64,000 nt of DNA from Halomonas elongata DSM 2581. GTDB lineage: Bacteria > Pseudomonadota > Gammaproteobacteria > Pseudomonadales > Halomonadaceae. Shown piece by piece: positions 1 to 64,000 of this stretch. A model generated the notes under the pieces. The model ran no database searches and had not been told where the DNA came from. It saw only the letters and a program-made list of their open reading frames with translations. The translations under genes were made by a program, and so were the position numbers. Positions within the stretch are counted from its first letter, which is position 1; the number at the start of each line of letters is the position of its first letter. The stretch lies in the NCBI RefSeq assembly GCF_000196875.2, contig NC_014532.2:3472001-3536000 (forward strand), read 5' to 3'.

Positions 1-483
1 GCGGATCTCGCGCGCCTCGGTCATGCGCCCCACCACCAGATCGAGTTCACCGAGGCGCAGTTGAGAAAGCAGGAAGGCACTGCGGCCGGTCACCACATTG
101 ACGCCGACCCGATCCGCCGATTGGGAGGCCTGCCAACGCCGAATCGACATGGGCAGCAACCGGCTCTCCACGGTGGACAGCGCCCCCACGCGCAACCAGC
201 GCGCGCCCTGATGGGCATCGCCGACCGCGCTGATGCCTTCTTCCAGCGTTCGGATCGCCGGCCCGGCATGACGCAAGAACGTCAGTCCCGACTGGCTCAA
301 CGCCACGCCCTGGGCACCACGCGCGAAGAGCTCGGTTCCCAGGATGTCCTCGAGTTCGCGGATGGTCTTGGACACCCCGGGCTGGGTGATCGCCAGGCTC
401 TCGGCGGCACGCGCGAAACTGCGATGCTTGGCGACCTCGAGAAAAGCCTGGAGATGGCGCAGCTTGATACGCGGGCTCAACAC
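1..483 (-). CDS. pcaQ: LysR-family regulator, PcaQ-like (C-terminus cut off by window edge)
   Basis: This is a partial gene: the first 161 codons are present and the rest lies left of position 1. Translation from the GTG at 483 gives a classic N-terminal LysR winged helix (IKLRHLQAFLEVAKHRSFAR, then AAESLAITQPGVSKTIRELE) followed by the start of the effector domain. A GGGAGG ribosome site at 491-496 stands 7 bases before the GTG; an in-frame TTG at 480 is the alternative. It is the last gene of the leftward pcaI-pcaJ-pcaF-transporter-pcaDC run, 64 bases after pcaDC. PcaQ regulators activate protocatechuate genes in response to beta-carboxy-muconate-type intermediates in other bacteria. The PcaQ assignment rests on context and on the N-terminal resemblance. 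Confidence 0.8.
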   Translation of the reverse strand, partial: MLSPRIKLRHLQAFLEVAKHRSFARAAESLAITQPGVSKTIRELEDILGTELFARGAQGVALSQSGLTFLRHAGPAIRTLEEGISAVGDAHQGARWLRVGALSTVESRLLPMSIRRWQASQSADRVGVNVVTGRSAFLLSQLRLGELDLVVGRMTEAREIR

Positions 484-547
484 ACCTCAGCCTCCCGTTT
501 GTGTCCGACTATCCAACGCCACGCCCCCGACACGGCCGATCGTGTCC

Positions 548-1747
548 TCATTCCCGGGTCTCGCCCCAGCCGAGTTGCTTGGCCAAGGCGAAGGCGTGGT
601 TGGCCGCCGGCACACCGCCGTAGACCGCCACATGCATCAGCACCTGGCGTAGCTGGGCTTCGCTGAGGCCGATGCGCTTGGCCGTCTTGAGATGCAGCTC
701 CAGCTCCTCGCGTCCCAGGGCGGCCAGGATGCCGGTGGTGATCATGCTGCGCTCGGCCCGGGTCAGGTCGCCGTTGCCCCACAGTTCGCCCCAGGCGAGG
801 CGGGTTATCATCTGCTGGAAAGGGGCATCCAGCGAAGTGGCGTTCTCGGTCGAGCGCGCCACGTGCGCCTCACCCAGCACCTGCTTGCGGGTCTCGAGTC
901 CCTCGGCATAGGCCACGCCCTGCTCGCCGACCCGGGAGCGATCCGGGGCCATCCACAGCAGCAGTCGCTTGGCGAGCGCCTCGGAAAACTCCACCGAAGG
1001 CACATGCCCCAGGTTCTCGATGATCTCCAGCGGCGCACCGCCGCACTCGGCCGCCAGGGCTTGCAGAGTCTCGGGCGGCGTCGCCATATCCTCGCTCCCG
1101 CCAAGCAGGTGCACGTCGACTCCCCCGGGCTGGGAACAAGCAGCCTTGAGCTTGCCGCGGAAGTCGGTGCGACCGAGCATTTCACAGAGCCGGGCATAGG
1201 ATTCGGCATCGCCACGCCCCATGATGGTTCGCCAGCCCTCTGCCAGCGCCGGGTCGCGCTTGATCAGGTCGGCAGCGAACCAGCGCGGCACGATCTCTCC
1301 GGACAACGCCGCCAGGCCCTCGTCGCGCACCCGGCCCGCTCGTGTGTTCCACAGCTCGGCGTTGCCGATCACCGCCCCGGTGTTGGTCAGGACCGCCGAC
1401 AACAAGCGATCGGCATGCTCGGAGAGCAATTGCTTGCCGATGACGCCGCCGATGGAGGTGCCGACGAAGTGGAAGCGCGTGTCGCCGGCCCGCTCAACCA
1501 GCGCCAGAGCATCGGCGGCCAGCGCGGCCGGGGTGATATCGCCACCATCTGCTGGCCAGGCCTCACTGGCACCATGGCCCGGCAGATCCCAGGTCAGCAC
1601 CCGATAACGCGGCAGTAATGCCGGCAGAACGTCGTCCCACACCGCCTGGGTCATGCCCAGCGGATGCGCCAGGATCACCAGCGGATTGGCCTCGGCGCCC
1701 AGCAGACGATAGGCAACGTTGCGTCCGTTGACGTTGATAAAAGCCAT
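548..1747 (-). CDS. pcaL: Fused 3-oxoadipate enol-lactonase / 4-carboxymuconolactone decarboxylase (PcaD-PcaC)
   Basis: This 399-residue protein joins two steps of the protocatechuate pathway. Residues 1 to about 265 are an alpha/beta hydrolase (PcaD) with nucleophile S98 in GTSIGG, a candidate acid D220 and H248 in NLGHVPS; it hydrolyses 3-oxoadipate enol-lactone. Residues from about 275 to 399 are a carboxymuconolactone decarboxylase domain (PcaC) with the helical LTRAERSMITTGILAALGR and HVAVYGGVPAANHAF segments. In this fusion the decarboxylase makes the lactone that the hydrolase consumes. Such fusions are known as PcaL in actinobacteria and also occur in proteobacteria. The ATG at 1747 has AAGGAG six bases upstream. 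It lies 26 bases after the transporter gene and is probably co-transcribed with it. Confidence 0.93.
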   Translation of the reverse strand: MAFINVNGRNVAYRLLGAEANPLVILAHPLGMTQAVWDDVLPALLPRYRVLTWDLPGHGASEAWPADGGDITPAALAADALALVERAGDTRFHFVGTSIGGVIGKQLLSEHADRLLSAVLTNTGAVIGNAELWNTRAGRVRDEGLAALSGEIVPRWFAADLIKRDPALAEGWRTIMGRGDAESYARLCEMLGRTDFRGKLKAACSQPGGVDVHLLGGSEDMATPPETLQALAAECGGAPLEIIENLGHVPSVEFSEALAKRLLLWMAPDRSRVGEQGVAYAEGLETRKQVLGEAHVARSTENATSLDAPFQQMITRLAWGELWGNGDLTRAERSMITTGILAALGREELELHLKTAKRIGLSEAQLRQVLMHVAVYGGVPAANHAFALAKQLGWGETRE

Positions 1748-1773
1748 GACTGACTCCTTGCTTGAAAGCGGAA

Positions 1774-3090
1774 CTAGCCGAATACGGCCAATGCGACGAA
1801 AGTGCTGACAATGGCGATGCCGGAAATCCCCAACCAGATCACCAGGTATCCCATGATGTCGCGTGCCGACAGGCCCGCTACACCCAACAGCGGAAGCGCC
1901 CAGAAGGGCTGGATCTGATTGGTCCAGCCATCTCCCCAGGTGAACGCCATGATGGTTTGCGCCGGATCAGCCCCCAATGCCGCGGCCGCTTCCATCATGA
2001 TGGGCCCCTGAATGGCCCACTGCCCGCCGCCCGACGGGATGAAGAAGTTCACGGCACCCGCGGACAGAAAGGTGAGTAGCGGGAAGGTCGCCGGCGTGGC
2101 GAACGAGATGATGGCCTCAGAGAACTGGGTGACCAGGCCGGCGCTGGTCATCATGCCGGCGATCCCCGCATAGAGCGGAAACTGGATGATGATACCGCGC
2201 GCCGCATGGACCGCTTTCTCGGCCGCGTGCAGGTAACTCGCCGGATTTTGGTGCAGCAGCAGCCCGAGGGCCAAAAAGACCAGGATGATGGTATTCAGAT
2301 TGATGCTGAATCCTTGCGCAACAACCTTGTTCAGCAAGTAGCCCGCCGCCAGAAGCCCCATGAAGAGTGTCGGCCAGCGGCTGTTCTCGATCCGATCCGA
2401 CGGCGTCTGGTGCGACTTGTCGACTGCCGTCTTCCCTTGCTCGTCCTCGCTGTCCACTCTCAGCCGGACGATCTTGTCAGGTTGTTTCTGCAACATGAAA
2501 AACAGCACCAGCAGGCCCAGTAATCCAGCGGTCAGCGCCATGTTCCAGACAGAGTAGAGCGTTTCGGCCACCGGCACGATACCGATGGCATCCTCCATGA
2601 AGTGATCGGGCGTCGCGATGACCAACGGGATGGAAGACGAAGGGCCGCGCACCAACTCTCCCCCGTAGGCCGCGGCCACGATAAGCGGAAAGTGAACGGC
2701 GACCCGACGCCCCATCTCCCGGGCCAGGATGGCGCCGGCCACCATCCCGAACCCCCAGTTCAGGTAGTAGCAGACGAAGCTCACCACGATCGTCAGCACC
2801 AACGCCTGTTTCGGCGTGTTGGCCTGCCGGGTCAATCCGGTCAGCAGACGCTGCACCGGCGCCGTCAGCGCCAGCACATATCCCGTCAGCAGTACCAGGG
2901 TCATCTGCATCCCGAACGTGAACAGGTTGGAGAAGCCGTCGCCCCAGTAATGCGCCATGTTCTGGGGCGACTCTCCGCCAACGGCCATCCCCAGTACAAA
3001 GACGATGGCGGTGAGCATTACCGCCAGAACGAATGCGCTCGGCAGATAACGCTGAACGACCCGTACGGAAAAGTTGGTTATTGCTTGCAT
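1774..3090 (-). CDS. AtoE-family short-chain fatty acid / ketoacid transporter
   Basis: A 438-residue polytopic membrane protein of the AtoE (short-chain fatty acid transporter) family. The hallmark segments are present: NWGFGMVAGAILAREMGRR, a conserved FFIPSGGGQWAIQGPI stretch and WGDGWTNQIQPFWALPLLG near the C-terminus, with about a dozen hydrophobic segments. It is embedded between pcaF (22 bases upstream) and pcaDC (26 bases downstream), so it is almost certainly expressed with the beta-ketoadipate pathway. AtoE itself is linked to acetoacetate or short-chain fatty acid uptake. The context suggests a ketoacid such as beta-ketoadipate, or a related acid, as substrate, which is inference. 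A second family member occurs at 37282-38592. Confidence 0.88.
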   Translation of the reverse strand: MQAITNFSVRVVQRYLPSAFVLAVMLTAIVFVLGMAVGGESPQNMAHYWGDGFSNLFTFGMQMTLVLLTGYVLALTAPVQRLLTGLTRQANTPKQALVLTIVVSFVCYYLNWGFGMVAGAILAREMGRRVAVHFPLIVAAAYGGELVRGPSSSIPLVIATPDHFMEDAIGIVPVAETLYSVWNMALTAGLLGLLVLFFMLQKQPDKIVRLRVDSEDEQGKTAVDKSHQTPSDRIENSRWPTLFMGLLAAGYLLNKVVAQGFSINLNTIILVFLALGLLLHQNPASYLHAAEKAVHAARGIIIQFPLYAGIAGMMTSAGLVTQFSEAIISFATPATFPLLTFLSAGAVNFFIPSGGGQWAIQGPIMMEAAAALGADPAQTIMAFTWGDGWTNQIQPFWALPLLGVAGLSARDIMGYLVIWLGISGIAIVSTFVALAVFG

Positions 3091-3112
3091 TGGCCACTCG
3101 CCCAGCGCTTGG

Positions 3113-4321
3113 TCACACCCGCTCGATCAGCGTGGCGATGCCCTGCCCCACCCCGACACACATGGTGCACAGCGCATAGCGCTTGCCGGTGCGTTGCAGT
3201 TCGTGGGCGGCGGTCATCAGCAGCCGCGCACCGGACATACCCAGCGGATGGCCCAGGGCGATGGCGCCGCCGTTGGGGTTGACCCGAGGGTCGTCGTCTT
3301 CGAGCCCGAGATCGCGCATGCAGGCCAGTGCCTGGGCGGCGAAGGCTTCGTTGAGTTCGATGACGTCGATCTCGTCGAGGGAAACGCCGGTACGCGCCAG
3401 CAGGCGGCGCACGGCGGGCACCGGGCCATAGCCCATGATGCGTGGCTCCACGCCGGCGGTGGCCATGCCGACGATCCGCGCCATGGGCTCGAGCCCATAC
3501 TGTTCCACAGCCTGCTGGCTGGCCACCAGCATGGCGGCGGCCCCATCGTTGACGCCGGAGGCGTTGCCCGCGGTGACGCTGCCGCCTTCTGCCTTGAAGG
3601 GCGTCGGCAGCTTGGCGAGTTTCTCGACAGTGGTGCCGGCACGCGGGTGCTCGTCGGTGTCGAAGACCAGCGGCTCCTGCTTGCGACGCGGAATCTCGAT
3701 GGCAACGATTTCCTCGGCAAAGCGACCGGCCTGCTGGGCCTCGGCGACCTTGGCCTGGGAGCGCGCGGCGAAAGCGTCCTGGTCCTCACGCGAGATGCCG
3801 AACTGCTCGGCCACGTTCTCTGCGGTCTCGGGCATCGAGTGGGTATCGTAGACCTTCTTCATCAACGGATTGACGAAGCGCCAGCCGATGGTGGTGTCCT
3901 CGATCTGCTGCCCACGGGCGAAGGCGGTCTCGGCCTTGCCCATCACGTAGGGAGCCCGGGACATGGACTCCACGCCGCCGGCCAGTGCCAGCTCCATTTC
4001 ACCGGCCTTGATGGCGCGAAAGGCCGTGCCCACCGCGTCCATGCCGGAGCCGCACAGGCGGTTGAGCGTGGTGCCGGGCACCGAAGGCGGCAGACCGGCC
4101 AGCAGCGACGACATGCGCGCCACGTTGCGGTTGTCTTCACCGGCCTGATTGGCGCAGCCCATGAAGACTTCCTCGATCGCCTCGGGAGCCAGACCGGGCG
4201 CCTGCGCCAGCACGGCCTTGAAGATATCGGCGGCCAGGTCGTCGGGGCGCACGCTTGCCAGGGTGCCGCCGAAGCGGCCGATGGCACTGCGGCGCGGATG
4301 ACAGATGAAAGCGTCACTCAT
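3113..4321 (-). CDS. pcaF: 3-oxoadipyl-CoA / beta-ketoadipyl-CoA thiolase
   Basis: A full-length 402-residue thiolase. The acylated cysteine is C90 in [10 protein letters not shown], and the catalytic histidine (H358, [12 protein letters not shown]) and second cysteine (C388, [10 protein letters not shown]) are all in place. It cleaves 3-oxoadipyl-CoA with CoA to succinyl-CoA and acetyl-CoA, the final step of the beta-ketoadipate pathway. The preceding CoA-transferase genes and the following pcaDC fusion make PcaF the likely role rather than a fatty-acid thiolase. The gene follows pcaJ by 43 bases. Confidence 0.93.
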
Positions 4322-4364
4322 GATTCACTGATCTCCTGAAATTCGCCTCTAGAACACGCCGCTC

Positions 4365-5153
4365 TTACTGGCCGCCATGGGCACGAGCGGTCCTCTCCTT
4401 GAGCTCGCGCAGCACGTCGAGCTCGCGGGCACTGGGTACCGGTGTGCTCTCCAACGTCTCGGCGAAACGGATCTCCCAACCGGTGGCCTCCTGGACCTGC
4501 TCGGCGGTCACGCCCGGATGCAGCGACACCACCACCAGTTCCTTGGTCTCGGGATCCGGCTTCATCACGCACAGGTCGGTGATGACCCGGGTCGGCCCCT
4601 TGCCGATGTTGGGCACGCCATCGCGGCCCTTGCCGTCGCGGCCGAAGCCCAGGGTGGTGACAAAGTCGACCTCGTCGACGAAGGTGCGCTTGGAATGCTT
4701 GAGGGTAATGAACACCTCACCGGCGTTGGTGGCGATCTCCGGCGCGCCGCCACCACCCGGCAGGCGCACCTTGGGTGCGGTGTAATCGCCGATCAGGGTG
4801 GTGTTGAGATTGCAGTAGCGATCGATCTGGGCGGTGCCCAGAAAGCCCACGTCGACCTTGCCGCCCTGCAGCCAGTAGCGAAACATCTCGGGTACCGAGA
4901 CGGTGGTCAGCGCGGTCTCGCACAGTTCGCCGTCGCCGATGGACAGCGGCAACACGTCCGGCTTGGTCTGCAGGGTCCCGGATTCATAGATCAGCACGAC
5001 ATCGGGGGCATGAGTCAGCCGCGCCAGATTGGCTGCCTCCGACGGCAGCCCGATGCCGACGAAGCAGGTCGTGCCATTTTCCAGGGCGCGCGCCGCCGTG
5101 ACGGTCATCATCTCGGAGGAGGTGTATTCCGGGTGATTGTCGACAGAACTCAT
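4365..5153 (-). CDS. pcaJ: 3-oxoadipate CoA-transferase, beta subunit
   Basis: A 262-residue CoA-transferase family I subunit. The segment IYESGTLQTKP and the glycine loop LPGGGGAPEIAT are visible. With its partner it moves CoA from succinyl-CoA to 3-oxoadipate. Its length, and that of its partner, fit the longer CatI/CatJ-like (glutaconate-CoA-transferase-like) type better than the short PcaI/PcaJ pair of Pseudomonas putida. The start codon overlaps the pcaI stop by one base (TGATG), indicating translational coupling and a stoichiometric complex. Confidence 0.9.
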   Translation of the reverse strand: MSSVDNHPEYTSSEMMTVTAARALENGTTCFVGIGLPSEAANLARLTHAPDVVLIYESGTLQTKPDVLPLSIGDGELCETALTTVSVPEMFRYWLQGGKVDVGFLGTAQIDRYCNLNTTLIGDYTAPKVRLPGGGGAPEIATNAGEVFITLKHSKRTFVDEVDFVTTLGFGRDGKGRDGVPNIGKGPTRVITDLCVMKPDPETKELVVVSLHPGVTAEQVQEATGWEIRFAETLESTPVPSARELDVLRELKERTARAHGGQ

Positions 5154-5971
5154 CAGGCATTACCCCCTGCGTTCATGACGTTGTCTTCGATCCACTGGGT
5201 GAAGGTATCGCGGTCGCGCGCGATGGCGTCCCACTCCTTGTAGAAGTGGTTGTCGCGCGGGTAGTAGCCATGCGCGTAGGACGGCAACGAGCCCTTCTCG
5301 GCGACGCTGATGGCATCGATCGCCCAGCCCGGAATCACGCAGGCATTGGGGTGCGCCTCGAGGTCGTCGACGATCTCCTCGACGGTGACGATGCTGTGCC
5401 TGGCGGCCAGCACGGCCTCCTTCTGCACGCCGACAATGCCCTCGACCAGCACGTTGCCGGCCCGATCGGCTTTCTGGGCGTGCACGATGGAAACGTCCGG
5501 CCGTACCGAAGGCACGGCGGCCAGACGTTCGCCGGTGAAGGGGCATTCGATGAACTTGATCTGGTCGTTGACGCGGGGCAGCTCGCTGCCCACGTAGCCG
5601 CGCAGCACGGCCAGCGGCAGCCCGGCGGCACCGGCCTCGAAGGCGCACGCCATGGCGGCGTGGCTGTGTTCGAGGATCTCGATCTTGTGCGGCCAGCCCT
5701 TTTCGACGGCGTCACGCAGGCGATGCAACGACCCGACGCCCGGGTTGCCACCCCAGGAGAAGATCACCTTCCTGGCGCAACCGGCACCGATCAGCTGGTC
5801 ATAGACCAGGTCCGGCGTCATGCGGATCAACGTCAGATCGCGCTTGCCCTGGCGAATAATCTCGTGTCCGGCAGCGAAGGGAATCAGATGGGTGAAGCCT
5901 TCCATGGCCACGGTGGCGCCGTCTTCGACGTAGCGTGCCACCGCATCATGCAGGCTGAGGATCTCGGCCAT
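5153..5971 (-). CDS. pcaI: 3-oxoadipate CoA-transferase, alpha subunit
   Basis: A 272-residue CoA-transferase alpha subunit. The N-terminal GATVAMEGFTHLIPFAAGHE stretch and the IFSWGGNPGVGSLHRLRD glycine-rich loop are typical of the family. It is the first gene of the leftward operon pcaI-pcaJ-pcaF-transporter-pcaDC-pcaQ and pairs with pcaJ to activate 3-oxoadipate. Upstream, at 6051-6084, are two adjacent sites matching the PcaR recognition pattern, so the operon is probably controlled by the IclR protein at 7695-8474. A CoA-transferase for another 3-oxoacid cannot be excluded by sequence alone, but the neighbours argue for 3-oxoadipate. Confidence 0.9.
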   Translation of the reverse strand: MAEILSLHDAVARYVEDGATVAMEGFTHLIPFAAGHEIIRQGKRDLTLIRMTPDLVYDQLIGAGCARKVIFSWGGNPGVGSLHRLRDAVEKGWPHKIEILEHSHAAMACAFEAGAAGLPLAVLRGYVGSELPRVNDQIKFIECPFTGERLAAVPSVRPDVSIVHAQKADRAGNVLVEGIVGVQKEAVLAARHSIVTVEEIVDDLEAHPNACVIPGWAIDAISVAEKGSLPSYAHGYYPRDNHFYKEWDAIARDRDTFTQWIEDNVMNAGGNA

Positions 5972-6050
5972 GATGGTTTGCCTCTGGTTGAATCGCGCAC
6001 CGGCGCTTGTCGCAACGCCTCATGGGCACCGAGACTCGTCACTCGGCAAG

Positions 6051-6084
6051 GTGCGCTGTACGAACATAGGTTTGTTATACGAAC
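6051..6084 (-). promoter_or_regulatory. Tandem candidate PcaR boxes upstream of pcaI
   Basis: Two 15-bp sites lie 4 bp apart, 80-113 bases before the pcaI start. Site 6051-6065 reads GTGCG-N5-CGAAC, and site 6070-6084 reads GTTTG-N5-CGAAC. The published PcaR box of Pseudomonas putida is GTTCG-N5-CGCAC, whose reverse complement has the GTGCG-N5-CGAAC form of the first site. In P. putida PcaR binds near the promoter and activates pcaIJ with beta-ketoadipate as inducer. Binding here is inferred. Confidence 0.65.
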
Positions 6085-6121
6085 AAAATAATCCGCCAGC
6101 CCCGGCCCGTCAAACGCGCAC

Positions 6122-6154
6122 GAAAAACGGGGGCAGGTGTTCCCTGCCCCCGTT
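6122..6154 (-). terminator. Rho-independent terminator of pcaB
   Basis: A perfect 12-bp stem (6126-6137 with 6143-6154) has a 5-base loop. Read on the minus strand it is followed by a run of T (6122-6127). It lies 33 bases beyond the pcaB stop, separating pcaB transcripts from the pcaI operon, which therefore needs its own promoter. Confidence 0.9.
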
Positions 6155-6186
6155 CAGGACGCTCATTTCACTTGAGTTTCAGTATA

Positions 6187-7539
6187 TTAGCGATCTTCCA
6201 ACCAAGCCCGAGCGCGATCCACCTGTGCCTGGCTGCTACCAAGGTATAACGCCGGATCCGTGGCCGCCTCGAGATCCGCCCGTCCGATTTCGCCCGACAG
6301 CTCACCATGACGCGACGCCATCAACGCCTCGAGCGCATCGGCGTACGGGATCCGCTGCTGTCGTGCCTGCTCCGCCGCCTCCGCGGCCAGGGCCTTGGCC
6401 TGTTCCGTCCCCAGGTGAGGCGTCAGCAACCTGGTGACCGGCTCGGCCATGATCGCGCCGCCGGTCACCGTGAGATTGCGTTGCATGGCCTCGCCATGCA
6501 CCTCCAGCCCCTCCAGCAGCACGGCAGCCTGTTCGAGGGCGCCCTCCAGCAATAGCGCACTGTCGAGCAGTGGTGCCCATTCGGCATGCCACTCGCCCAA
6601 TCCGCGCTCCAGTGGCTGGGCCGTGGCATTGAGTATGACCGTGGTGTGACCATGGATCTGACGACAGGCGCCCCGGATCATCGCGCAACGCACCGGGTTG
6701 CGCTTATGGGGCATGGACGACGACTCGCCCATGCCTTCCCCGGCGGGCTCGGCCACCTCGCCGAGTTCGGTCTGGGTCATCAGCGACACGTCCAGCGCCA
6801 GCTTCTCGGCGGCCCCGGCCGCGCCATCGAAGGCCGTCGACAGAGCATGGATCGGCTGACGGTCGGTATGCCATGGCAGCACCGGTGCCGAGAGGCCCAG
6901 ACGCTCGGCGAGGCCGTCCATGACGGTGAGCCCCAGAGTCTCCCAGCCGGAATGCACCCCCACGGCCCCACCGAACTGTACGGGCAACCCCGGTTCGGCC
7001 AGGGTGGCGAGACGTCGGCGCGCCTGCTCCAGCCCCAACGCCCAATGGGCCACTTTGACGCCGAAAGTGATCGGCAACGCCTGCTGCATCAGGGTACGCC
7101 CGACCATGGGCGTCCGGGCATGGGCCTCCATCAATGGCAGCGCTGCCCGACGACAACGCGCCAGCAAGGCATCCAGACGTTCCAGGCGTGGCATCAGCAG
7201 GATCATCAACGCCGAATCGACCACATCCTGACTGGTGGCACCGAGGTGCCAGTACGGCTTGAGGTCATCGGGGAGCGCTGCTCGTCCGGCCTTGACGAAA
7301 GGAATGGCGGCGTTGCCACCGCTGGCCACACCCTCGGCTATTGCACTCGGGTCGAAATCGTGGCTCTCGAGGCAGGCCCGCATGCGGCGGCTGACATCGG
7401 CGGGAATGGCACCCTCGGCCTCCTGGGTCTCGGCCAGGGCCAGTTCGAAGGCCAGCATGGCCCGGACGAAGTCCTCGTCGCGGGAAGCGGCCAGACCGCT
7501 CTGGCTCATGAAGGGATGCTGAATCAAAGCGTCGGGCAT
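6187..7539 (-). CDS. pcaB: 3-carboxy-cis,cis-muconate cycloisomerase
   Basis: A 450-residue member of the fumarase/aspartase superfamily. The signature loop GESSSMPHKRNP lies around residue 270, preceded by LGATSQDVVDSALM near residue 100. The enzyme cyclises 3-carboxy-cis,cis-muconate to 4-carboxymuconolactone, the step between protocatechuate 3,4-dioxygenase and PcaC. The gene is monocistronic here: it has a terminator after it and a regulated intergenic region shared with the divergent pcaR. A GGAG stands about 9 bases before the ATG. The dioxygenase genes pcaHG are not within the window. Confidence 0.93.
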   Translation of the reverse strand: MPDALIQHPFMSQSGLAASRDEDFVRAMLAFELALAETQEAEGAIPADVSRRMRACLESHDFDPSAIAEGVASGGNAAIPFVKAGRAALPDDLKPYWHLGATSQDVVDSALMILLMPRLERLDALLARCRRAALPLMEAHARTPMVGRTLMQQALPITFGVKVAHWALGLEQARRRLATLAEPGLPVQFGGAVGVHSGWETLGLTVMDGLAERLGLSAPVLPWHTDRQPIHALSTAFDGAAGAAEKLALDVSLMTQTELGEVAEPAGEGMGESSSMPHKRNPVRCAMIRGACRQIHGHTTVILNATAQPLERGLGEWHAEWAPLLDSALLLEGALEQAAVLLEGLEVHGEAMQRNLTVTGGAIMAEPVTRLLTPHLGTEQAKALAAEAAEQARQQRIPYADALEALMASRHGELSGEIGRADLEAATDPALYLGSSQAQVDRARAWLEDR

Positions 7540-7614
7540 GGCAGGCTCTCCACTGGCAGGAACCGCCGACTCTCGGGGCGGATCGGCTCATCACTTGACA
7601 TAAGTCGCACAGGT

Positions 7615-7629
7615 GTTCGCAATTCGAAC
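7615..7629. promoter_or_regulatory. Palindromic PcaR box between pcaB and pcaR
   Basis: GTTCG-N5-CGAAC is a perfect 5-bp inverted repeat with the spacing of the known PcaR box. It sits 76 bases before the pcaB start and 66 bases before the pcaR start, so it could control both divergent genes. It has the same half-site as the boxes at 6051-6084. A TATGCT hexamer just downstream (7633-7638) is a possible -10 for pcaR; no convincing -35 was found. Confidence 0.65.
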
Positions 7630-7694
7630 AATTATGCTAGATTGAGGGCGAGCGACCTAGCAAGCCGACATGAACCACCTGCGAAGACAGCCCC

Positions 7695-8474
7695 ATGCAA
7701 GACGATACTCTGACACCCGACGATCGCGATTTCGTGACGGCACTGGCCAGCGGCCTGGAAGTCATCCAGGCCTTCGATGACGAAACCCCGCGCATGACAT
7801 TGAGCGAGGTGGCCGCCAAGACGGACATGAACCGAGCCCGTGCTCGCCGTTTCCTGCTGACGCTGCATGCCCTGGGCTACGTTCGCAAGCAGCAACGTCA
7901 CTTCGAGCTTGCTCCCAAGGCACTGCAACTCGGGTATGCCTTCCTGTCGGCCAACAACTACCGTTCGGTGATCCAGCAATACCTGGAGGACATCACCGAT
8001 GAAATCGGCGAGTCTTCATCGATGGGCGTGCTGGACGGTGACAACGTGATCTATGTGGCCCGCTCTTCCGCCAAGCATCGCCTGATGGCCATCACGCTGT
8101 CGGTCGGAACGCGCCTGCCGGCGGCCTATACTTCGATGGGGCGTGTACTGCTGTCGCAGTTGCCGGATGACGAACTGGCCCGCTATCTCGAACAGGTGAA
8201 GCTCGAGCCGCATACCGAGCGTTCCATCACCGATACGGCCCAGTTGCGCAACTGCATCGAGCAGGTACGCCAACAGGGATACAGCATCGTCGACCAGGAA
8301 CTGGACCCGGGACTACGCTCCCTGGCAGTACCGGCCTTCGATGCCAACGGCAAGCTGCTTGGTGCCATCAACATCAGCACCAATGCCGCGCGCATCGACT
8401 TCGACACCCTGACACGGTCATTCCTGCCGCTGCTGCGGGACAAGGTGCAACTGATCCAGGCCAATGTCAGCTGA
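7695..8474 (+). CDS. pcaR: IclR-family transcriptional regulator PcaR
   Basis: A 259-residue IclR protein. It has an N-terminal winged helix (residues about 15-75, including RMTLSEVAAKTDMNRARARR) and a C-terminal effector domain ending in an LLPLLRDKVQ helix. In the PcaR/PobR subgroup the effector is typically beta-ketoadipate or an aromatic acid. Its position divergent from pcaB, with a perfect GTTCG-N5-CGAAC palindrome between them, supports PcaR. A 12-bp palindrome (GTCACGCGTGAC, 8477-8488) begins 3 bases after its stop codon; its role is unknown. Confidence 0.85.
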   Translation: MQDDTLTPDDRDFVTALASGLEVIQAFDDETPRMTLSEVAAKTDMNRARARRFLLTLHALGYVRKQQRHFELAPKALQLGYAFLSANNYRSVIQQYLEDITDEIGESSSMGVLDGDNVIYVARSSAKHRLMAITLSVGTRLPAAYTSMGRVLLSQLPDDELARYLEQVKLEPHTERSITDTAQLRNCIEQVRQQGYSIVDQELDPGLRSLAVPAFDANGKLLGAINISTNAARIDFDTLTRSFLPLLRDKVQLIQANVS

Positions 8475-8561
8475 GCGTCACGCGTGACCTGACAGGCCAG
8501 GCTCCAGACTCGCTGCTGCGGCTGTTCACCTGATCCACCACGCAACGGCAAGGAGGCCCGG

Positions 8562-9521
8562 TTGCTCGATATCCTCGCCATCACCACGCCCATTTTCCTG
8601 TTGATCGGCTTCGGTTACCTGACGGTAGCCGGCCGCATCATCTCGCGAGAACAGCTTCAGGGCGTCGGTATCTTCGTCATGTACTGCGCCCTGCCGGCCC
8701 TGATCATTCGGGCCTTGACGCAGAATGCCCTGGCCGAGGTCTTCAATCCTCATTATCTGCTGGCCTATGGCGTGGGCTCGCTGGCGGTCTTCGGCCTCGG
8801 GCTGGCCATCAGCCTGAAAGTCAGGCGCCACCCACTGGGGACCAGCGCCATACTGTCGCTCGGCATGTCGGCCTCCAACAGTGGCTTCATCGGCTACCCG
8901 GTGGCCTCCATGGTGCTCGGGCCACCCGCCGCCATCTTCCTGGCCCTGTGCATGGTGATCGAGAACCTGCTGATCATTCCGCTCGCGCTGATTCTGGCCG
9001 AGCTCGGCCACCAGACTGGCAACGACCTGCACAAGACACTGCGCCGAACCTTCCTCAACCTGACACGCAACCCGGTTCTCATCGGGCTACTGATCGGCGT
9101 CCTGCTGGCCTCGATCAACATTCCGCTGCCTCAGCCCTTCACCAAGGCCATCGACATGCTGGCCAGCGCTGCGGGCCCCGCAGCGCTGTTCGTGATCGGC
9201 GGCACGCTGCACGGTCTGCGCGTGAATGGCATGGCACAAGACCTGGGGCAGCTCGCCATCGGCAAGTTGGTACTGCACCCACTGGCGGTTTTCGGGATGT
9301 TCCTGCTACTGCCGGACCTCGACCCCACGCTGTTGACGGGCGCCCTGCTGTTCGCCAGCGCGCCGATGATCAGCGTCTACCCCCTGTTCGGCCAACGCTA
9401 CGGGCTGGACGGCGTCACCACCGCTGCTCTGATGGTCTGCACCCTGAGCTACTTCGTGACCATCAGCCTGGTACTGTGGCTGATGCGGCATAGCGGCCTG
9501 TTCGCCCTGTCCTCCGGCTAG
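8562..9521 (+). CDS. AEC-family (auxin efflux carrier-like) permease
   Basis: A 319-residue membrane protein with about ten hydrophobic helices and the AEC-type segments LGMSASNSGFIGYPVASMVLG and ALFVIGGTLHG. Members export or import small carboxylates such as malate and malonate. The start is a TTG at 8562: AGGAGG at 8551-8556 leaves a 5-base spacer and no better ATG is near. It follows pcaR by 87 bases in the same direction and may move an aromatic or organic acid related to the pca genes, though that is only context. Confidence 0.85.
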   Translation: MLDILAITTPIFLLIGFGYLTVAGRIISREQLQGVGIFVMYCALPALIIRALTQNALAEVFNPHYLLAYGVGSLAVFGLGLAISLKVRRHPLGTSAILSLGMSASNSGFIGYPVASMVLGPPAAIFLALCMVIENLLIIPLALILAELGHQTGNDLHKTLRRTFLNLTRNPVLIGLLIGVLLASINIPLPQPFTKAIDMLASAAGPAALFVIGGTLHGLRVNGMAQDLGQLAIGKLVLHPLAVFGMFLLLPDLDPTLLTGALLFASAPMISVYPLFGQRYGLDGVTTAALMVCTLSYFVTISLVLWLMRHSGLFALSSG

Positions 9522-9662
9522 CTGGAAAGCATGATCCATGATGGTACATGAAGCTCCTAGCGTTCGCGGCCCAAGTAAAGGACCGGCTGTGGACATCCAC
9601 CGGCAAGCTATCACCAGCAGAGCAAAAGACGCTATATCATGAGCCACAGGTTCAGTCTCAAG

Positions 9663-9694
9663 TTGAAGTGCCCCATCTATTGAGGGCACTTCAA
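9663..9694. repeat. Perfect 11-bp inverted repeat (stem-loop)
   Basis: TTGAAGTGCCC at 9663-9673 pairs with GGGCACTTCAA at 9684-9694 across a 10-base loop. No T-run follows on either strand. It lies between the AEC permease and a gene remnant, and could be a weak terminator or a mobile-element end. Confidence 0.6.
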
Positions 9695-9726
9695 TGTACG
9701 GGGTTGAAAGCTTATATATCCTAGAG

Positions 9727-9939
9727 TTAGACGTAGAGATTGCGTGCCTGACTCAGGTTCTCCAGGGTCAGGGCGCAGGCGTCCGCGACTTCATTGCCCT
9801 TGGTCAGGAAGTGCTCGTGGTAGAACGCCGTGTGGGTGGTGTGCTCATGGAAGTGATGGGGCCAGCACTACCGAGAACTCGACTGCTTCATGGTCTTCCT
9901 CGATAAAGTTGCCAGAAGCAGGTCAATCGGCTTCGGCAT
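9727..9939 (-). pseudogene. Frameshifted remnant of an unidentified gene
   Basis: Reading leftward from the ATG at 9939, a frame starting MPKPIDLLLA shifts frame near position 9917 to continue as NFIEEDHEAVEFSVVLAP. It then shifts again near 9860 to a histidine-rich HHFHEHTTHTAFYHEHF stretch and ends NLSQARNLYV at a TAA (9727-9729). The three pieces join into a protein-like sequence only if two indels are assumed. I do not recognise the family. The whole 9522-10122 interval has no other supported gene. Confidence 0.4.
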
Positions 9940-10122
9940 CTCACCGAATTTGCTGTCCTCGGTTCGTCGTAGTACCGATGCCGGACGCTCGAGGGCTTGT
10001 GCACGCCTTCTCTTTCACTGAATGGAAGGGCGCCATCACCGCCGGTGGGGACTTTCACCCCGCCCTGAGAACAGTGGCCAATTGGCCGCGCCCTTTCATT
10101 TTTCCTGAGCGGCCAGGCGTGC

Positions 10123-12141
10123 TCAGTCCTCGGCGTCGTCGAGCATTTGCTCGGCCTCGTCGACGACGTTGTCGACGGTGAAGCCAAAGTGCTTGAACAG
10201 GTCGCCGGCCGGGGCGGATTCGCCGAAGGTGGTCATGCCGATGACCCGCCCCTCGAGGCCGACGTACTTGTACCAGAGATCCGGGTGGCCGGCCTCGATG
10301 ACGAGGCGGTTGCCGACCTCGGCGGGCAATACCCGCTGGCGGTACTCGGCGTCCTGGGCGTCGAAGACGTCGGTGGCGGGCATGGAGACCACGCGCACCT
10401 GGCGGCCCTTCTCGCCGAGCGCCGCGGCGGCGTCCATGGCCAGGCCGACCTCGGAGCCGGTGGCGATCAGGATCAGCTCCGGCGTGCCGTCGCTGTCCTT
10501 GAGGATGTAGCCGCCGCGCTGGATGTCGGCGAGCTGTTGCTTGTCGCGGGCCTGATGCGGCAGGTTCTGACGCGACAGCACCAGGGCGGTGGGGCCGGAC
10601 TGGCGCTTGAGGGCGGCGTTCCAGGCCGCGGCGGTCTCCACGGCATCGCAGGGGCGCCAGGTCGACATGTTGGGCGTGCTGCGCAGGGTGGTCAGCTGCT
10701 CCACCGGCTGGTGGGTGGGGCCGTCCTCGCCGAGGCCGATGGAGTCGTGGGTGAACACGTAGATACTGCGCACGCCCATCAGCGCGGCCATGCGCACGGC
10801 GTTGCGCATGTACTCCATGAAGATCAGGAAGGTCGCGGTGTAGGGCACGAAGCCGCCGTGCAGGGCGATGCCGTTGGCGATGGCGGCCATGCCGAACTCG
10901 CGCACGCCATAGTGCAGGTAGTTGCCGTCGGGCGCGCCCTCACGCGAGCCCTCGGGGCCGATCACCTTGGCACCGTTCCAGACCGTCAGGTTGGAGGGCG
11001 CCAGGTCGGCGCTGCCGCCGAGCAGCTCGGGCAGCTGCGGGCCGAGCTCGTTGAGGCAGGCCAGCGAGGCCTTGCGCGAGGCGGTGGTCTCGGCCTTGTC
11101 CTGGGCCTGTTCGATCAGCGCTTCGCTGGTCAACTCGGCGGGCAGCTCGCCCTTCTGGCGGCGCAGGAACTCGCGGGCCAACTCGGGATGGGCCTCGGCG
11201 TAGCGCTCGAACCGTGCCTGCCAGTCGGCCTGGCGGGTGCGGCCGGCCTCGCTGGCGTCCCAGCCCTGGTAGATGTCCTCCGGCACATGGAAGGGCGCAT
11301 GCGGCCAGTCGAGCTGCTCGCGGGCGGCGGCGACCTCGTCCTCGCCCAGCGCCGCGCCGTGGCAGGACTCCTTGCCCTGCTTGTTGGGTGCGCCGAAGCC
11401 GATCACCGTCTTGCAGATGATCAGGCTGGGCTTGTCGCTGTGCTGGCGGGCCAGCTCGATGGCCGCCTTGACCTCGTCGGGCTGGTGGCCGTCGACATTG
11501 GGCACCACGTGCCAGCCGTAGGCCTCGAAGCGCTTGGCGGTGTCGTCGGTGAACCAGCCTTCGACCTCGCCGTCGATGGAGATGCCGTTGTCGTCGTAGA
11601 AGGCGATCAGCTTGCCGAGCTGCTGGGTGCCGGCCAGGGAGGCGACCTCATGGGAGATGCCTTCCATCAGGCAGCCGTCGCCGACGAAGCAGTAGGTGTG
11701 ATGGTCGACGATGGTGTGGCCGGGGCGGTTGAACTGGGCGGCCAGGGTGCGCTCGGCGATGGCCATGCCGACGGCGTTGGCCAGGCCCTGGCCCAGCGGG
11801 CCGGTGGTGGTCTCGATACCCGGCGCATAGCCGTACTCGGGATGGCCGGCGGTCTTGGCGTGCAGCTGGCGGAAGTTCTGCAACTGCTCGAGGCCGAGCT
11901 CGTAGCCGGAGAGATGCAGCAGGGAATAGAGGAGCATGGAGCCGTGGCCGTTGGAGAGCACGAAGCGGTCACGGTCGGGCCAGTGGGGATCGGCGGGGTT
12001 GTGGACGAGGAAATCGTTCCACAGGACCTCGGCGATATCGGCCATGCCCATGGGGGCGCCGGGGTGACCGGAGTTGGCCTTCTGGACGGCATCCATGGAA
12101 AGGGCGCGAATGGCATTGGCCAGTTCGAAACGGGATGGCAT
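10123..12141 (-). CDS. tkt: Transketolase (full length)
   Basis: A 672-residue thiamine-diphosphate transketolase. Visible are the N-terminal [19 protein letters not shown], the cofactor motif [12 protein letters not shown] near residue 155, and [19 protein letters not shown] near 410, which carries the catalytic glutamate. It transfers C2 units between ketose and aldose phosphates in the pentose phosphate pathway. The ATG at 12141 has AGGAG a few bases upstream; the open frame continues to 12246 but that part overlaps transaldolase and is rejected. It is co-directional with tal (13-base gap). It may be the housekeeping enzyme or may serve the sugar island upstream, which also encodes a separate split transketolase. 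Confidence 0.95.
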
Positions 12142-12154
12142 GGGGACTCCTGGA

Positions 12155-13102
12155 TCAGAGGCGGTCGGCGATGCGTTGCTCGAGGCGTGACTGGTCTTCG
12201 TCGAAACGACGAATGCCTTCGGCCAGCTTGTCGTTGGCCATGGCATCCTGATTGTGCTCCCAGCGGAAGCCGGACTCGCTGAGCGATGTCGGACGCGGAC
12301 CGCCGTTACGTGTCATGAGCACCTTGGCTTTGACGGTTCCCGGTGTGGTGGCCAGCTCTTCGAGCAACGCCGGCGAGATGGTCAGCCGCGGGCAGCCAGC
12401 GAGTGCCAGGACCTGGTCGGCGGTGCGGAAACTGGCCCCCATGACCACGGTGTCATAGCCGCCCTGGCTGACGCGTTCGCAGACACCGCGCACGAACTGT
12501 ACGCCGGGGTCGTTTTCGGGGGTGAAATCCCGGCCGCTTTCTTTCTTGTACCAGTCGGTGACCCGACCGACGAAGGGCGAGACCAGAAAGACGCCGGCAT
12601 CGAAGCAGGCCTGGGCCTGGGCATCGCTGAACAGCAGCGTCAGGTTGCAGTTGATGCCTTCCTTCTCCAGTACCTCGGCGGCACGGATGCCCTCCCAGGT
12701 CGAGGCCAGCTTGATCAATACCCGGTCGCGACCGATGCCGCGCTGTGCGTAGAGCTCGATCAGCTCATGGGCCTTGCGGATGCTGGCCTGGGTATCGAAG
12801 GACAGTCGGGCGGCCACTTCGGTGGAGACGCGCCCGGGGACCACGCCGGCGATCTCGCTGCCCATGGCCACGGCCAGGTGATCGACGGCCCGGGCGGCGC
12901 GCTCCTGTTTGTCACCCTGGGCGGGGAGTGCGGCCAGTTCCCGTTCGATCAGCGGCTGATAGCCGGGCATGTCGAAGGCCTTGAGGATCAAGGACGGGTT
13001 GGTGGTGGCGTCCTGGGGCTGGTAGCGCCGTATGGCGTCCAGGTCGCCGGTGTCGGCGACCACCAAGGAGAGGGATTTCAAGGCATCAAGTTGGGAAGAC
13101 AT
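12155..13102 (-). CDS. tal: Transaldolase
   Basis: A 315-residue class I transaldolase (TalB type). It has [13 protein letters not shown] near the N-terminus, the Schiff-base lysine in [13 protein letters not shown] and the [12 protein letters not shown] segment. It moves a dihydroxyacetone unit between sugar phosphates. The chosen ATG at 13102 has AGGAG 8 bases upstream; an earlier in-frame ATG at 13123 adds seven atypical residues. It is separated from the ABC permease by 209 bases that contain a hairpin, so it may have its own promoter. Confidence 0.95.
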
Positions 13103-13129
13103 GATAGGCTCCTGACAATACAAGTTGTG

Positions 13130-13154
13130 ACTTGGGGCGTGCTGCGCCCCAAGT
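13130..13154 (-). terminator. Hairpin between the ABC transporter genes and tal
   Basis: ACTTGGGGCG (13130-13139) and CGCCCCAAGT (13145-13154) form a perfect 10-bp stem with a 5-base loop. No strong T-run follows on the minus strand, so it may be a weak terminator or attenuator partly uncoupling tal-tkt from the upstream sugar operon. Confidence 0.5.
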
Positions 13155-13311
13155 GATAAGATTTCTGGCGGGATCAGTCAGTTGACAATTTTAGAACCGA
13201 ATAAACTCTTAGAGCTCATACCGCAACTATCATCCAGGTAGTCACTGCAACCACAGATAAGATCGAACCTTGGAGCACCAATCCCAAAAAATCCTGACAT
13301 TAATTGATGTA

Positions 13312-14376
13312 TTACGTTGTGACCATGACGCGCTTCTGAAGACGCTGCTGCAATTGATCAATGACGACCGCAATGATAATGACTAGCCCCATGATGACCA
13401 TCTGCCAGAAATCACTGACACCAGACATCACCATGCCGTCGTTGAGAATACTGATGACGCATGCACCAATGACCGAACCAATGACAGAACCACGCCCACC
13501 GGCCAGTGCGGTACCCCCCAGAACCACTGCCGCGATGGCACGCAGCTCGTAGGTATCGCCCGTCATCGGATGCCCCGTCTGCAGCTGAGAGGTGATGACA
13601 AGGCCAACGATAGCGGCACAAAACCCGGAAAAGACGTAGACCCACAGTTTTATCTTGCGAACTCTGAGACCAGAGAATATAGCGGCATTCTCATTACCAC
13701 CTATCGCATAGACATAGCGGCCGAATGGTGTCTTGTAGCTAACAAACCAGGTAACCAGCGTCAGGATCAAAAGCAACCATACCGGGATACCGATACCAAG
13801 TAGACTGCCATTCCCTAAAAAGGAAAATCCCGTGTTACCCAGTTCTTCATGCCCTTGGAGCTGGGAAAAGGTACCTCCATCATTGAACAGCAGAGCCGCA
13901 CCACGCACCACATACAGCATCCCTAGAGTTGCAATGAAGGGGGCCACATTGAGATAGGTAATGAGGGCGCCATTGATATAGCCGATAAAGGCACCGACAA
14001 GACACGTTAACAAGATGACCTCTGGTACGCTCAAAAACAGCGTGTAGTCCCCTAGTGGAATCCCATTCATCAGCAGGAAACCGGAGACCATCCCGCTGAA
14101 CCCCACTGTTGAGCCGACTGAAAGATCGATACCTGCCGTCAGGATAACCAGCGTCATACCAATGGAAAGGATACCGATGACTGTAATATGCTGAGCCATG
14201 ATCAGCATATTGTTCATGGTCAGAAAATTATCCACCGTTAATGAGAAATACAGCAATACTGCAAACAGTGCCACGAAAATCCTGAGCTTCAATATCTGAA
14301 GCAATACCCAGGATGCCTGGAAACTCTTACTATGATGCGAAAGGTCATGCGTAGACAAATCGGTAGCGGTTGTCAT
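13312..14376 (-). CDS. CUT2-type sugar/polyol ABC transporter permease (RbsC family)
   Basis: A 354-residue inner-membrane permease with about ten hydrophobic segments. It carries the CUT2 hallmarks ILTAGIDLSVGSTVGFSGM and AIAAVVLGGTALAGGRGSV. It works as a dimer with the ATPase encoded immediately upstream, with which it overlaps by four bases (ATGA, 14373-14376). Codon use is less GC-rich than in the flanking tal and tkt genes, suggesting acquisition. The substrate is unknown; the family handles ribose, xylose, erythritol and related polyols. Confidence 0.92.
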   Translation of the reverse strand: MTTATDLSTHDLSHHSKSFQASWVLLQILKLRIFVALFAVLLYFSLTVDNFLTMNNMLIMAQHITVIGILSIGMTLVILTAGIDLSVGSTVGFSGMVSGFLLMNGIPLGDYTLFLSVPEVILLTCLVGAFIGYINGALITYLNVAPFIATLGMLYVVRGAALLFNDGGTFSQLQGHEELGNTGFSFLGNGSLLGIGIPVWLLLILTLVTWFVSYKTPFGRYVYAIGGNENAAIFSGLRVRKIKLWVYVFSGFCAAIVGLVITSQLQTGHPMTGDTYELRAIAAVVLGGTALAGGRGSVIGSVIGACVISILNDGMVMSGVSDFWQMVIMGLVIIIAVVIDQLQQRLQKRVMVTT

Positions 14377-15977
14377 GATCGAGCTCCTTGCTGAGCAGCG
14401 GCTGTCTCTCGAGCAGCAGAAGGTGACGCCTTTTGAGTGATGATGTCACGATCCACCTGGTCGCGTGGTAGGTCGGCAGTAATCTGCCCCGACGCCATAA
14501 CCAAGATGCGATCGGAGACCGCCAGAGCCTCATCCAGTTCTGAAGTGGTATAGATAATGGCAACGCCCTGATCGGCGATATTATTCATGGCACGGTAGAT
14601 ATCGGCCTTGGCCCCAACGTCCACCCCACGGGTAGGTTCATCGAATAATAGGACACGCGGTTCGGTAAGCAGCGCTTTCCCGATGATGACCTTTTGCATA
14701 TTGCCACCGCTTAGCGTGGTAATGTAGTCAGTATCATTTGACACCTTGATGCCAAGTGTTGAGACCATGCTCTGACTCTGCTGCTTTTCCACTTTTCCAC
14801 GAATCATGCGAAAGCCTAGAAAACGGGAACAGCAGCGTCCGATACTGGATAGTGTCATATTGTCACGAACCGACATGGGCTGAATCATCCCAGCCGTTTG
14901 TCGATCTTCTGGCACCAGTGCTATACCGGCCTTGATTCGGTTGGCCGGTTTAGCCTTGGCTAACGGTTTTCCATCGAACTCGATGTCGCCCAGCGCGCTC
15001 CGATGCAGGCCAAGCAGAACCTCCATCAGCTCAGTTCTACCAGAACCCATCAAGCCATAAATACCAATGATCTCTCCACGGCCAACACCAAAGTTGACCT
15101 TATCAAGAGCCAAGGTGCCATTGATCCGTTTCAGGCTCAGATCCTTGACCCTCAGTATTGGCTCTCCGATTTGCCGAGGACGGTAGTCGAAAATCTTGTG
15201 TTCGCCTCCCACCATCTGACGAACGATCCAAGAAATGTCAATATTTTCGACAAGATCGACACCGACAATACGACCGTTACGGAGTACCGTGATGTGGTCA
15301 CCAATTCTCATAATCTCTTCCAAACGATGAGAGATGTAGATGACGGCAACCCCTTCCTGACGGAGCGATTCAATAATACCGAACAGGACCTCAACCTCTG
15401 TCAGGCTCAAGGCAGAAGTAGGCTCATCCATGATCAGGACATCAACATCACGGCTCAACATCCTGGCGATCTCGACAAGCTGTTGCTGGCCTACGTAAAG
15501 ATCGCCGATACGTGTAGCAGGGTCGATGTCCAGGCCCACACGTTCGAGCAACTGCTTAGCCTTACGATATTGTGCACGGGTATCTATCGTACCGGCATGG
15601 CGTATCTCATTACCGATGAAAAGATTTTCGGCTATGCTCATATCGGGGAAGAGATTTAGCTCTTGAAAGATAATCCCTATACCGGATTTCTCTGCATCTC
15701 GCACACCATGGAAATAAACCGATTTTCCTTTGACGAGAATCTCACCTTCGGTTGGACGCTCGGCACCGGCTAGCAACTTCATGAGAGTTGATTTACCTGC
15801 ACCGTTTTCTCCGATCAGAACATTTACGCTCCCGGGGTACACTTCATAGTCTACTGAGTCCAGAGCCACGGTCCCGGGATAACGTTTAGTAGCATTCTTT
15901 ACTCGAACCAAAGGTTCTGATGTCGCCCCGATTTTTTGTTCAGCGGTTGATTTATGTTGGTCTTCCACTGTGTTCAT
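14373..15977 (-). CDS. CUT2-type sugar/polyol ABC transporter ATP-binding protein (RbsA family)
   Basis: A 534-residue protein with two fused nucleotide-binding domains. The first has a full Walker A (LIGENGAGKSTLMKLL), a DVDVLIMDEPTSALS Walker B and a degenerate signature. The second has the degenerate P-loop GLMGSGRTELMEV and an intact TLSGGNMQKVIIGKALL signature, the usual RbsA asymmetry. The ATG at 15977 is preferred because GGGAGG stands about 9 bases upstream; an ATG at 16040 would add 21 residues and overlap the DUF2291 gene. Confidence 0.92.
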   Translation of the reverse strand: MNTVEDQHKSTAEQKIGATSEPLVRVKNATKRYPGTVALDSVDYEVYPGSVNVLIGENGAGKSTLMKLLAGAERPTEGEILVKGKSVYFHGVRDAEKSGIGIIFQELNLFPDMSIAENLFIGNEIRHAGTIDTRAQYRKAKQLLERVGLDIDPATRIGDLYVGQQQLVEIARMLSRDVDVLIMDEPTSALSLTEVEVLFGIIESLRQEGVAVIYISHRLEEIMRIGDHITVLRNGRIVGVDLVENIDISWIVRQMVGGEHKIFDYRPRQIGEPILRVKDLSLKRINGTLALDKVNFGVGRGEIIGIYGLMGSGRTELMEVLLGLHRSALGDIEFDGKPLAKAKPANRIKAGIALVPEDRQTAGMIQPMSVRDNMTLSSIGRCCSRFLGFRMIRGKVEKQQSQSMVSTLGIKVSNDTDYITTLSGGNMQKVIIGKALLTEPRVLLFDEPTRGVDVGAKADIYRAMNNIADQGVAIIYTTSELDEALAVSDRILVMASGQITADLPRDQVDRDIITQKASPSAARETAAAQQGARS

Positions 15978-16029
15978 GGCGCTGCCCCTCCCCGAGTCGG
16001 AGTGATATTGTTTCGCCTTCGTTGGCATA

Positions 16030-16680
16030 TCACTCGCCATTGACGCGATTCAGTGCGACCGGGACGATTTGTACCGTATTACCCATACCATCCCAAGTTG
16101 AAAAGGCTCCGATAGCCTCTACTGTATCGCCACTATCAACATTGCCGAAGCTTTCGACGATTGAGATGACTTGGTCGTTAAGCTCATCACCAAAAGTTGC
16201 AAATTGATCTTGATTGGCAAAATCAGCATAACCAAGCTCTGGATACCCATCCCGAACAGAAGATCCAGGAATTACAGGGCCAATCAGCAAGGAAATGCTC
16301 TTATCCCCCACATTCCCCAAGTTGATTTTCCCAACACGTGAGGAGGTATCTACGGACGCCACGGCATCGGAGACATGAACCCAAAAGGTGCAGGGGAATG
16401 CTTGGCTTTGCTGAACGCCATATTGCTCACAAGCCGATTGAAACCCTTCTGAATCAATCGCTGACAACACAACATCCAGAGGAGCCGCTTTAGAAGCTGC
16501 CCATGGAATGATATTGTCTTGCATGACTTCTTCAGCATTGATCGAGATAGCGTCTCCGTCATCGAGAATGGATGCAAGCTCATCATTTGACACCAGCTTG
16601 AAACCACTAAGCGTCGAAAACATCACAATCGCCAATGCTATGAAAAGACATGCCCTCGGCAGATTTATTGACTTATTCAT
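16030..16680 (-). CDS. DUF2291-family periplasmic protein without lipobox cysteine
   Basis: A 216-residue exported protein recognised as DUF2291 (COG5618, predicted periplasmic lipoprotein). Members are often encoded with CUT2 polyol transporters. The order here is binding protein, DUF2291, ATPase, permease. The N-terminus is a hydrophobic signal (about residues 8-26) ending TLSGFKLVSND, where family members typically have a lipobox Gly-Cys. Here a phenylalanine (TTC) replaces the cysteine, so lipidation would be lost and the segment may act as an anchor or be cleaved differently. Its function is unknown; an accessory role in transport is inference. Confidence 0.75.
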   Translation of the reverse strand: MNKSINLPRACLFIALAIVMFSTLSGFKLVSNDELASILDDGDAISINAEEVMQDNIIPWAASKAAPLDVVLSAIDSEGFQSACEQYGVQQSQAFPCTFWVHVSDAVASVDTSSRVGKINLGNVGDKSISLLIGPVIPGSSVRDGYPELGYADFANQDQFATFGDELNDQVISIVESFGNVDSGDTVEAIGAFSTWDGMGNTVQIVPVALNRVNGE

Positions 16681-16713
16681 ATGGCCATCCGGTCGTCACT
16701 AACTCTCTGAACT

Positions 16714-16736
16714 GGAGTGGTGGATCTCACCACTCC
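16714..16736 (-). promoter_or_regulatory. Hairpin after the binding-protein gene
   Basis: GGAGTGGTG and CACCACTCC form a perfect 9-bp stem with a 5-base loop, between the binding-protein stop (16746) and the DUF2291 start (16680). Such hairpins commonly stabilise the binding-protein message relative to the downstream transporter genes. No T-run follows. Confidence 0.55.
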
Positions 16737-16745
16737 ACATGCCAG

Positions 16746-17729
16746 TTACTGGCTTTGGTACTCAAAGTTCTGAACCAGTTCGGCATTGTCTTGAGTGACA
16801 AGGATGCCACGGAACAACTGACGCTCAGGCTTACCGGTGTCGCCGGTCTTGAGATACTGGTCGAGTTGCTTAACCCCCTCACGCGCCAACTCCTGAGCCT
16901 GAAGCATGGAAGTGGCATAGAGATCCCCGGCCATGATCGCGTCACGTTCATCGTTGCTGCCATCGATGCCGACAACGGTGATGTCAGAGTTGCCAGATGC
17001 TCTGATGGATGCAATCGCCCCCAGTGCTACCGGGCCATTCCCAGCAACGACACCATCGATGTCAGAATGCTCCTGGAGGATGGAGTCCATGGCCTGCTTG
17101 GCCTTAAGCAGTTCGCCACCTGCATCCTGACGAGCGACCATCTTCAGGTCGGGGTATTGATCCAGTACACGGTGGAAGGATTTAGAACGAGTGACGCAGT
17201 TATTATCGGCCAAATTACAGGTCAGCTCGACATAAGTGCCCTCTTCCCCAACCTGCTCAATAAATTTCTGTGCCACTTGAGAGGCTGCCTGAACGTTATT
17301 GTGCGACAGTTGTGAGATAGCGATGCCATTTTCAGGAATTTCCCTATTGATGAGCACTACTGGAACATCGCGCTCGGTAGCATAACGTACCGCTGCGACA
17401 CTTGATGACGAGTCGGCATTATCCAGGATGATGCCGTCAACCCCTTGAGCAACGATTGAGCTGATCAGCTCACGCTGGCGATTGACATCCTCATTATGTG
17501 ATAGCACACGGGTGGAGTACCCGAGCTCCTCGGCCTGCTCCTTGGCGGCATTAGCCTCCGCTGTGTAATACGGATTGTCCAGAGAGTTCACGAGAATGGC
17601 AATGTCGCCCTGATCAGACTCATTGTCTTCTTGAGCGATGGCCGACTGCATGCCCATGCTAAAGGCAGAAGTGGTAATGATTAACGAAAAAAGAACACGA
17701 GCGACGGACTTTGGCGATAAATCGATCAT
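16746..17729 (-). CDS. CUT2-type substrate-binding protein (RbsB family)
   Basis: A 327-residue periplasmic sugar-binding protein. A signal peptide (MIDLSPKSVARVLFSLIITT to SAIAQ) is followed by DIAILVNSLDNPYYTAEANA, the usual first strand and ligand loop. Further on are GVDGIILDNADSSS, DVPVVLINREIP and ITVVGIDGSNDERDAIMAGD, typical of ribose-type receptors. The ATG at 17729 has AAGGTG 7 bases upstream; a longer frame to 17810 overlaps the upstream dehydrogenase. Ligand unknown. Confidence 0.93.
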   Translation of the reverse strand: MIDLSPKSVARVLFSLIITTSAFSMGMQSAIAQEDNESDQGDIAILVNSLDNPYYTAEANAAKEQAEELGYSTRVLSHNEDVNRQRELISSIVAQGVDGIILDNADSSSSVAAVRYATERDVPVVLINREIPENGIAISQLSHNNVQAASQVAQKFIEQVGEEGTYVELTCNLADNNCVTRSKSFHRVLDQYPDLKMVARQDAGGELLKAKQAMDSILQEHSDIDGVVAGNGPVALGAIASIRASGNSDITVVGIDGSNDERDAIMAGDLYATSMLQAQELAREGVKQLDQYLKTGDTGKPERQLFRGILVTQDNAELVQNFEYQSQ

Positions 17730-17803
17730 TGTTGTCACCTTTTCTCTAGTGCTGGCTGATACTTGCTTTTTGACTTTTTCTCGAAGCTTATCAATGGCTA
17801 CAT

Positions 17804-18601
17804 TTACCAAATGGTATAGCCGCCATCGACTACTAGGTCCGCACCATTGATCATGTCACTTCCATTCGTGGCAAGAAACAAGATGCTGGCTGCAATCTCG
17901 TCCGTATAAGCAAACCTCCCCGTTGGAATCATCGATTTCATGCGCTCACCTTTCTCGCCAGACCAGGCAGCAGCGCCCATAGGAGTCAGAACAACTGTTG
18001 GTGAAATACTGTTTACCGTAATGCCATGAGGCCCCCACTCTTTTGCCAAGCTCTTCGTCATGCCGATCAGTCCTGCTTTCGCTGAGGTATATGCGCAATG
18101 CTGATCGATGGCGACCGTCGCGGCTTGGGAGGCGATATTGATAATTTTACCGCCATGACCACTCTTCAGAAGATACCGGCCTACAGCTTTTGCGCACAGA
18201 AAGGGAGCGGTAAGGTTGACATCAATCTGGCGCTGCCATTCCGGCAGTGAGACCTCTTCGGCCGGATTTAGGGTGATGGTCCCGGCGGCATTGATTAAGA
18301 TGTGGAGATCACCGAAGTGATCGATTACTTCTTCTACACAGCGCTCGACTTGGTCCTCTTGTGTAACATCGCAGGACCAGGCCCGAACGCGCTCCTCCGG
18401 AAAGTTGACCAATACTTCTTCTACCCGATCAGCCTCAAAGCCCGGATAGAAAATGGCGATGCTTGCCCCTTTATCGAGCATGGCTTCATTGGCCGCCGAG
18501 GCAATTCCTCCCAGACCACCAGTAACCAATATCACTTTACCGCTCAGCGAAAAATTAAAGTCAACACCATGCTTTAACGACATATCATATTCTGTAGCCA
18601 T
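17804..18601 (-). CDS. Short-chain dehydrogenase/reductase (second of two)
   Basis: A 265-residue classical SDR. The cofactor loop reads VTGGLGGIASAA, the NAG motif is INAAGTI, and the catalytic S-Y-K set is in NIASQAATVAIDQHCAYTSAKAG. The C-terminus ends GADLVVDGGYTIW. It probably oxidises a polyol hydroxyl or reduces a ketose with NAD(P). It lies between the other dehydrogenase and the binding protein, all leftward, in the lower-GC part of the island. AAAGGGGCG a few bases before the ATG at 18601 is a reasonable ribosome site. Confidence 0.9.
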   Translation of the reverse strand: MATEYDMSLKHGVDFNFSLSGKVILVTGGLGGIASAANEAMLDKGASIAIFYPGFEADRVEEVLVNFPEERVRAWSCDVTQEDQVERCVEEVIDHFGDLHILINAAGTITLNPAEEVSLPEWQRQIDVNLTAPFLCAKAVGRYLLKSGHGGKIINIASQAATVAIDQHCAYTSAKAGLIGMTKSLAKEWGPHGITVNSISPTVVLTPMGAAAWSGEKGERMKSMIPTGRFAYTDEIAASILFLATNGSDMINGADLVVDGGYTIW

Positions 18602-18647
18602 TTCGCGCCCCTTTATTTTTTATATAAATCTCAGCATTCCCTATCAA

Positions 18648-19445
18648 TCAAGACATTATGAGTCCGCCATCGACATTGATCGCTTGGCCAGTTATATAAC
18701 GAGCATCTTCTGAGGCCAGGAATACCGCCGTACCTGCAATCTCCTCTGGTGATGCCGCACGTTTCATGGGAATACTCTCAACCCATTCACGGATCAACTC
18801 ACCAGGCTGGTAATCTCCCAGGAGTTCGCCCCAGACCTTGTCGTTGTAATCCCACATATCGGTTACTACGATTCCGGGGCAGATCGCATTAACGGTGATA
18901 CCGGAAGTAGCAAACTCACGCGCGAGGCTTTGCGTGATACCTAACACTCCAAATTTGCTCGCGGCATAATGAGGTGTATAGACGAAACCTTGACGCGCCT
19001 GACCTGAAGCCATATTGATCAGCGCCCCTTTGCCGGCCTCGGCCATATATCGGAGGGCTGCTTTGCAGCACAGAAAGACGCCCTTGGTATTAACGTCCAG
19101 CACTTTATCCCAGTCGGATTCAGACAGCTCTTGCAGCCGTGAAATCGTAATGACACCCGCATTCTGGATGGAAACATCAATGTGCCCGAACTTTTTGTTG
19201 ACATCGCCATAAAACTGATCGACCTGCTCACTCTTCGTAACATCGACTTCAGCCGCCATAATGGTGCCAGGCAAGCCTTCCTCTTTTATTCGATTCTCAA
19301 GATCACGAGCGACATCATGGATTTCCCGGCGATTAGATGCCATAGCAACGCTCGCTCCCTCATCGACGAAACGAGTTGCCATAGCAAGACCGATCCCTCT
19401 GTCAGCACCAGCTACAACTACCACCTGATTATCGAAATTTCTCAT
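18648..19445 (-). CDS. Short-chain dehydrogenase/reductase (first of two)
   Basis: A 265-residue classical SDR. Its cofactor motif is GADRGIGLAMATRF (the usual TGxxxGIG threonine is replaced by alanine), with IQNAGVI and the active-site segment NMASGQARQGFVYTPHYAASKFG (S, Y, K present). It ends YITGQAINVDGGLIMS. With its neighbour it supplies two dehydrogenase steps, or two stereospecificities, for the substrate brought in by the ABC transporter. AAGGAAG lies close before the ATG at 19445. Confidence 0.9.
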   Translation of the reverse strand: MRNFDNQVVVVAGADRGIGLAMATRFVDEGASVAMASNRREIHDVARDLENRIKEEGLPGTIMAAEVDVTKSEQVDQFYGDVNKKFGHIDVSIQNAGVITISRLQELSESDWDKVLDVNTKGVFLCCKAALRYMAEAGKGALINMASGQARQGFVYTPHYAASKFGVLGITQSLAREFATSGITVNAICPGIVVTDMWDYNDKVWGELLGDYQPGELIREWVESIPMKRAASPEEIAGTAVFLASEDARYITGQAINVDGGLIMS

Positions 19446-19518
19446 TTCATCTTCCTTACTTGAAATAGACTTAAAGTCTCATCGGCACTAACAGCCATTC
19501 CATAGGCTTTAACTTCGA

Positions 19519-20478
19519 TTAACCTTCCGTATCTAACAGCGCTTCGGCAGTAAAGCTGTCAGTAATCAGCACTTGAATCCAGCCACCCAAGGCTGCTGCG
19601 CGGATAGACGGCACTTTCTGCTGGCCGCCAGCCAGGCCCACCACCCTGGGAATACTTTTCAAGCTATCTGGAGAGATCGCCACTACTCTGTCGTTGAGAG
19701 AGTGCGTAACCAAATCGCCGGTGTCATCAAAGAACCTCAAGCAGACATCACCCACAGCCCCCCAACTGGCCAGGTCGGAGAGCTCCTCCTTGGAGAAGGT
19801 ATTTCCACTTCTGGCAAGAAACCTTGATGGCTCGAGCGTTCCAATACCAACTAATGCAATGCTGAGCTCATCAAACAGCGCCATGGTCTCGCGCACATAA
19901 GGCTCTTCACAGATCACCTTTCGCGCCTCGGGGCTGCTGGTGATACCTGCTACGTGCATAAAGCCCGGCCGAGCTCTCAATCGATTGGCCAACTGCAGCG
20001 TCAAGTTCTCGGCAAGATGCTCCGCACGATCGTGCGACATGCCTCCCATCAACTGAACAACACGTTCTGCTTTCAGCGACCCACTCTTGGGAAGGTGCTC
20101 GGAGAGCGCCACAAGGGCTGAGCTCCAGCTTGAAATCCCCACCCGATCGCTCTCGCGCAAGGTGGATTCCAGATATTGTGCCGCCGCCTCGCCAATGCTC
20201 GACAAGATGGCGTTCTCGCTGTTGTCAGGACAGGCAGCTACTACGACTTCGCTGAGCCCGTACTTGGCGCACAATTCCTCTTCAAGTAGGTGATAAGTAC
20301 CTTCGGGCGGTTTGATACTAATGGCGACGATGCCTTCCTTCTGCGCCCGACGCAGCAAGCGTGATACGCCCGCCTGAGACAGGTTTAACCGTGAGGCAAT
20401 ATCAACCTGGCGCATCTGCTCCACCCAGTACAAGTGGGCCACCTTGGTCGCCAAACGCAGTTCGAATTCGGGCTTCAT
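19519..20478 (-). CDS. SorC-family sugar-responsive transcriptional regulator
   Basis: A 319-residue regulator. An N-terminal helix-turn-helix (residues about 20-45, MRQVDIASRLNLSQAGVSRL) is followed by the SorC sugar-phosphate-binding domain (GISSWSSALVALSEHLPKSG, IALVGIGTLEPSRFL, VGLAGGQQK). Proteins of this family, such as EryD of erythritol operons, are usually released from DNA by a phosphorylated sugar. It is encoded between the kinase and dehydrogenases and probably controls the whole island. Candidate operators are the ATATTC repeats at 23791-24057. Confidence 0.9.
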   Translation of the reverse strand: MKPEFELRLATKVAHLYWVEQMRQVDIASRLNLSQAGVSRLLRRAQKEGIVAISIKPPEGTYHLLEEELCAKYGLSEVVVAACPDNSENAILSSIGEAAAQYLESTLRESDRVGISSWSSALVALSEHLPKSGSLKAERVVQLMGGMSHDRAEHLAENLTLQLANRLRARPGFMHVAGITSSPEARKVICEEPYVRETMALFDELSIALVGIGTLEPSRFLARSGNTFSKEELSDLASWGAVGDVCLRFFDDTGDLVTHSLNDRVVAISPDSLKSIPRVVGLAGGQQKVPSIRAAALGGWIQVLITDSFTAEALLDTEG

Positions 20479-20491
20479 CGTCTTCTCCTAC

Positions 20492-21979
20492 CTAGCCTTT
20501 CGATTGAGAGAGGGTGCGTTCCACAGACCTGATCCACGCCTGATGGCGAATATCTTGGTCCACACCGAGCCCTTCGAATGTATCAAAAGTCGACAACACC
20601 CCCTCCAGTGCCTCAAGCGTCGGCCAGACTCCAAGTTCAAGGCCTGCCAGCAATGCCGCCCCGACAGCTGAAAGTTCTGCTTGAGCAGCTCTCTGGACCA
20701 TGATTCCCAAGGTGTCCGCCTGAAGTTGCATCAGCCATCCGTTGGCACTGGCCCCTCCATCAGCCTTGAGCGCCGTAAGTGGCGGCAGCCCATGACGCTG
20801 ACCGGCAGATCGCATGACATCGACGACATCCTTGATCTGGAATACGATCGACTCGAAGGCCGCTCGTGCCACATCGGCAGGTTCGGTATTGAAGGTCAGC
20901 CCATCCAGAAGCCCAGTGATATCACCGACCCAGCGCGGCGCCCCTAACCCCACCATGGCCGGCACTAAGATCGCCTGACCTTCGCCGTCGGCCGACTCTG
21001 CGAGTTCGGCCAGGCGATCGACAGAGCCGCCGAGGCCCAGAAGCTTCGCGGTCCAAGGCAATATCGCCGCGCTCACCGTGATGTTGCCTTCAAGGGCATA
21101 TACCCGCTGCTCCGGCGTTTCCCAAGCCACCGTCGTCGCCAGACCCTCGGCGCGTATCGGCTGGTCCTGGGTCGTGGTCATCACTGAGGATCCGGTTCCG
21201 TACGTCGCCTTGACGATACCGGGACGAAAACCACCCTGGGCGAATAACGCCGCGTGGGAATCACCGATCATGGACATGATCGGAATCCCGGCTTTGAGCG
21301 ACCCGAACTCACGGGTCTTGCCAAACATATGACTCGAAGGACGAATCTCCGGCAGCATCTCGCTATCAATACCGAAGACATCGAGCAACTCTGGCGACCA
21401 CTGGCCACTGGAGATATCACACAGCTGAGTCCGGGACGCGTTAGACGTATCCGTGAGGTGCACTTCCCCACCAGTGAGATTCCACAGCAGCCAGCTGTCG
21501 ATATTGCCCAACCGGACGCGATGCCGGCTGACACTGTGGTCGAAGGAATCAAGTAACCAGCGAAACTTGGAGCCGGAAAATAGCGGGTCGATGGGCAGAC
21601 CGGAGAGCTCATGGACCCTGGCATTGAGGCCGAGGCGCTTGAGCTCCTCGCAGAAGGGCTGACTACGTCGGCACTGCCAACTAACGCAGGGGGCGAGCGG
21701 TAAACCGCTTGCACTATCCCAGGCAATGGCAGATTCCCGCTGAGACGATATGCCTACAGCGGCAACTTCAATATCAGGGCTTACCGAGAGGCAGGCGTCG
21801 ATGGCTTCCTTGACGGTCTGGACGATTCCTTCGCCTGACTGCTCGACCCACCCCGGCTGAGGATACTGGCAGGGAATCCCTACTTGCGCCTTGGCGATGA
21901 TGTTCCCGCCGAAGTCCACTAGTACCGCCTTGGAGTTGGTCGTACCCTGGTCGATAGCGAGAATGGTCGACGTCGTCAT
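20492..21979 (-). CDS. FGGY-family carbohydrate kinase
   Basis: A 495-residue sugar kinase resembling glycerol kinase and other FGGY enzymes. The phosphate loop AIDQGTTNSKAVLVDF is at the N-terminus, GISSQRESAIAWD near residue 75, TYGTGSSVM near the domain junction and KADGGASANGWLMQLQADTLG near the C-terminus. It should phosphorylate the ketose or polyol made by the dehydrogenases. The ATG at 21979 is preferred, with a GGAGAGG ribosome site; the longer frame to 22027 has no support. It is 10 bases from tktC. Erythritol, apulose, xylulose and glycerol kinases are all FGGY, so the substrate cannot be read from sequence. Confidence 0.9.
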   Translation of the reverse strand: MTTSTILAIDQGTTNSKAVLVDFGGNIIAKAQVGIPCQYPQPGWVEQSGEGIVQTVKEAIDACLSVSPDIEVAAVGISSQRESAIAWDSASGLPLAPCVSWQCRRSQPFCEELKRLGLNARVHELSGLPIDPLFSGSKFRWLLDSFDHSVSRHRVRLGNIDSWLLWNLTGGEVHLTDTSNASRTQLCDISSGQWSPELLDVFGIDSEMLPEIRPSSHMFGKTREFGSLKAGIPIMSMIGDSHAALFAQGGFRPGIVKATYGTGSSVMTTTQDQPIRAEGLATTVAWETPEQRVYALEGNITVSAAILPWTAKLLGLGGSVDRLAELAESADGEGQAILVPAMVGLGAPRWVGDITGLLDGLTFNTEPADVARAAFESIVFQIKDVVDVMRSAGQRHGLPPLTALKADGGASANGWLMQLQADTLGIMVQRAAQAELSAVGAALLAGLELGVWPTLEALEGVLSTFDTFEGLGVDQDIRHQAWIRSVERTLSQSKG

Positions 21980-21989
21980 GGCCCTCTCC

Positions 21990-22934
21990 TCACTTGAGCA
22001 GCGCTTTGGCCGAGTCAACGATGCCATTCACCGACATCCCGAAGTGATCAAGTAGCCATTCGGCCGATCCCGTCGGGGCAAACTCGGGGAACCCCAGCAG
22101 TTTCATCTTGCAGGGAGCCTTGCTGACCACGACCTCCGCGATGGCGCTGCCCATTCCACCACGCACGCTATGCTCTTCGATGGTCAGTACATGCCGGGTG
22201 TCGTTGGCGCACTGGACGATAGTCTCTTCATCCAGGGGAGAGATGCTCGGGAAGTTGACCACGCGAGCCTCAATTCCCTCACCGGCTAATCGCTCAGCCG
22301 CTTCCATGGCTCGGCAAACGGTCACACCGCAGCCAATCAAGGTAATGTCCTGGCCTTCGCGCAGGGTTTGGGCCTTACCGGGCTGGAATTCGTAATTCTC
22401 CGGCAACAATCTAGGCACGCCCATGCGACTCAGACGAACGAAGCTCGGACGATCGCTTTGGGCGACATAGCGAATCACGGCGGCCGTTTCCACGTCATCC
22501 ACCGGGACAAAGATGTCGAGCCCTGCCAGCGGCCTGGTCCAGGCCAGGTCCTCGATAGAGTGGTGTGTTGGCCCCAGTTCGCCGTAGGCGACGCCACTAC
22601 TGACGCCACAGAGTTTCACGTTGGCATTCGAGTACGCGATATCCGCCTTGATCTGCTCGAGCGCTCGGCCGGTCAGGAAACAAGAGGCGCCACACACGAA
22701 AGGCACCAGTCCTGCGTTAGCCAAGCCTGCACCAGCGCCGACCAAGGTCTGCTCGGCAATGCCGACATTGATCAGCCGCTCGGGCCACTTGTCGCGGAAT
22801 CCTCCGAGCTTGCTTGATCCGATAGAGTCGTTACAGACGCTGACGATGCGATCATCTGCTTCCGCCAAGGCCTCCAGGGTCTTCGAGAAGGCATTGCGGC
22901 AATCATGCAGTTGGATGGTATCGGGATTCGACAT
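21990..22934 (-). CDS. Split transketolase, C-terminal subunit
   Basis: A 314-residue protein equal to the pyrimidine-binding and C-terminal domains of transketolase. The conserved glutamate lies in NVGIAEQTLVGAGAGLANAG. The glycine-rich IGCGVTVCRAMEAAERL and the RVVNFPSISPLDEETI stretch follow. It starts two bases after the N-terminal subunit ends, so the two halves are translationally linked and should form one heteromeric enzyme. Comparable two-gene transketolases include AptA/AptB, which act on apulose 4-phosphate in D-apiose catabolism; whether this pair does the same is unknown. Confidence 0.9.
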   Translation of the reverse strand: MSNPDTIQLHDCRNAFSKTLEALAEADDRIVSVCNDSIGSSKLGGFRDKWPERLINVGIAEQTLVGAGAGLANAGLVPFVCGASCFLTGRALEQIKADIAYSNANVKLCGVSSGVAYGELGPTHHSIEDLAWTRPLAGLDIFVPVDDVETAAVIRYVAQSDRPSFVRLSRMGVPRLLPENYEFQPGKAQTLREGQDITLIGCGVTVCRAMEAAERLAGEGIEARVVNFPSISPLDEETIVQCANDTRHVLTIEEHSVRGGMGSAIAEVVVSKAPCKMKLLGFPEFAPTGSAEWLLDHFGMSVNGIVDSAKALLK

Positions 22935-22936
22935 GG

Positions 22937-23767
22937 TTATGCGCCTCGCTCCAGCTCGTTCAGGGCTTCTTCAACTTGCTCCGGGGACGGCACCTTGTGG
23001 TGCCATTCGACACGATCCTGAATGAAGGACACGCCCTTGCCCTTGAAAGTGTTAGCCACCAGACAGCGGGGTTTGTCGGCGACGCGAGGAGCCGTCAGCG
23101 CTTCGATCAACGCCGCGTAGTCGTGTCCGTCTACCTCCAGGGCATCCCACCCAAAAGCACTAAAACGTTCAGCCAGGGGTTCCAGCGACGTCACGTCATG
23201 AGTGCGATCCCCTTGCTGAAGCCGGTTGCGATCAATAATCAGGGTCAGGTTGTCCAGCTTTTTGTGAGCAGCGGTCATAGCTGCCTCCCAGTTGCTGCCT
23301 TCCTGAATCTCCCCATCACCAACGACGACGAAGACCTCCCAATCCTGCTTCTGAAGCTTGGCACCGATGGCAGCCCCCACCCCGACAGGCAACCCATGTC
23401 CCAGAGGGCCGGTGCTGGTTTCCACACCGGGCAGCTTCTCGTTACAAGGGTGGCCGTTGAGTCGTGACTGGGGCTGCACAAAGGTCGACAGCTCCTCCAC
23501 CGGGAAGTAACCGGCGTGCGCCATGGTCGTATACAGCGCGACCGCACAATGCCCTTTGCTCATGATGAAACGATCACGCTCGGGGGCAGTCGGTTCATCC
23601 GGGTTAACTTTCAGCACGTTGAAGTACAGCGTCCCGAGAATATCGATTACGGATAAGTCACCACCGATATGCCCCATATTGGCATTGCCGATGGTTTTGA
23701 TGATCGTCTTTCTCATCTCACGACATTGCTGCGCCAACTCATCGGGCCCCAATGGTCTGAGTGTCAT
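22937..23767 (-). CDS. Split transketolase, N-terminal subunit
   Basis: A 276-residue protein corresponding to the thiamine-diphosphate pyrophosphate-binding domain. Present are GNANMGHIGGDLSVIDILGT, LPGVETSTGPLGHGLPVGVG and the cofactor motif GDGEIQEGSNWEA with its downstream asparagine. It is the first gene of the leftward island. The ATG at 23767 follows GGAGG with an 8-base spacer; an upstream TTG at 23782 is not supported. Upstream is a long AT-rich regulatory stretch. Confidence 0.9.
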   Translation of the reverse strand: MTLRPLGPDELAQQCREMRKTIIKTIGNANMGHIGGDLSVIDILGTLYFNVLKVNPDEPTAPERDRFIMSKGHCAVALYTTMAHAGYFPVEELSTFVQPQSRLNGHPCNEKLPGVETSTGPLGHGLPVGVGAAIGAKLQKQDWEVFVVVGDGEIQEGSNWEAAMTAAHKKLDNLTLIIDRNRLQQGDRTHDVTSLEPLAERFSAFGWDALEVDGHDYAALIEALTAPRVADKPRCLVANTFKGKGVSFIQDRVEWHHKVPSPEQVEEALNELERGA

Positions 23768-23784
23768 ATCCAATACCTCCAAAT

Positions 23785-24057
23785 GAATAAATATTCACTT
23801 TATGAATATCAATTTATAGGAGAATATTTGTGCATTAACTTCTATCCGTCAAGGACAATTAAAAAGGAGCGACTTATCCATTAGCATAATTATCAAAGCA
23901 AGACAAAAATTGGACGAATTCAAAAATAATTTGAAATAAAAGATTAAAATCAATGACTTACACGGGCAATCTCTTGCGTCGGAAAGCGCCTTGCTATTTA
24001 TTCATTAAAGAATAAATATTCAAAACAAATAATTGAATATATATTCGACAGAATATT
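23785..24057 (-). promoter_or_regulatory. AT-rich upstream region of the sugar island with repeated ATATTC/GAATAT motifs
   Basis: ATATTCA (23791-23797) and TGAATAT (23803-23809) form a perfect 7-bp inverted repeat with a 5-base spacer, 24 bases before the split-transketolase start. GAATATT recurs at 23822-23828. About 200 bases further upstream ATATTCA (24016-24022), TGAATAT (24034-24040), the 12-bp palindrome GAATATATATTC (24035-24046) and GAATATTC (24051-24058) cluster again. Two clusters separated by about 200 bp suggest an operator pair for the SorC regulator. The region is AT-rich, so chance occurrences are possible. Confidence 0.45.
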
Positions 24058-24623
24058 CCCCAAAAAAAGATCAAAACATTAGAAACAAAGCAATCGCTAT
24101 AAGGAAAGCATCGCCCCTTTCTGATTCCTCGTTTCCACGCTTTCTTCTTCTCAATACATGGGAAAAGGGGACTGCCCCTCAGGGGCACGTAGGTCTTCCC
24201 CCTCACCTGACCAGGCAAGTGGGGTTTGCAGGGAAGCGTGAGTGGCTTCCTGATCTGGAGTGGCAGTATGACTGCGCCAGTTTCCCATCTCTCGGGGCAG
24301 AGGGTTTCTATCCTGAGCGGGGCATCGCGTCTGACGGAGGAGATCGGCATCACTCGCGCGTGCTGCCAAAGGGCTTGCCTTATCTGTGCGTAGAGAACCA
24401 GGGACAGGCCAAGGAATGAGCCCGCGAGGAGGTAACCCCTAGACCTGACTTTCTCTACCCCCGGGAGCCCAGTGCAGCTCCGAGCTACGACACGGCTGAG
24501 GATCGTCTGATGTAGTGTTTCGAGACCAGACTGCAGGCGCCCTCGGAGTATGTTTGCAGCTCAGCCGTCCCGTGAGGACTATAAATCTGCGTAAGTCACC
24601 ACTGAGGTGGTCCGGCGTGTCGC
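24058..24623. other. Intergenic stretch without a supported gene
   Basis: Base composition switches from AT-rich to GC-rich near 24110. Short overlapping open frames exist on both strands (for example 24033-24419 plus), but none has a convincing ribosome site or recognised motif. A short inverted repeat ACCAC-TGAG-GTGGT (24598-24611) lies just beyond the aroQ stop and might act as a weak terminator. It may be degraded DNA at the island edge. Confidence 0.4.
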
Positions 24624-25058
24624 TCATCCGGCCGCGATCAATGCCTCCAGGGCGGCATGGTAGCCCTGACTGCCGAGACCGGCGATCACCCCGTCGGCAC
24701 GCAACGAGACATAGGAGTGATGGCGGAAGGCTTCGCGCTTGTGGACGTTGGAAAGGTGTACTTCGATGACACGGCCATCAAAGGCGTTGAGGGCGTCGAG
24801 AATCGCCACCGAGGTATGGGTATAGGCCGCCGGATTGATGATGATCGCGCCGGTGCCATCGAGGCGGGCAGCGTGGATGGCATCGATCAGTTCGCCCTCG
24901 TGGTTGCTCTGCCGGCAGGCGATCTCCCAGCCGGCTTGGGCCGCCCGTTCGCGCAGGGCGTTGTCGATATCCGCCAGGGTCTCGTCGCCATAGATCTCCG
25001 GCTGACGCGTACCCAGCAGGTTGAGGTTGGGGCCATGCAGGACCAGGACCTTGTGCAT
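24624..25058 (-). CDS. aroQ: 3-dehydroquinate dehydratase, type II
   Basis: A complete 144-residue type II dehydroquinase. Its hallmarks are [16 protein letters not shown] with the active-site tyrosine, the [16 protein letters not shown] segment and [18 protein letters not shown]. It converts 3-dehydroquinate to 3-dehydroshikimate in aromatic amino acid synthesis. The protein forms a dodecamer in characterised homologues. It sits 30 bases after glnE and could be co-transcribed with it. Confidence 0.96.
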
Positions 25059-25088
25059 CGTGATGGTTTCCTTATCGATGAGCCGGTT

Positions 25089-28073
25089 TCATGAGGCCGG
25101 CTCGAGCAGCCGTTCCCACACCGCGATGACGGCATCGCGGTGCACCTGGAAGTCCTCGACACTGCCACGGGCCGGGTCGCCCGTCAGGGCCGAGCGATGG
25201 GACGCCGTGCGGCAGGCCAGGTAGGCCTCGCGCAGTCGGCGACAGTCGTCGGCCGGCAGCCGATCGGTCTCTTCCAGGGTTTCGAGGATGCGCATGTTAT
25301 CGCTGTAGGTGAGCAGTTCGGGCGTTTCGCGCCCCATGGCCAGCACCGCGTACTGGCACAGGAATTCAATATCGACCATGCCACCCGGATCATGCTTGAG
25401 ATCGAAGCTGCCGGCTTCACTCTTGCCGGCAAGATGCTCGCGCATCCGGTTGCGCATGGCCACGACTTCGCTCCGCAGCTCGCCGAGGTCGCGTTCGCTG
25501 CCGAGGATATCGCAGCGAATCTCGGCGAAACGCTCGCTCAAGGTTTCGTGGCCCGCCACCACGCGCGCCCGGACCAGGGCCTGATGCTCCCAGGTCCAGG
25601 CTTCGCGGCGCTGGTAATCGGCGAAGGCATCGAGGCTCGAGACCAACAGCCCCGAGTTGCCCGAGGGGCGCAGGCGCATATCGACCTCGTAGAGGCTGCC
25701 CGCTGGCGTCATCGCCGTCAGCAAATGGATGATGCGCTGCCCGAGCCGGGTGAAGAACACGGCGTTGTCGATGGGCCTCGGGCCGTCGGTGCTGCCCTGC
25801 CCGGCACCATCGTGCAGGAACACCAGATCCAGATCCGAGCCATAACCAAGCTCGATGCCTCCGAGCTTGCCGTAGCCGACGATCAGAAACTCCGGCACCT
25901 GCTCGCAGCGACCGCCCTCTCGGCGCTCGGGAAAGCCGTGCTTGCGGGTCAGGTGCTTCCAGGCCATGGCCAGCACCGCCTCGAGCACCACTTCGGCGAT
26001 ATAGGTCAGGTAATCGCTGACCTTCATCAAGTGACGCGTCCCGGCGATGTCCGAGGCGGCGACGTGCAGCACTTGAGCATGCTTGAACACCCGCAGCGCC
26101 TCGAGCTGGCCTTCCTCGTCATCCTCGGGAATCCGCCCCAGGGTCTGGCGCAGCTCGTCGGCCAGGCGCTCCTTGTCCGCCGGGGTATAGAGGGTATCCG
26201 GGGTAAGCAGCTCGTCGAGCAGGATGGGATGACGCGCCAGCTGCTCGGCGATCCAGGGGCTGGCGCTGCACAAGCGCATGAGATGCTCCAGGGCCACCGG
26301 GTTCTCGCGCAGCAGCGCCAGATAGGCGGTGCGCCGCAGTACCGCCTCGATCAGCGGCAATACGCGCTCCAGGGCAGTATCGGGCGCGTCACTGTCCGCA
26401 GCGGCCTCCAGCAGCAACGGCATAAGGGCATCGAGACGCTCGAAGCCGATGCGCTGCATGCCCTGGACCTGACGGGAACGACGCAGTGCCATCAATCGAC
26501 GATGGCTGGACGCCGCCGCGTCGTAGCCACCCGCCTCGAGCAGCGCCAGGGCTTCCTCCTCGCTTTCATGGCCACGCCACAGGGCCCGCCACTCCTCGAG
26601 ATCGACGCCGCTGTTCGCCTCCGTGGCGCCATCATCCTGCTCCGCTTCCTCCTCGGGATCGGCGATCACCGCATCGAAATGCCGACGCACCCGGGCACGG
26701 ACTTCGTCGAGACGCCCCATCACCGCCGGCCAGTCTTCCATTTCCAGCCCCAGAGCGACGCGCTCGCGTTCGATCTCGCCTTTGGGAAGAGTCTGGGTCT
26801 GGCGGTCCTCGAGCGCCTGCAGGACATGCTCCAGATCGCGCAGGTAGCGGTAATCCGGCTCGAGTTCGTCGACCACCTCCTGCGGCAGCAGCCCCAGTGC
26901 CGGCAGACGTTCGAGCGCGGCACGCAACGAGGTCACCTGCAGCTCGGTATCGCGTCCCCCGCGAATCAGCTGGAAGGCCTGAACCACGAATTCGACCTCG
27001 CGAATGCCGCCAGGGCCGAGCTTGATGTTGTCTTCCATGCCTCGGCGCTTGACCTCGCGATTGATCATCGACTTCAGTTCACGCAACGACTCGATGGCAC
27101 CGAAGTCGAGATACTTGCGATAGACGAAGGGCCGCAGGCTCGCCAGCAGCTCGTCACCAGCATCGAGGTCGCCGGCCACCGGCCGCGCCTTGAGCATGGC
27201 GTAGCGCTCCCACTCCCGGCCTTGATCCTGATAGTAGCTGGCCAGGGAGGCAAAGCTGCCGACCAGGGGGCCGCCATCCCCCAGGGGGCGCAGCCGCATG
27301 TCGACCCGAAAGGCGAAGCCATCGGCGGTCATCGCGTCCAGCGCGGCGATCAGCTTCTGGCCGAGCTTGGTGAAATATTCCTGATGTTCCAGCGATTTGC
27401 GCCCGCCCTGGGTCTCGCCCTTCTCCGGAAAGGCGAAGATCAGGTCGATATCGGAGGAGAGATTGAGCTCGCCGGCGCCAAGTTTGCCCATGCCCAGCAC
27501 CACCAGGCGCTGTTCGCTGCCATCGGCTCGCGCAGTGGGGCGCCCCCAGCGCGGCTCGACGTGCTTCTCGAGCCAGCTCAAGGCCGCCTCCAGGCAGACC
27601 TCGGCCAGGCGCGACACGGCGCCGCTGGTGCGCCACATGTCGATGCCCTCGGGGCGTGTCAGGTCGCGCCACACGATGCCCAGCATGCGGGCCTGCCGAA
27701 AGCGACGGATGGCAGCGTGCATGGCCGCCTCGTCCTCGGCATCTTCAAGACGTTCCTCGAGCGAATCACGCAGGGTCGCTTCGGAAGGCACTTCATCCAG
27801 CTCGCCCTCGGCATCCAGGTGAGCGAGCCAGTCGGGATGGCGCACCAGCGTCTCCACGGCGAAGCCCGAAACGGCCAGCACCCGGGCCAACTGTTCACGC
27901 CGCCCGGGAGACAGCGCCGTCCAGCACTCGCTGGGGGCTTCCTGGCCCTGCATCGAGGCCAGGTTGTCGGCCTGCTCGAGCGAAGCGGCAAGACGCTCCC
28001 AGGTATGCCGCAGCGCCGAGGTCAGCGGTTCGGGAATGGCATCCAAGGGCAGGAAATCAGCAGGCAGGGCCAT
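25089..28073 (-). CDS. glnE: Bifunctional glutamine synthetase adenylyltransferase/deadenylase
   Basis: A full-size 994-residue GlnE. It has two nucleotidyltransferase domains, each with the GKLGxxEL...SDxDL motif. The first, LGMGKLGAGELNLSSDIDLI, lies around residue 200 and belongs to the deadenylase half. The second, VGYGKLGGIELGYGSDLDLV, lies around residue 740 and belongs to the adenylylating half. The protein adjusts glutamine synthetase activity in response to PII signalling. It is read leftward before aroQ. Confidence 0.96.
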   Translation of the reverse strand: MALPADFLPLDAIPEPLTSALRHTWERLAASLEQADNLASMQGQEAPSECWTALSPGRREQLARVLAVSGFAVETLVRHPDWLAHLDAEGELDEVPSEATLRDSLEERLEDAEDEAAMHAAIRRFRQARMLGIVWRDLTRPEGIDMWRTSGAVSRLAEVCLEAALSWLEKHVEPRWGRPTARADGSEQRLVVLGMGKLGAGELNLSSDIDLIFAFPEKGETQGGRKSLEHQEYFTKLGQKLIAALDAMTADGFAFRVDMRLRPLGDGGPLVGSFASLASYYQDQGREWERYAMLKARPVAGDLDAGDELLASLRPFVYRKYLDFGAIESLRELKSMINREVKRRGMEDNIKLGPGGIREVEFVVQAFQLIRGGRDTELQVTSLRAALERLPALGLLPQEVVDELEPDYRYLRDLEHVLQALEDRQTQTLPKGEIERERVALGLEMEDWPAVMGRLDEVRARVRRHFDAVIADPEEEAEQDDGATEANSGVDLEEWRALWRGHESEEEALALLEAGGYDAAASSHRRLMALRRSRQVQGMQRIGFERLDALMPLLLEAAADSDAPDTALERVLPLIEAVLRRTAYLALLRENPVALEHLMRLCSASPWIAEQLARHPILLDELLTPDTLYTPADKERLADELRQTLGRIPEDDEEGQLEALRVFKHAQVLHVAASDIAGTRHLMKVSDYLTYIAEVVLEAVLAMAWKHLTRKHGFPERREGGRCEQVPEFLIVGYGKLGGIELGYGSDLDLVFLHDGAGQGSTDGPRPIDNAVFFTRLGQRIIHLLTAMTPAGSLYEVDMRLRPSGNSGLLVSSLDAFADYQRREAWTWEHQALVRARVVAGHETLSERFAEIRCDILGSERDLGELRSEVVAMRNRMREHLAGKSEAGSFDLKHDPGGMVDIEFLCQYAVLAMGRETPELLTYSDNMRILETLEETDRLPADDCRRLREAYLACRTASHRSALTGDPARGSVEDFQVHRDAVIAVWERLLEPAS

Positions 28074-28158
28074 GAGCGTCTCGTCGTCGGCTGGCGAATG
28101 CCCTCAGCATAACCAAGCCGGCGCCCCTGACACTAGGCACTGTCCGAAAAGTGTCCGG

Positions 28159-28530
28159 TCAGCCCAGGAACTTGTCCCACACCAGAAGTCCCCAGGTCAG
28201 GCCAGCGATGATCAATGCCAGCATCACCGCCGCCGAGCCGATGTCCTTGGCACGCCCGGAGAGCTTGTGACGCTCCGGTCCGATGCGATCCACCACGCTC
28301 TCGACAGCGGTGTTGAGCAGCTCGACGATCAACACCAGCAGGCAGCTACCGACCAGCAGGATCCACTCCACCGGCTCATCGCCGATCCACCAGGCCAGCG
28401 GTATCAATACCAGGCAGAGGCCAGTCTCCTGGCGAAAAGCCGACTCGTAGCGATAGGCCGCCCTGAGTCCCTTGAAGGAATAGCGGGTGGAATGCACCAG
28501 ATGGCGAAAGCCGGTGTGTCCAGGTTTCAT
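28159..28530 (-). CDS. dgkA: Diacylglycerol kinase (prokaryotic, membrane)
   Basis: A 123-residue DgkA with three hydrophobic helices. It has the conserved ESAFRQE segment near the N-terminus and IVELLNTAVESVVDRIG, whose glutamate and asparagine are catalytic in the family. It phosphorylates diacylglycerol released during membrane-derived oligosaccharide synthesis. It follows dacB by 11 bases and is likely translated from the same message. Confidence 0.94.
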   Translation of the reverse strand: MKPGHTGFRHLVHSTRYSFKGLRAAYRYESAFRQETGLCLVLIPLAWWIGDEPVEWILLVGSCLLVLIVELLNTAVESVVDRIGPERHKLSGRAKDIGSAAVMLALIIAGLTWGLLVWDKFLG

Positions 28531-28541
28531 GGTCGGGGTTC

Positions 28542-30005
28542 CTAGTGTGACTCAATAAGTTGGGCCAAATCCTCGGAAAGACGTTCCAGCACCATCGTCC
28601 AGTTGAGATACGGCGTCGACTCGGTGCCGTTGACCAGCACGGTGAAGGCCCCCCAGCGATTCGAACGGGTGCGGAAGTAGCCGGTCATCGCGCGCACCCG
28701 CACCGGTTCGTTGAGGGTGCCGGTCTTGATCATCACGCGCTCCTGGAAGCTTGCCGGCCCCTTGCGGATGAAGCGCATCACGCCGTTGCTGGGTGACTGC
28801 AGAGCGGCCACGAAGCTGGGGAACAGCGACGGCTGGTCGAACATGTAGGCCAGCAGGCTGTTCACGCCGCTGGCGGTGGCGCGATTCTCCGGCGTCAGGC
28901 CGCTGCCGCTGCGCAGCGTCAGCGGGCCATGGTCGGGGATGCCGGCGGCGAAGGATTCGATGGCCGCGCCGCCCTGCTCCAGGGTCGGGCGCGGACCGTT
29001 CGCCATGTCCAGCGCCAGGACGTCGGCCATGAAATTGTTGGAGTAATTGAGGGTCCTCAGGAGGATTTCCTGGAGAGGCTTGCCATCCACCGCCGCCAAC
29101 TGTGGCGCCGAGCCCGGCGGCTGCACGGTGCTGGTGGAATGCCCGCCACGGACCGGAATGCCGGCACGTTCGAGCATCGCCATCAGCAATTGCGCCGTCT
29201 GGTCGGCCGGATCGGCGCTGGCGCGATAGAGGTCACGAGGATGGGCGTTGGTGGAAATCTGGCCACTGAGACGCATCACGTCGCCACCGCCCTCGGTCAG
29301 TCGCAGTGCCGATAGCTGGGTGCCGCTGTCGGCGGCCTTGGTGTCGACCCGGTTGTCGATGCCCGGCAGCAGGACCTTGCTGTCGCAGCCGGTGACCTCT
29401 GCGGACGCGCCGGGTGCCGATCCCGGGGCGACATGCACGCACCAGTTGCCGAAGTTGACGCCCGCGGAGGAAAGCAAGGCACTGTAGGCGTTGTCCACCT
29501 GGCGACGCGCCTCGCAGCGATCGGTGGTGATGCACTCCACCGGGCCGAAGCGCCACTGGCTGATGACCAGTTGCCCCGTCACCTCGCGCACGCCGGCCTG
29601 ATGCAGCCGCTGCACCAGCCGCCACAGGTCCTCGCTGGTCAACGCCGGATCGCCCCCGCCATCGAGAATCAGATCGCCGGCGAGCACGCCATCGGGGCCG
29701 GGCTCGGCAGTGCCGACCAGGCGCGTGGTGAAGCGGTGCTGGGGACCGAAGCGGTCGAGGGCCGCCGCGGCCGTGTATACCTTGGAGACCGAGGCCGGCG
29801 ACAGGGAAAGCGTCGGCGACAGGCTCGCCAGGGTCTCGTCCGCACGATCCCCCGTGCCCAGCAAGCGTGCCTCGGCACTGATGCGGAAGCCATCGTCGGT
29901 CAGCGACGAGAGTCGTGGAAATCCCGAGGCCATGACGGACAACGGCAGCAATGACAAGACCAGCAGACAGCAGCTCAGCGTGCGATGAAACATGACGGCA
30001 TCCAT
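28542..30005 (-). CDS. dacB: D-alanyl-D-alanine carboxypeptidase/endopeptidase (PBP4 family)
   Basis: A periplasmic S13 peptidase of about 487 residues. After a signal peptide (hydrophobic run CCLLVLSLLPLSVMAS) come the three penicillin-binding motifs: SPASVSKVYTAAAAL (SxxK), SNN in TLNYSNNFMADV and KTGT in RVMIKTGTLNEPV. It trims or cross-cleaves peptidoglycan. The start is uncertain: ATG 30005 or 29993 both precede the signal sequence without a strong ribosome site, whereas the longer frame to 30125 adds an arginine-rich non-signal extension. Confidence 0.9.
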   Translation of the reverse strand: MDAVMFHRTLSCCLLVLSLLPLSVMASGFPRLSSLTDDGFRISAEARLLGTGDRADETLASLSPTLSLSPASVSKVYTAAAALDRFGPQHRFTTRLVGTAEPGPDGVLAGDLILDGGGDPALTSEDLWRLVQRLHQAGVREVTGQLVISQWRFGPVECITTDRCEARRQVDNAYSALLSSAGVNFGNWCVHVAPGSAPGASAEVTGCDSKVLLPGIDNRVDTKAADSGTQLSALRLTEGGGDVMRLSGQISTNAHPRDLYRASADPADQTAQLLMAMLERAGIPVRGGHSTSTVQPPGSAPQLAAVDGKPLQEILLRTLNYSNNFMADVLALDMANGPRPTLEQGGAAIESFAAGIPDHGPLTLRSGSGLTPENRATASGVNSLLAYMFDQPSLFPSFVAALQSPSNGVMRFIRKGPASFQERVMIKTGTLNEPVRVRAMTGYFRTRSNRWGAFTVLVNGTESTPYLNWTMVLERLSEDLAQLIESH

Positions 30006-30078
30006 GCAGCGTGATTCGGGCAACGGCGCGACTCCGCAGTTTACCCGGGCATGGAGGGCGTTTCGACCGTATCTCGGC

Positions 30079-30408
30079 TCAGTGCGCCGTCGATGAGGAA
30101 AATACCTGGATAACCGCCACGCCACCGATGATCAGGGCCATCCCCAGCACCGCCGGCAGGTCAGGGCGCTCGCCGTAGACCACCATGCCGACCAGGGTCA
30201 CCAGCACGATGCCCAGCCCGGCCCAGACGGCATAGGTGATGCCCACCGGCAGGGTGCGGAATACCAGCGTCAGCAGATAGAAGGCCGTGACATAGCCCAC
30301 CACTACCAGCACGCTGGGCCAGAAGCGTGAGAATTCTTCCGATGCCTTCAGGGCCGAGGTCGCCACTACCTCGGCGATGATCGCCAGGGCGAGAAACACA
30401 TAACTCAT
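30079..30408 (-). CDS. EmrE-like small multidrug resistance transporter
   Basis: A 109-residue SMR protein with four membrane helices. The essential membrane glutamate is E13 (AIIAEVVATSALK), and ITYAVWAGLGIVL matches the tryptophan motif of EmrE. It ends in an EmrE-like hydrophilic SSSTAH tail, so it resembles the quaternary-cation exporter type more than the guanidinium exporter Gdx/SugE. The ATG at 30408 has GGGGGAG upstream and overlaps the stop of the preceding PACE gene (ATGA). The two exporters are therefore translated together. Confidence 0.9.
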   Translation of the reverse strand: MSYVFLALAIIAEVVATSALKASEEFSRFWPSVLVVVGYVTAFYLLTLVFRTLPVGITYAVWAGLGIVLVTLVGMVVYGERPDLPAVLGMALIIGGVAVIQVFSSSTAH

Positions 30409-30824
30409 CCACACTCCCCCCGCGCCAGTCGCCGGCGCATGACGTGGTCGAACATCGTGTTGAATACCATGGCGTAGGCCAGGAAGAACAGCATGAAACC
30501 GAGATCCAGCCAGAAGGCCTCGATGAGCCCGATGCCGAGCCACCATGCCACCGCCGGCAGCGTCATGATCAAAAGTCCCAGCTCGAAGCCGAAGGCCTGA
30601 GCCATGCGCTGGACGAGAGAGCGACGGCGCGTCGGCACCCAGACATCGAAGAGCCGGTTCCAGATCAGGTTCCAGAGCATGGCGGCACTGGCCAGCCCCA
30701 CCGCCAGCATGCCGATCTCGCCCAGGCCGTGCCCGGTCAGCCAGCTCGCCAACGGCGTCACCATGACCAGCCCTCCTGCCTCGAACAGCACAGTATGCGT
30801 GACCCTTTCCTTCCAGGAGCGCAT
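30405..30824 (-). CDS. PACE-family (AceI-like) chlorhexidine/biocide efflux protein
   Basis: A 139-residue protein with four helices arranged as two bacterial transmembrane pairs. The residue needed for proton-coupled export in AceI, E15, is at the same position here (TVLFEAGGLVMVTPLASW). Other family landmarks are WNLIWNRLFDVW and a FNTMFDHVMRR end. It is divergent from a LysR regulator, the arrangement seen for aceI/aceR in Acinetobacter. It overlaps the EmrE-like gene by four bases. Confidence 0.9.
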   Translation of the reverse strand: MRSWKERVTHTVLFEAGGLVMVTPLASWLTGHGLGEIGMLAVGLASAAMLWNLIWNRLFDVWVPTRRRSLVQRMAQAFGFELGLLIMTLPAVAWWLGIGLIEAFWLDLGFMLFFLAYAMVFNTMFDHVMRRRLARGECG

Positions 30825-30901
30825 CGTGACCTCCCTCAGCGCAAGTCGGTCGAGCCACCATGGCCTCGACGCGGCACCCTATTCTGCCCATCATGATGAT
30901 G

Positions 30902-30918
30902 GGTTCCAGTTGGAATCC
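30902..30918. promoter_or_regulatory. Inverted repeat in the divergent aceI-like/LysR promoter region
   Basis: GGTTCCA and TGGAATCC form an imperfect inverted repeat near the middle of the 114-base divergent intergenic region. The placement fits a LysR-type regulator site controlling both the efflux pair and the regulator gene. Binding is inferred. Confidence 0.45.
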
Positions 30919-30938
30919 ATCTCTTTTTCAGATAGGTC

Positions 30939-31841
30939 ATGAGCATCATGCGCTGGAACCTCGACCAGTTGGAAATCCTCATCGCTTGCGCCGAGCGCGG
31001 CTCCTTCTCGGCAGCGGCCCGCCACCTGGGTCGTGCCCAGTCCGCGATCAGCACCGCCATCGCCCACCTGGAGACCGATCTCGATTGTCAGCTGTTCGAC
31101 CGCACGGGACGCATGCCCCGTCTCACCGAGGCCGGCGAGGCGCTACTCCATGAGGCGCGGGCCGTGATTCGCCAGTGCCAGCGTCTCGAGTCCCGGGCCC
31201 GAGCCATCGGCCAGGGCGAAGAGGCCCGACTGGTGTTGGCCATCGACGAGGCGCTGGTGGAAATGCCGCCGGTGGACGAGACCCTGGAAGCGCTGGCCGG
31301 CCACTATCCGGCCCTGCAACTGACGCTGCTCTACGGCGCCCAGGGCGATATCGCCGGTTGGGTGGAGGACCGCACCGCCGACCTCGGCATCCTGCTGCGC
31401 CAGCAGGACCAGGGGCCACTGCTGGAAGGCATCCGCATCGCCCACCTCCAGCAGGCCCTGGTCGTGTCACGCCACCATCCGCTCGCCGAGCTGGTTGCCC
31501 CGTCGACGGGCGACCTGGCCGGGCACCGCCAGTTGCTGATCGCCTCACGCAGCGAGGGTGACGCCTGGCAACCGCTGAGCGCCCAGTTCTGGCGCCTCAA
31601 CAGCTTCTACTCCATGGCCGAACTGGTGACCCGGGGGCTCGGCTGGGCCCTGGTGCCGCAGCACATCGCCCAGTACCCGCCCTTTCGCGCTGACCTCATC
31701 CATCTGGCCAGCGACGCCCTCGGCACCCCGCCGGTCATCGAGGTCGAGACGGTCTCCCGCCGCGACAGCGGGCGCGGCCCCATCGCCCAGTGGCTGCAAC
31801 GCACCCTGGGCGAACGGTTTCGCGATCACCGACTCAGATAA
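30939..31841 (+). CDS. LysR-family regulator divergent from the efflux pair (AceR-like)
   Basis: A 300-residue LysR protein. The N-terminal winged helix (LDQLEILIACAERGSFSAAA followed by RHLGRAQSAISTAIAHLE) is clear, and the C-terminal two-lobed effector domain ends with WLQRTLGERF. Regulators in this position activate PACE transporter genes when a biocide such as chlorhexidine binds. The start is 30939 or an in-frame ATG at 30948; neither has an ideal ribosome site. Confidence 0.88.
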   Translation: MSIMRWNLDQLEILIACAERGSFSAAARHLGRAQSAISTAIAHLETDLDCQLFDRTGRMPRLTEAGEALLHEARAVIRQCQRLESRARAIGQGEEARLVLAIDEALVEMPPVDETLEALAGHYPALQLTLLYGAQGDIAGWVEDRTADLGILLRQQDQGPLLEGIRIAHLQQALVVSRHHPLAELVAPSTGDLAGHRQLLIASRSEGDAWQPLSAQFWRLNSFYSMAELVTRGLGWALVPQHIAQYPPFRADLIHLASDALGTPPVIEVETVSRRDSGRGPIAQWLQRTLGERFRDHRLR

Positions 31842-31844
31842 CGC

Positions 31845-32534
31845 TTAGGCGACAGGCAGCAGCTCGGGACGATGCGGCAACTCGGTCACCAGCCGCCAGA
31901 GTGACTGACCGCTGCGCCGGTACTTGTCCTCGAAGGGCGTCAGCGGCTCGCCTTCAGGCTCGAAGGCCTCGACCTGTGCCTCGACGCCGGTGGCCTGCTG
32001 CAGTGCCAGAGCGAACTCCTCGACGTAGAGCCGCCAGTTGGAGCGCAACTCGAGACGACCTCCCAGGGCCGGGATGGCCGGAAAGATCGGGTGGCCATGC
32101 CAGCGCATCTTGAGATGCACCGACTTGGGATAGGGATTGGGATACAGCAGATAATGCCGCGCCGGCTGCCAGCCCTCGGCCAGCGCCAGCCGCCAGAAAT
32201 CGACCAGGTCGGCACGCACCAGCAGGGCGTTATCGGGCAGCGGGCCATGATCCCGCGACAGCCGCTCGGCACTGCGGTCGACGCCGATCACCGCACACTC
32301 GGGATGAGCGCTGGCCAGGCGTCGGGTCGACAGCCCCACCCCGCAGCCGGCATCGAGGATCAGCGGCATCCGCTCCCGGGCACCGCGCCAGTGCTCGGCC
32401 CGCTCGAAGGCCTCGCGGGTATGTTCGGCCACGGGCTTGCGCAGCGGATGTTGCAGCGCCCGCTCGACACGGCGTGTCAGATCCCGGTGGGGACCCGGCT
32501 GATTGGAGGTGATGGCGCGGGAATGTGCAGTCAT
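31845..32534 (-). CDS. TrmB-like SAM-dependent methyltransferase
   Basis: A 229-residue Rossmann methyltransferase with the SAM loop LILDAGCGVGLSTRRLA around residue 60. The signature YLLYPNPYPKSVHLKMRWHG replaces the usual PDPWPKxRHxKRR of tRNA (guanine-46-N7) methyltransferase TrmB. The C-terminal TPFEDKYRRSGQSLWRL matches the TxFExxxxxxG end of TrmB. The altered central motif suggests a paralogue with another RNA target rather than the standard TrmB. It converges with the LysR gene, with only three bases between stops. Confidence 0.8.
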   Translation of the reverse strand: MTAHSRAITSNQPGPHRDLTRRVERALQHPLRKPVAEHTREAFERAEHWRGARERMPLILDAGCGVGLSTRRLASAHPECAVIGVDRSAERLSRDHGPLPDNALLVRADLVDFWRLALAEGWQPARHYLLYPNPYPKSVHLKMRWHGHPIFPAIPALGGRLELRSNWRLYVEEFALALQQATGVEAQVEAFEPEGEPLTPFEDKYRRSGQSLWRLVTELPHRPELLPVA

Positions 32535-32694
32535 GGAGGGAACCGATGGCGATAACGACGGTCGGGCATTCTAGCAGTCTCCATCGTCCCGGCGCAGCGG
32601 CCCGGCATGACGCCACGGCGGGCCGGGTGCTATGATCCATGGCCTATCGAGAGATGATTCTGCCCTGCTATTTCAATCCAACGAGGAACCCGGC

Positions 32695-35090
<2,396 letters not shown>

Positions 35091-35204
35091 CCGTAACACT
35101 CGGGCTTATGTGCCCGACATCGATTTGCTCATATCCTGTTCAAAATCTAGCGAGCTGGAGCCAGACAAGGCGAAATCGAGTGCAGAGCGCCGTTCAGGCG
35201 TACT

Positions 35205-35521
<317 letters not shown>

Positions 35522-35552
35522 GATCGGCGCGCGCCTGCCTCCCTTGAAAGAC

Positions 35553-35585
35553 ACGGCTCTCGTCGACCGCGAGGGCCGTTTTCTT
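35553..35585 (+). terminator. Rho-independent terminator of the ferredoxin gene
   Basis: A 10-bp stem (35553-35562 with 35570-35579, including a T-G pair) is followed by TTTTCTT. It lies 31 bases beyond the ferredoxin stop. Confidence 0.85.
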
Positions 35586-35641
35586 GCTCAGACGAGCCGT
35601 CTCCCCCATCCTATCGGGCTCGCTGAACCTCAGGAGCCGTC

Positions 35642-36961
35642 GTGTCCTCTTCCGCTTCCGCCCAGCGGCGCGTCTGGTCGCTGGCCTGGCCGATCATTCT
35701 CTCCAACATCACCGTACCGCTGCTCGGTCTGGTCGACACCGCCGTGGTCGGCCACTTGCCGAATTCCCGCTATCTGGCCGCGGTCACGCTCGGCGCGACC
35801 CTGTTCGGCTTTCTCTACTGGGGCTTCGGTTTCTTGCGCATGGGCACTACCGGCCTGACCTCCCAGGCCGCGGGGCGCGGTGACGACGAGGGCGTACGCA
35901 ACCTGCTGGGCCAGTCGATGCTGCTGGCACTGGGCATCGGGCTCGTGCTGATCCTGGCGGGCGGTCCGCTGGTCGAATTCGGCCTATGGCTGCTGGACGG
36001 CAGTGCCGAAGCCACGGCGCTGGCCAGCGAGTATGCGCGAATTCGCCTGTGGTCGGCGCCGGCGGTGCTGGCCAACTACGCCATTCTCGGCTGGTTCCTC
36101 GGTCAGCAGAATTCCCGGGTGACGCTGATCATCCTGGTGCTGACCAATGCCGTGAACATCCTGCTCGACCTGTTCTTCGTGGTCGGGCTCGGCATGACCA
36201 GCGACGGCGTGGCCTGGGCCACGGTCATCGCCGACTACAGTGCCCTGACGGTCGGGCTCTGGCTGGTCAGCCGTCAGCTTAGCCGTCTCGGCGGCCACTT
36301 CCGACGCGAACGCCTCCTGCGGCTCGACGCCTACGCCGAACTCTTTCAGGTCAACGCCAATCTCTTCGTGCGCACCCTGGGGCTGCTGTTCGCCATGGCC
36401 TTCTTCACCGCCCAGGGCGCGGCCCAGGGCGACACCATCCTGGCCGCCAACGCCGTCTTGTTGCAGTTCATCATGCTCACGTCCTATGGCCTGGACGGCT
36501 TCGCCCACGCCGCCGAGGCCTTGACCGGCCATGCCGTGGGTCGTGGCCGCTGGCGGGAATTCGCCCAGGCAGTGCGCGGCGCGGCCCGCTTCTCGCTGCT
36601 GACCGCCGGCGCCGCCGCCCTGGCCTTCGCGCTGGGTGGTCACTGGTTGATCGCGCTGCTCACCGGCCTGCCCGATGTCCGCGCCAACGCCGGCGAGTAC
36701 CTGCCCTGGGTGGTGGCCATGCCGCTGATCGCGGTATGGAGTTACTTGCTGGACGGTGTGTTCATCGGCGCCACGGCGATCCGCGAGATGCGCAACAGCA
36801 TCTTCATCGGCCTGGCGGTCTACCTGCCCGTCTGGTGGCTCACCCAACCACTCGGCAATCACGGCTTGTGGCTGGCCTTCACCGTCTTCACCACGACACG
36901 CTCGGCCGTGTTGATCGCCTATTATCGGCACTATCGTCGGTGGCACTGGCGCGACGCTTGA
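35642..36961 (+). CDS. MATE-family efflux protein (DinF-like)
   Basis: A 439-residue twelve-helix MATE exporter. The first repeat carries NITVPLLGLVDTAVVGHLPN and GFGFLRMGTTGLTSQAAGRGD, both typical of the DinF branch. Later comes TAQGAAQGDTILAANAVLLQ. It uses H+ or Na+ to expel cationic drugs or other compounds. The start is a GTG at 35642 with AGGAG five bases upstream. Confidence 0.92.
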   Translation: MSSSASAQRRVWSLAWPIILSNITVPLLGLVDTAVVGHLPNSRYLAAVTLGATLFGFLYWGFGFLRMGTTGLTSQAAGRGDDEGVRNLLGQSMLLALGIGLVLILAGGPLVEFGLWLLDGSAEATALASEYARIRLWSAPAVLANYAILGWFLGQQNSRVTLIILVLTNAVNILLDLFFVVGLGMTSDGVAWATVIADYSALTVGLWLVSRQLSRLGGHFRRERLLRLDAYAELFQVNANLFVRTLGLLFAMAFFTAQGAAQGDTILAANAVLLQFIMLTSYGLDGFAHAAEALTGHAVGRGRWREFAQAVRGAARFSLLTAGAAALAFALGGHWLIALLTGLPDVRANAGEYLPWVVAMPLIAVWSYLLDGVFIGATAIREMRNSIFIGLAVYLPVWWLTQPLGNHGLWLAFTVFTTTRSAVLIAYYRHYRRWHWRDA

Positions 36962-37065
36962 GCGCAAAACCCACAGCGCCGGGGACTTGTCGCTGAACAA
37001 GCCCTCTTCAGCCCTTGGACTTTGGTGGTTTTGACAGCCCTCGGCAAGTCGGGCAACTTGATGCT

Positions 37066-37195
37066 GCCCAACTAACTGATCTGACTATATTTCTCGGTAC
37101 TTTCTTCCACGACAAGAATGCTGATGGAATAGCCGAGCGTAGTGAAGCGCAAGCCACACGGAGCGAAGAAAGCAAGAGATAACAAATAGTTAGGC
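37066..37195. repeat. 130-bp imperfect inverted-repeat element with attC-like ends
   Basis: The element begins GCCCAACTA (37066-37074) and ends TAGTTAGGC (37187-37195), an 8 of 9 inverted match. An inner pair is CTTTCTTC (37100-37107) and GAAGAAAG (37165-37172). The end boxes fit the attC consensus RYYYAAC...GTTRRRY, and the length is within the attC range. A MITE or other palindromic repeat is equally possible. No integrase gene is in the window. It accounts for most of the 36962-37281 gap. Confidence 0.45.
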
Positions 37196-37202
37196 GAGTC
37201 TT

Positions 37203-37238
37203 CCTGCGCCGTGCAACACGGCGATTTGCACGCGCAGG
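37203..37238 (+). promoter_or_regulatory. Nested and alternative stem-loops before the second AtoE gene
   Basis: An outer stem CCTGCGC/GCGCAGG (37203-37209 with 37232-37238) encloses either CGCCGTG/CACGGCG (37207-37213 with 37217-37223) or CGTGCAA/TTGCACG (37210-37216 with 37226-37232). The inner pairings exclude each other. It ends 43 bases before the transporter start, so it could be a leader structure or a terminator for the MATE gene without a T-run. Confidence 0.45.
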
Positions 37239-37281
37239 CATTCATGCCGTATTTCCCTGACCCGAGATGAGGCCCAGCACC

Positions 37282-38592
37282 ATGCTCAAGTCACTGTCGC
37301 GCCCAGCCGTCAAACTGGTCGAGCGGTACCTCCCTGATCCTTACATTTTCGTGCTGCTGCTGACGGTGATCGCCGCCGCCGCGGCCATCGCCGTCGAACG
37401 TCAGACGCCCCTGGCCGTTCTGCGCTTCTGGGGCGATGGATTCTGGAATCTGCTGGCGTTCTCGATGCAGATGCTGCTGGTGCTGGTCACCGGCTTCATG
37501 CTGGCCAACTCGCCTCCGGTCAAGCGCCTGTTGCAGCGCCTGGCCGGCCTGGCCAACAACGCCGGCGCCGCCATCGTGCTGGTGACCCTGGTGTCGCTGG
37601 CCGCCAGCTGGATCAACTGGGGCTTCGGCCTGGTGGTCGGCGCGCTGTTCGCCAAGGAGCTGGCCCGGCAGATTCGCGTCGACTATCGACTGCTGGTCGC
37701 CAGCGCCTACTCGGGCTTCATCGTCTGGCATGGCGGGCTGGCCGGCTCGGTGCCCCTGACCATCGCCACCGAGGGTCATTTCGCCGCCGAACAGATCGGC
37801 ATCATCGGCACCTCCGAGACCATCTTCTCGCTGTTCAATCTCGGCATCGTGGTGGTGCTGTTCATCGCCATGCCGCTGATCAATCGCATGATGCTGCCCG
37901 ACGACAAGGACAGCGTGTACATCGACCCGAGCCTGCTGGAAGAGGACGAGACGCGACGCGTGCGCATCACCCGGCCGGCCGAGCGCCTCGAGAACAGCGT
38001 GACCCTGGCCTGGCTGGTGGGTATCCCGGGACTGCTGTTCCTGCTCGACCACTTCGTGCTGCGCGGCGGCGGCCTCAACCTCAATGTGGTCAACTTCCTC
38101 TTCCTGTTCCTGGCCATCGTCTTGCACCGCACGCCCCGCAGCCTGTTAGAAAGCCTGCACGAGGCGATCAAGGGCGGTGCCGGCATCGTCATCCAGTTTC
38201 CCTTCTACGCCGGGATCATGGCGATCATGGTGCAATCCGGCCTGGCCGGGACACTCTCCAGCGCGCTGATCTCGATGGCCTCGGAAGCCTCGCTGCCCTT
38301 CTGGACCTTCATCAGCGCCGGCATCGTCAACATCTTCGTGCCCTCCGGCGGCGGCCAGTGGGCCGTCCAGGCGCCGGTCATGCTGCCGGCCGCCGAAGCG
38401 CTGGGCGTGGACATTCCCCGCATCGCCATGGCCGTCGCCTGGGGTGATGCCTGGACCAACCTGCTGCAACCCTTCTGGGCCCTGCCGGTACTCGGCATCG
38501 CCGGCCTCAAGGCCAAGGACATCATGGGGTTCTGCCTGATCCAGTTGCTGCTGACGGGGGTCATCATCGCCGCCGGCCTGACCTGGCTCTAG
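37282..38592 (+). CDS. AtoE-family short-chain fatty acid transporter (second copy)
   Basis: A 436-residue AtoE-family membrane protein, paralogous to the one at 1774-3090. Shared segments are INWGFGLVVGALFAKELARQ, FFSAGIVN-like FISAGIVNIFVPSGGGQWA and VAWGDAWTNLLQPFWALPVLG. The ATG at 37282 (MLKSLSRPAVK) aligns with the start of the paralogue and has GAGG upstream; an ATG at 37267 is possible. It stands alone rather than in a catabolic operon, with an acyl-CoA thioesterase gene next. Confidence 0.88.
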   Translation: MLKSLSRPAVKLVERYLPDPYIFVLLLTVIAAAAAIAVERQTPLAVLRFWGDGFWNLLAFSMQMLLVLVTGFMLANSPPVKRLLQRLAGLANNAGAAIVLVTLVSLAASWINWGFGLVVGALFAKELARQIRVDYRLLVASAYSGFIVWHGGLAGSVPLTIATEGHFAAEQIGIIGTSETIFSLFNLGIVVVLFIAMPLINRMMLPDDKDSVYIDPSLLEEDETRRVRITRPAERLENSVTLAWLVGIPGLLFLLDHFVLRGGGLNLNVVNFLFLFLAIVLHRTPRSLLESLHEAIKGGAGIVIQFPFYAGIMAIMVQSGLAGTLSSALISMASEASLPFWTFISAGIVNIFVPSGGGQWAVQAPVMLPAAEALGVDIPRIAMAVAWGDAWTNLLQPFWALPVLGIAGLKAKDIMGFCLIQLLLTGVIIAAGLTWL

Positions 38593-38684
38593 GGTCTGCA
38601 TGAAACTGTCCTGCGCGCGCCCGTTCCCCTTCAACGGGGGACGGGCGTTATGCTGTAGGGAATCACCACAAGAGACACCCGCAA

Positions 38685-39194
38685 ATGACCGAACACGCGC
38701 TACCCGGTCAGCACGAACTCACCATGACCGTGCTGATGACTCCCGACATGGCCAACTTCAGCGGCAAGGTCCATGGCGGCGCCATTCTCAAGAAGCTCGA
38801 TGAAGTCGCCTATGCCTGCGCCAGCCGGTATTCGGGCCATTACGTCGTGACACTGTCGGTGGACCAGGTGCGCTTCAAGCAGCCGATTCACGTCGGCGAG
38901 CTGGTCACCTTTCTGGCCAGCATCAACCATGTGGGACGCTCATCGATGGAAGTCGGCATCAAGGTGGTGGCCGAGGACATCCAGAACAAGCTGATTCGTC
39001 ACACCAACAGCTGTTATCTGACCATGGTCGCGGTGGATGAGGCAGGCAAGCCGGCTCGCGTTCCACCCCTGGAACTGAAAACGCCGGTGCAACAGTTGCG
39101 GCATGAAAAGGCGGCATTGCGCAAGAAGCTGCGCAAGCAGGCCGAAGAAGAGGAAGAGCGGCAGACCCTGGCAGCGCACACTACCGGGGAATGA
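38685..39194 (+). CDS. Acyl-CoA thioesterase, hotdog fold (YciA/BACH-like)
   Basis: A 169-residue hotdog thioesterase. The core is NFSGKVHGGAILKKLDEVAY with its conserved glycine-glycine and aspartate, then VTLSVDQVRFKQPIHVGELV. The C-terminus from about residue 135 is a charged, coiled-coil-like tail (EKAALRKKLRKQAEEEEERQ). It hydrolyses acyl-CoAs in the cytoplasm. It lies 92 bases downstream of the AtoE transporter, a possible functional pairing in short-chain acyl metabolism. Confidence 0.9.
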   Translation: MTEHALPGQHELTMTVLMTPDMANFSGKVHGGAILKKLDEVAYACASRYSGHYVVTLSVDQVRFKQPIHVGELVTFLASINHVGRSSMEVGIKVVAEDIQNKLIRHTNSCYLTMVAVDEAGKPARVPPLELKTPVQQLRHEKAALRKKLRKQAEEEEERQTLAAHTTGE

Positions 39195-39198
39195 ACCA

Positions 39199-39218
39199 CG
39201 GCCCGGCAAGCCGGGCCG
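39199..39218. terminator. GC-rich hairpin between convergent genes
   Basis: CGGCCCGGC (39199-39207) pairs with GCCGGGCCG (39210-39218). It lies 5 bases after the thioesterase stop and 17 bases beyond the entericidin-like gene's stop. No T-run on either side, so termination is likely but not certain. Confidence 0.55.
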
Positions 39219-39234
39219 CGACGGAGGCGATACG

Positions 39235-39366
39235 TCAGGAAGACGACTGCTGGATAGCCTCGCCGCCCTGCTCGATGTCCTGACCGACGCCCCTCACGGT
39301 ATTGCACCCCGCGAGCAGCGACAGAGTGAACAGGGTGACCATCATCAGAGAAAGGGTCCGTTTCAT
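39235..39366 (-). CDS. Entericidin A/B-like small lipoprotein
   Basis: A 43-residue lipoprotein. A short signal (MKRTLSLMMVTLFTLSLLAG) is followed by the lipobox cysteine C21 (LLAGC), and the mature part NTVRGVGQDIEQGGEAIQQS is the classic entericidin pattern. Entericidins are membrane lipoproteins of a toxin-antidote pair induced in stationary phase. The partner is not visible here. AAGGAG lies 7 bases before the ATG at 39366. Confidence 0.9.
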   Translation of the reverse strand: MKRTLSLMMVTLFTLSLLAGCNTVRGVGQDIEQGGEAIQQSSS

Positions 39367-39602
39367 CGGGCTCTCCTTGTTACGTCTAGTGGGGAAACGA
39401 CTGTCGAGGCACCCAGCCCCTCTGGCATGGCGGTGCCATGCCGCGCTTCACCGTGTTTGCGGGTCGGGATGCGACGTCTTTAATCTAGCAGGATCGGCCA
39501 TCCGGCACAGCCCCTTTGAGCGATCCCCCGCCCTATCACCATCCCCCTCGCGAGGGGGCTATGGCATGCTGGGTACATACCGACGACGTCAAGGAGCCTT
39601 TC

Positions 39603-40034
39603 ATGCCGGAATTCGAACCGGACGCCCGCCTGGTCGACGACACTTATCCCGTCACCGAACTCCCGCTCTGTCAGTTGCGACTGATGGACGATACCCGCTT
39701 CCCCTGGCTGGTACTGGTGCCACGCCGAGCCGGTATCAGCGAAGTCATCGAGCTCGACGAGGCCGACCAGCGCCAGTTCTGGCGCGAGGCGACCCTGGTG
39801 GGAAGCGCGCTGAAGGAGTGCCTGTCGGGCGACAAGCTCAACATCGCCACCCTGGGCAATGTGGTCGCTCAACTGCATCTGCATGTGATCCTGCGGCGCC
39901 ATGACGACGCAGCCTGGCCGGCGCCGGTCTGGGGCCATGGCCAGGCCACGCCCTATGACCTGGACGAACTGGCCACCATGCGCGATCTCCTGCTTGCCGA
40001 GCTGGAAGCCATCGATTGGCAAGCCACGACCTAG
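39603..40034 (+). CDS. HIT-domain protein with altered histidine triad
   Basis: A 143-residue HIT-family protein. The core strand reads NVVAQLHLHVILR, so the triad HxHxHxx appears as QxHxHxx: the nucleophilic middle histidine and the last one remain while the first is glutamine. HIT proteins hydrolyse nucleoside-phosphate conjugates. The ATG at 39603 follows AAGGAG with a 6-base gap; the longer frame from 39516 is unsupported. It overlaps the convergent lipoprotein gene by four bases. Confidence 0.88.
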   Translation: MPEFEPDARLVDDTYPVTELPLCQLRLMDDTRFPWLVLVPRRAGISEVIELDEADQRQFWREATLVGSALKECLSGDKLNIATLGNVVAQLHLHVILRRHDDAAWPAPVWGHGQATPYDLDELATMRDLLLAELEAIDWQATT

Positions 40035-40396
40035 AGCCCACTGCCCAGCCGCGAGCGCAGCGTCATCAACCAGGGTTCGAGCAGGTCCGACGGCAAGGGA
40101 TAGCCGCCCCGCTGGGCGGTCATCTCGACCCGGCTGCCGCGTTCGGCGGATCGCACCTCGAGGCGAATCCGGTAACCGGGCCAACGCCCGAGCACGGCCT
40201 CGATGCGCCCCAGGTCGGCGTCGGCGTGGCGGATCACATAACCGCGCTCCATCAGCAGGGCCATGGACTCGTCCAGCACCTCGGTCACCGACCCCGGCAC
40301 ATTTCCCGTGGCGGGCTCGGCAGGCTCGGGGGGCGCCATGCTCGCGCAGCCACCCAGCAGCAGCATCAAGACGATACCCGACAGCCAGCGCCTCAT
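40031..40396 (-). CDS. Predicted lipoprotein, small
   Basis: A 121-residue lipoprotein with a signal peptide ending in the lipobox LGGC (C17). The mature domain (residues about 35-120) contains VLDESMALLMERGYVIRHAD and EMTAQRGGYPLPSDLLEPWL and resembles no family that I can name. It is translated together with the upstream lipoprotein gene through an ATGA overlap (40393-40396). Both share a small domain with a phrase like MERGYVIR / LENRDFLVR, so they may be paralogous halves of one envelope complex. Confidence 0.75.
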   Translation of the reverse strand: MRRWLSGIVLMLLLGGCASMAPPEPAEPATGNVPGSVTEVLDESMALLMERGYVIRHADADLGRIEAVLGRWPGYRIRLEVRSAERGSRVEMTAQRGGYPLPSDLLEPWLMTLRSRLGSGL

Positions 40397-40938
40397 GACG
40401 ATGCCCCCTCGGCGGCGAGCGCATCGCGCAATTCATGGCAGAACGCCGCGTCACTGGCAGTACGCGATTGCCGCAACTGGCCGCGCCAGTCGTAGAGCTG
40501 CACGTCCCGCGCGACCCTCACCGACTCGTTACCGACCACCACCGAGACACGTTCGATTCGGGTCGCCTCCTCGGAGGACCACCCACCACCGAGGCCAATG
40601 CCCAGCCCCACACCGGATGACACCCGGCCTCCACTGCCTCCGAACAGAAAGCCGCCGAGGCGCGGGTCGGGGTCGACGGCATTGTGATAGATCGTACGTT
40701 CGGCCCGCTCGGCGCTGACCAGGCCCAGGGAAGTGTCGGTATCGCGTACCAGGAAGTCCCGGTTTTCCAGTACTTCGACCACCTGCGCCAGGGTCACGGG
40801 AGACGCTTCGTTCACCGGCCAGTTGCAGGCGGCAGCGGGCGCCGGCTCCGCTCGCGGCATGCTGGTCGGTGTCGCCTGGCAGCCGGCCAGGGCCATCATG
40901 GGGGCCATGACCAGGGCTACCCAGTATCCTCGTGCCAT
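40393..40938 (-). CDS. Predicted lipoprotein with glycine-rich segment
   Basis: A 181-residue lipoprotein. The signal ends in the lipobox LAGC (C18). A small domain (VVEVLENRDFLVRDTDTSLG) is followed by a glycine-rich stretch GGFLFGGSGGRVSSGVGLGI around residue 95 and a C-terminal strand-rich part ending EGASS. The ATG at 40938 has AAGGAG with an 8-base gap; an ATG at 40944 is the alternative. Function unknown; it forms an operon with the next lipoprotein. Confidence 0.75.
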   Translation of the reverse strand: MARGYWVALVMAPMMALAGCQATPTSMPRAEPAPAAACNWPVNEASPVTLAQVVEVLENRDFLVRDTDTSLGLVSAERAERTIYHNAVDPDPRLGGFLFGGSGGRVSSGVGLGIGLGGGWSSEEATRIERVSVVVGNESVRVARDVQLYDWRGQLRQSRTASDAAFCHELRDALAAEGASS

Positions 40939-41109
40939 GCGCATTACTCCTTGGTGTCTCTGCAACAGTTTAGCAGCCACCCCACTTGAAGCTTCACGAC
41001 GCCGCCCGCATGTCATCGAGTAGCACTATGGTGGCCATGCAGGAAATTCTTTTCACGACCGCCACCCTCAAGCCTATACTGGCCCAACACGAATCAAGGA
41101 GGCATTCGC

Positions 41110-41583
41110 ATGAGCGACACCAACAGCATCGGCCTGCATTCCGGCAGCGCCAGCCAGCTTGCCGAACGACTCAATGCTCTGCTGGCCAACTACCAGATCT
41201 TCTACATGAACGTGCGCGGCTATCACTGGAACGTGAAGGGCGAGAACTTCTTCGAACTGCACACCAAGTTCGAGGAGTTCTACACCGACCTGCTGGCCAA
41301 GGTCGACGAAGTCGCCGAACGTATCCTGACCCTCGGCCATCAGCCGGTACACGCCTACAGCGACTACTTCCGCCTGGCCAGCATCGAGGAAGAAAAGAGC
41401 GTTCATGATGGCGAAGCCTGCGTGCGCGGCGTGGTCAAGGGTTACCAGACGCTGATCGAGCTGCAGCGCGAGATCCTGTCGCTGGCTTCCGACGCCGACG
41501 ACGAGGGTACGTCCTCTCTGGTCAGCGATTATATTCGCGAGCAGGAGAAGACGATCTGGATGTTGAACGCCTATCTCGGCTAA
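41110..41583 (+). CDS. dps: Dps-family DNA-protection / iron-storage protein
   Basis: A 157-residue Dps. The dinuclear ferroxidase signature is complete: YHWNVKGENFFELHTKFEEF supplies the histidines and acidic residues, with LLAKVDEVAERIL after it. It forms dodecamers that oxidise and store iron and protect DNA during starvation or peroxide stress. An AAGGAGG lies upstream of the ATG. A palindromic mobile-like element begins one base after its stop codon. Confidence 0.94.
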   Translation: MSDTNSIGLHSGSASQLAERLNALLANYQIFYMNVRGYHWNVKGENFFELHTKFEEFYTDLLAKVDEVAERILTLGHQPVHAYSDYFRLASIEEEKSVHDGEACVRGVVKGYQTLIELQREILSLASDADDEGTSSLVSDYIREQEKTIWMLNAYLG

Positions 41584-41723
41584 GGAAGCACTGATTTATT
41601 GTTGCGCTCGATACCCTGACCGCCGGCGGTACTCATAATCCTCATTTACGATCAGTAAACTGCGGTTATTCCGTTCCGGCGGCGGCCAGCCTATCGTCGC
41701 TCACGACATAAATCAGCACTTCC
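41584..41723. mobile_element. MITE-like 140-bp palindromic element
   Basis: Terminal inverted repeats begin GGAAGCACTGATTTAT (left) and GGAAGTGCTGATTTAT (right, read on the minus strand), a 14 of 16 match. The interior continues the palindrome (CCGCCGGCGG with CCGGCGGCGG, and a central TTTAC-GATCA-GTAAA), so the whole element can fold into one hairpin. It encodes nothing. The left end abuts the dps TAA directly. No clear target duplication was found. It likely acts as the dps terminator as well. Confidence 0.7.
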
Positions 41724-41774
41724 TGTATTCAACAGGTTCGGGGAACACGGTTTCCCTGGATCCGGTCTCGACCA

Positions 41775-43202
41775 TCACCGGTCTTGATCATCGTCGCCGC
41801 CTTTCGGGGCGGCGTCGTTGCGTTCGGGGGATGCTTCCGGCGCTTCGCCGTCGGCGGCACGCACCAGGTCGTCGGGCAGCGGTTTCTTCATGCGCACGCC
41901 CAGGCGTTCGAGTTCGCGGGCCTGGGCTACCAGGCTGCCCTGCCCCGTCGACAATCGCCGCATGGCGCGTCGATGGCTGTCGCCGGCACGTTCCAGGTGC
42001 CGTCCGACCTCGTCCAGGCTCTCGACAAAGCCGCTGAACTTGCTCAGCAGGCGTTCGGCACGCTCGCCGATCAAGCGGGCGTTTTCGTTCTGCCGTTCCA
42101 GGCTCCACAGGCCCGCCACGGTGCGCAAGCTGGCCAGCAGAGTGGTCGGCGAGACCATCACCACCTGGCGGTCGAAGGCATCCTGGAAGAGGGTCGGGTC
42201 GCGCTCGAAAGCCGCCGCAAAGGCCGGCTCCACCGGCACGAAGAGGAACACGAAGTCCGGGGAGCGCAGCGTCGACAGGCGCGGGTAGTCCTTGGCCGCC
42301 AGGCCCTGAACGTGCGAGCGCAGCGACTGCAGATGATCGCGCATCGCCGCTTCCCGCTCGGCCTCGTCCTCGGCATTGACCACCCGAGTCCAGGCGCTGA
42401 GCGATACCTTGGCATCGACGATCAGGTGGCGGTCTTCCGGCAGGTAGATGATCGCATCGGGCCGCCGCCGTCCTTGTTCATCGTGCAGCGTCACCTCACG
42501 CCGGTATTCGATGTCGCGGCGCAGGCCACTGCGTTCCAGTACCCGCTCGAGGATCAGTTCGCCCCAGTTGCCCTGAGCCTTCTGGTCGCCCTTGAGCGCC
42601 CGGGCCAGCCCGGCGGCCTCTTCGCCGAGCTGGGCATTGAGGCCGGCGAGCTGATCCAGTTGGGCCTTGAGCGAGCCGCGCTCGCGCTGCTCCTGGCCGT
42701 GCAGTTCCTCGACACGCCGACGGAAGTGGTCGACCTGCTCGCGGAACGGCTTGAGCAGCGCCTCGAGACTCTCGCGACTCTGGGCGCTGTAGGTGCGCTG
42801 CCGCTCGTCGAAGACCTGGCCGGCGAGCTGGTGGAACTCGTCCTTGAGGCGCTCGCGGGCCTCCTCCAGCAACGCCAGCTGTTCGCGGTGCCGCAACGCG
42901 GCCTGCTCGCGCTCCGTCTCCAGGCGTGCCGCCCGTTCGCGCTGCTCGGCCAGTTGCCCCTGGGCCTGCTCGAGCGCCGTCTCGACACTGGCCAGTCGCT
43001 CCCGACAGCCATCCAGTTGGGCGTCGCTCTGGGTCAGTTCCTGCTCGAGCCGCGCCACAGCGGCATCACGCTCGGCCAGGCGAGCGCTGACAGCCACATG
43101 ACGGCGGCGTTGGCCGAGTCCCCAGGCCAGGCTCACCAGCGCCAGCACGCCCAGCCCGAGCGGCAGCGCCCAGGCAGACTCCGCGAGCCATGCCTCGTTC
43201 AT
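41775..43202 (-). CDS. rmuC: DNA recombination protein RmuC
   Basis: A 475-residue RmuC. It has an N-terminal membrane helix (WALPLGLGVLALVSLAWGLG), a long coiled coil (about residues 40-190) and the nuclease-like RmuC domain, including KGDQKAQGNWGELILERVLE and HLIVDAKVSLSAWTRVVNAE. In Escherichia coli it limits inversions at short inverted repeats. The ATG at 43202 has GGAGG four bases upstream; the longer frame to 43298 overlaps pepD. Confidence 0.92.
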   Translation of the reverse strand: MNEAWLAESAWALPLGLGVLALVSLAWGLGQRRRHVAVSARLAERDAAVARLEQELTQSDAQLDGCRERLASVETALEQAQGQLAEQRERAARLETEREQAALRHREQLALLEEARERLKDEFHQLAGQVFDERQRTYSAQSRESLEALLKPFREQVDHFRRRVEELHGQEQRERGSLKAQLDQLAGLNAQLGEEAAGLARALKGDQKAQGNWGELILERVLERSGLRRDIEYRREVTLHDEQGRRRPDAIIYLPEDRHLIVDAKVSLSAWTRVVNAEDEAEREAAMRDHLQSLRSHVQGLAAKDYPRLSTLRSPDFVFLFVPVEPAFAAAFERDPTLFQDAFDRQVVMVSPTTLLASLRTVAGLWSLERQNENARLIGERAERLLSKFSGFVESLDEVGRHLERAGDSHRRAMRRLSTGQGSLVAQARELERLGVRMKKPLPDDLVRAADGEAPEASPERNDAAPKGGDDDQDR

Positions 43203-43212
43203 GCCGCCTCCC

Positions 43213-44679
43213 TCAAGTCGCCGGGCTCGCCAGGTCCTCGACCAGGGCTCGCAGCATGTCCCAGAACTCTGCCACCGAGTCGATCTCCACGCGTTCATCC
43301 GGCGAGTGCGCGCCTCGGATCGACGGGCCGAAGGAGATCATCGACAGGGCCGGGTACTTGGCGCCGAGAATGCCGCACTCAAGGCCTGCGTGGATCACCT
43401 TGACGGCCGGATCCACGCCCAGCCGTTCACGGTGCAGGGAGCAGAAACGCGCCAGCAGCGGACTCTCGGGCGCCGGCGTCCAGCCGGGATAGGCATTCTC
43501 GACCCGGGTGCGCGCACCGATCAGCTCGAACAGTGCATGGAAGCGGTCGGCGATGTCGGCACGCGCGCTGTCACGCAGCGAGCGCACCAGGGCGCACAGG
43601 TGAAAACGCCCATCTTCCAGCCTCACTACACCGAGGTTGTTGGAGGTTTCCACCACGCCCGGCACGGCGGTGCTCATGCGCTCGACGCCACAGGGCGCTA
43701 CGTGCAGGGCATTGACCAGCAGGCGGCTGGCATCGTGGGTCAAGGCTGTCGCATCCTCGGCATCGCTGGGGCCGAGTGTCAGTTGCAGGCCATCGTCGAC
43801 TCCGGCCAGCTCGTCGCGCAGTTCCTGCTCCAGGGCCGCCAGGCGCGTTCGCGCGGCCTCCAGCTCCTCGGCGGGCAACGCCAGGGTGGCGAAGGCCTCG
43901 CGCGGCAGGGCATTGCGCAGGGTGCCGCCGTGGTAGTCGACCAGACGCGCATCGCAATCCTCGAGGCGACGCAACGCCCGCACCAGCAGGCGATTGGCGT
44001 TGCCGCGCCCCTTGTCGATGTCGAGACCGGAGTGCCCGCCGGTCAGGCCGGTCAAGGCGAGGCGCATCGACACTTCGCTCTCATCCAGCCCGGTGGTGGG
44101 CAACTGCGCGTCCACCAGGACATCGGCACCACCGGCGCAGCCGATGTAGACCTGGCCACGGTCCTCGGAATCGAGGTTGAGCAGGATCTCGCCCTCGAGC
44201 CAGTCTTCCGCCAGGTTCAGGGCACCGCCCATCGAGGACTCTTCCTCCAGGGTGAACAGCGCCTCGAGCGGACCGTGCACGAGGTCGTCGTCCTCCAGGA
44301 TCGCCAGCGCCGCCGCCACGCCCATGCCGTTGTCGGCCCCCAGGGTGGTGTCCCGCGCATGCAGCCAGCCGTCCTCCACATAGGTCGCGATGGGATCGCG
44401 GGTGAAGTCGTGGGGGTGATCGGCGTTGGCCTGGGCGACCATGTCCAGGTGTCCCTGCAGGATCACGCCTGGCGCCTTCTCGTGGCCGGGACTGGCCGGC
44501 TTGCGGATTCGCAGGTTGCCGAAGGCGTCGCGATCGTGCGCCAGGCCGAGCCCATCGGCCCAGGCTTCGAGGTGCGCCACCAGGGCCGCTTCATGGCCGG
44601 AAGGACGCGGGGTGTCGCATAGGGTGCGGAAATGGCGCCACAGCGGGCGCGGCGCGAGTTGCTCGAGATGTGAGTTCAT
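43213..44679 (-). CDS. pepD: Aminoacyl-histidine dipeptidase (M20)
   Basis: A 488-residue PepD. Metal ligands and catalytic residues lie in LQGHLDMVAQ (around residue 78), TTLGADNGMG (around 118), FTLEEESSMGG (around 146) and LLNLDSEDRGQ. It splits dipeptides such as carnosine and many X-His or cysteinyl-glycine peptides. It is read leftward, 10 bases before rmuC. Confidence 0.93.
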   Translation of the reverse strand: MNSHLEQLAPRPLWRHFRTLCDTPRPSGHEAALVAHLEAWADGLGLAHDRDAFGNLRIRKPASPGHEKAPGVILQGHLDMVAQANADHPHDFTRDPIATYVEDGWLHARDTTLGADNGMGVAAALAILEDDDLVHGPLEALFTLEEESSMGGALNLAEDWLEGEILLNLDSEDRGQVYIGCAGGADVLVDAQLPTTGLDESEVSMRLALTGLTGGHSGLDIDKGRGNANRLLVRALRRLEDCDARLVDYHGGTLRNALPREAFATLALPAEELEAARTRLAALEQELRDELAGVDDGLQLTLGPSDAEDATALTHDASRLLVNALHVAPCGVERMSTAVPGVVETSNNLGVVRLEDGRFHLCALVRSLRDSARADIADRFHALFELIGARTRVENAYPGWTPAPESPLLARFCSLHRERLGVDPAVKVIHAGLECGILGAKYPALSMISFGPSIRGAHSPDERVEIDSVAEFWDMLRALVEDLASPAT

Positions 44680-44711
44680 GGCGCTTCTGTATCGTGATTG
44701 ACCCGGAGACT

Positions 44712-46886
44712 CTACCGACCGTCCTCATTCTTGGAAAGGTTAGCCGCTTCGAGCCACCTGGCGACACTACGCCGTCGCCAGGCATCGACCTGCCGGGCAC
44801 CGCTGAGCGACAGCCGCCGGGCGAGCCAATCGTCGGCACGTCCCTGGAAGGCCCAGGCGGCCAGCATGGCCAGCTCGGCATCGCCCTGACCATGCGGGGC
44901 GACGGCAGCGATCAGCGCCTGCATGGCCGGCCTGGCCATGGCCGGATCGCGATGCCCATGGGCCACATCGTCGAGATCCCGGCGGTCCTCCGGCGACAGC
45001 GACTCGGCAGGGCGCTCGCCGAGCAGCACCAGCGCCACCAGCGGTTCGAGTTCGGACAGCTCGAAGGCCAGGAGGCTGGGCAGTTGCCGATGGAAGCGAC
45101 GTATCAGACGGGCCACCAGGGCTTCGCCCGTGCCACTGAGCGGTCGCACCATCATCAGGGCGTGCTCGCCAGTGGAGGTCTCGCGGGTCAGGCCAAGACG
45201 CACCACCCGGAATCCCTGGGCCTGCCAGAAGGCCAGCAACCCCGGCTCGGCGCCGAAGCTCGCCCCGAGCAGATCGATGCCCTCCGCCTCGGCATCGGTC
45301 TGCTCGGCCGCCAGCAAGCGCGCTCCCAGGCCCTGACGACGACACTGCGGCACCACGGCGATGCGCAGGATGCGGCGAAGTCGGGCCGTCAGGGCCTCAC
45401 GCTCGCCGGCATGGGCCGCCAGCGACTGGGCGAGCAGGTGACCGCGCGGACGCCGTTCGCCACGCGCCACGCGTTCGGCGAGCTCGGCGTCGAAGCCGCC
45501 CTCGTCGCTGGTGACCGCCACCGCCGCGACGCCGGCATCGCCCGACAGGCTGGCGATGCGGGTCGCCGGCGCATCCAGCAGCCGTCGCAGGTCCCCGGGC
45601 GTGGTGCGGTAATGGGCCTGCACCAGCAGCCCGAAGATGGCGCGCAGGCGCGGCTCGTCGACGGCCAGGGCACGACGATCCTCGCGCTGCCGGCTCACTG
45701 TCCCCGGCTGGCCGCTATCCGGCTCCGCATCGAGCATCAGCAGGCGCGAAGTCAACGCCTCAAGGGGGTCGCCCTCGGTCCAGCGCACCGGGGTGGCCAG
45801 ATGAATCTCCCGCCAATCCGGCGCGAAGCGGGTCAACCGCTCCCGAAAACGCAGCGCGAAGCCACGCCCCGCGCCTTCGTAGCCGTGCACAGTGGTGGCG
45901 AAGGCGATGCGCGGGAAGGCCTCGAGCCAGCCGCCCAGCAGCCCGGCGGGAATCGCCGCGGCCTCGTCCACCAGCAGCCAGCGCCCCGCACCGCCGGCCT
46001 CGCCGCGCTCGATCCGCGACTGCAGTTCATCCGGCGCCAGGAAGCTCACGCATCCGCCTTCGACCTCGAAGCGATTGCCGCGGCGCACGCCCTCGGGACA
46101 CAGCACCGCCAGTCGCTCGAAGAGCCCCGCCACCGCCGACGGGCGCGGCGCCGTGACCAGTATCTCGTCGATGCCTCGCGCCAGCAGACGGGCACAGGCA
46201 ATCCCCAGGGCCGCCGTCTTGCCGCGCCCCCGGTCGGCAGTAATCACCAACGGACGACGGCGACGCAGGCGCACCAGCCGCGCCACGGCATCGGCCTGGT
46301 CCGGCGTGAGACATGCCGGGTCCGACGGCGCCGCCGCTTGCCGGGGAGCCGATGCCAGCACCGGTATCACCGGCGCAGCCCCAGCGGGCCAAGGCGCCAC
46401 CTCCGGTGCATTCGACAGCAGGCTCGAAAGACGCGCCAGATAGCGAGACGACAAGTTCTCCGGCGACCAGGGATGCTCGGCCAGCCGAGCGTAGTCGGCG
46501 TCGGGCCGCGCGCCCCAGTCGGCCGGCGTCATCAGCACCATCAGCCCGCCGGCACGCAGGGTTCCGGACAGGGCGCCGAATGCCTCGGGGTCGAACCCGG
46601 CCTCCGGCGAGACCGCATCGAAGACGACCAGGTCCTGTTCCCCACCGAGCCGAGTCCGAGCCTTGTTCGCCGGCAGCCATGCCGTCGACTCGATGCCCTC
46701 CGGCGCTGCGGGGCCGACCCAGAGCGCTGCCCGCCAGGCTTCACTGGCCCACACTTCACGGGCTCGATCACGACAGCGCTCGGCATCGCCGCTCAGCCAG
46801 AGCAGTCCCCGCCAGCGCCGCGAGATGAGCTCCCGATGGAAAGTTTCCAGCTCGGGCGGCGCAGAGGCCGTGTTTACTGGCGGCAT
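44712..46886 (-). CDS. tmcA: tRNA(Met) cytidine acetyltransferase
   Basis: A 724-residue TmcA. Domains in order are an N-terminal DUF1726-like domain, an RNA helicase-like ATPase with Walker A (ITADRGRGKTAALGIA, around residue 215) and Walker B (LLVDEAAAIP, around 310), then a GNAT acetyltransferase domain (IAVVPQCRRQGLGARLLAAE). It makes N4-acetylcytidine at the wobble position of elongator tRNA(Met) using acetyl-CoA and ATP. It is monocistronic or leads pepD-rmuC (32-base gap). Confidence 0.94.
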   Translation of the reverse strand: MPPVNTASAPPELETFHRELISRRWRGLLWLSGDAERCRDRAREVWASEAWRAALWVGPAAPEGIESTAWLPANKARTRLGGEQDLVVFDAVSPEAGFDPEAFGALSGTLRAGGLMVLMTPADWGARPDADYARLAEHPWSPENLSSRYLARLSSLLSNAPEVAPWPAGAAPVIPVLASAPRQAAAPSDPACLTPDQADAVARLVRLRRRRPLVITADRGRGKTAALGIACARLLARGIDEILVTAPRPSAVAGLFERLAVLCPEGVRRGNRFEVEGGCVSFLAPDELQSRIERGEAGGAGRWLLVDEAAAIPAGLLGGWLEAFPRIAFATTVHGYEGAGRGFALRFRERLTRFAPDWREIHLATPVRWTEGDPLEALTSRLLMLDAEPDSGQPGTVSRQREDRRALAVDEPRLRAIFGLLVQAHYRTTPGDLRRLLDAPATRIASLSGDAGVAAVAVTSDEGGFDAELAERVARGERRPRGHLLAQSLAAHAGEREALTARLRRILRIAVVPQCRRQGLGARLLAAEQTDAEAEGIDLLGASFGAEPGLLAFWQAQGFRVVRLGLTRETSTGEHALMMVRPLSGTGEALVARLIRRFHRQLPSLLAFELSELEPLVALVLLGERPAESLSPEDRRDLDDVAHGHRDPAMARPAMQALIAAVAPHGQGDAELAMLAAWAFQGRADDWLARRLSLSGARQVDAWRRRSVARWLEAANLSKNEDGR

Positions 46887-47203
46887 GTCGGCCTCCTGGA
46901 TGAATCAACTTTGGTCTAATAAACCCGGCAATTAAACGCTCGATTGTAGTGCGGCAACGCAACATCAGTCATGCCATAAATAGCTCATTTCACTGATATA
47001 AAAGACTTTCTTTCGCTTTAATGACATGTGCGACCGCCACAAAACGGTGTTAAACACGACCATGGTGGACATCGAACATCACGGAAAAGCCATGCTAGCT
47101 TGATGACTGGCACCGTCCCGCTGCCTGCCGGCATGCGGGGTGGTCACGTTCTCTGTCCGCGTCTCTTCTCGACAACCACAACAAGTCCCAGAGGGAGTCC
47201 CTC
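46887..47203 (+). promoter_or_regulatory. Promoter region between tmcA and the TRAP operon
   Basis: This 317-base divergent interval is AT-rich in its first half. It contains an 11-bp palindrome GTGTTAAACAC (47047-47057) that could be an operator. An AGAGGGAG-type ribosome site precedes the dctP ATG. No gene was seen, and no clear promoter hexamers could be fixed. Confidence 0.35.
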
Positions 47204-48307
47204 ATGACGACACGCTTCACTCTCACCGGCCTGGCCGCCGGCATCGCCCTGGCCACCCTGGCGACTTCCGCCCAGGCTCAGGAAAAGTGGACCATGACCA
47301 CCACCTGGCCGGACAACCTGGACTTGATCCAGATCGATCGTCACTGGGCCGAGCTGGTCAACCAGTTGGCCGGCGACGAACTGCAGATCGACTTCCGCGC
47401 CGGCGGCACCCTGATGCCCGGCACCGAGGTCTTCGATGCCACCGAGACCGGCAGCATCGAGGCCGCCGGCGACTGGCCGGGCTACTGGGCGGGCCGCAGC
47501 CCGGCCTTCTCGCCGCTGGCCACTACCACCAGCCTGTTCAATGGCGTCGATTACCTGAACTGGATCCAGCAATGGGGCGGTTTCGAGCTCTATCAGGAAG
47601 TCTACGGCCAGTACAACATGGTCTATCTGCCCTACGGTATCACCAATAACGAATCCGGCTTCCGCGGCGGCACGCCCATCGAGAGCCTCGCCGACCTGGA
47701 AGGCAAGCGCCTGCGCCTGTCCGGCCGCGACCAGGGCCGAGTCCTGGAGGAACTGGGCGGCTCCCAGGTGACGCTGGCCGGCGGCGAGATCTATCAGGCC
47801 ATCGAGCGCGGCGTGGTCGATGGTGCCGAGTTTTCCACTCCCGGCGTGGACTACAAGGCCGGCTTCAACGAGGTCGCCGACTACTGGCTGACGCCGGGGT
47901 GGCACCAGTCCGCCAGCGTGTTCGGCGTGATGATCAACCAGGATGCCTGGGATGCGCTGTCCGAGGAGACCCAGGAAAAGCTCAAGATCGCCGCCGACGC
48001 CACTATGGCCTGGTCGCTGGCCTGGTCCGAGAAGCAATCCACCGAAGGCACGGTGAAGTTCCTCGAGGACGGCACCACCATCAATCAGCTCTCCGAGGAA
48101 GACCTGGCCAAGATCCAGGACATCACCAACGAGGTGATCGTGCAGGGCGCCTGCGAGGATCCCATGCATGCCAAGATCTATCATTCGATGATCAGTTACC
48201 TCGAGAACTATGCCAACTGGCGTGATGTCTCGGCGCCTTTCAACATGAGCCGCGTCACCGACAACCTGCCGGCTCTGGAGGACATCGAAGCCTGCATGGA
48301 GCAGTAA
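47204..48307 (+). CDS. TRAP transporter substrate-binding protein (TakP-like)
   Basis: A 367-residue periplasmic receptor. A signal peptide ends TSAQA near residue 25. The mature start KWTMTTTWPDNLDLIQ, the arginine-bearing LEGKRLRLSG and the VVDGAEFSTPGVDYKAGF segment are typical of the DctP family. The last resembles the 2-oxoacid/lactate-binding TakP-type branch. It is the first gene of a three-gene TRAP operon. A monocarboxylate or ketoacid ligand is inferred from the motif; it does not look like the ectoine receptor TeaA. Confidence 0.88.
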   Translation: MTTRFTLTGLAAGIALATLATSAQAQEKWTMTTTWPDNLDLIQIDRHWAELVNQLAGDELQIDFRAGGTLMPGTEVFDATETGSIEAAGDWPGYWAGRSPAFSPLATTTSLFNGVDYLNWIQQWGGFELYQEVYGQYNMVYLPYGITNNESGFRGGTPIESLADLEGKRLRLSGRDQGRVLEELGGSQVTLAGGEIYQAIERGVVDGAEFSTPGVDYKAGFNEVADYWLTPGWHQSASVFGVMINQDAWDALSEETQEKLKIAADATMAWSLAWSEKQSTEGTVKFLEDGTTINQLSEEDLAKIQDITNEVIVQGACEDPMHAKIYHSMISYLENYANWRDVSAPFNMSRVTDNLPALEDIEACMEQ

Positions 48308-48316
48308 AACCGGAAC

Positions 48317-48337
48317 GGGAGGGCCCCGGGCCCTCCC
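48317..48337 (+). promoter_or_regulatory. Hairpin between receptor and permease genes
   Basis: GGGAGGGCC pairs with GGCCCTCCC around a 3-base loop, 10 bases after the dctP stop. Such a structure protects the receptor message and lowers expression of the downstream membrane subunits. Confidence 0.65.
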
Positions 48338-48388
48338 CTTGCCACTGACCTGCCCTCGTCGACACCGACTTACGCCGGGATCCTCACC

Positions 48389-48892
48389 ATGAATGCCATT
48401 GCCAGGGCCATCGATGCCCTCAACGAGGGGTTCGGGCGCCTGATCGCCCCGCTGCTCGCCGTGATCACCCTGATCGTGGTCTACGACATCGCCATGCGCT
48501 TCTTCATCGGCCGCCCCAGCGACTGGGCCTTCGATGTCACCAAGATGCTGTTCGGCGCCCACTTCATGCTGATGGCCGCCTACGGACTGCGTCATCACGC
48601 CCACGTGGAGGTCGACGTGCTCAAGCGTCTGCTGTCGCGGCGTAAGCAGGCAGCGCTCGAGATCCTCGGCTACCTGATCTTCTTCGTGCCCTTCATCTGG
48701 ATGCTGCTCACCTACGGCTGGAGCTTCTTCGAGCGCTCCTTCAGTCGCAGCGAGACCACCTACGGCATCGTGGCCCTCCCCGTCTATCCGGTGAAGGCCG
48801 TGATCGTCGTCACGGCCGTATTGATCCTGCTCCAGGCCATCGCCATCGTGATCCGTGCCATACAGGAACTGCGCAAGGAGGAAGCCGCATGA
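48389..48892 (+). CDS. TRAP transporter small membrane subunit (DctQ)
   Basis: A 167-residue protein with four hydrophobic helices and the DctQ phrase GRPSDWAFDVTKMLFGAHFMLM plus HHAHVEVDVL. It forms the membrane unit with the large subunit, with which it overlaps by four bases (ATGA at 48889-48892). Confidence 0.9.
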   Translation: MNAIARAIDALNEGFGRLIAPLLAVITLIVVYDIAMRFFIGRPSDWAFDVTKMLFGAHFMLMAAYGLRHHAHVEVDVLKRLLSRRKQAALEILGYLIFFVPFIWMLLTYGWSFFERSFSRSETTYGIVALPVYPVKAVIVVTAVLILLQAIAIVIRAIQELRKEEAA

Positions 48893-50217
48893 GCGCCGAG
48901 ATGCTCACCCTGTTCATGTTCGGCGGCCTGCTGGTCGGCCTGTTCATGGGCCATCCGCTGGCCTTCGTGCTGGGCGGCGTCGCCGTGCTGGGCGCTGTGC
49001 TGGGGCCCGGCGTCAAGGTGCTCGGTACCCTGATCAACAACATCTACGGCAACGCCATGGACAACTATGTCCTGGTGGCCATTCCCCTCTTCGTGCTGAT
49101 GGCGCGCTTTCTCAACGACTCTGGCGTCACCGAGAAGATGTTCGAAAGCATGCGGCTGCTGCTGGCCCGCCTGCATGGCGGCCTGGCATTGACGGTGGTC
49201 ATCGTCTCGGTGCTGCTGGCCGCCACCACCGGCATCGTCGGCGCCTCCATTGCCGTGATGGGCATGATCGCCCTGGTGCCGATGCTCAAGTATTCCTACA
49301 ACAAGGAACTCAGCACCGGGGTGATCATGGCCAGCGGCTGTCTGGGCATCCTGATTCCCCCGAGCATCATGCTGATCCTGATGGCCAGCTACTCACCGGT
49401 CTCGGTGGGCGCCCTGTTCGCCGGTGCCCTGGTACCGGGCGTCATGTTGGGCGCCATGTACGCCCTCTATGTGCTGGTGATCTGCTACCTGAAACCCAGC
49501 TATGGCCCGCCAGTGCCCGCCGAGGAGCGCGCCGACACCAGCACCGGCGAACTGCTGGGCATGCTCGGCAAGTACGTGCTGCCGCCCATGGCGCTGATCC
49601 TCGGCGTGCTGGGCTCGCTGTTCACCGGCATCGCCACCGCCACCGAGGCCTCGGCCATCGGCGTGACCATCGCCTTCGTGCTATTCCTGATCTTCGGCGA
49701 TCGCAAGGCCTCCACCTGCTATCGCACCCTGATCGAAGCCAGCAAGACCACCACCATGGTGATGCTGGTACTGGTAGGCGCCACCGCCTTCACCGGGGTG
49801 TTTTCGCGCGGCGGCGGCATGCAGGTGATCAATGACGTGGTCATGGCCATGCCCGGCGGTACCACCGGGGCGCTGATCCTGATGCTCTTCCTGGTCTTCA
49901 TCCTCGGCATGTTCCTGGACTGGACCGGCATCGTGCTGCTCAGCTTCCCGATCATGCTGCCCATCGTCGATCAGATGGGCGTGGACATGCTGTGGTTCGT
50001 GGTGATGGTGGCCGTGGTGTTGCAGACATCCTTCCTCACCCCGCCCTTCGGCTATGCGCTCTTCTACCTCAAGGGCGTCGCTCCCAAGGGCGTCGAGATC
50101 GTCGATCTCTACCGGGCGGTGATCCCCTTCTGCGCACTGATCGTGCTGGCCTGCGTGCTGATGGCCATCTTCCCCTCCCTGGTGACCGGCCTGCCGGCAT
50201 TGCTGCTCGGCCACTGA
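48889..50217 (+). CDS. TRAP transporter large membrane subunit (DctM)
   Basis: A 442-residue DctM with about twelve helices. Visible family features are IPLFVLMARFLNDSGV, ASGCLGILIPPSIMLILMAS and QTSFLTPPFGYALFYLKGVA. It carries out sodium-coupled uptake with the DctP receptor and DctQ. A 13-bp hairpin (50222-50252) follows and closes the operon. Confidence 0.93.
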   Translation: MSAEMLTLFMFGGLLVGLFMGHPLAFVLGGVAVLGAVLGPGVKVLGTLINNIYGNAMDNYVLVAIPLFVLMARFLNDSGVTEKMFESMRLLLARLHGGLALTVVIVSVLLAATTGIVGASIAVMGMIALVPMLKYSYNKELSTGVIMASGCLGILIPPSIMLILMASYSPVSVGALFAGALVPGVMLGAMYALYVLVICYLKPSYGPPVPAEERADTSTGELLGMLGKYVLPPMALILGVLGSLFTGIATATEASAIGVTIAFVLFLIFGDRKASTCYRTLIEASKTTTMVMLVLVGATAFTGVFSRGGGMQVINDVVMAMPGGTTGALILMLFLVFILGMFLDWTGIVLLSFPIMLPIVDQMGVDMLWFVVMVAVVLQTSFLTPPFGYALFYLKGVAPKGVEIVDLYRAVIPFCALIVLACVLMAIFPSLVTGLPALLLGH

Positions 50218-50221
50218 CGAA

Positions 50222-50252
50222 CTCGCCGCCCGCCATGCCGGCGGGCGGCGAG
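50222..50252 (+). terminator. Long hairpin ending the TRAP operon
   Basis: CTCGCCGCCCGCC (50222-50234) and GGCGGGCGGCGAG (50240-50252) form a perfect 13-bp stem with a 5-base loop. No T-run follows. The downstream arm contains the GAGGG that could be the ribosome site of the next gene (ATG 50260), so the fold could also hide that site. Confidence 0.6.
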
Positions 50253-50259
50253 GGCTGCT

Positions 50260-51996
50260 ATGCTAGCCTCTCCCGCTTCGCCACCTGGGAGACCGCCCGC
50301 CTTGTCCCGCACCCACCGCCTTTCACGCATTGCACGGGCCGCACGCCCCGGCCTGCGCTTCGATGCCTGGAACCTGCTGACCCTGGGTATCGCCGCCATC
50401 GTGGCGCTTCCGGTGCTGGTGGTGCTCGCGCATATCGTCATGCCCACCGACGGCATCTGGCACCACCTCGCCAGCACCGTGCTGGGACGCTATCTGGCCA
50501 ACACTCTGTTCCTGGTGATCACGGTGGGCCTGGGCACCTTCATCATCGGTACCGGCACGGCCTGGCTGGTGGTGATGTGCCGCTTCCCCGGGCGTCGCCT
50601 GTTCGAGTGGGCCCTGTTGCTGCCGCTGGCGGTGCCGACCTATGTGATCGCCTACGCCTATACCGACTTCCTGCAATATGCCGGCCCGCTGCAGAGCTGG
50701 CTGAGAGCGGCCTTCGACTGGGGGCGGGACGACTACTTCTTCCCCAACATCCGCTCCCTGGGCGGGGCGGCGATCCTGATCACCCTGGTGCTCTACCCCT
50801 ACGTCTACATGCTGACCCGGGCGGCCTTTCTCGAGCAGTCGGTATGCGTGCTGGATGTGGGGCGAACCCTGGGACGCGGCCCCTGGCGGCTGTTCAGCAG
50901 CATCGCGATCCCTCTGGCACGCCCGGCCATCGTCGGCGGCGTCTCGCTGGCGTTGATGGAGACCCTCAACGAATTCGGCGCGGTGCAATACTTCGGCGTC
51001 GACACCTTCACCACCGGTATCTATCGCACCTGGTTCGGCATGGGCGAACAGGTTGCCGCGGCCCAGTTGGCGGCCTGCCTGCTGGCCTTCGTGATACTCC
51101 TGGTGCTGCTGGAACGCGCCTCGCGTGGCAAGCGTCGCTATTTCCACACCACGGGCCGCTATCAGCGCCTGCCGGAGTTCCAGCTCACCGGCTGGCGGGC
51201 AACGGCGGCCTGCCTGGCCTGCCTGACGCCAGTGCTGGTGGGCTTTCTCATTCCCGGCGGCCTGCTGGGCTATCTGTCGATCAAGGGCGGGGATTCGCTG
51301 TTCGGTGCCCGGTTCCTCGAGTTCGCCGGCAACAGCCTGGTGCTGGCGGCATTGGCCGCGCTGGTCGCCGTGGCCTTGGCTTTGGTGTTGAGCTACGGCG
51401 CCCGGCTGCATCCGGGGCCGACGACGCGCACCGCCACCCGCATCGCCGCCCTGGGCTATGCCGTGCCCGGCTCGGTGGTGGCGGTGGGCATCCTGATTCC
51501 CTTCGCCTGGCTGGACGACCAGATCAATGGCTGGCTGCGCGCGCATTATGGCGTCATCGCCGGGCTGATCTTCAGCGGCTCGGCCTTCATCCTGATCTAC
51601 GCCTATGTGGTGCGCTTCCTGGCGGTATCGTTCAATGCCCTGGAGGCCAGCCTCGGCAAGGTCACGCCCAACATGGACGCCGCAGCCCGCACCCTGGGCC
51701 AGACCGCCAGCGGCACCCTGCGCCGGGTCCACACACCGATCATGCGCAGCAGCCTGCTGGCCGCCGCCATCCTGGTCTTCGTCGATGTCATGAAGGAGCT
51801 GCCGGCCACCATCATCCTGCGCCCGTTCAATTTCGACACCCTGGCCGTGCGCGCCCACAACCTGGCCGCCGACGAGCGCCTCGCCGAAGCCTCCACCGCC
51901 TCGCTGGCCATCGTCGCGGTGGGCGTCATCCCCGTGGTGCTGCTAAGCCTCGCCATGCGCCGGGCTCGTCCCGGCGGCAAAGACGAACACCTGTGA
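50260..51996 (+). CDS. Fe(III)-type ABC transporter permease (fused double domain)
   Basis: A 578-residue permease of the FbpB/SfuB type with two tandem MetI-like domains (about residues 50-285 and 330-560). The EAA loops are visible: DVGRTLGRGPWRLFSSIAIP in the first half and AARTLGQTASGTLRRVHTPI in the second. It pairs with the ATPase on the opposite strand and the receptor at 53289-54317. A TTG at 50302 with GGGAG upstream is an alternative start. Its 3' end overlaps the convergent ATPase gene by 54 bases. Confidence 0.88.
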   Translation: MLASPASPPGRPPALSRTHRLSRIARAARPGLRFDAWNLLTLGIAAIVALPVLVVLAHIVMPTDGIWHHLASTVLGRYLANTLFLVITVGLGTFIIGTGTAWLVVMCRFPGRRLFEWALLLPLAVPTYVIAYAYTDFLQYAGPLQSWLRAAFDWGRDDYFFPNIRSLGGAAILITLVLYPYVYMLTRAAFLEQSVCVLDVGRTLGRGPWRLFSSIAIPLARPAIVGGVSLALMETLNEFGAVQYFGVDTFTTGIYRTWFGMGEQVAAAQLAACLLAFVILLVLLERASRGKRRYFHTTGRYQRLPEFQLTGWRATAACLACLTPVLVGFLIPGGLLGYLSIKGGDSLFGARFLEFAGNSLVLAALAALVAVALALVLSYGARLHPGPTTRTATRIAALGYAVPGSVVAVGILIPFAWLDDQINGWLRAHYGVIAGLIFSGSAFILIYAYVVRFLAVSFNALEASLGKVTPNMDAAARTLGQTASGTLRRVHTPIMRSSLLAAAILVFVDVMKELPATIILRPFNFDTLAVRAHNLAADERLAEASTASLAIVAVGVIPVVLLSLAMRRARPGGKDEHL

Positions 51997-53067
51997 AGGA
52001 TCCAGGCGAATCGACACCGGCTGCCCCTCCTCGGGCAGGAACACGCCCGGCACCCGGGCATGCAGGTGGGCCTCGCGACCGCCGGCGCCATGGGCGCAGA
52101 TGTGCAGCAGGCTGGTTCGCCCCAGCAGCTTGGCCATGACCACATGGCTGTGGGTCGGCGCCGGCGGTGTCGTCAGCGCCTCGACCCGCAATGCCTCGGG
52201 GCGGATCATCACCCGTGCCCACTCGCCTTCCGCCAGCTTCGGCGCTGCCACCTCGCCCACCGGCGTGGCCACGCGCCCGTCCCGCACCTCGCCGAACAGC
52301 TCGTTGACGGTGTCGAAGAAGGTCACCACGAAGGGGTCGGCCGGCTCGCAGTAGAGCTCCCGGGGCGTGCCCATCTGCACGATATGGCCGTCACGCATCA
52401 GGGCAATGCGGTCGGCCATGAACATCGCCTCCTCGGGGTCGTGGGTCACCAGCAGGGCGCCCGCTCCCAGCTTCTTGAGAACGTGCAGGGTATCGTCGCG
52501 AATGCGGTCGCGGAGCCGCGCATCGAGACTCGAGAAGGGCTCGTCGAGCAGCATCAGACCGGGCTCCGGCGCCAGGGCCCGGGCCAGGGCGACACGCTGC
52601 TGCTGCCCACCCGAAAGGGTATGCGGATAGCTGGCGGCATGGCGCTCCATGCCCAACAGGGCCAGCAGTTCCCTGGCACGCTCGCGGCGGCGCCGCGCGG
52701 GCAACGACTCCAGGCCGAAGGTGACGTTCTCGAGCACGCTGAGATGCGGGAACAGCGCCGACTCCTGGAAGGCCAGGCCGACATTGCGGTGCTCCGGCGG
52801 CACATGCGGCCTCCCCAGGGCTCGGCCATTGACCGCGACGTGCCCTCGCTGCAAGACCTCGAGCCCGGCGACGATGCGCAACAGCGTGGTCTTGCCACAT
52901 CCCGAAGGGCCCAGCAGGCAGACCACCTCGCCCTGGTGCACCGTCAGGTCGATGCCCGCCACGGCCGTGTGACGGCCATAGGCATGGTGGATGTCCTGCA
53001 TGCTCAGGACGACGGGCGCCTCCGTCTCGGGTGGCTCGGCGGCATTCTGGAGAGGAGCGTGGTGCAT
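51943..53067 (-). CDS. Fe(III)-type ABC transporter ATP-binding protein
   Basis: A 374-residue ATPase of the FbpC/PotA group. Walker A is LLGPSGCGKTTLLRIVAGLE, the signature HTLSGGQQQRVALARALAPE and Walker B LMLLDEPFSSLDARLRD, followed by a switch H in LVTHDPEEAM. A C-terminal TOBE-like domain starts near residue 265. The ATG at 53067 is preferred; the frame extends to 53163 with atypical residues. It is divergent from the receptor gene and convergent with the permease gene, an unusual arrangement. Confidence 0.88.
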   Translation of the reverse strand: MHHAPLQNAAEPPETEAPVVLSMQDIHHAYGRHTAVAGIDLTVHQGEVVCLLGPSGCGKTTLLRIVAGLEVLQRGHVAVNGRALGRPHVPPEHRNVGLAFQESALFPHLSVLENVTFGLESLPARRRRERARELLALLGMERHAASYPHTLSGGQQQRVALARALAPEPGLMLLDEPFSSLDARLRDRIRDDTLHVLKKLGAGALLVTHDPEEAMFMADRIALMRDGHIVQMGTPRELYCEPADPFVVTFFDTVNELFGEVRDGRVATPVGEVAAPKLAEGEWARVMIRPEALRVEALTTPPAPTHSHVVMAKLLGRTSLLHICAHGAGGREAHLHARVPGVFLPEEGQPVSIRLDPSQVFVFAAGTSPAHGEA

Positions 53068-53288
53068 GGCGATCGTCGTCCGGGAAGTTCGAGATTCATG
53101 GTAACGCGAAAGCATCTTCGACACGTTGTGATTTTCAACGGCGCCGCCGGCAGCTTGCCTCAACGACCGTGCCGGCGTTTTTCATGTCCCGTAGTTGACG
53201 CCCATGCCGGCAGGCGCTTCAATGCCTGACAGGAAATGCAACGCATTAACATCCAAAAACCATTTCCAACACGCCTGAGAGGTCTTCC

Positions 53289-54317
53289 ATGCCCCATTTC
53301 CAGCGACTCGTCATGCCACTTGCCGCCCTGCTGGGCGGTGCGGCCTTCGCCACAGGCGCTGCCGCCGATGAACTCAACATCTACTCGGCGCGGCACTACG
53401 ACTCCGACCAGGCGCTCTACGACGCCTTCACCGCAGAAACCGGCATTGAGGTCAACGTTCTCGAGGGCGACTCCGACCAGCTCATCCAGCGCATCCAGCG
53501 CGAAGGCGCAGCCAGTCCCGCCGACGTGATGATGACCGTCGACGCAGGCCGCCTGTGGCGCGCTGAGCAGGAAGGCATTTTCGCCAGCGTCGAGTCCGCA
53601 ACGCTGGCCGAGCGTCTGCCCGACGCCATGCGCCACCCTGAAGGCAAGTGGTTCGGCTTCAGCCAGCGCGTGCGCGCCATCTTCTACAATCCCGACAAGA
53701 TCGATGCCGACGAGATCGCCACCTACGAAGACCTGGCCGATCCGCGTTTCAAAGGCGAAATCTGCATCCGTTCCTCCAACAACATCTACAACCAGTCCCT
53801 GCTGGCCTCGCTCATCGCCCACGACGGCGCGGAACAGGCCGAAGCCTGGGCCCAGGGTGTGGTCGACAACATGGCCCGCGACCCCGAAGGCGGTGACCGC
53901 GACCAGATTCGCGGCGTGGCCAGCGGCGAGTGCGACCTGGCCGTGGGCAACCACTACTACTACGTGCGCATGCTGAAATCCGACGACGACGCGCAGCGCG
54001 AGGCCGCCGAGAAGGTCGAGATCCTGTTCCCCAACCAGGACGGTCGCGGCGCTCACGTCAACGTCGGCGGCGCCGGCATGGTCGAGGGCGCGCCGCACCC
54101 GGAAAACGCCGTGCGCTTCCTGGAATTCCTCGCCTCCGACGAAGCCCAGGCACTGTTCGCCTCCGGCAACCATGAATTCCCCGTGGTCGACGGCGTGGAA
54201 ATCGACGATGTCCTGGCCTCCTGGGGCGACTTCAAGAAGGACTCGCTCAACGTCAGCCAACTGGGCGAAAACAACCCCGAAGCGATCAAGATCTTCGACC
54301 GCGTCGGCTGGCGGTAA
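53289..54317 (+). CDS. Fe(III)-type ABC transporter periplasmic receptor (FbpA/FutA family)
   Basis: A 342-residue receptor. The signal peptide ends ATGAAADE near residue 27. The mature start LNIYSARHYDSDQALYDAF and the tyrosine cluster GNHYYYVRM fit an iron-binding transferrin-like fold, where consecutive tyrosines ligate Fe(III). The middle segment VRAIFYNPDKIDADEIATY is the usual hinge area. No convincing Fur box was seen upstream. A strong hairpin follows at 54353-54378. Confidence 0.9.
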   Translation: MPHFQRLVMPLAALLGGAAFATGAAADELNIYSARHYDSDQALYDAFTAETGIEVNVLEGDSDQLIQRIQREGAASPADVMMTVDAGRLWRAEQEGIFASVESATLAERLPDAMRHPEGKWFGFSQRVRAIFYNPDKIDADEIATYEDLADPRFKGEICIRSSNNIYNQSLLASLIAHDGAEQAEAWAQGVVDNMARDPEGGDRDQIRGVASGECDLAVGNHYYYVRMLKSDDDAQREAAEKVEILFPNQDGRGAHVNVGGAGMVEGAPHPENAVRFLEFLASDEAQALFASGNHEFPVVDGVEIDDVLASWGDFKKDSLNVSQLGENNPEAIKIFDRVGWR

Positions 54318-54352
54318 GAAAGGCTGACATCCTTCTTCATGCTCCACTGAAC

Positions 54353-54378
54353 AGGCCCGTGGCGAAAGCCACGGGCCT
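54353..54378. terminator. Bidirectional terminator between the iron receptor gene and polA
   Basis: AGGCCCGTGGC (54353-54363) pairs with GCCACGGGCCT (54368-54378) through a GAAA tetraloop. It lies 35 bases after the receptor stop and 26 bases beyond the polA stop, and can serve both convergent genes. Confidence 0.8.
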
Positions 54379-54404
54379 TGTCGTTGCCAAGCGGCGCAAA
54401 TGAC

Positions 54405-57173
54405 TCAGTGCGCCTCGTCCCAGTTGGCACCGCTTTCCGCCTCGACGGTCAGTGCCACATCGAGTTCGGCGGCGTTCTCCATGCGGGTCTTGACCTGATC
54501 CATGAAAGCGTCGACCTCGCTTTCCGCGACTTCGAAGACCAGTTCGTCGTGGACCTGCATGACCATCATGGCGTCGATGTCGCCGTCGGCCAGCCAGCCG
54601 TCGACGTCGATCATGGCGCGTTTGATGATATCCGCCGCCGTGCCCTGCATCGGGGCGTTGATGGCGGTGCGCTCGGCGCCCTGGCGACGGTTGCGGTTCT
54701 GGGAGTGGATCTCCGGCAAATGCAGCCGTCGGCCGAAGACGGTCTCGACGTAGCCGTCCTCTGCCGCCTGGGCACGGATGCGCTCCATGTAGCGGGCCAC
54801 GCCGGGATAGCGGTCGAAGTAACGGTCGATATAGATCTGGGCCTGGTTGCGCTCGATGTGGAGCTGACGCCCCAGCCCCCAGGCGCTCATGCCATAGATC
54901 AGCCCGAAGTTGATCGCCTTGGCGCTGCGCCGCTGTTCGCCGGAGACCTTGTCCAGCGCCACGCCGAAGACCTCGGCGGCAGTGGCGGCGTGGATGTCGC
55001 GGCCCTGGGCGAAGGCGTCGAGCAAGCCCTTGTCGCCCGACAGGTGCGCCATGATGCGCAGCTCGATCTGCGAATAGTCGGCGGCGACGAGCCGGTAGCC
55101 CGGCCGGGCCACGAAGGCCTGACGAATGCGCCGCCCCTGTTCGGTGCGGATGGGGATGTTCTGCAGGTTGGGATCGGATGACGACAGACGCCCGGTGGCG
55201 GTGACCGCCTGGTGATAGCTGGTATGCAGGCGCCCGGTCGTCGGGTCGACCAGCTTGGGCAGCTTGTCGGTGTAAGTGGAGCGCAGCTTGGAGAAACCGC
55301 GATGCTCCATGATCACCTTGGGCAGCGGATAATCCAGCGCCAGCTCCTCGAGCACGGCCTCGGCGGTCGAGGGCGCCCCCTTGGGTGTCTTCTTGATGAC
55401 CGGAATCTTCTGCTCTTCGAACAGGATCTCGCCCAGCTGCTTGGGCGAGCCGAGGTTGAATTCGCGTCCGGCCAGCTCATGGGCGCGCTGCTCGAGTTCG
55501 CGGATGCGCTCGCCCAGTTCCCGGCTCTGCTCGTGGAGGCGTTCCGGATCCAGCGCCACGCCATTGCGCTCCATCCGCGACAGGACCCGCACCAGCGGGC
55601 GCTCGAGATTGTCGAGCACTTCGGCCAGCCGGCCCTGCCCCTCGACCCGCGGTCGCAGTTCGCGGTGCAGGCGCAGGGTGATGTCGACGTCCTCGCAGGC
55701 GTAGGGCGCGGCCTGCTCCAGAGCGATCTGGTTGAAGGTGAGCTGCTTGGCGCCCTTGCCGGCGATGTCCTCGAAGCTAACCGTCTTCTCGCCCAGGTAC
55801 TTCAAGGCCAGGGAGTCCATGTCGTGGCGGGTGGCCGTGGAATCCAGCACATAGGATTCGAGCATGGTGTCGTGCAGCGGACCGGCCACCTCATGGCCAT
55901 GACGCGCCAGCACCGAGATGTCGTATTTCAGGTTCTGGCCGATCTTGGCCTTGCCGGCATCGGCCCACAGCGGTGCCAGTGCTTCGAGCACGGCCTGGCG
56001 GTCGAGCTGTTCGGGGGCATCCAGGTAATCGTGGGCCAGCGGAATGTAGGCCGCTTCCCCCGGTTCCAGGGCGAGCCCCACGCCGACGATATCGGCCTCC
56101 ATGTAGGAGAGGCTGGTGGTCTCCAGATCGAAGCAGAACGCCTCGCAGTCGGCGAGGCGCGCCAGCCACTCGTCCAGTACCGCCTGCTCGGTGATCACCA
56201 CGTCGTGACGCGCCCCGCTGCCGTTACCGGCATCCGCCGTGTCGCTCGCTTCGGGCGTGGCGGTGCCGCCCGCCACGTCGTCGACACCCTCGTCTCCGCC
56301 TTCCAGCAGCTCCGACAGCCAGTTCTTGAACTCCAGGCGGCGGTAGAGGGCGAGCAACGCTTCGCGATCGGGCCGGGCGATATTCAGGTCGTCGAGCCCG
56401 ACCGGCAGCTCGCAGTCGGTCTTGATGGTGGCGAGCTCATAGGAGAGAAAGGCCTGCTCGCGATTCTCCTCGAGCTTCTTCGGCAAGGTCTTGGCACCGC
56501 GGAAGCTCAGCGTCTTGACCTTCTCCAGATCGGCGTAGACGGTTTCCAGGCCGCCTTCCATGCCCTGCAGCAGCCCCAGGGCGGTCTTCTCGCCGACGCC
56601 GGGCACACCAGGAATGTTGTCGACCTTGTCGCCCATCAGGGCGAGAAAGTCGATGATCAGGCTGGGCGGCAGTCCGAATTTCGCCTCGACACCGGCCGTG
56701 TCGAGGGTTTCGTCCTTCATGGTGTTGACCAGGGTGATATGGCCGTTGACCAGCTGCGCCATGTCCTTGTCGCCGGTCGAGATCACGGCGTCGCGCCCGG
56801 CTTCAGCGGCCTGGCGGGCCAGGGTGCCGATGACGTCGTCGGCCTCCACACCCTCGACGCACAGCAACGGCAGGCCAAGGGCGCGCACGCAGTCGTGCAG
56901 CGGCTCGACCTGAACGCGCAGGTCGTCCGGCATCGGTGGCCGCTGCGCCTTGTATTCGGCGTAGAGGTCATCGCGGAAGGTCTTGCCGGGCGCATCGAAG
57001 ACCACCGCCATGGGGCTGTCGGGGTAATCCTTGAGCAATCGCTTGAGCATGTTGAGCACGCCCTTGACCGCGCCGGTGGGCTGGCCCTCGGAGGTGGTCA
57101 GCGGCGGCAGGGCGTGGAAGGCTCGGTACAGATAGGAGGAACCGTCGACGAGTACGATGGGGGTGTCGGCCAT
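54405..57173 (-). CDS. polA: DNA polymerase I
   Basis: A complete 922-residue DNA polymerase I. The 5'-3' exonuclease occupies about residues 1-290 (IVLVDGSSYLYRAFHALPPL). The 3'-5' proofreading domain keeps its acidic residues: FDLETTS, QNLKYDIS and YACEDVDITLRLH. The polymerase domain follows with DYSQIELRIMAHLSGD (motif A), RRSAKAINFGLIYGMSAWGL (motif B) and MVMQVHDELVFEV (motif C). It serves repair and Okazaki fragment maturation. The ATG at 57173 starts MADTPIVLVDG. Confidence 0.96.
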   Translation of the reverse strand: MADTPIVLVDGSSYLYRAFHALPPLTTSEGQPTGAVKGVLNMLKRLLKDYPDSPMAVVFDAPGKTFRDDLYAEYKAQRPPMPDDLRVQVEPLHDCVRALGLPLLCVEGVEADDVIGTLARQAAEAGRDAVISTGDKDMAQLVNGHITLVNTMKDETLDTAGVEAKFGLPPSLIIDFLALMGDKVDNIPGVPGVGEKTALGLLQGMEGGLETVYADLEKVKTLSFRGAKTLPKKLEENREQAFLSYELATIKTDCELPVGLDDLNIARPDREALLALYRRLEFKNWLSELLEGGDEGVDDVAGGTATPEASDTADAGNGSGARHDVVITEQAVLDEWLARLADCEAFCFDLETTSLSYMEADIVGVGLALEPGEAAYIPLAHDYLDAPEQLDRQAVLEALAPLWADAGKAKIGQNLKYDISVLARHGHEVAGPLHDTMLESYVLDSTATRHDMDSLALKYLGEKTVSFEDIAGKGAKQLTFNQIALEQAAPYACEDVDITLRLHRELRPRVEGQGRLAEVLDNLERPLVRVLSRMERNGVALDPERLHEQSRELGERIRELEQRAHELAGREFNLGSPKQLGEILFEEQKIPVIKKTPKGAPSTAEAVLEELALDYPLPKVIMEHRGFSKLRSTYTDKLPKLVDPTTGRLHTSYHQAVTATGRLSSSDPNLQNIPIRTEQGRRIRQAFVARPGYRLVAADYSQIELRIMAHLSGDKGLLDAFAQGRDIHAATAAEVFGVALDKVSGEQRRSAKAINFGLIYGMSAWGLGRQLHIERNQAQIYIDRYFDRYPGVARYMERIRAQAAEDGYVETVFGRRLHLPEIHSQNRNRRQGAERTAINAPMQGTAADIIKRAMIDVDGWLADGDIDAMMVMQVHDELVFEVAESEVDAFMDQVKTRMENAAELDVALTVEAESGANWDEAH

Positions 57174-57313
57174 GAATCGGCATCCATTGATGTCTGAGTA
57201 AAGTGATGTTCAGGGAGAAAGCGCAATTCTGATTCCCCATGATACGCATAGCCGCCGATGTTTGCCGTGAGCCAGGCGCTACCTGAAAAGTCGGCGAGCG
57301 AAGATTAGGGCTA

Positions 57314-57332
57314 GGCCCGTTCCCGACGGGCC
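57314..57332. repeat. Hairpin in the polA upstream region
   Basis: GGCCCGT and ACGGGCC (7-bp stem, 5-base loop). It is the first of a row of palindromes in the 57174-57598 gap, where no gene was found. Confidence 0.6.
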
Positions 57333-57341
57333 ATCGCATTT

Positions 57342-57357
57342 CCCACATCCATGTGGG
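57342..57357. repeat. Palindrome CCCACAT-CC-ATGTGGG
   Basis: A perfect 7-bp inverted repeat with a 2-base centre, 9 bases after the previous hairpin. Confidence 0.6.
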
Positions 57358-57379
57358 TCACAAGGCGAAAGTTCACGAC

Positions 57380-57401
57380 AAATCGCCAGGATTGGCGATT
57401 T
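57380..57401. repeat. Hairpin AAATCGCC-N6-GGCGATTT
   Basis: A perfect 8-bp stem with a 6-base loop, the third palindrome of the row between polA and the DUF2782 gene. Confidence 0.6.
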
Positions 57402-57471
57402 GGGCAGCTCCGCTGCTCGAAGAGCGAGTGACAGGGATGTCACGAGTCACAACGCGGAGTTTACAGGGAGT

Positions 57472-57518
57472 AAATGAGCATTTTGAGTGGATTTTCAACG
57501 TCGTATAACCGAGCGCAG
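57472..57518 (+). repeat. Dispersed intergenic repeat, copy B
   Basis: A 47-base stretch matching copy A at 35205-35251: it begins AAATGAGCATTTTGAG, contains ATTTTCAACG and ends GCGCAG. Same orientation in both copies. Suggests a REP-like family in this genome. Confidence 0.6.
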
Positions 57519-57598
57519 ACACTTTTAGGGCAGTGCCTAGGCCTCGATCGGCGGAAGGCATACACTAGGGGAGATGACCCAGGCTCCCGGAGGTTGCC

Positions 57599-57892
57599 AT
57601 GCTGTCCCTGTTTCGTCCGTTCGCCGTGCTGCTGCTCGGTGGCGGCCTGCTCCTTGCCGGGTCGCCGGCGCTGGCGCAATCCGGCGGATCGCCCGACCCC
57701 GAGATCACCACCCGCCAGGAAGAGAATCGCACCATTCGCGAGTATCGGCTCAACGGCCGGCTCTATGCCATCGAGATCCGCCCCGCCTCCGGCCCGGCCT
57801 ACCATCTGGTCGACCAGGATGGCGACGGCAACTTCGAACGCCAGGCAGGCGACACTATTCGCGTTCCCGAGTGGGTGCGGGGGGATTCCTGA
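57599..57892 (+). CDS. DUF2782 small exported protein
   Basis: A 97-residue protein with a signal peptide (FAVLLLGGGLLLAGSPALAQ) and a compact DUF2782 domain: IREYRLNGRLYAIEIRPASG then YHLVDQDGDGNFER. It is found between polA and thrB in pseudomonads too, so the neighbourhood is conserved. Function unknown. Confidence 0.88.
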   Translation: MLSLFRPFAVLLLGGGLLLAGSPALAQSGGSPDPEITTRQEENRTIREYRLNGRLYAIEIRPASGPAYHLVDQDGDGNFERQAGDTIRVPEWVRGDS

Positions 57893-57975
57893 CCGCCGGA
57901 CGCCAACCGGCATTCGTGCATCGACGCGCCAAGCCGCTACAATAGGCGATTTGGCATAGCCCGCGCGAGACACAC

Positions 57976-58935
57976 ATGGCCGTATTCACACCGCTTACCG
58001 ACGCTCAGGTGTCAACCTTCCTGAGCCGCTTCGATGCCGGCTCGCTGGTTGCCGTCAAGGGAGTGCCTGCCGGCACGGAGAACAGTACCTTCTTCGTCAC
58101 CACCGACCGCCAGGAACTGGTGCTGACCCTGTTCGAGCAGGGCGAGCACGAAGAGCTGCCGTTCTTCGTCGAACTGCTGGACTATCTCGACGAACACCGC
58201 CTGCCGGTGCCCGGCCCTCTGCACGATCATGACGGCATCGCCCTGCACAGCCTGGCCGACAAGCCGGCCCTGTTGTTCCCGCGCCTGCCGGGAGAGCATC
58301 CGCATCATCCCAACCTGGCCCAGTGTCGCGCCCTGGGCGATGCCCTGGGCCATATGCACAAGGTCTCGCAGCACTTTCCCGGCCATCGCCCCAACCCGCG
58401 CGACCTCCATTGGCTGCTGCCCATGCACCATCAGGTCCTCGCCTACCTGTCGCCGGAGGACCAGGCGCTGATGATGGACGAGGTGGAAATCTATCAGGGC
58501 TTCTTCGACAAGGCCCCGGACTTGCCGCAGGGTGCACTGCACGGCGACCTTTTCCGCGACAACACCCTGTTCGACGGCGACCGCCTGGGTGGCATGATCG
58601 ACTTCTACAACGGCTGCACGGGCGACCTGCTGTTCGACCTGGCCATCGTCATCAATGATTGGGCCACCGAGCCCGACGGTCGCCTCGACCCCGAACGCTA
58701 CGCCACCATCCTCGCCGCCTATCAGGCCCAGCGTCCGCTGAACACCTCCGAGCGCGACGCCTGGCCGATGATGCTGCGCATGACGGCCCTGCGCTACTGG
58801 CTCTCGCGCCTGCTGGTGGTCTACGTGGATCCGCCGGCCCACGACCTGACGCCCCACGACCCCGATCAATTTCGCACCATTCTCAAGCGGCGTCTCGAGG
58901 ACGGTGCCCTGCCACTGCCCGAGGTCGCATCGTGA
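57976..58935 (+). CDS. thrB: Homoserine kinase (ThrB, aminoglycoside-kinase-like type)
   Basis: A 319-residue kinase of the pseudomonad ThrB type, unrelated to the GHMP homoserine kinase of Escherichia coli. The catalytic loop is ALHGDLFRDNTLFDGDRLGG, followed by MIDFYNGCTGDLLFDLA. It phosphorylates homoserine on the way to threonine. Its stop overlaps the GTG start of speA (GTGA at 58932-58935). Confidence 0.92.
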   Translation: MAVFTPLTDAQVSTFLSRFDAGSLVAVKGVPAGTENSTFFVTTDRQELVLTLFEQGEHEELPFFVELLDYLDEHRLPVPGPLHDHDGIALHSLADKPALLFPRLPGEHPHHPNLAQCRALGDALGHMHKVSQHFPGHRPNPRDLHWLLPMHHQVLAYLSPEDQALMMDEVEIYQGFFDKAPDLPQGALHGDLFRDNTLFDGDRLGGMIDFYNGCTGDLLFDLAIVINDWATEPDGRLDPERYATILAAYQAQRPLNTSERDAWPMMLRMTALRYWLSRLLVVYVDPPAHDLTPHDPDQFRTILKRRLEDGALPLPEVAS

Positions 58936-60854
58936 AAGTCTCCATGGGCAGTGTCGCCAGTCCCGCGCATCGCGCCCGGCACACCTGGAACATCGACCAG
59001 TGGGGCAGCGGCTACTTCGATGTCGACGATGCCGGCCAGGCCCTGGTGCGCCCGCTCGGTGAAGAAGCCGAGGGACCGGCCCTGCCGTTGACGTCGCTGG
59101 CGTCCCAACTTCGCGAGGCGGGCCTGCGCCTGCCGGTGCTGGTGCGTTTCACCGACATCCTGCACGACCGCGTCGAGCAGCTATGCGCGGCCTTCGACGG
59201 CGCCATGGCCGAGGAAGACTTCGAGGGCGGCTACACGGCGGTCTATCCCATCAAGGTCAATCAGCAGCATCGGGTGGTCGAAGAAATCCTTGCCACCCAG
59301 GAACGCGGCCGAGGTCGCGTCGGCCTGGAAGCCGGCAGCAAGCCCGAGCTGCTGGCAGTCCTGGCGCTGTCCGGCGACGGCCCCTCGCTGATCGTCTGCA
59401 ACGGCTACAAGGACCGCGAATACATCCGCCTGGCGCTGATGGGCGAACGCCTCGGCCACCGGGTCTACCTGGTGGTGGAAAAGCTCTCCGAACTGCCGCT
59501 GATCCTCGAGGAGGCCGAGCACCTCGGCGTCAGGCCGCGCATCGGCCTGCGCGCCCGTCTCGCCTCGGTGGGCAAGGGCAAATGGCAGAACACCGGTGGC
59601 GAGAAGTCCAAGTTCGGCCTCACCGCCAGCCAGATCCAGGCGATGATCGAGCGCCTGAGCGAAGCCGATGCCCTGGGCAGCCTGCAACTGGTGCATTTCC
59701 ACCTGGGATCGCAGATCGCCAACATCCACGACATCCAGCGCGGCCTGCGCGAATGCGCACGTTTCTACCAGAACCTGCTGGCGATGGGCGCACCGGTGGA
59801 TACCGTGGACGTCGGTGGCGGACTGGGCATCGACTACGAGGGCACCCGGTCGCGCAGCTTCTGCTCGATCAACTACTCGATGCGCGAATATGCGCGCAAC
59901 GTCGTCACGGCCTTTTCCCAGGTCTGCGCCAGCGAGGGCCTGCCCCACCCTCATCTGCTCAGCGAATCCGGCCGCGCCCTGACCGCTCACCACGCGGTGC
60001 TGATCACCAATGTGATCGGCGAGGAACGCCCCGATACCCAGGCTCCCGAGAGGCGACACCACGCCGATCCCCAGGTGGCCGAGCTGTGGCGGGTCCACGA
60101 TGAGCTGCATGCCCTGCATGATCCGCGCGGGCTGGTCGAGGCCTGGCATGACCTGACCCAGGCACTGAGCGACCTTCAGGACCGCTTCGTCATGGGGCTG
60201 GCCGACCTTGGCACCCGCGCCGAGGGGGAGAGCGTCCACTCCGCCGCCTGCGCCCGGCTGCGCGAGCGGCTGGACCCACGCAACCGGGCCCACCGCGAGA
60301 TCCATGACGAGCTGGCCGAAAAGCTCGCCGACAAGCTGTTCGTCAACTTCTCGCTGTTCCAGTCGGTGCCCGATGTCTGGGGGATCGACCAGATATTCCC
60401 GGTGCTGCCACTTTCCGGGCTCGATCGCGAACCTTCGCGCCGCGCAGTGATCCAGGACATCACCTGCGACAGCGATGGCCGCATCGACGGCTACGTCGAC
60501 GGCCAGGGCGTCGAATCCACGCTGCCGCTGCCGGAATGGCGCGAGGACGAGGAACGCTTGATGGGGTTCTTCCTGGTCGGCGCCTACCAGGAAATCCTCG
60601 GCGACCTGCACAACCTGTTCGGCGACACCGACTCGGTGGATGCCTCACTCGACGCCGATGGCGAATGGCGCCTCGACCACCTGCTGCACGGCGACCGGGT
60701 CGCCGACGTGCTCGGTTACGTCAACTTCGATGCCGACACCCTGCGCGCCCGGCTCGCCGAGCAGCTCGCCGCCAGCGACCTGAGCGACGAAGAGCAGCGC
60801 CAGTTCCGACATGACCTGTCGGCCGGCCTGGAAGGCTACACCTATCTTGAATGA
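58932..60854 (+). CDS. speA: Biosynthetic arginine decarboxylase
   Basis: A 640-residue SpeA. It is a PLP enzyme with the lysine in YPIKVNQQH (around residue 105), HFHLGSQIANIHD, VDVGGGLGIDYEG and the active-site cysteine of DITCDSDGRIDGY. It makes agmatine from arginine for polyamine synthesis. The GTG at 58932 is chosen since GAGG is 7 bases upstream and it overlaps the thrB stop; an ATG at 58944 is the alternative. The C-terminus (GYTYLE) runs into a 16-bp tandem repeat. Confidence 0.92.
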   Translation: MKVSMGSVASPAHRARHTWNIDQWGSGYFDVDDAGQALVRPLGEEAEGPALPLTSLASQLREAGLRLPVLVRFTDILHDRVEQLCAAFDGAMAEEDFEGGYTAVYPIKVNQQHRVVEEILATQERGRGRVGLEAGSKPELLAVLALSGDGPSLIVCNGYKDREYIRLALMGERLGHRVYLVVEKLSELPLILEEAEHLGVRPRIGLRARLASVGKGKWQNTGGEKSKFGLTASQIQAMIERLSEADALGSLQLVHFHLGSQIANIHDIQRGLRECARFYQNLLAMGAPVDTVDVGGGLGIDYEGTRSRSFCSINYSMREYARNVVTAFSQVCASEGLPHPHLLSESGRALTAHHAVLITNVIGEERPDTQAPERRHHADPQVAELWRVHDELHALHDPRGLVEAWHDLTQALSDLQDRFVMGLADLGTRAEGESVHSAACARLRERLDPRNRAHREIHDELAEKLADKLFVNFSLFQSVPDVWGIDQIFPVLPLSGLDREPSRRAVIQDITCDSDGRIDGYVDGQGVESTLPLPEWREDEERLMGFFLVGAYQEILGDLHNLFGDTDSVDASLDADGEWRLDHLLHGDRVADVLGYVNFDADTLRARLAEQLAASDLSDEEQRQFRHDLSAGLEGYTYLE

Positions 60855-60906
60855 CCCCTACCTTGAATGCCCCCTATCTCGAGTGATCCCTATCTCTCGA
60901 ATGAAC
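60841..60906 (+). repeat. Degenerate 16-bp tandem repeat over the speA stop codon
   Basis: Four consecutive copies of roughly CCCTATCTTGAATGAC. The first copy encodes the final codons and stop of speA (YLE-stop). The later copies repeat Leu-Glu-stop-like sequence outside the gene. It looks like slippage duplication of the gene end. Confidence 0.7.
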
Positions 60907-61095
60907 GGTTTTCGACGCCTTCGATGCTGACATTCCCGGTTCATTAGACCATAGTGATGGTCATGGTCCGTCCAGACGGGCATGTCAAGGGCATCGGCCC
61001 GGACGGGCGCATTTAAATCACAGGCTAATTATTATAAAATGCAACCAATTAACCACATCTACAAGCACCGAATGAATCGCAGAACGGTATCCAAC

Positions 61096-61132
61096 GCCGA
61101 ATGCAGCGTCCGCCAGGGCCGCTGCATTCGGC
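61096..61132 (+). promoter_or_regulatory. 13-bp perfect inverted repeat upstream of the PQQ dehydrogenase gene
   Basis: GCCGAATGCAGCG (61096-61108) and CGCTGCATTCGGC (61120-61132) are separated by 11 bases. It lies 95 bases before the ATG. It might be a leader hairpin or a regulator site. The remaining part of the 60855-61227 interval contains GACCAT/ATGGTC (60946-60967) and an AT-rich stretch near 61020, which may be the promoter. Confidence 0.5.
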
Positions 61133-61227
61133 GGCATGGCTAGTGCAACCGCCTAAACGGCCAAACCTGGCGTGTACCGGGATCGCGATCTTATTCAGGA
61201 CTTCTTCCATGGCAAGGAGCTCGGTTC

Positions 61228-63570
61228 ATGATCATTCTTTCGCTCATCTTCTGGCTGGTGGGGCTGGCGCTGTTGGGGGGTGGCATCTGGCTCATCACCC
61301 TCGACGGTAGCTGGTACTACGCACTGGCCGGCATCGTCCTGATCGTCGTCGGGGCCCTGACGCGATCGCGCCGCCCCGCCGCCCAGACCCTGTATGCGCT
61401 TTTCCTGATCGCGACCGCCGCCTGGTCGCTGTGGGAATCCGGCTACGACTGGTGGCCCCTGGCCACGCGACTGGGCATCTTCCTGATCCTCGCTATCCCG
61501 CTGCTGATCACACCCAAGAGTGGTAGCCGTGCCGGCCTGGCCCTGCTGCTGCCGGTCTGGGCGATCATTGGCGTGGGCACCCTGGCCAGCCTGACCGTCG
61601 ATGCCCATCGTGTCGAAGGCGAACTGAGCCGCGATGTGGTCTCGGAAGACGCGAACATCGGTGACACGCCTCAGGAAAGCTGGCACGCCTATGGGCGTAA
61701 TAACCTGGGGCAGCGTTATTCGCCACTGGAGCAGATCACACCGGAGAACGTCACTGATCTGGAACTGGCCTGGCAATACCAGACCGGCGACGTCAAGCGC
61801 CCGGAGGACGTCACCGAGACCACCTACGAGGCGACGCCGCTGAAGATCGACAACTCGCTGTTCCTGTGCACTCCGCACAACTGGCTGATCGCCTTGGATG
61901 CCGATACCGGCGAGGAGCAGTGGGTCTACGACGCCAAGGTGCCGGACGAGAGCTCGCGCCAGCACCAGACCTGCCGCGGCGTCTCCTACCTGCCGCCGAG
62001 CTCCGGCGAGCCGGATGACATCGACGTGCAACTCGCCAGCGGCCCGGCCGAAGACCTGGACGCCATGCAATGCGACGCCCAGCTGTTCATGCCGACCTCT
62101 GACGCCCGCCTGATCGCGGTCGACCCGGCAACCGGCGCGCGCTGCAGCAACTTCGCCGACAACGGCGAGCTCGACCTGCTGCACAACATGCCGTTCAAGC
62201 AGGCCGGCTTCTACTATTCCACTTCGCCCCCCGTCGTGGCCGATGGCAAGGTCATCGTCGCCGGCTCGGTCAACGACAACTATGCCGTCGACTCACCGTC
62301 CGGCGTGATCCGCGCCTATGACGCCAAGACCGGCGAGCTGGTGTGGAACTGGGATTCCGGCAACCCGGAAGAGACCGCCCCGATCGCCGAAGGCGAGACC
62401 TATACCACCAGTTCGCCGAACAGCTGGTCGATCGCCAGCGCCGACGAAGAACTGGGCATGGTCTACTTCCCGATGGGCAACCGCACCCCGGACCAGCTCG
62501 GCATGTACCGCAGCGAGGCCGAAGAGAAGTACTCGAGCTCAGTGGTGGCACTGAACCTGGAGACCGGCCAGGTGGAGTGGGTCCAGCAGTTCGTGCACCA
62601 CGATCTGTGGGACATGGACACCCCCGCCCAGCCCAGCCTGCTGGATCTCGACACCGAGCAGGGCACCCAGCCGGCCCTGGTGATCCCGACCAAGCAGGGC
62701 GACGTCTATGTGCTGAACCGCGAGACCGGCGAGCCGATCCTGCCGGTCTCCGAACAGCCGGCGCCCCAGGGTACCATCGAGGGTGACCATGCCGCCGAGA
62801 CCCAGCCGATCTCGAGCCTGAGCTTCCGGCCGCCGACCCTGCGCGAGGCGGACATGTGGGGCGCGACTCCATTCGACCAGCTGATGTGCCGCATCCAGTT
62901 CAAGTCGCTGCGCTACGAGGGTCAGTACACGCCACCCTCCGAGCAGGGCACCATCGTCTTCCCGGGCAACTTCGGGGTCTTCAACTGGGGCAGCATCGCG
63001 GTGGATCCCAAGCGCCAGGTGATGTTCGGCATGCCGCTGTACCTGGCCTTCACCTCCACCCTGGTACCCAAGGAGGGCGCCGACCTGGGCGAGACCAACC
63101 AGGGTGAGCACGGCCTCAACGAGAACGCCGGTGGCCCCTATGCGGTCGAGATGAAGCCCTTCCTGTCGCCGTTCGGCGTGCCCTGCCAGCAGCCGCCCTG
63201 GGGCTATGTCGCCGGCACCGATCTGCGTACCGGCGAGATCGCCTGGAAGCACAAGAACGGCACCATCGAGGACATGACGGCGCTGCCGCTGCCGATCAAG
63301 ATGGGTGTGCCGGGCATCGGCGGGCCGATCATCACCGAAAGCGGCGTGGTCTTCCTGGCCGCCAGCGTGGACGACTACCTGCGCGGCTACGACCTCAGCA
63401 CCGGCGAGCAGCTATGGCAAACCCGCTTGCCGGCCGGTGGTCAGGCAACGCCGATGACCTACCTCAACAGCCAGGGCGAGCAGATGGTCGTCCAGGTGGC
63501 CGGCGGGCATGGCTCGATCGGCACCACCATCGGCGACTACGTGGTGGCCTACAAGCTGAAGCAGCAATAG
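61228..63570 (+). CDS. gcd: Membrane-bound PQQ-dependent glucose dehydrogenase (or related polyol/quinate dehydrogenase)
   Basis: A 780-residue quinoprotein. The N-terminal 130 residues hold about five membrane helices. The rest is an eight-bladed propeller with repeating W-motifs (for example TGEEQWVYDAK, TGELVWNWDSG, TGQVEWVQQF, TGEQLWQTRL). The substrate-site region HQTCRGVSYLPP and the PQQ-binding DLWDMDTPAQPS are present. It oxidises an aldose or similar substrate in the periplasm and passes electrons to ubiquinone. Membrane quinate dehydrogenases share the fold, so substrate is not proven. A strong terminator follows. Confidence 0.85.
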   Translation: MIILSLIFWLVGLALLGGGIWLITLDGSWYYALAGIVLIVVGALTRSRRPAAQTLYALFLIATAAWSLWESGYDWWPLATRLGIFLILAIPLLITPKSGSRAGLALLLPVWAIIGVGTLASLTVDAHRVEGELSRDVVSEDANIGDTPQESWHAYGRNNLGQRYSPLEQITPENVTDLELAWQYQTGDVKRPEDVTETTYEATPLKIDNSLFLCTPHNWLIALDADTGEEQWVYDAKVPDESSRQHQTCRGVSYLPPSSGEPDDIDVQLASGPAEDLDAMQCDAQLFMPTSDARLIAVDPATGARCSNFADNGELDLLHNMPFKQAGFYYSTSPPVVADGKVIVAGSVNDNYAVDSPSGVIRAYDAKTGELVWNWDSGNPEETAPIAEGETYTTSSPNSWSIASADEELGMVYFPMGNRTPDQLGMYRSEAEEKYSSSVVALNLETGQVEWVQQFVHHDLWDMDTPAQPSLLDLDTEQGTQPALVIPTKQGDVYVLNRETGEPILPVSEQPAPQGTIEGDHAAETQPISSLSFRPPTLREADMWGATPFDQLMCRIQFKSLRYEGQYTPPSEQGTIVFPGNFGVFNWGSIAVDPKRQVMFGMPLYLAFTSTLVPKEGADLGETNQGEHGLNENAGGPYAVEMKPFLSPFGVPCQQPPWGYVAGTDLRTGEIAWKHKNGTIEDMTALPLPIKMGVPGIGGPIITESGVVFLAASVDDYLRGYDLSTGEQLWQTRLPAGGQATPMTYLNSQGEQMVVQVAGGHGSIGTTIGDYVVAYKLKQQ

Positions 63571-63603
63571 GCCCACACCGGGGCGGCCTTCGGGCTGCCC
63601 CAC

Positions 63604-63657
63604 AGCCAACACGACAAGGCCCCGCCGGGTTATCTCGGCGGGGCCTTGTCGTTGGCT
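63604..63657. terminator. Strong bidirectional terminator
   Basis: A 16-bp GC-rich stem (63612-63627 with 63636-63651) is extended by AGCCAAC/GTTGGCT flanks. It sits 33 bases past the dehydrogenase stop and 33 bases past the stop of the convergent gene. Confidence 0.88.
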
Positions 63658-63690
63658 ATGTCACTGATAACTTTCAGCTCGACCGGGCGC

Positions 63691-64000
63691 TCACTCCGTC
63701 ACTCGAGTCTCCACGCTCAGGCCACCGGTCAGTTGCAGGCGCAGATCCGCGCCACGCGGCAGCTCTCCCACCCCGGCAGGCGTGCCGGTGAGCACGACAT
63801 CACCGGGCAACAGCGTGAAGTGGCGGCTCATTTCCGCCAATAGCATCGGCACCGCAAACAGCATGTCGGCGCCCAGGCCGTGCTGTCGACGCTCGCCATT
63901 CACTTCCAGGCTAAACTCCAGTGCATTCCAGTTCGGTGTCTCGGCGAGCGGCAGGAAGGCCGACATCGGACAGGCACCATCGAAGGCCTTGGCCACTTCC
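63691..64000 (-). CDS. Fumarylacetoacetate hydrolase-family protein (5' part outside window)
   Basis: The C-terminal 102 residues of a FAH-family hydrolase or isomerase; the start lies beyond the right edge. Visible are AKAFDGACPMSAFLPL, a strand LEFSLEVNGERRQ and the family signature DVVLTGTPAGVGEL. Such enzymes hydrolyse or isomerise acylpyruvates or homoprotocatechuate-pathway acids, which fits an aromatic-degrading host. Exact substrate unknown. Confidence 0.85.
   Translation of the reverse strand, partial: EVAKAFDGACPMSAFLPLAETPNWNALEFSLEVNGERRQHGLGADMLFAVPMLLAEMSRHFTLLPGDVVLTGTPAGVGELPRGADLRLQLTGGLSVETRVTE

Follow-up and report, generated by a model that had tools for sequence, protein, structure and literature searches.

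A conserved 14-bp palindrome ahead of a sugar island in Halomonas elongata, a predicted operator of the island's SorC-family regulator

Ahead of a ten-gene sugar island of Halomonas elongata DSM 2581 the words ATATTCA and TGAATAT recur in two clusters about 200 bp apart, which raises the question of which protein reads them and what a second cluster at such a distance is for. The region was studied within a window of 64,000 nucleotides (NC_014532.2, positions 3,472,001 to 3,536,000), to whose numbering the coordinates refer unless another locus is named. The initial annotation proposed the SorC-family protein encoded by the island as the binder, and looping between the clusters as the means of repression. 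Taking all of the comparisons below together, we put at roughly 0.87 the probability that the SorC-family regulator encoded in the island itself uses both clusters as its operators, a prediction made from sequence.

The island and its regulator

The island opens with the two halves of a split transketolase (N-terminal, 22937–23767; C-terminal, 21990–22934), followed by an FGGY-family kinase (20492–22027), which matches the glycerol-kinase model (4e-135) while staying under its cut-off, and by the SorC-family regulator (19519–20478, 319 aa). Two SDR dehydrogenases, a ribose-type ABC transporter and a DUF2291 protein make up the remainder (13312–19445); all of these genes lie on the minus strand. 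The most likely start of the first gene is the ATG at 23767–23765, with GGAGG 8 nt upstream of it. An inverted repeat discussed below had been placed 24 bases ahead of the first gene, and this distance is correct for the ATG at 23767, not for the longer TTG-start ORF.

The regulator possesses a C-terminal phosphosugar-binding domain (PF04198, 2.9e-58). Its nearest NCBIfam model is DeoR (NF053881, 3e-65), with a score of 220.5 bits which misses the equivalog cut-off of 420 bits. It aligns from end to end with the DeoR structure 8r7y (1.1e-42), and its N-terminal helix-turn-helix is DeoR-like, matching the DeoR DNA-binding domain 7bhy (E 0.00069).

The presence of a kinase, a split transketolase and two SDR dehydrogenases suggests that the substrate is a sugar alcohol or a ketose that gets phosphorylated. 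An apulose-phosphate route may be a candidate pathway for the island; a literature search for apiose/apulose or split-transketolase pathways returned nothing useful among the matches listed. In a plasmid island of Rahnella (L073) a gene annotated as fucose isomerase (5491–6909) separates the split transketolase from the kinase, suggesting that an aldose can serve as another starting point of the pathway.

Between 13000 and 24050 the G+C content is approximately 0.48–0.63 per 500 bp, with 0.37 at the promoter, in surroundings of approximately 0.65. Because of this low G+C content, and because a SorC ortholog occurs in eight of 275 family genomes scattered over five genera, the island was probably acquired horizontally.

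A 14-bp palindromic unit

The perfect 7-bp inverted repeat claimed by the initial annotation is present as ATATTCACTTTATGAATAT at 23791–23809, which reads directly as ATATTCA-N5-TGAATAT. Allowing up to three mismatches it is the single match in the window against 0.37 expected, and at least one match of this loose kind appears in 30 of 100 whole-window shuffles. With up to two mismatches there are seven places genome-wide, the exact form occurring solely in the window, and a whole-genome search for TGAATAT-N15-ATATTCA gave no match. TGAATAT itself has five copies in the window where 2.1 are expected, and 5 of 100 shuffles have five or more; four of the five window copies fall in the proximal and distal clusters. 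Since these shuffles were built on the mean composition of the window and the promoter stretch is A+T-rich (G+C 0.37), this count taken alone is mildly unusual at most, and conservation is the stronger argument for the motif.

Comparison of the eight orthologous promoters revealed a palindromic unit of 14 bp, TGAATAWWTATTCA. It replaces the 7-bp repeat as the unit, being in closer agreement with the columns that are invariant and with the spacing of the tandem partners. The repeat at 23791–23809 is made up of two adjoining halves, one from each of two such palindromes. These are O1, the proximal core operator (TGAATAAATATTCA, 23784–23797), which is the exact word, and O2 (TAAATTGATATTCA, 23803–23816, minus strand), a weaker partner with three mismatches at 19 bp from O1. 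With at most one mismatch the unit is found in the window at O1, at O3 (AGAATAAATATTCA, 24009–24022, one mismatch, 225 bp from O1) and at O4 (TGAATATATATTCG, 24034–24047, one mismatch, 250 bp from O1) and at no other place. At two mismatches or fewer the genome of 4,061,825 bases has 12 places, and the window trio is among the best four. A weak distal partner with three mismatches, TGAATAAATAGCAA (23991–24004, minus strand), lies 18 bp from O3. O4 includes GAATATATATTC (24035–24046), the 12-bp palindrome that the initial annotation had listed among the further copies some 200 bp upstream.

Elsewhere in the H. elongata genome the unit recurs with one mismatch at 1727464 (L038, 1501–1514), 80 bp from a further copy that has two mismatches; a solute-binding-protein gene follows after about 600 bp. 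This place is possibly a second target or a product of chance.

Conservation within the family

The family set of 275 genomes was searched with the SorC protein at E 1e-30. Twelve genomes matched, eight of them (H. elongata included) with orthologs of 59–100% identity and four with mere relatives of 27–31%. In all seven of the other ortholog loci a tblastn of the ten island proteins gave the identical gene order. Upstream of these orthologous islands, where the initial annotation had advised looking for the motif, it is kept in eight of eight family promoters. Alignment of the eight promoters shows no change at any of the twelve half-site bases of O1, in contrast to the two bases at its centre and the spacer of five bases, which vary. 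The proximal partner recurs at 19 bp with two to four mismatches in every promoter (at most three in seven of the eight, four in G124), and all eight have a distal palindrome, mismatched at no more than one position, 170–250 bp upstream of O1.

Might the repeats simply have arisen by chance in an A+T-rich promoter? The stretch is indeed A+T-rich, and the loose inverted repeat is matched in nearly a third of the window shuffles mentioned above. This explanation has against it the conservation in eight of eight promoters and the rarity of the distal site, which at up to one mismatch appears in 0 to 9 of 2000 shuffles of each 200-bp family promoter stretch, the consensus having been drawn from the same promoters that were then tested; the stretch of H. 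elongata holds two such sites, and 5 of 2000 shuffles of it hold one. We regard the likelihood of chance as negligible.

The composite TATTCA-N5-TGAATAWWTATTCA at one mismatch or fewer is found in exactly the eight genomes with the ortholog and in none of the 267 without it. It is in part because of this co-occurrence that the palindromes are assigned to the SorC protein as its predicted operators. At two mismatches the composite extends to 30 further family genomes, 22 of which share TATTCT...AGAATAAATATTCA. In both loci that were read (L043 and L044, near 1501–1525) this look-alike adjoins an ORF of the nitrite/sulphite-reductase type, and for the one neighbour tested Pfam names nitrite/sulphite reductase. 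The look-alike probably serves another regulator, and since these 22 genomes have no ortholog the looser match is not specific.

The look-alike does show that other proteins may use similar words, and a conserved block upstream of the promoter (see below) leaves room for another factor acting here too. One might suppose on these grounds that the palindromes belong to some regulator other than SorC. Against this, the composite site at one mismatch or fewer is confined to genomes with the ortholog, and the word follows the SorC gene into other classes in which the gene order differs. We therefore consider ownership by another regulator most improbable.

Distant islands and paralogs

Beyond the family the word was present in 15 of 16 distant islands fetched, their SorC proteins being 39–48% identical. 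This, together with a likeness to the operator of DeoR as given in PMC11229326, is the further ground for the assignment, and the protein at 19519–20478 that had been named as the binder gains strong support in silico from all three lines, namely co-occurrence, distant islands and operator likeness.

At the level of the order six genomes besides that of H. elongata have a SorC protein at 40–45% identity. Within 1.5 kb either side of the gene in these loci (L031–L036) the site is absent; in the four which were later seen with longer flanks both island genes and the word were found (4/4), G553 and G604 having been seen at 1.5 kb only. A class-level search at E 1e-55 gave one genome of 369, that of H. 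elongata itself. The plasmid collection had 93 records with a relative, of which 12 were fetched, and 11 of these plasmid islands carry the word at promoters or at the kinase–SorC junction. The one without it is from Streptomyces (L074, SorC 39% identical), with no site at up to two mismatches in 18.9 kb. A Bacteroidia contig of 5.7 kb (SorC 48% identical), from which the other island genes are absent, carries a site with one mismatch, 29 bp ahead of the SorC ORF.

A census of pairs was made of 49 sites (at most one mismatch) in 23 island loci and the window. Of these, 27 have a partner with up to four mismatches at a distance of 18 or 19 bp and 22 have none there, and the 38 partner matches at 14–30 bp divide into 27 at 18/19 bp, eight at 25/26 bp and three elsewhere, counts which are not independent since many of the loci are close relatives.

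Among SorC paralogs the word is absent from nine loci, which represent six distinct places, since three of the loci overlap others, three of the six places being covered with 1.5-kb flanks only. One DeoR-like paralog instead shows TGAAATTTATTTCA (L028, 9030–9043), a related word that differs in its inner bases, in the interval separating its gene from the following one. The recognition helix of the regulators that were read has S-Q in bearers of the motif versus S-R in the paralogs. As the Streptomyces regulator has S-Q, yet no site was found with it, this link is a correlation with an exception and not a test.

The promoter and the proximal pair

A putative sigma-70-type promoter is located on the minus strand at 23823–23852, consisting of TTGACG (23852–23847), a spacer of 18 nt and AATATT (23828–23823). 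The consensus scan gave this one match against 1.2 on average in shuffles, which is weak alone, and showed no second promoter in 23700–24620; Rfam has no match in 23700–24700. A better argument for the promoter than the scan is conservation, TTGAC being invariant in eight of eight aligned promoters at approximately 50 bp upstream of O1; it is probably the -35 element. All eight promoters also have in common an AGAC[C/T]AATG-like block with an invariant YAA, approximately 30 bp upstream of TTGACG (23877–23885 or thereabouts in the window, minus strand), which is possibly the site of another factor.

The location of the proximal pair just downstream of the conserved TTGAC implies repression. O1 and O2 would occupy roughly +1 to +33 of the expected transcript, downstream of the probable promoter and ahead of the start codon. 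Each operator would consist of the 14-bp palindrome, often with a weaker palindrome 18–19 bp away, and from the tandem palindromes we infer a tetramer (dimer of dimers) resembling those of DeoR and CggR (PMC11229326), with one dimer on each palindrome. A regulator bound to O1 and O2 would stand in the way of RNA polymerase. Its release is probably brought about by a phosphorylated sugar, which may be what the FGGY kinase makes, to judge by the habits of the family and the kinase of the island. The distal cluster would then be a second binding place of the same regulator, that is, an auxiliary operator.

The distal cluster

In the eight family promoters the core-to-core distances are 170–250 bp, with two choices each in H. 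elongata and G124. According to the looping proposal a tetramer, or two tetramers joined, would bridge the clusters and close a loop of approximately 225 bp that strengthens repression. The anatomy fits this part of the initial annotation, in that a distal site at one mismatch or fewer is found at 170–250 bp in eight of eight family promoters, and SorC-family tetramers hold two DNA-binding dimers (PMC11229326). As to helical phasing, at 10.3–10.7 bp, with the ambiguous distances free to choose, six lineages gave R 0.78 and a simulated p of 0.13, which is not significant, and the four unambiguous lineages gave p 0.16. Furthermore, each cluster has local partners of its own and could thereby accommodate a tetramer by itself, and a limited literature search yielded no paper linking the SorC family, an operator and DNA looping. 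We are doubtful of a loop; should the distal cluster act in this way, it would be a mode for which the same search found no matching paper.

The second cluster may instead serve as operator for another promoter, which would be a divergent one whose gene has been lost or else an unrecognised upstream start of the same operon, and to this we would give nearly an even chance. The rhizobial islands, L061 and L063 have their two clusters at two divergent promoters, those of the transporter and of the transketolase, so that the existence of a distal cluster does not call for a loop. A phosphoglucose isomerase gene 577 bp upstream in Halomonas sp. A40-4 points away from the operon, and in H. elongata a mechanical ORF on the plus strand (24033–24419) begins inside the distal cluster. 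A comparison of this ORF with 11 related loci gave nothing convincing, however, the best match (E 0.008) covering 47 residues and lying outside the promoter, and the absence of a second promoter from the scan also speaks against this reading. The upstream gene identified in H. elongata, G063, G124 and G117 runs in the direction of the operon.

The distal cluster may thus be an ordinary second operator or a remnant of one, with the qualification that its retention in eight of eight islands whose upstream neighbours differ speaks against its being no more than a remnant. The two ideas can be combined by supposing that a SorC tetramer loops the DNA, its dimers seated on proximal and distal palindromes about 200 bp apart, and that the operator of a lost divergent promoter has been reused as an auxiliary one; we think this unlikely.

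Comparison with known systems

The 14-bp unit, its tandem partner and the position of the promoter are additions to what was first observed, and they provide a precise candidate operator word which can be used for gel shifts, reporters and regulon searches in Halomonas relatives, rhizobial plasmids and enterobacteria. Studies of this SorC subfamily were absent among the matches listed in a literature search, and among those listed for the TGAATA word with SorC nothing related was seen, judged by title.

The closest counterpart is DeoR of Bacillus subtilis, which by sequence is of one subfamily with the window protein (8r7y, 1.1e-42), although the latter falls below the DeoR equivalog cut-off. 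According to PMC11229326, the operator that DeoR binds at the dra-nupC-pdp operon is 39 bp long and lies at -60 to -21, upstream of the transcription start; it contains TGAACAAAATTTCA and, at a distance of 22 bp, TTTACATATGTTCA. O1 (TGAATAAATATTCA) and the DeoR word TGAACAAAATTTCA have a common 14-bp frame, TGAA-N6-TTCA, and in both systems a weaker second site follows in tandem, here beside 27 of the 49 sites. The inner bases of the DeoR word are different, with three mismatches to the word here, and the DeoR operator lies upstream of the start whereas O1 and O2 are expected downstream of it. CggR, which controls the gapA operon of B. subtilis, is described in the same paper as a tetramer bound to two tandem palindromes at +32 to +77, downstream of the transcription start and in this respect resembling the proximal pair; its word is unrelated (GGGAC...GTCC type) and its DNA-binding domain of another class. 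The tandem spacing is 18–19 bp here versus 20–22 bp in CggR and DeoR. Klebsiella SorC (2w48, 1.6e-40) and LsrR (4go1, 6.7e-26) are of a common family with the regulator by sequence.

Both DeoR and CggR sit as tetramers with two DNA-binding dimers each on tandem operators, and in DeoR residues R34 and R39 contact bases (PMC11229326). By count along the alignment with DeoR these correspond to Q35 and R40 of the window regulator. A second DeoR-like word, whose putative regulators have Q at the position of DeoR R34, would be useful in working out the DNA code of this family.
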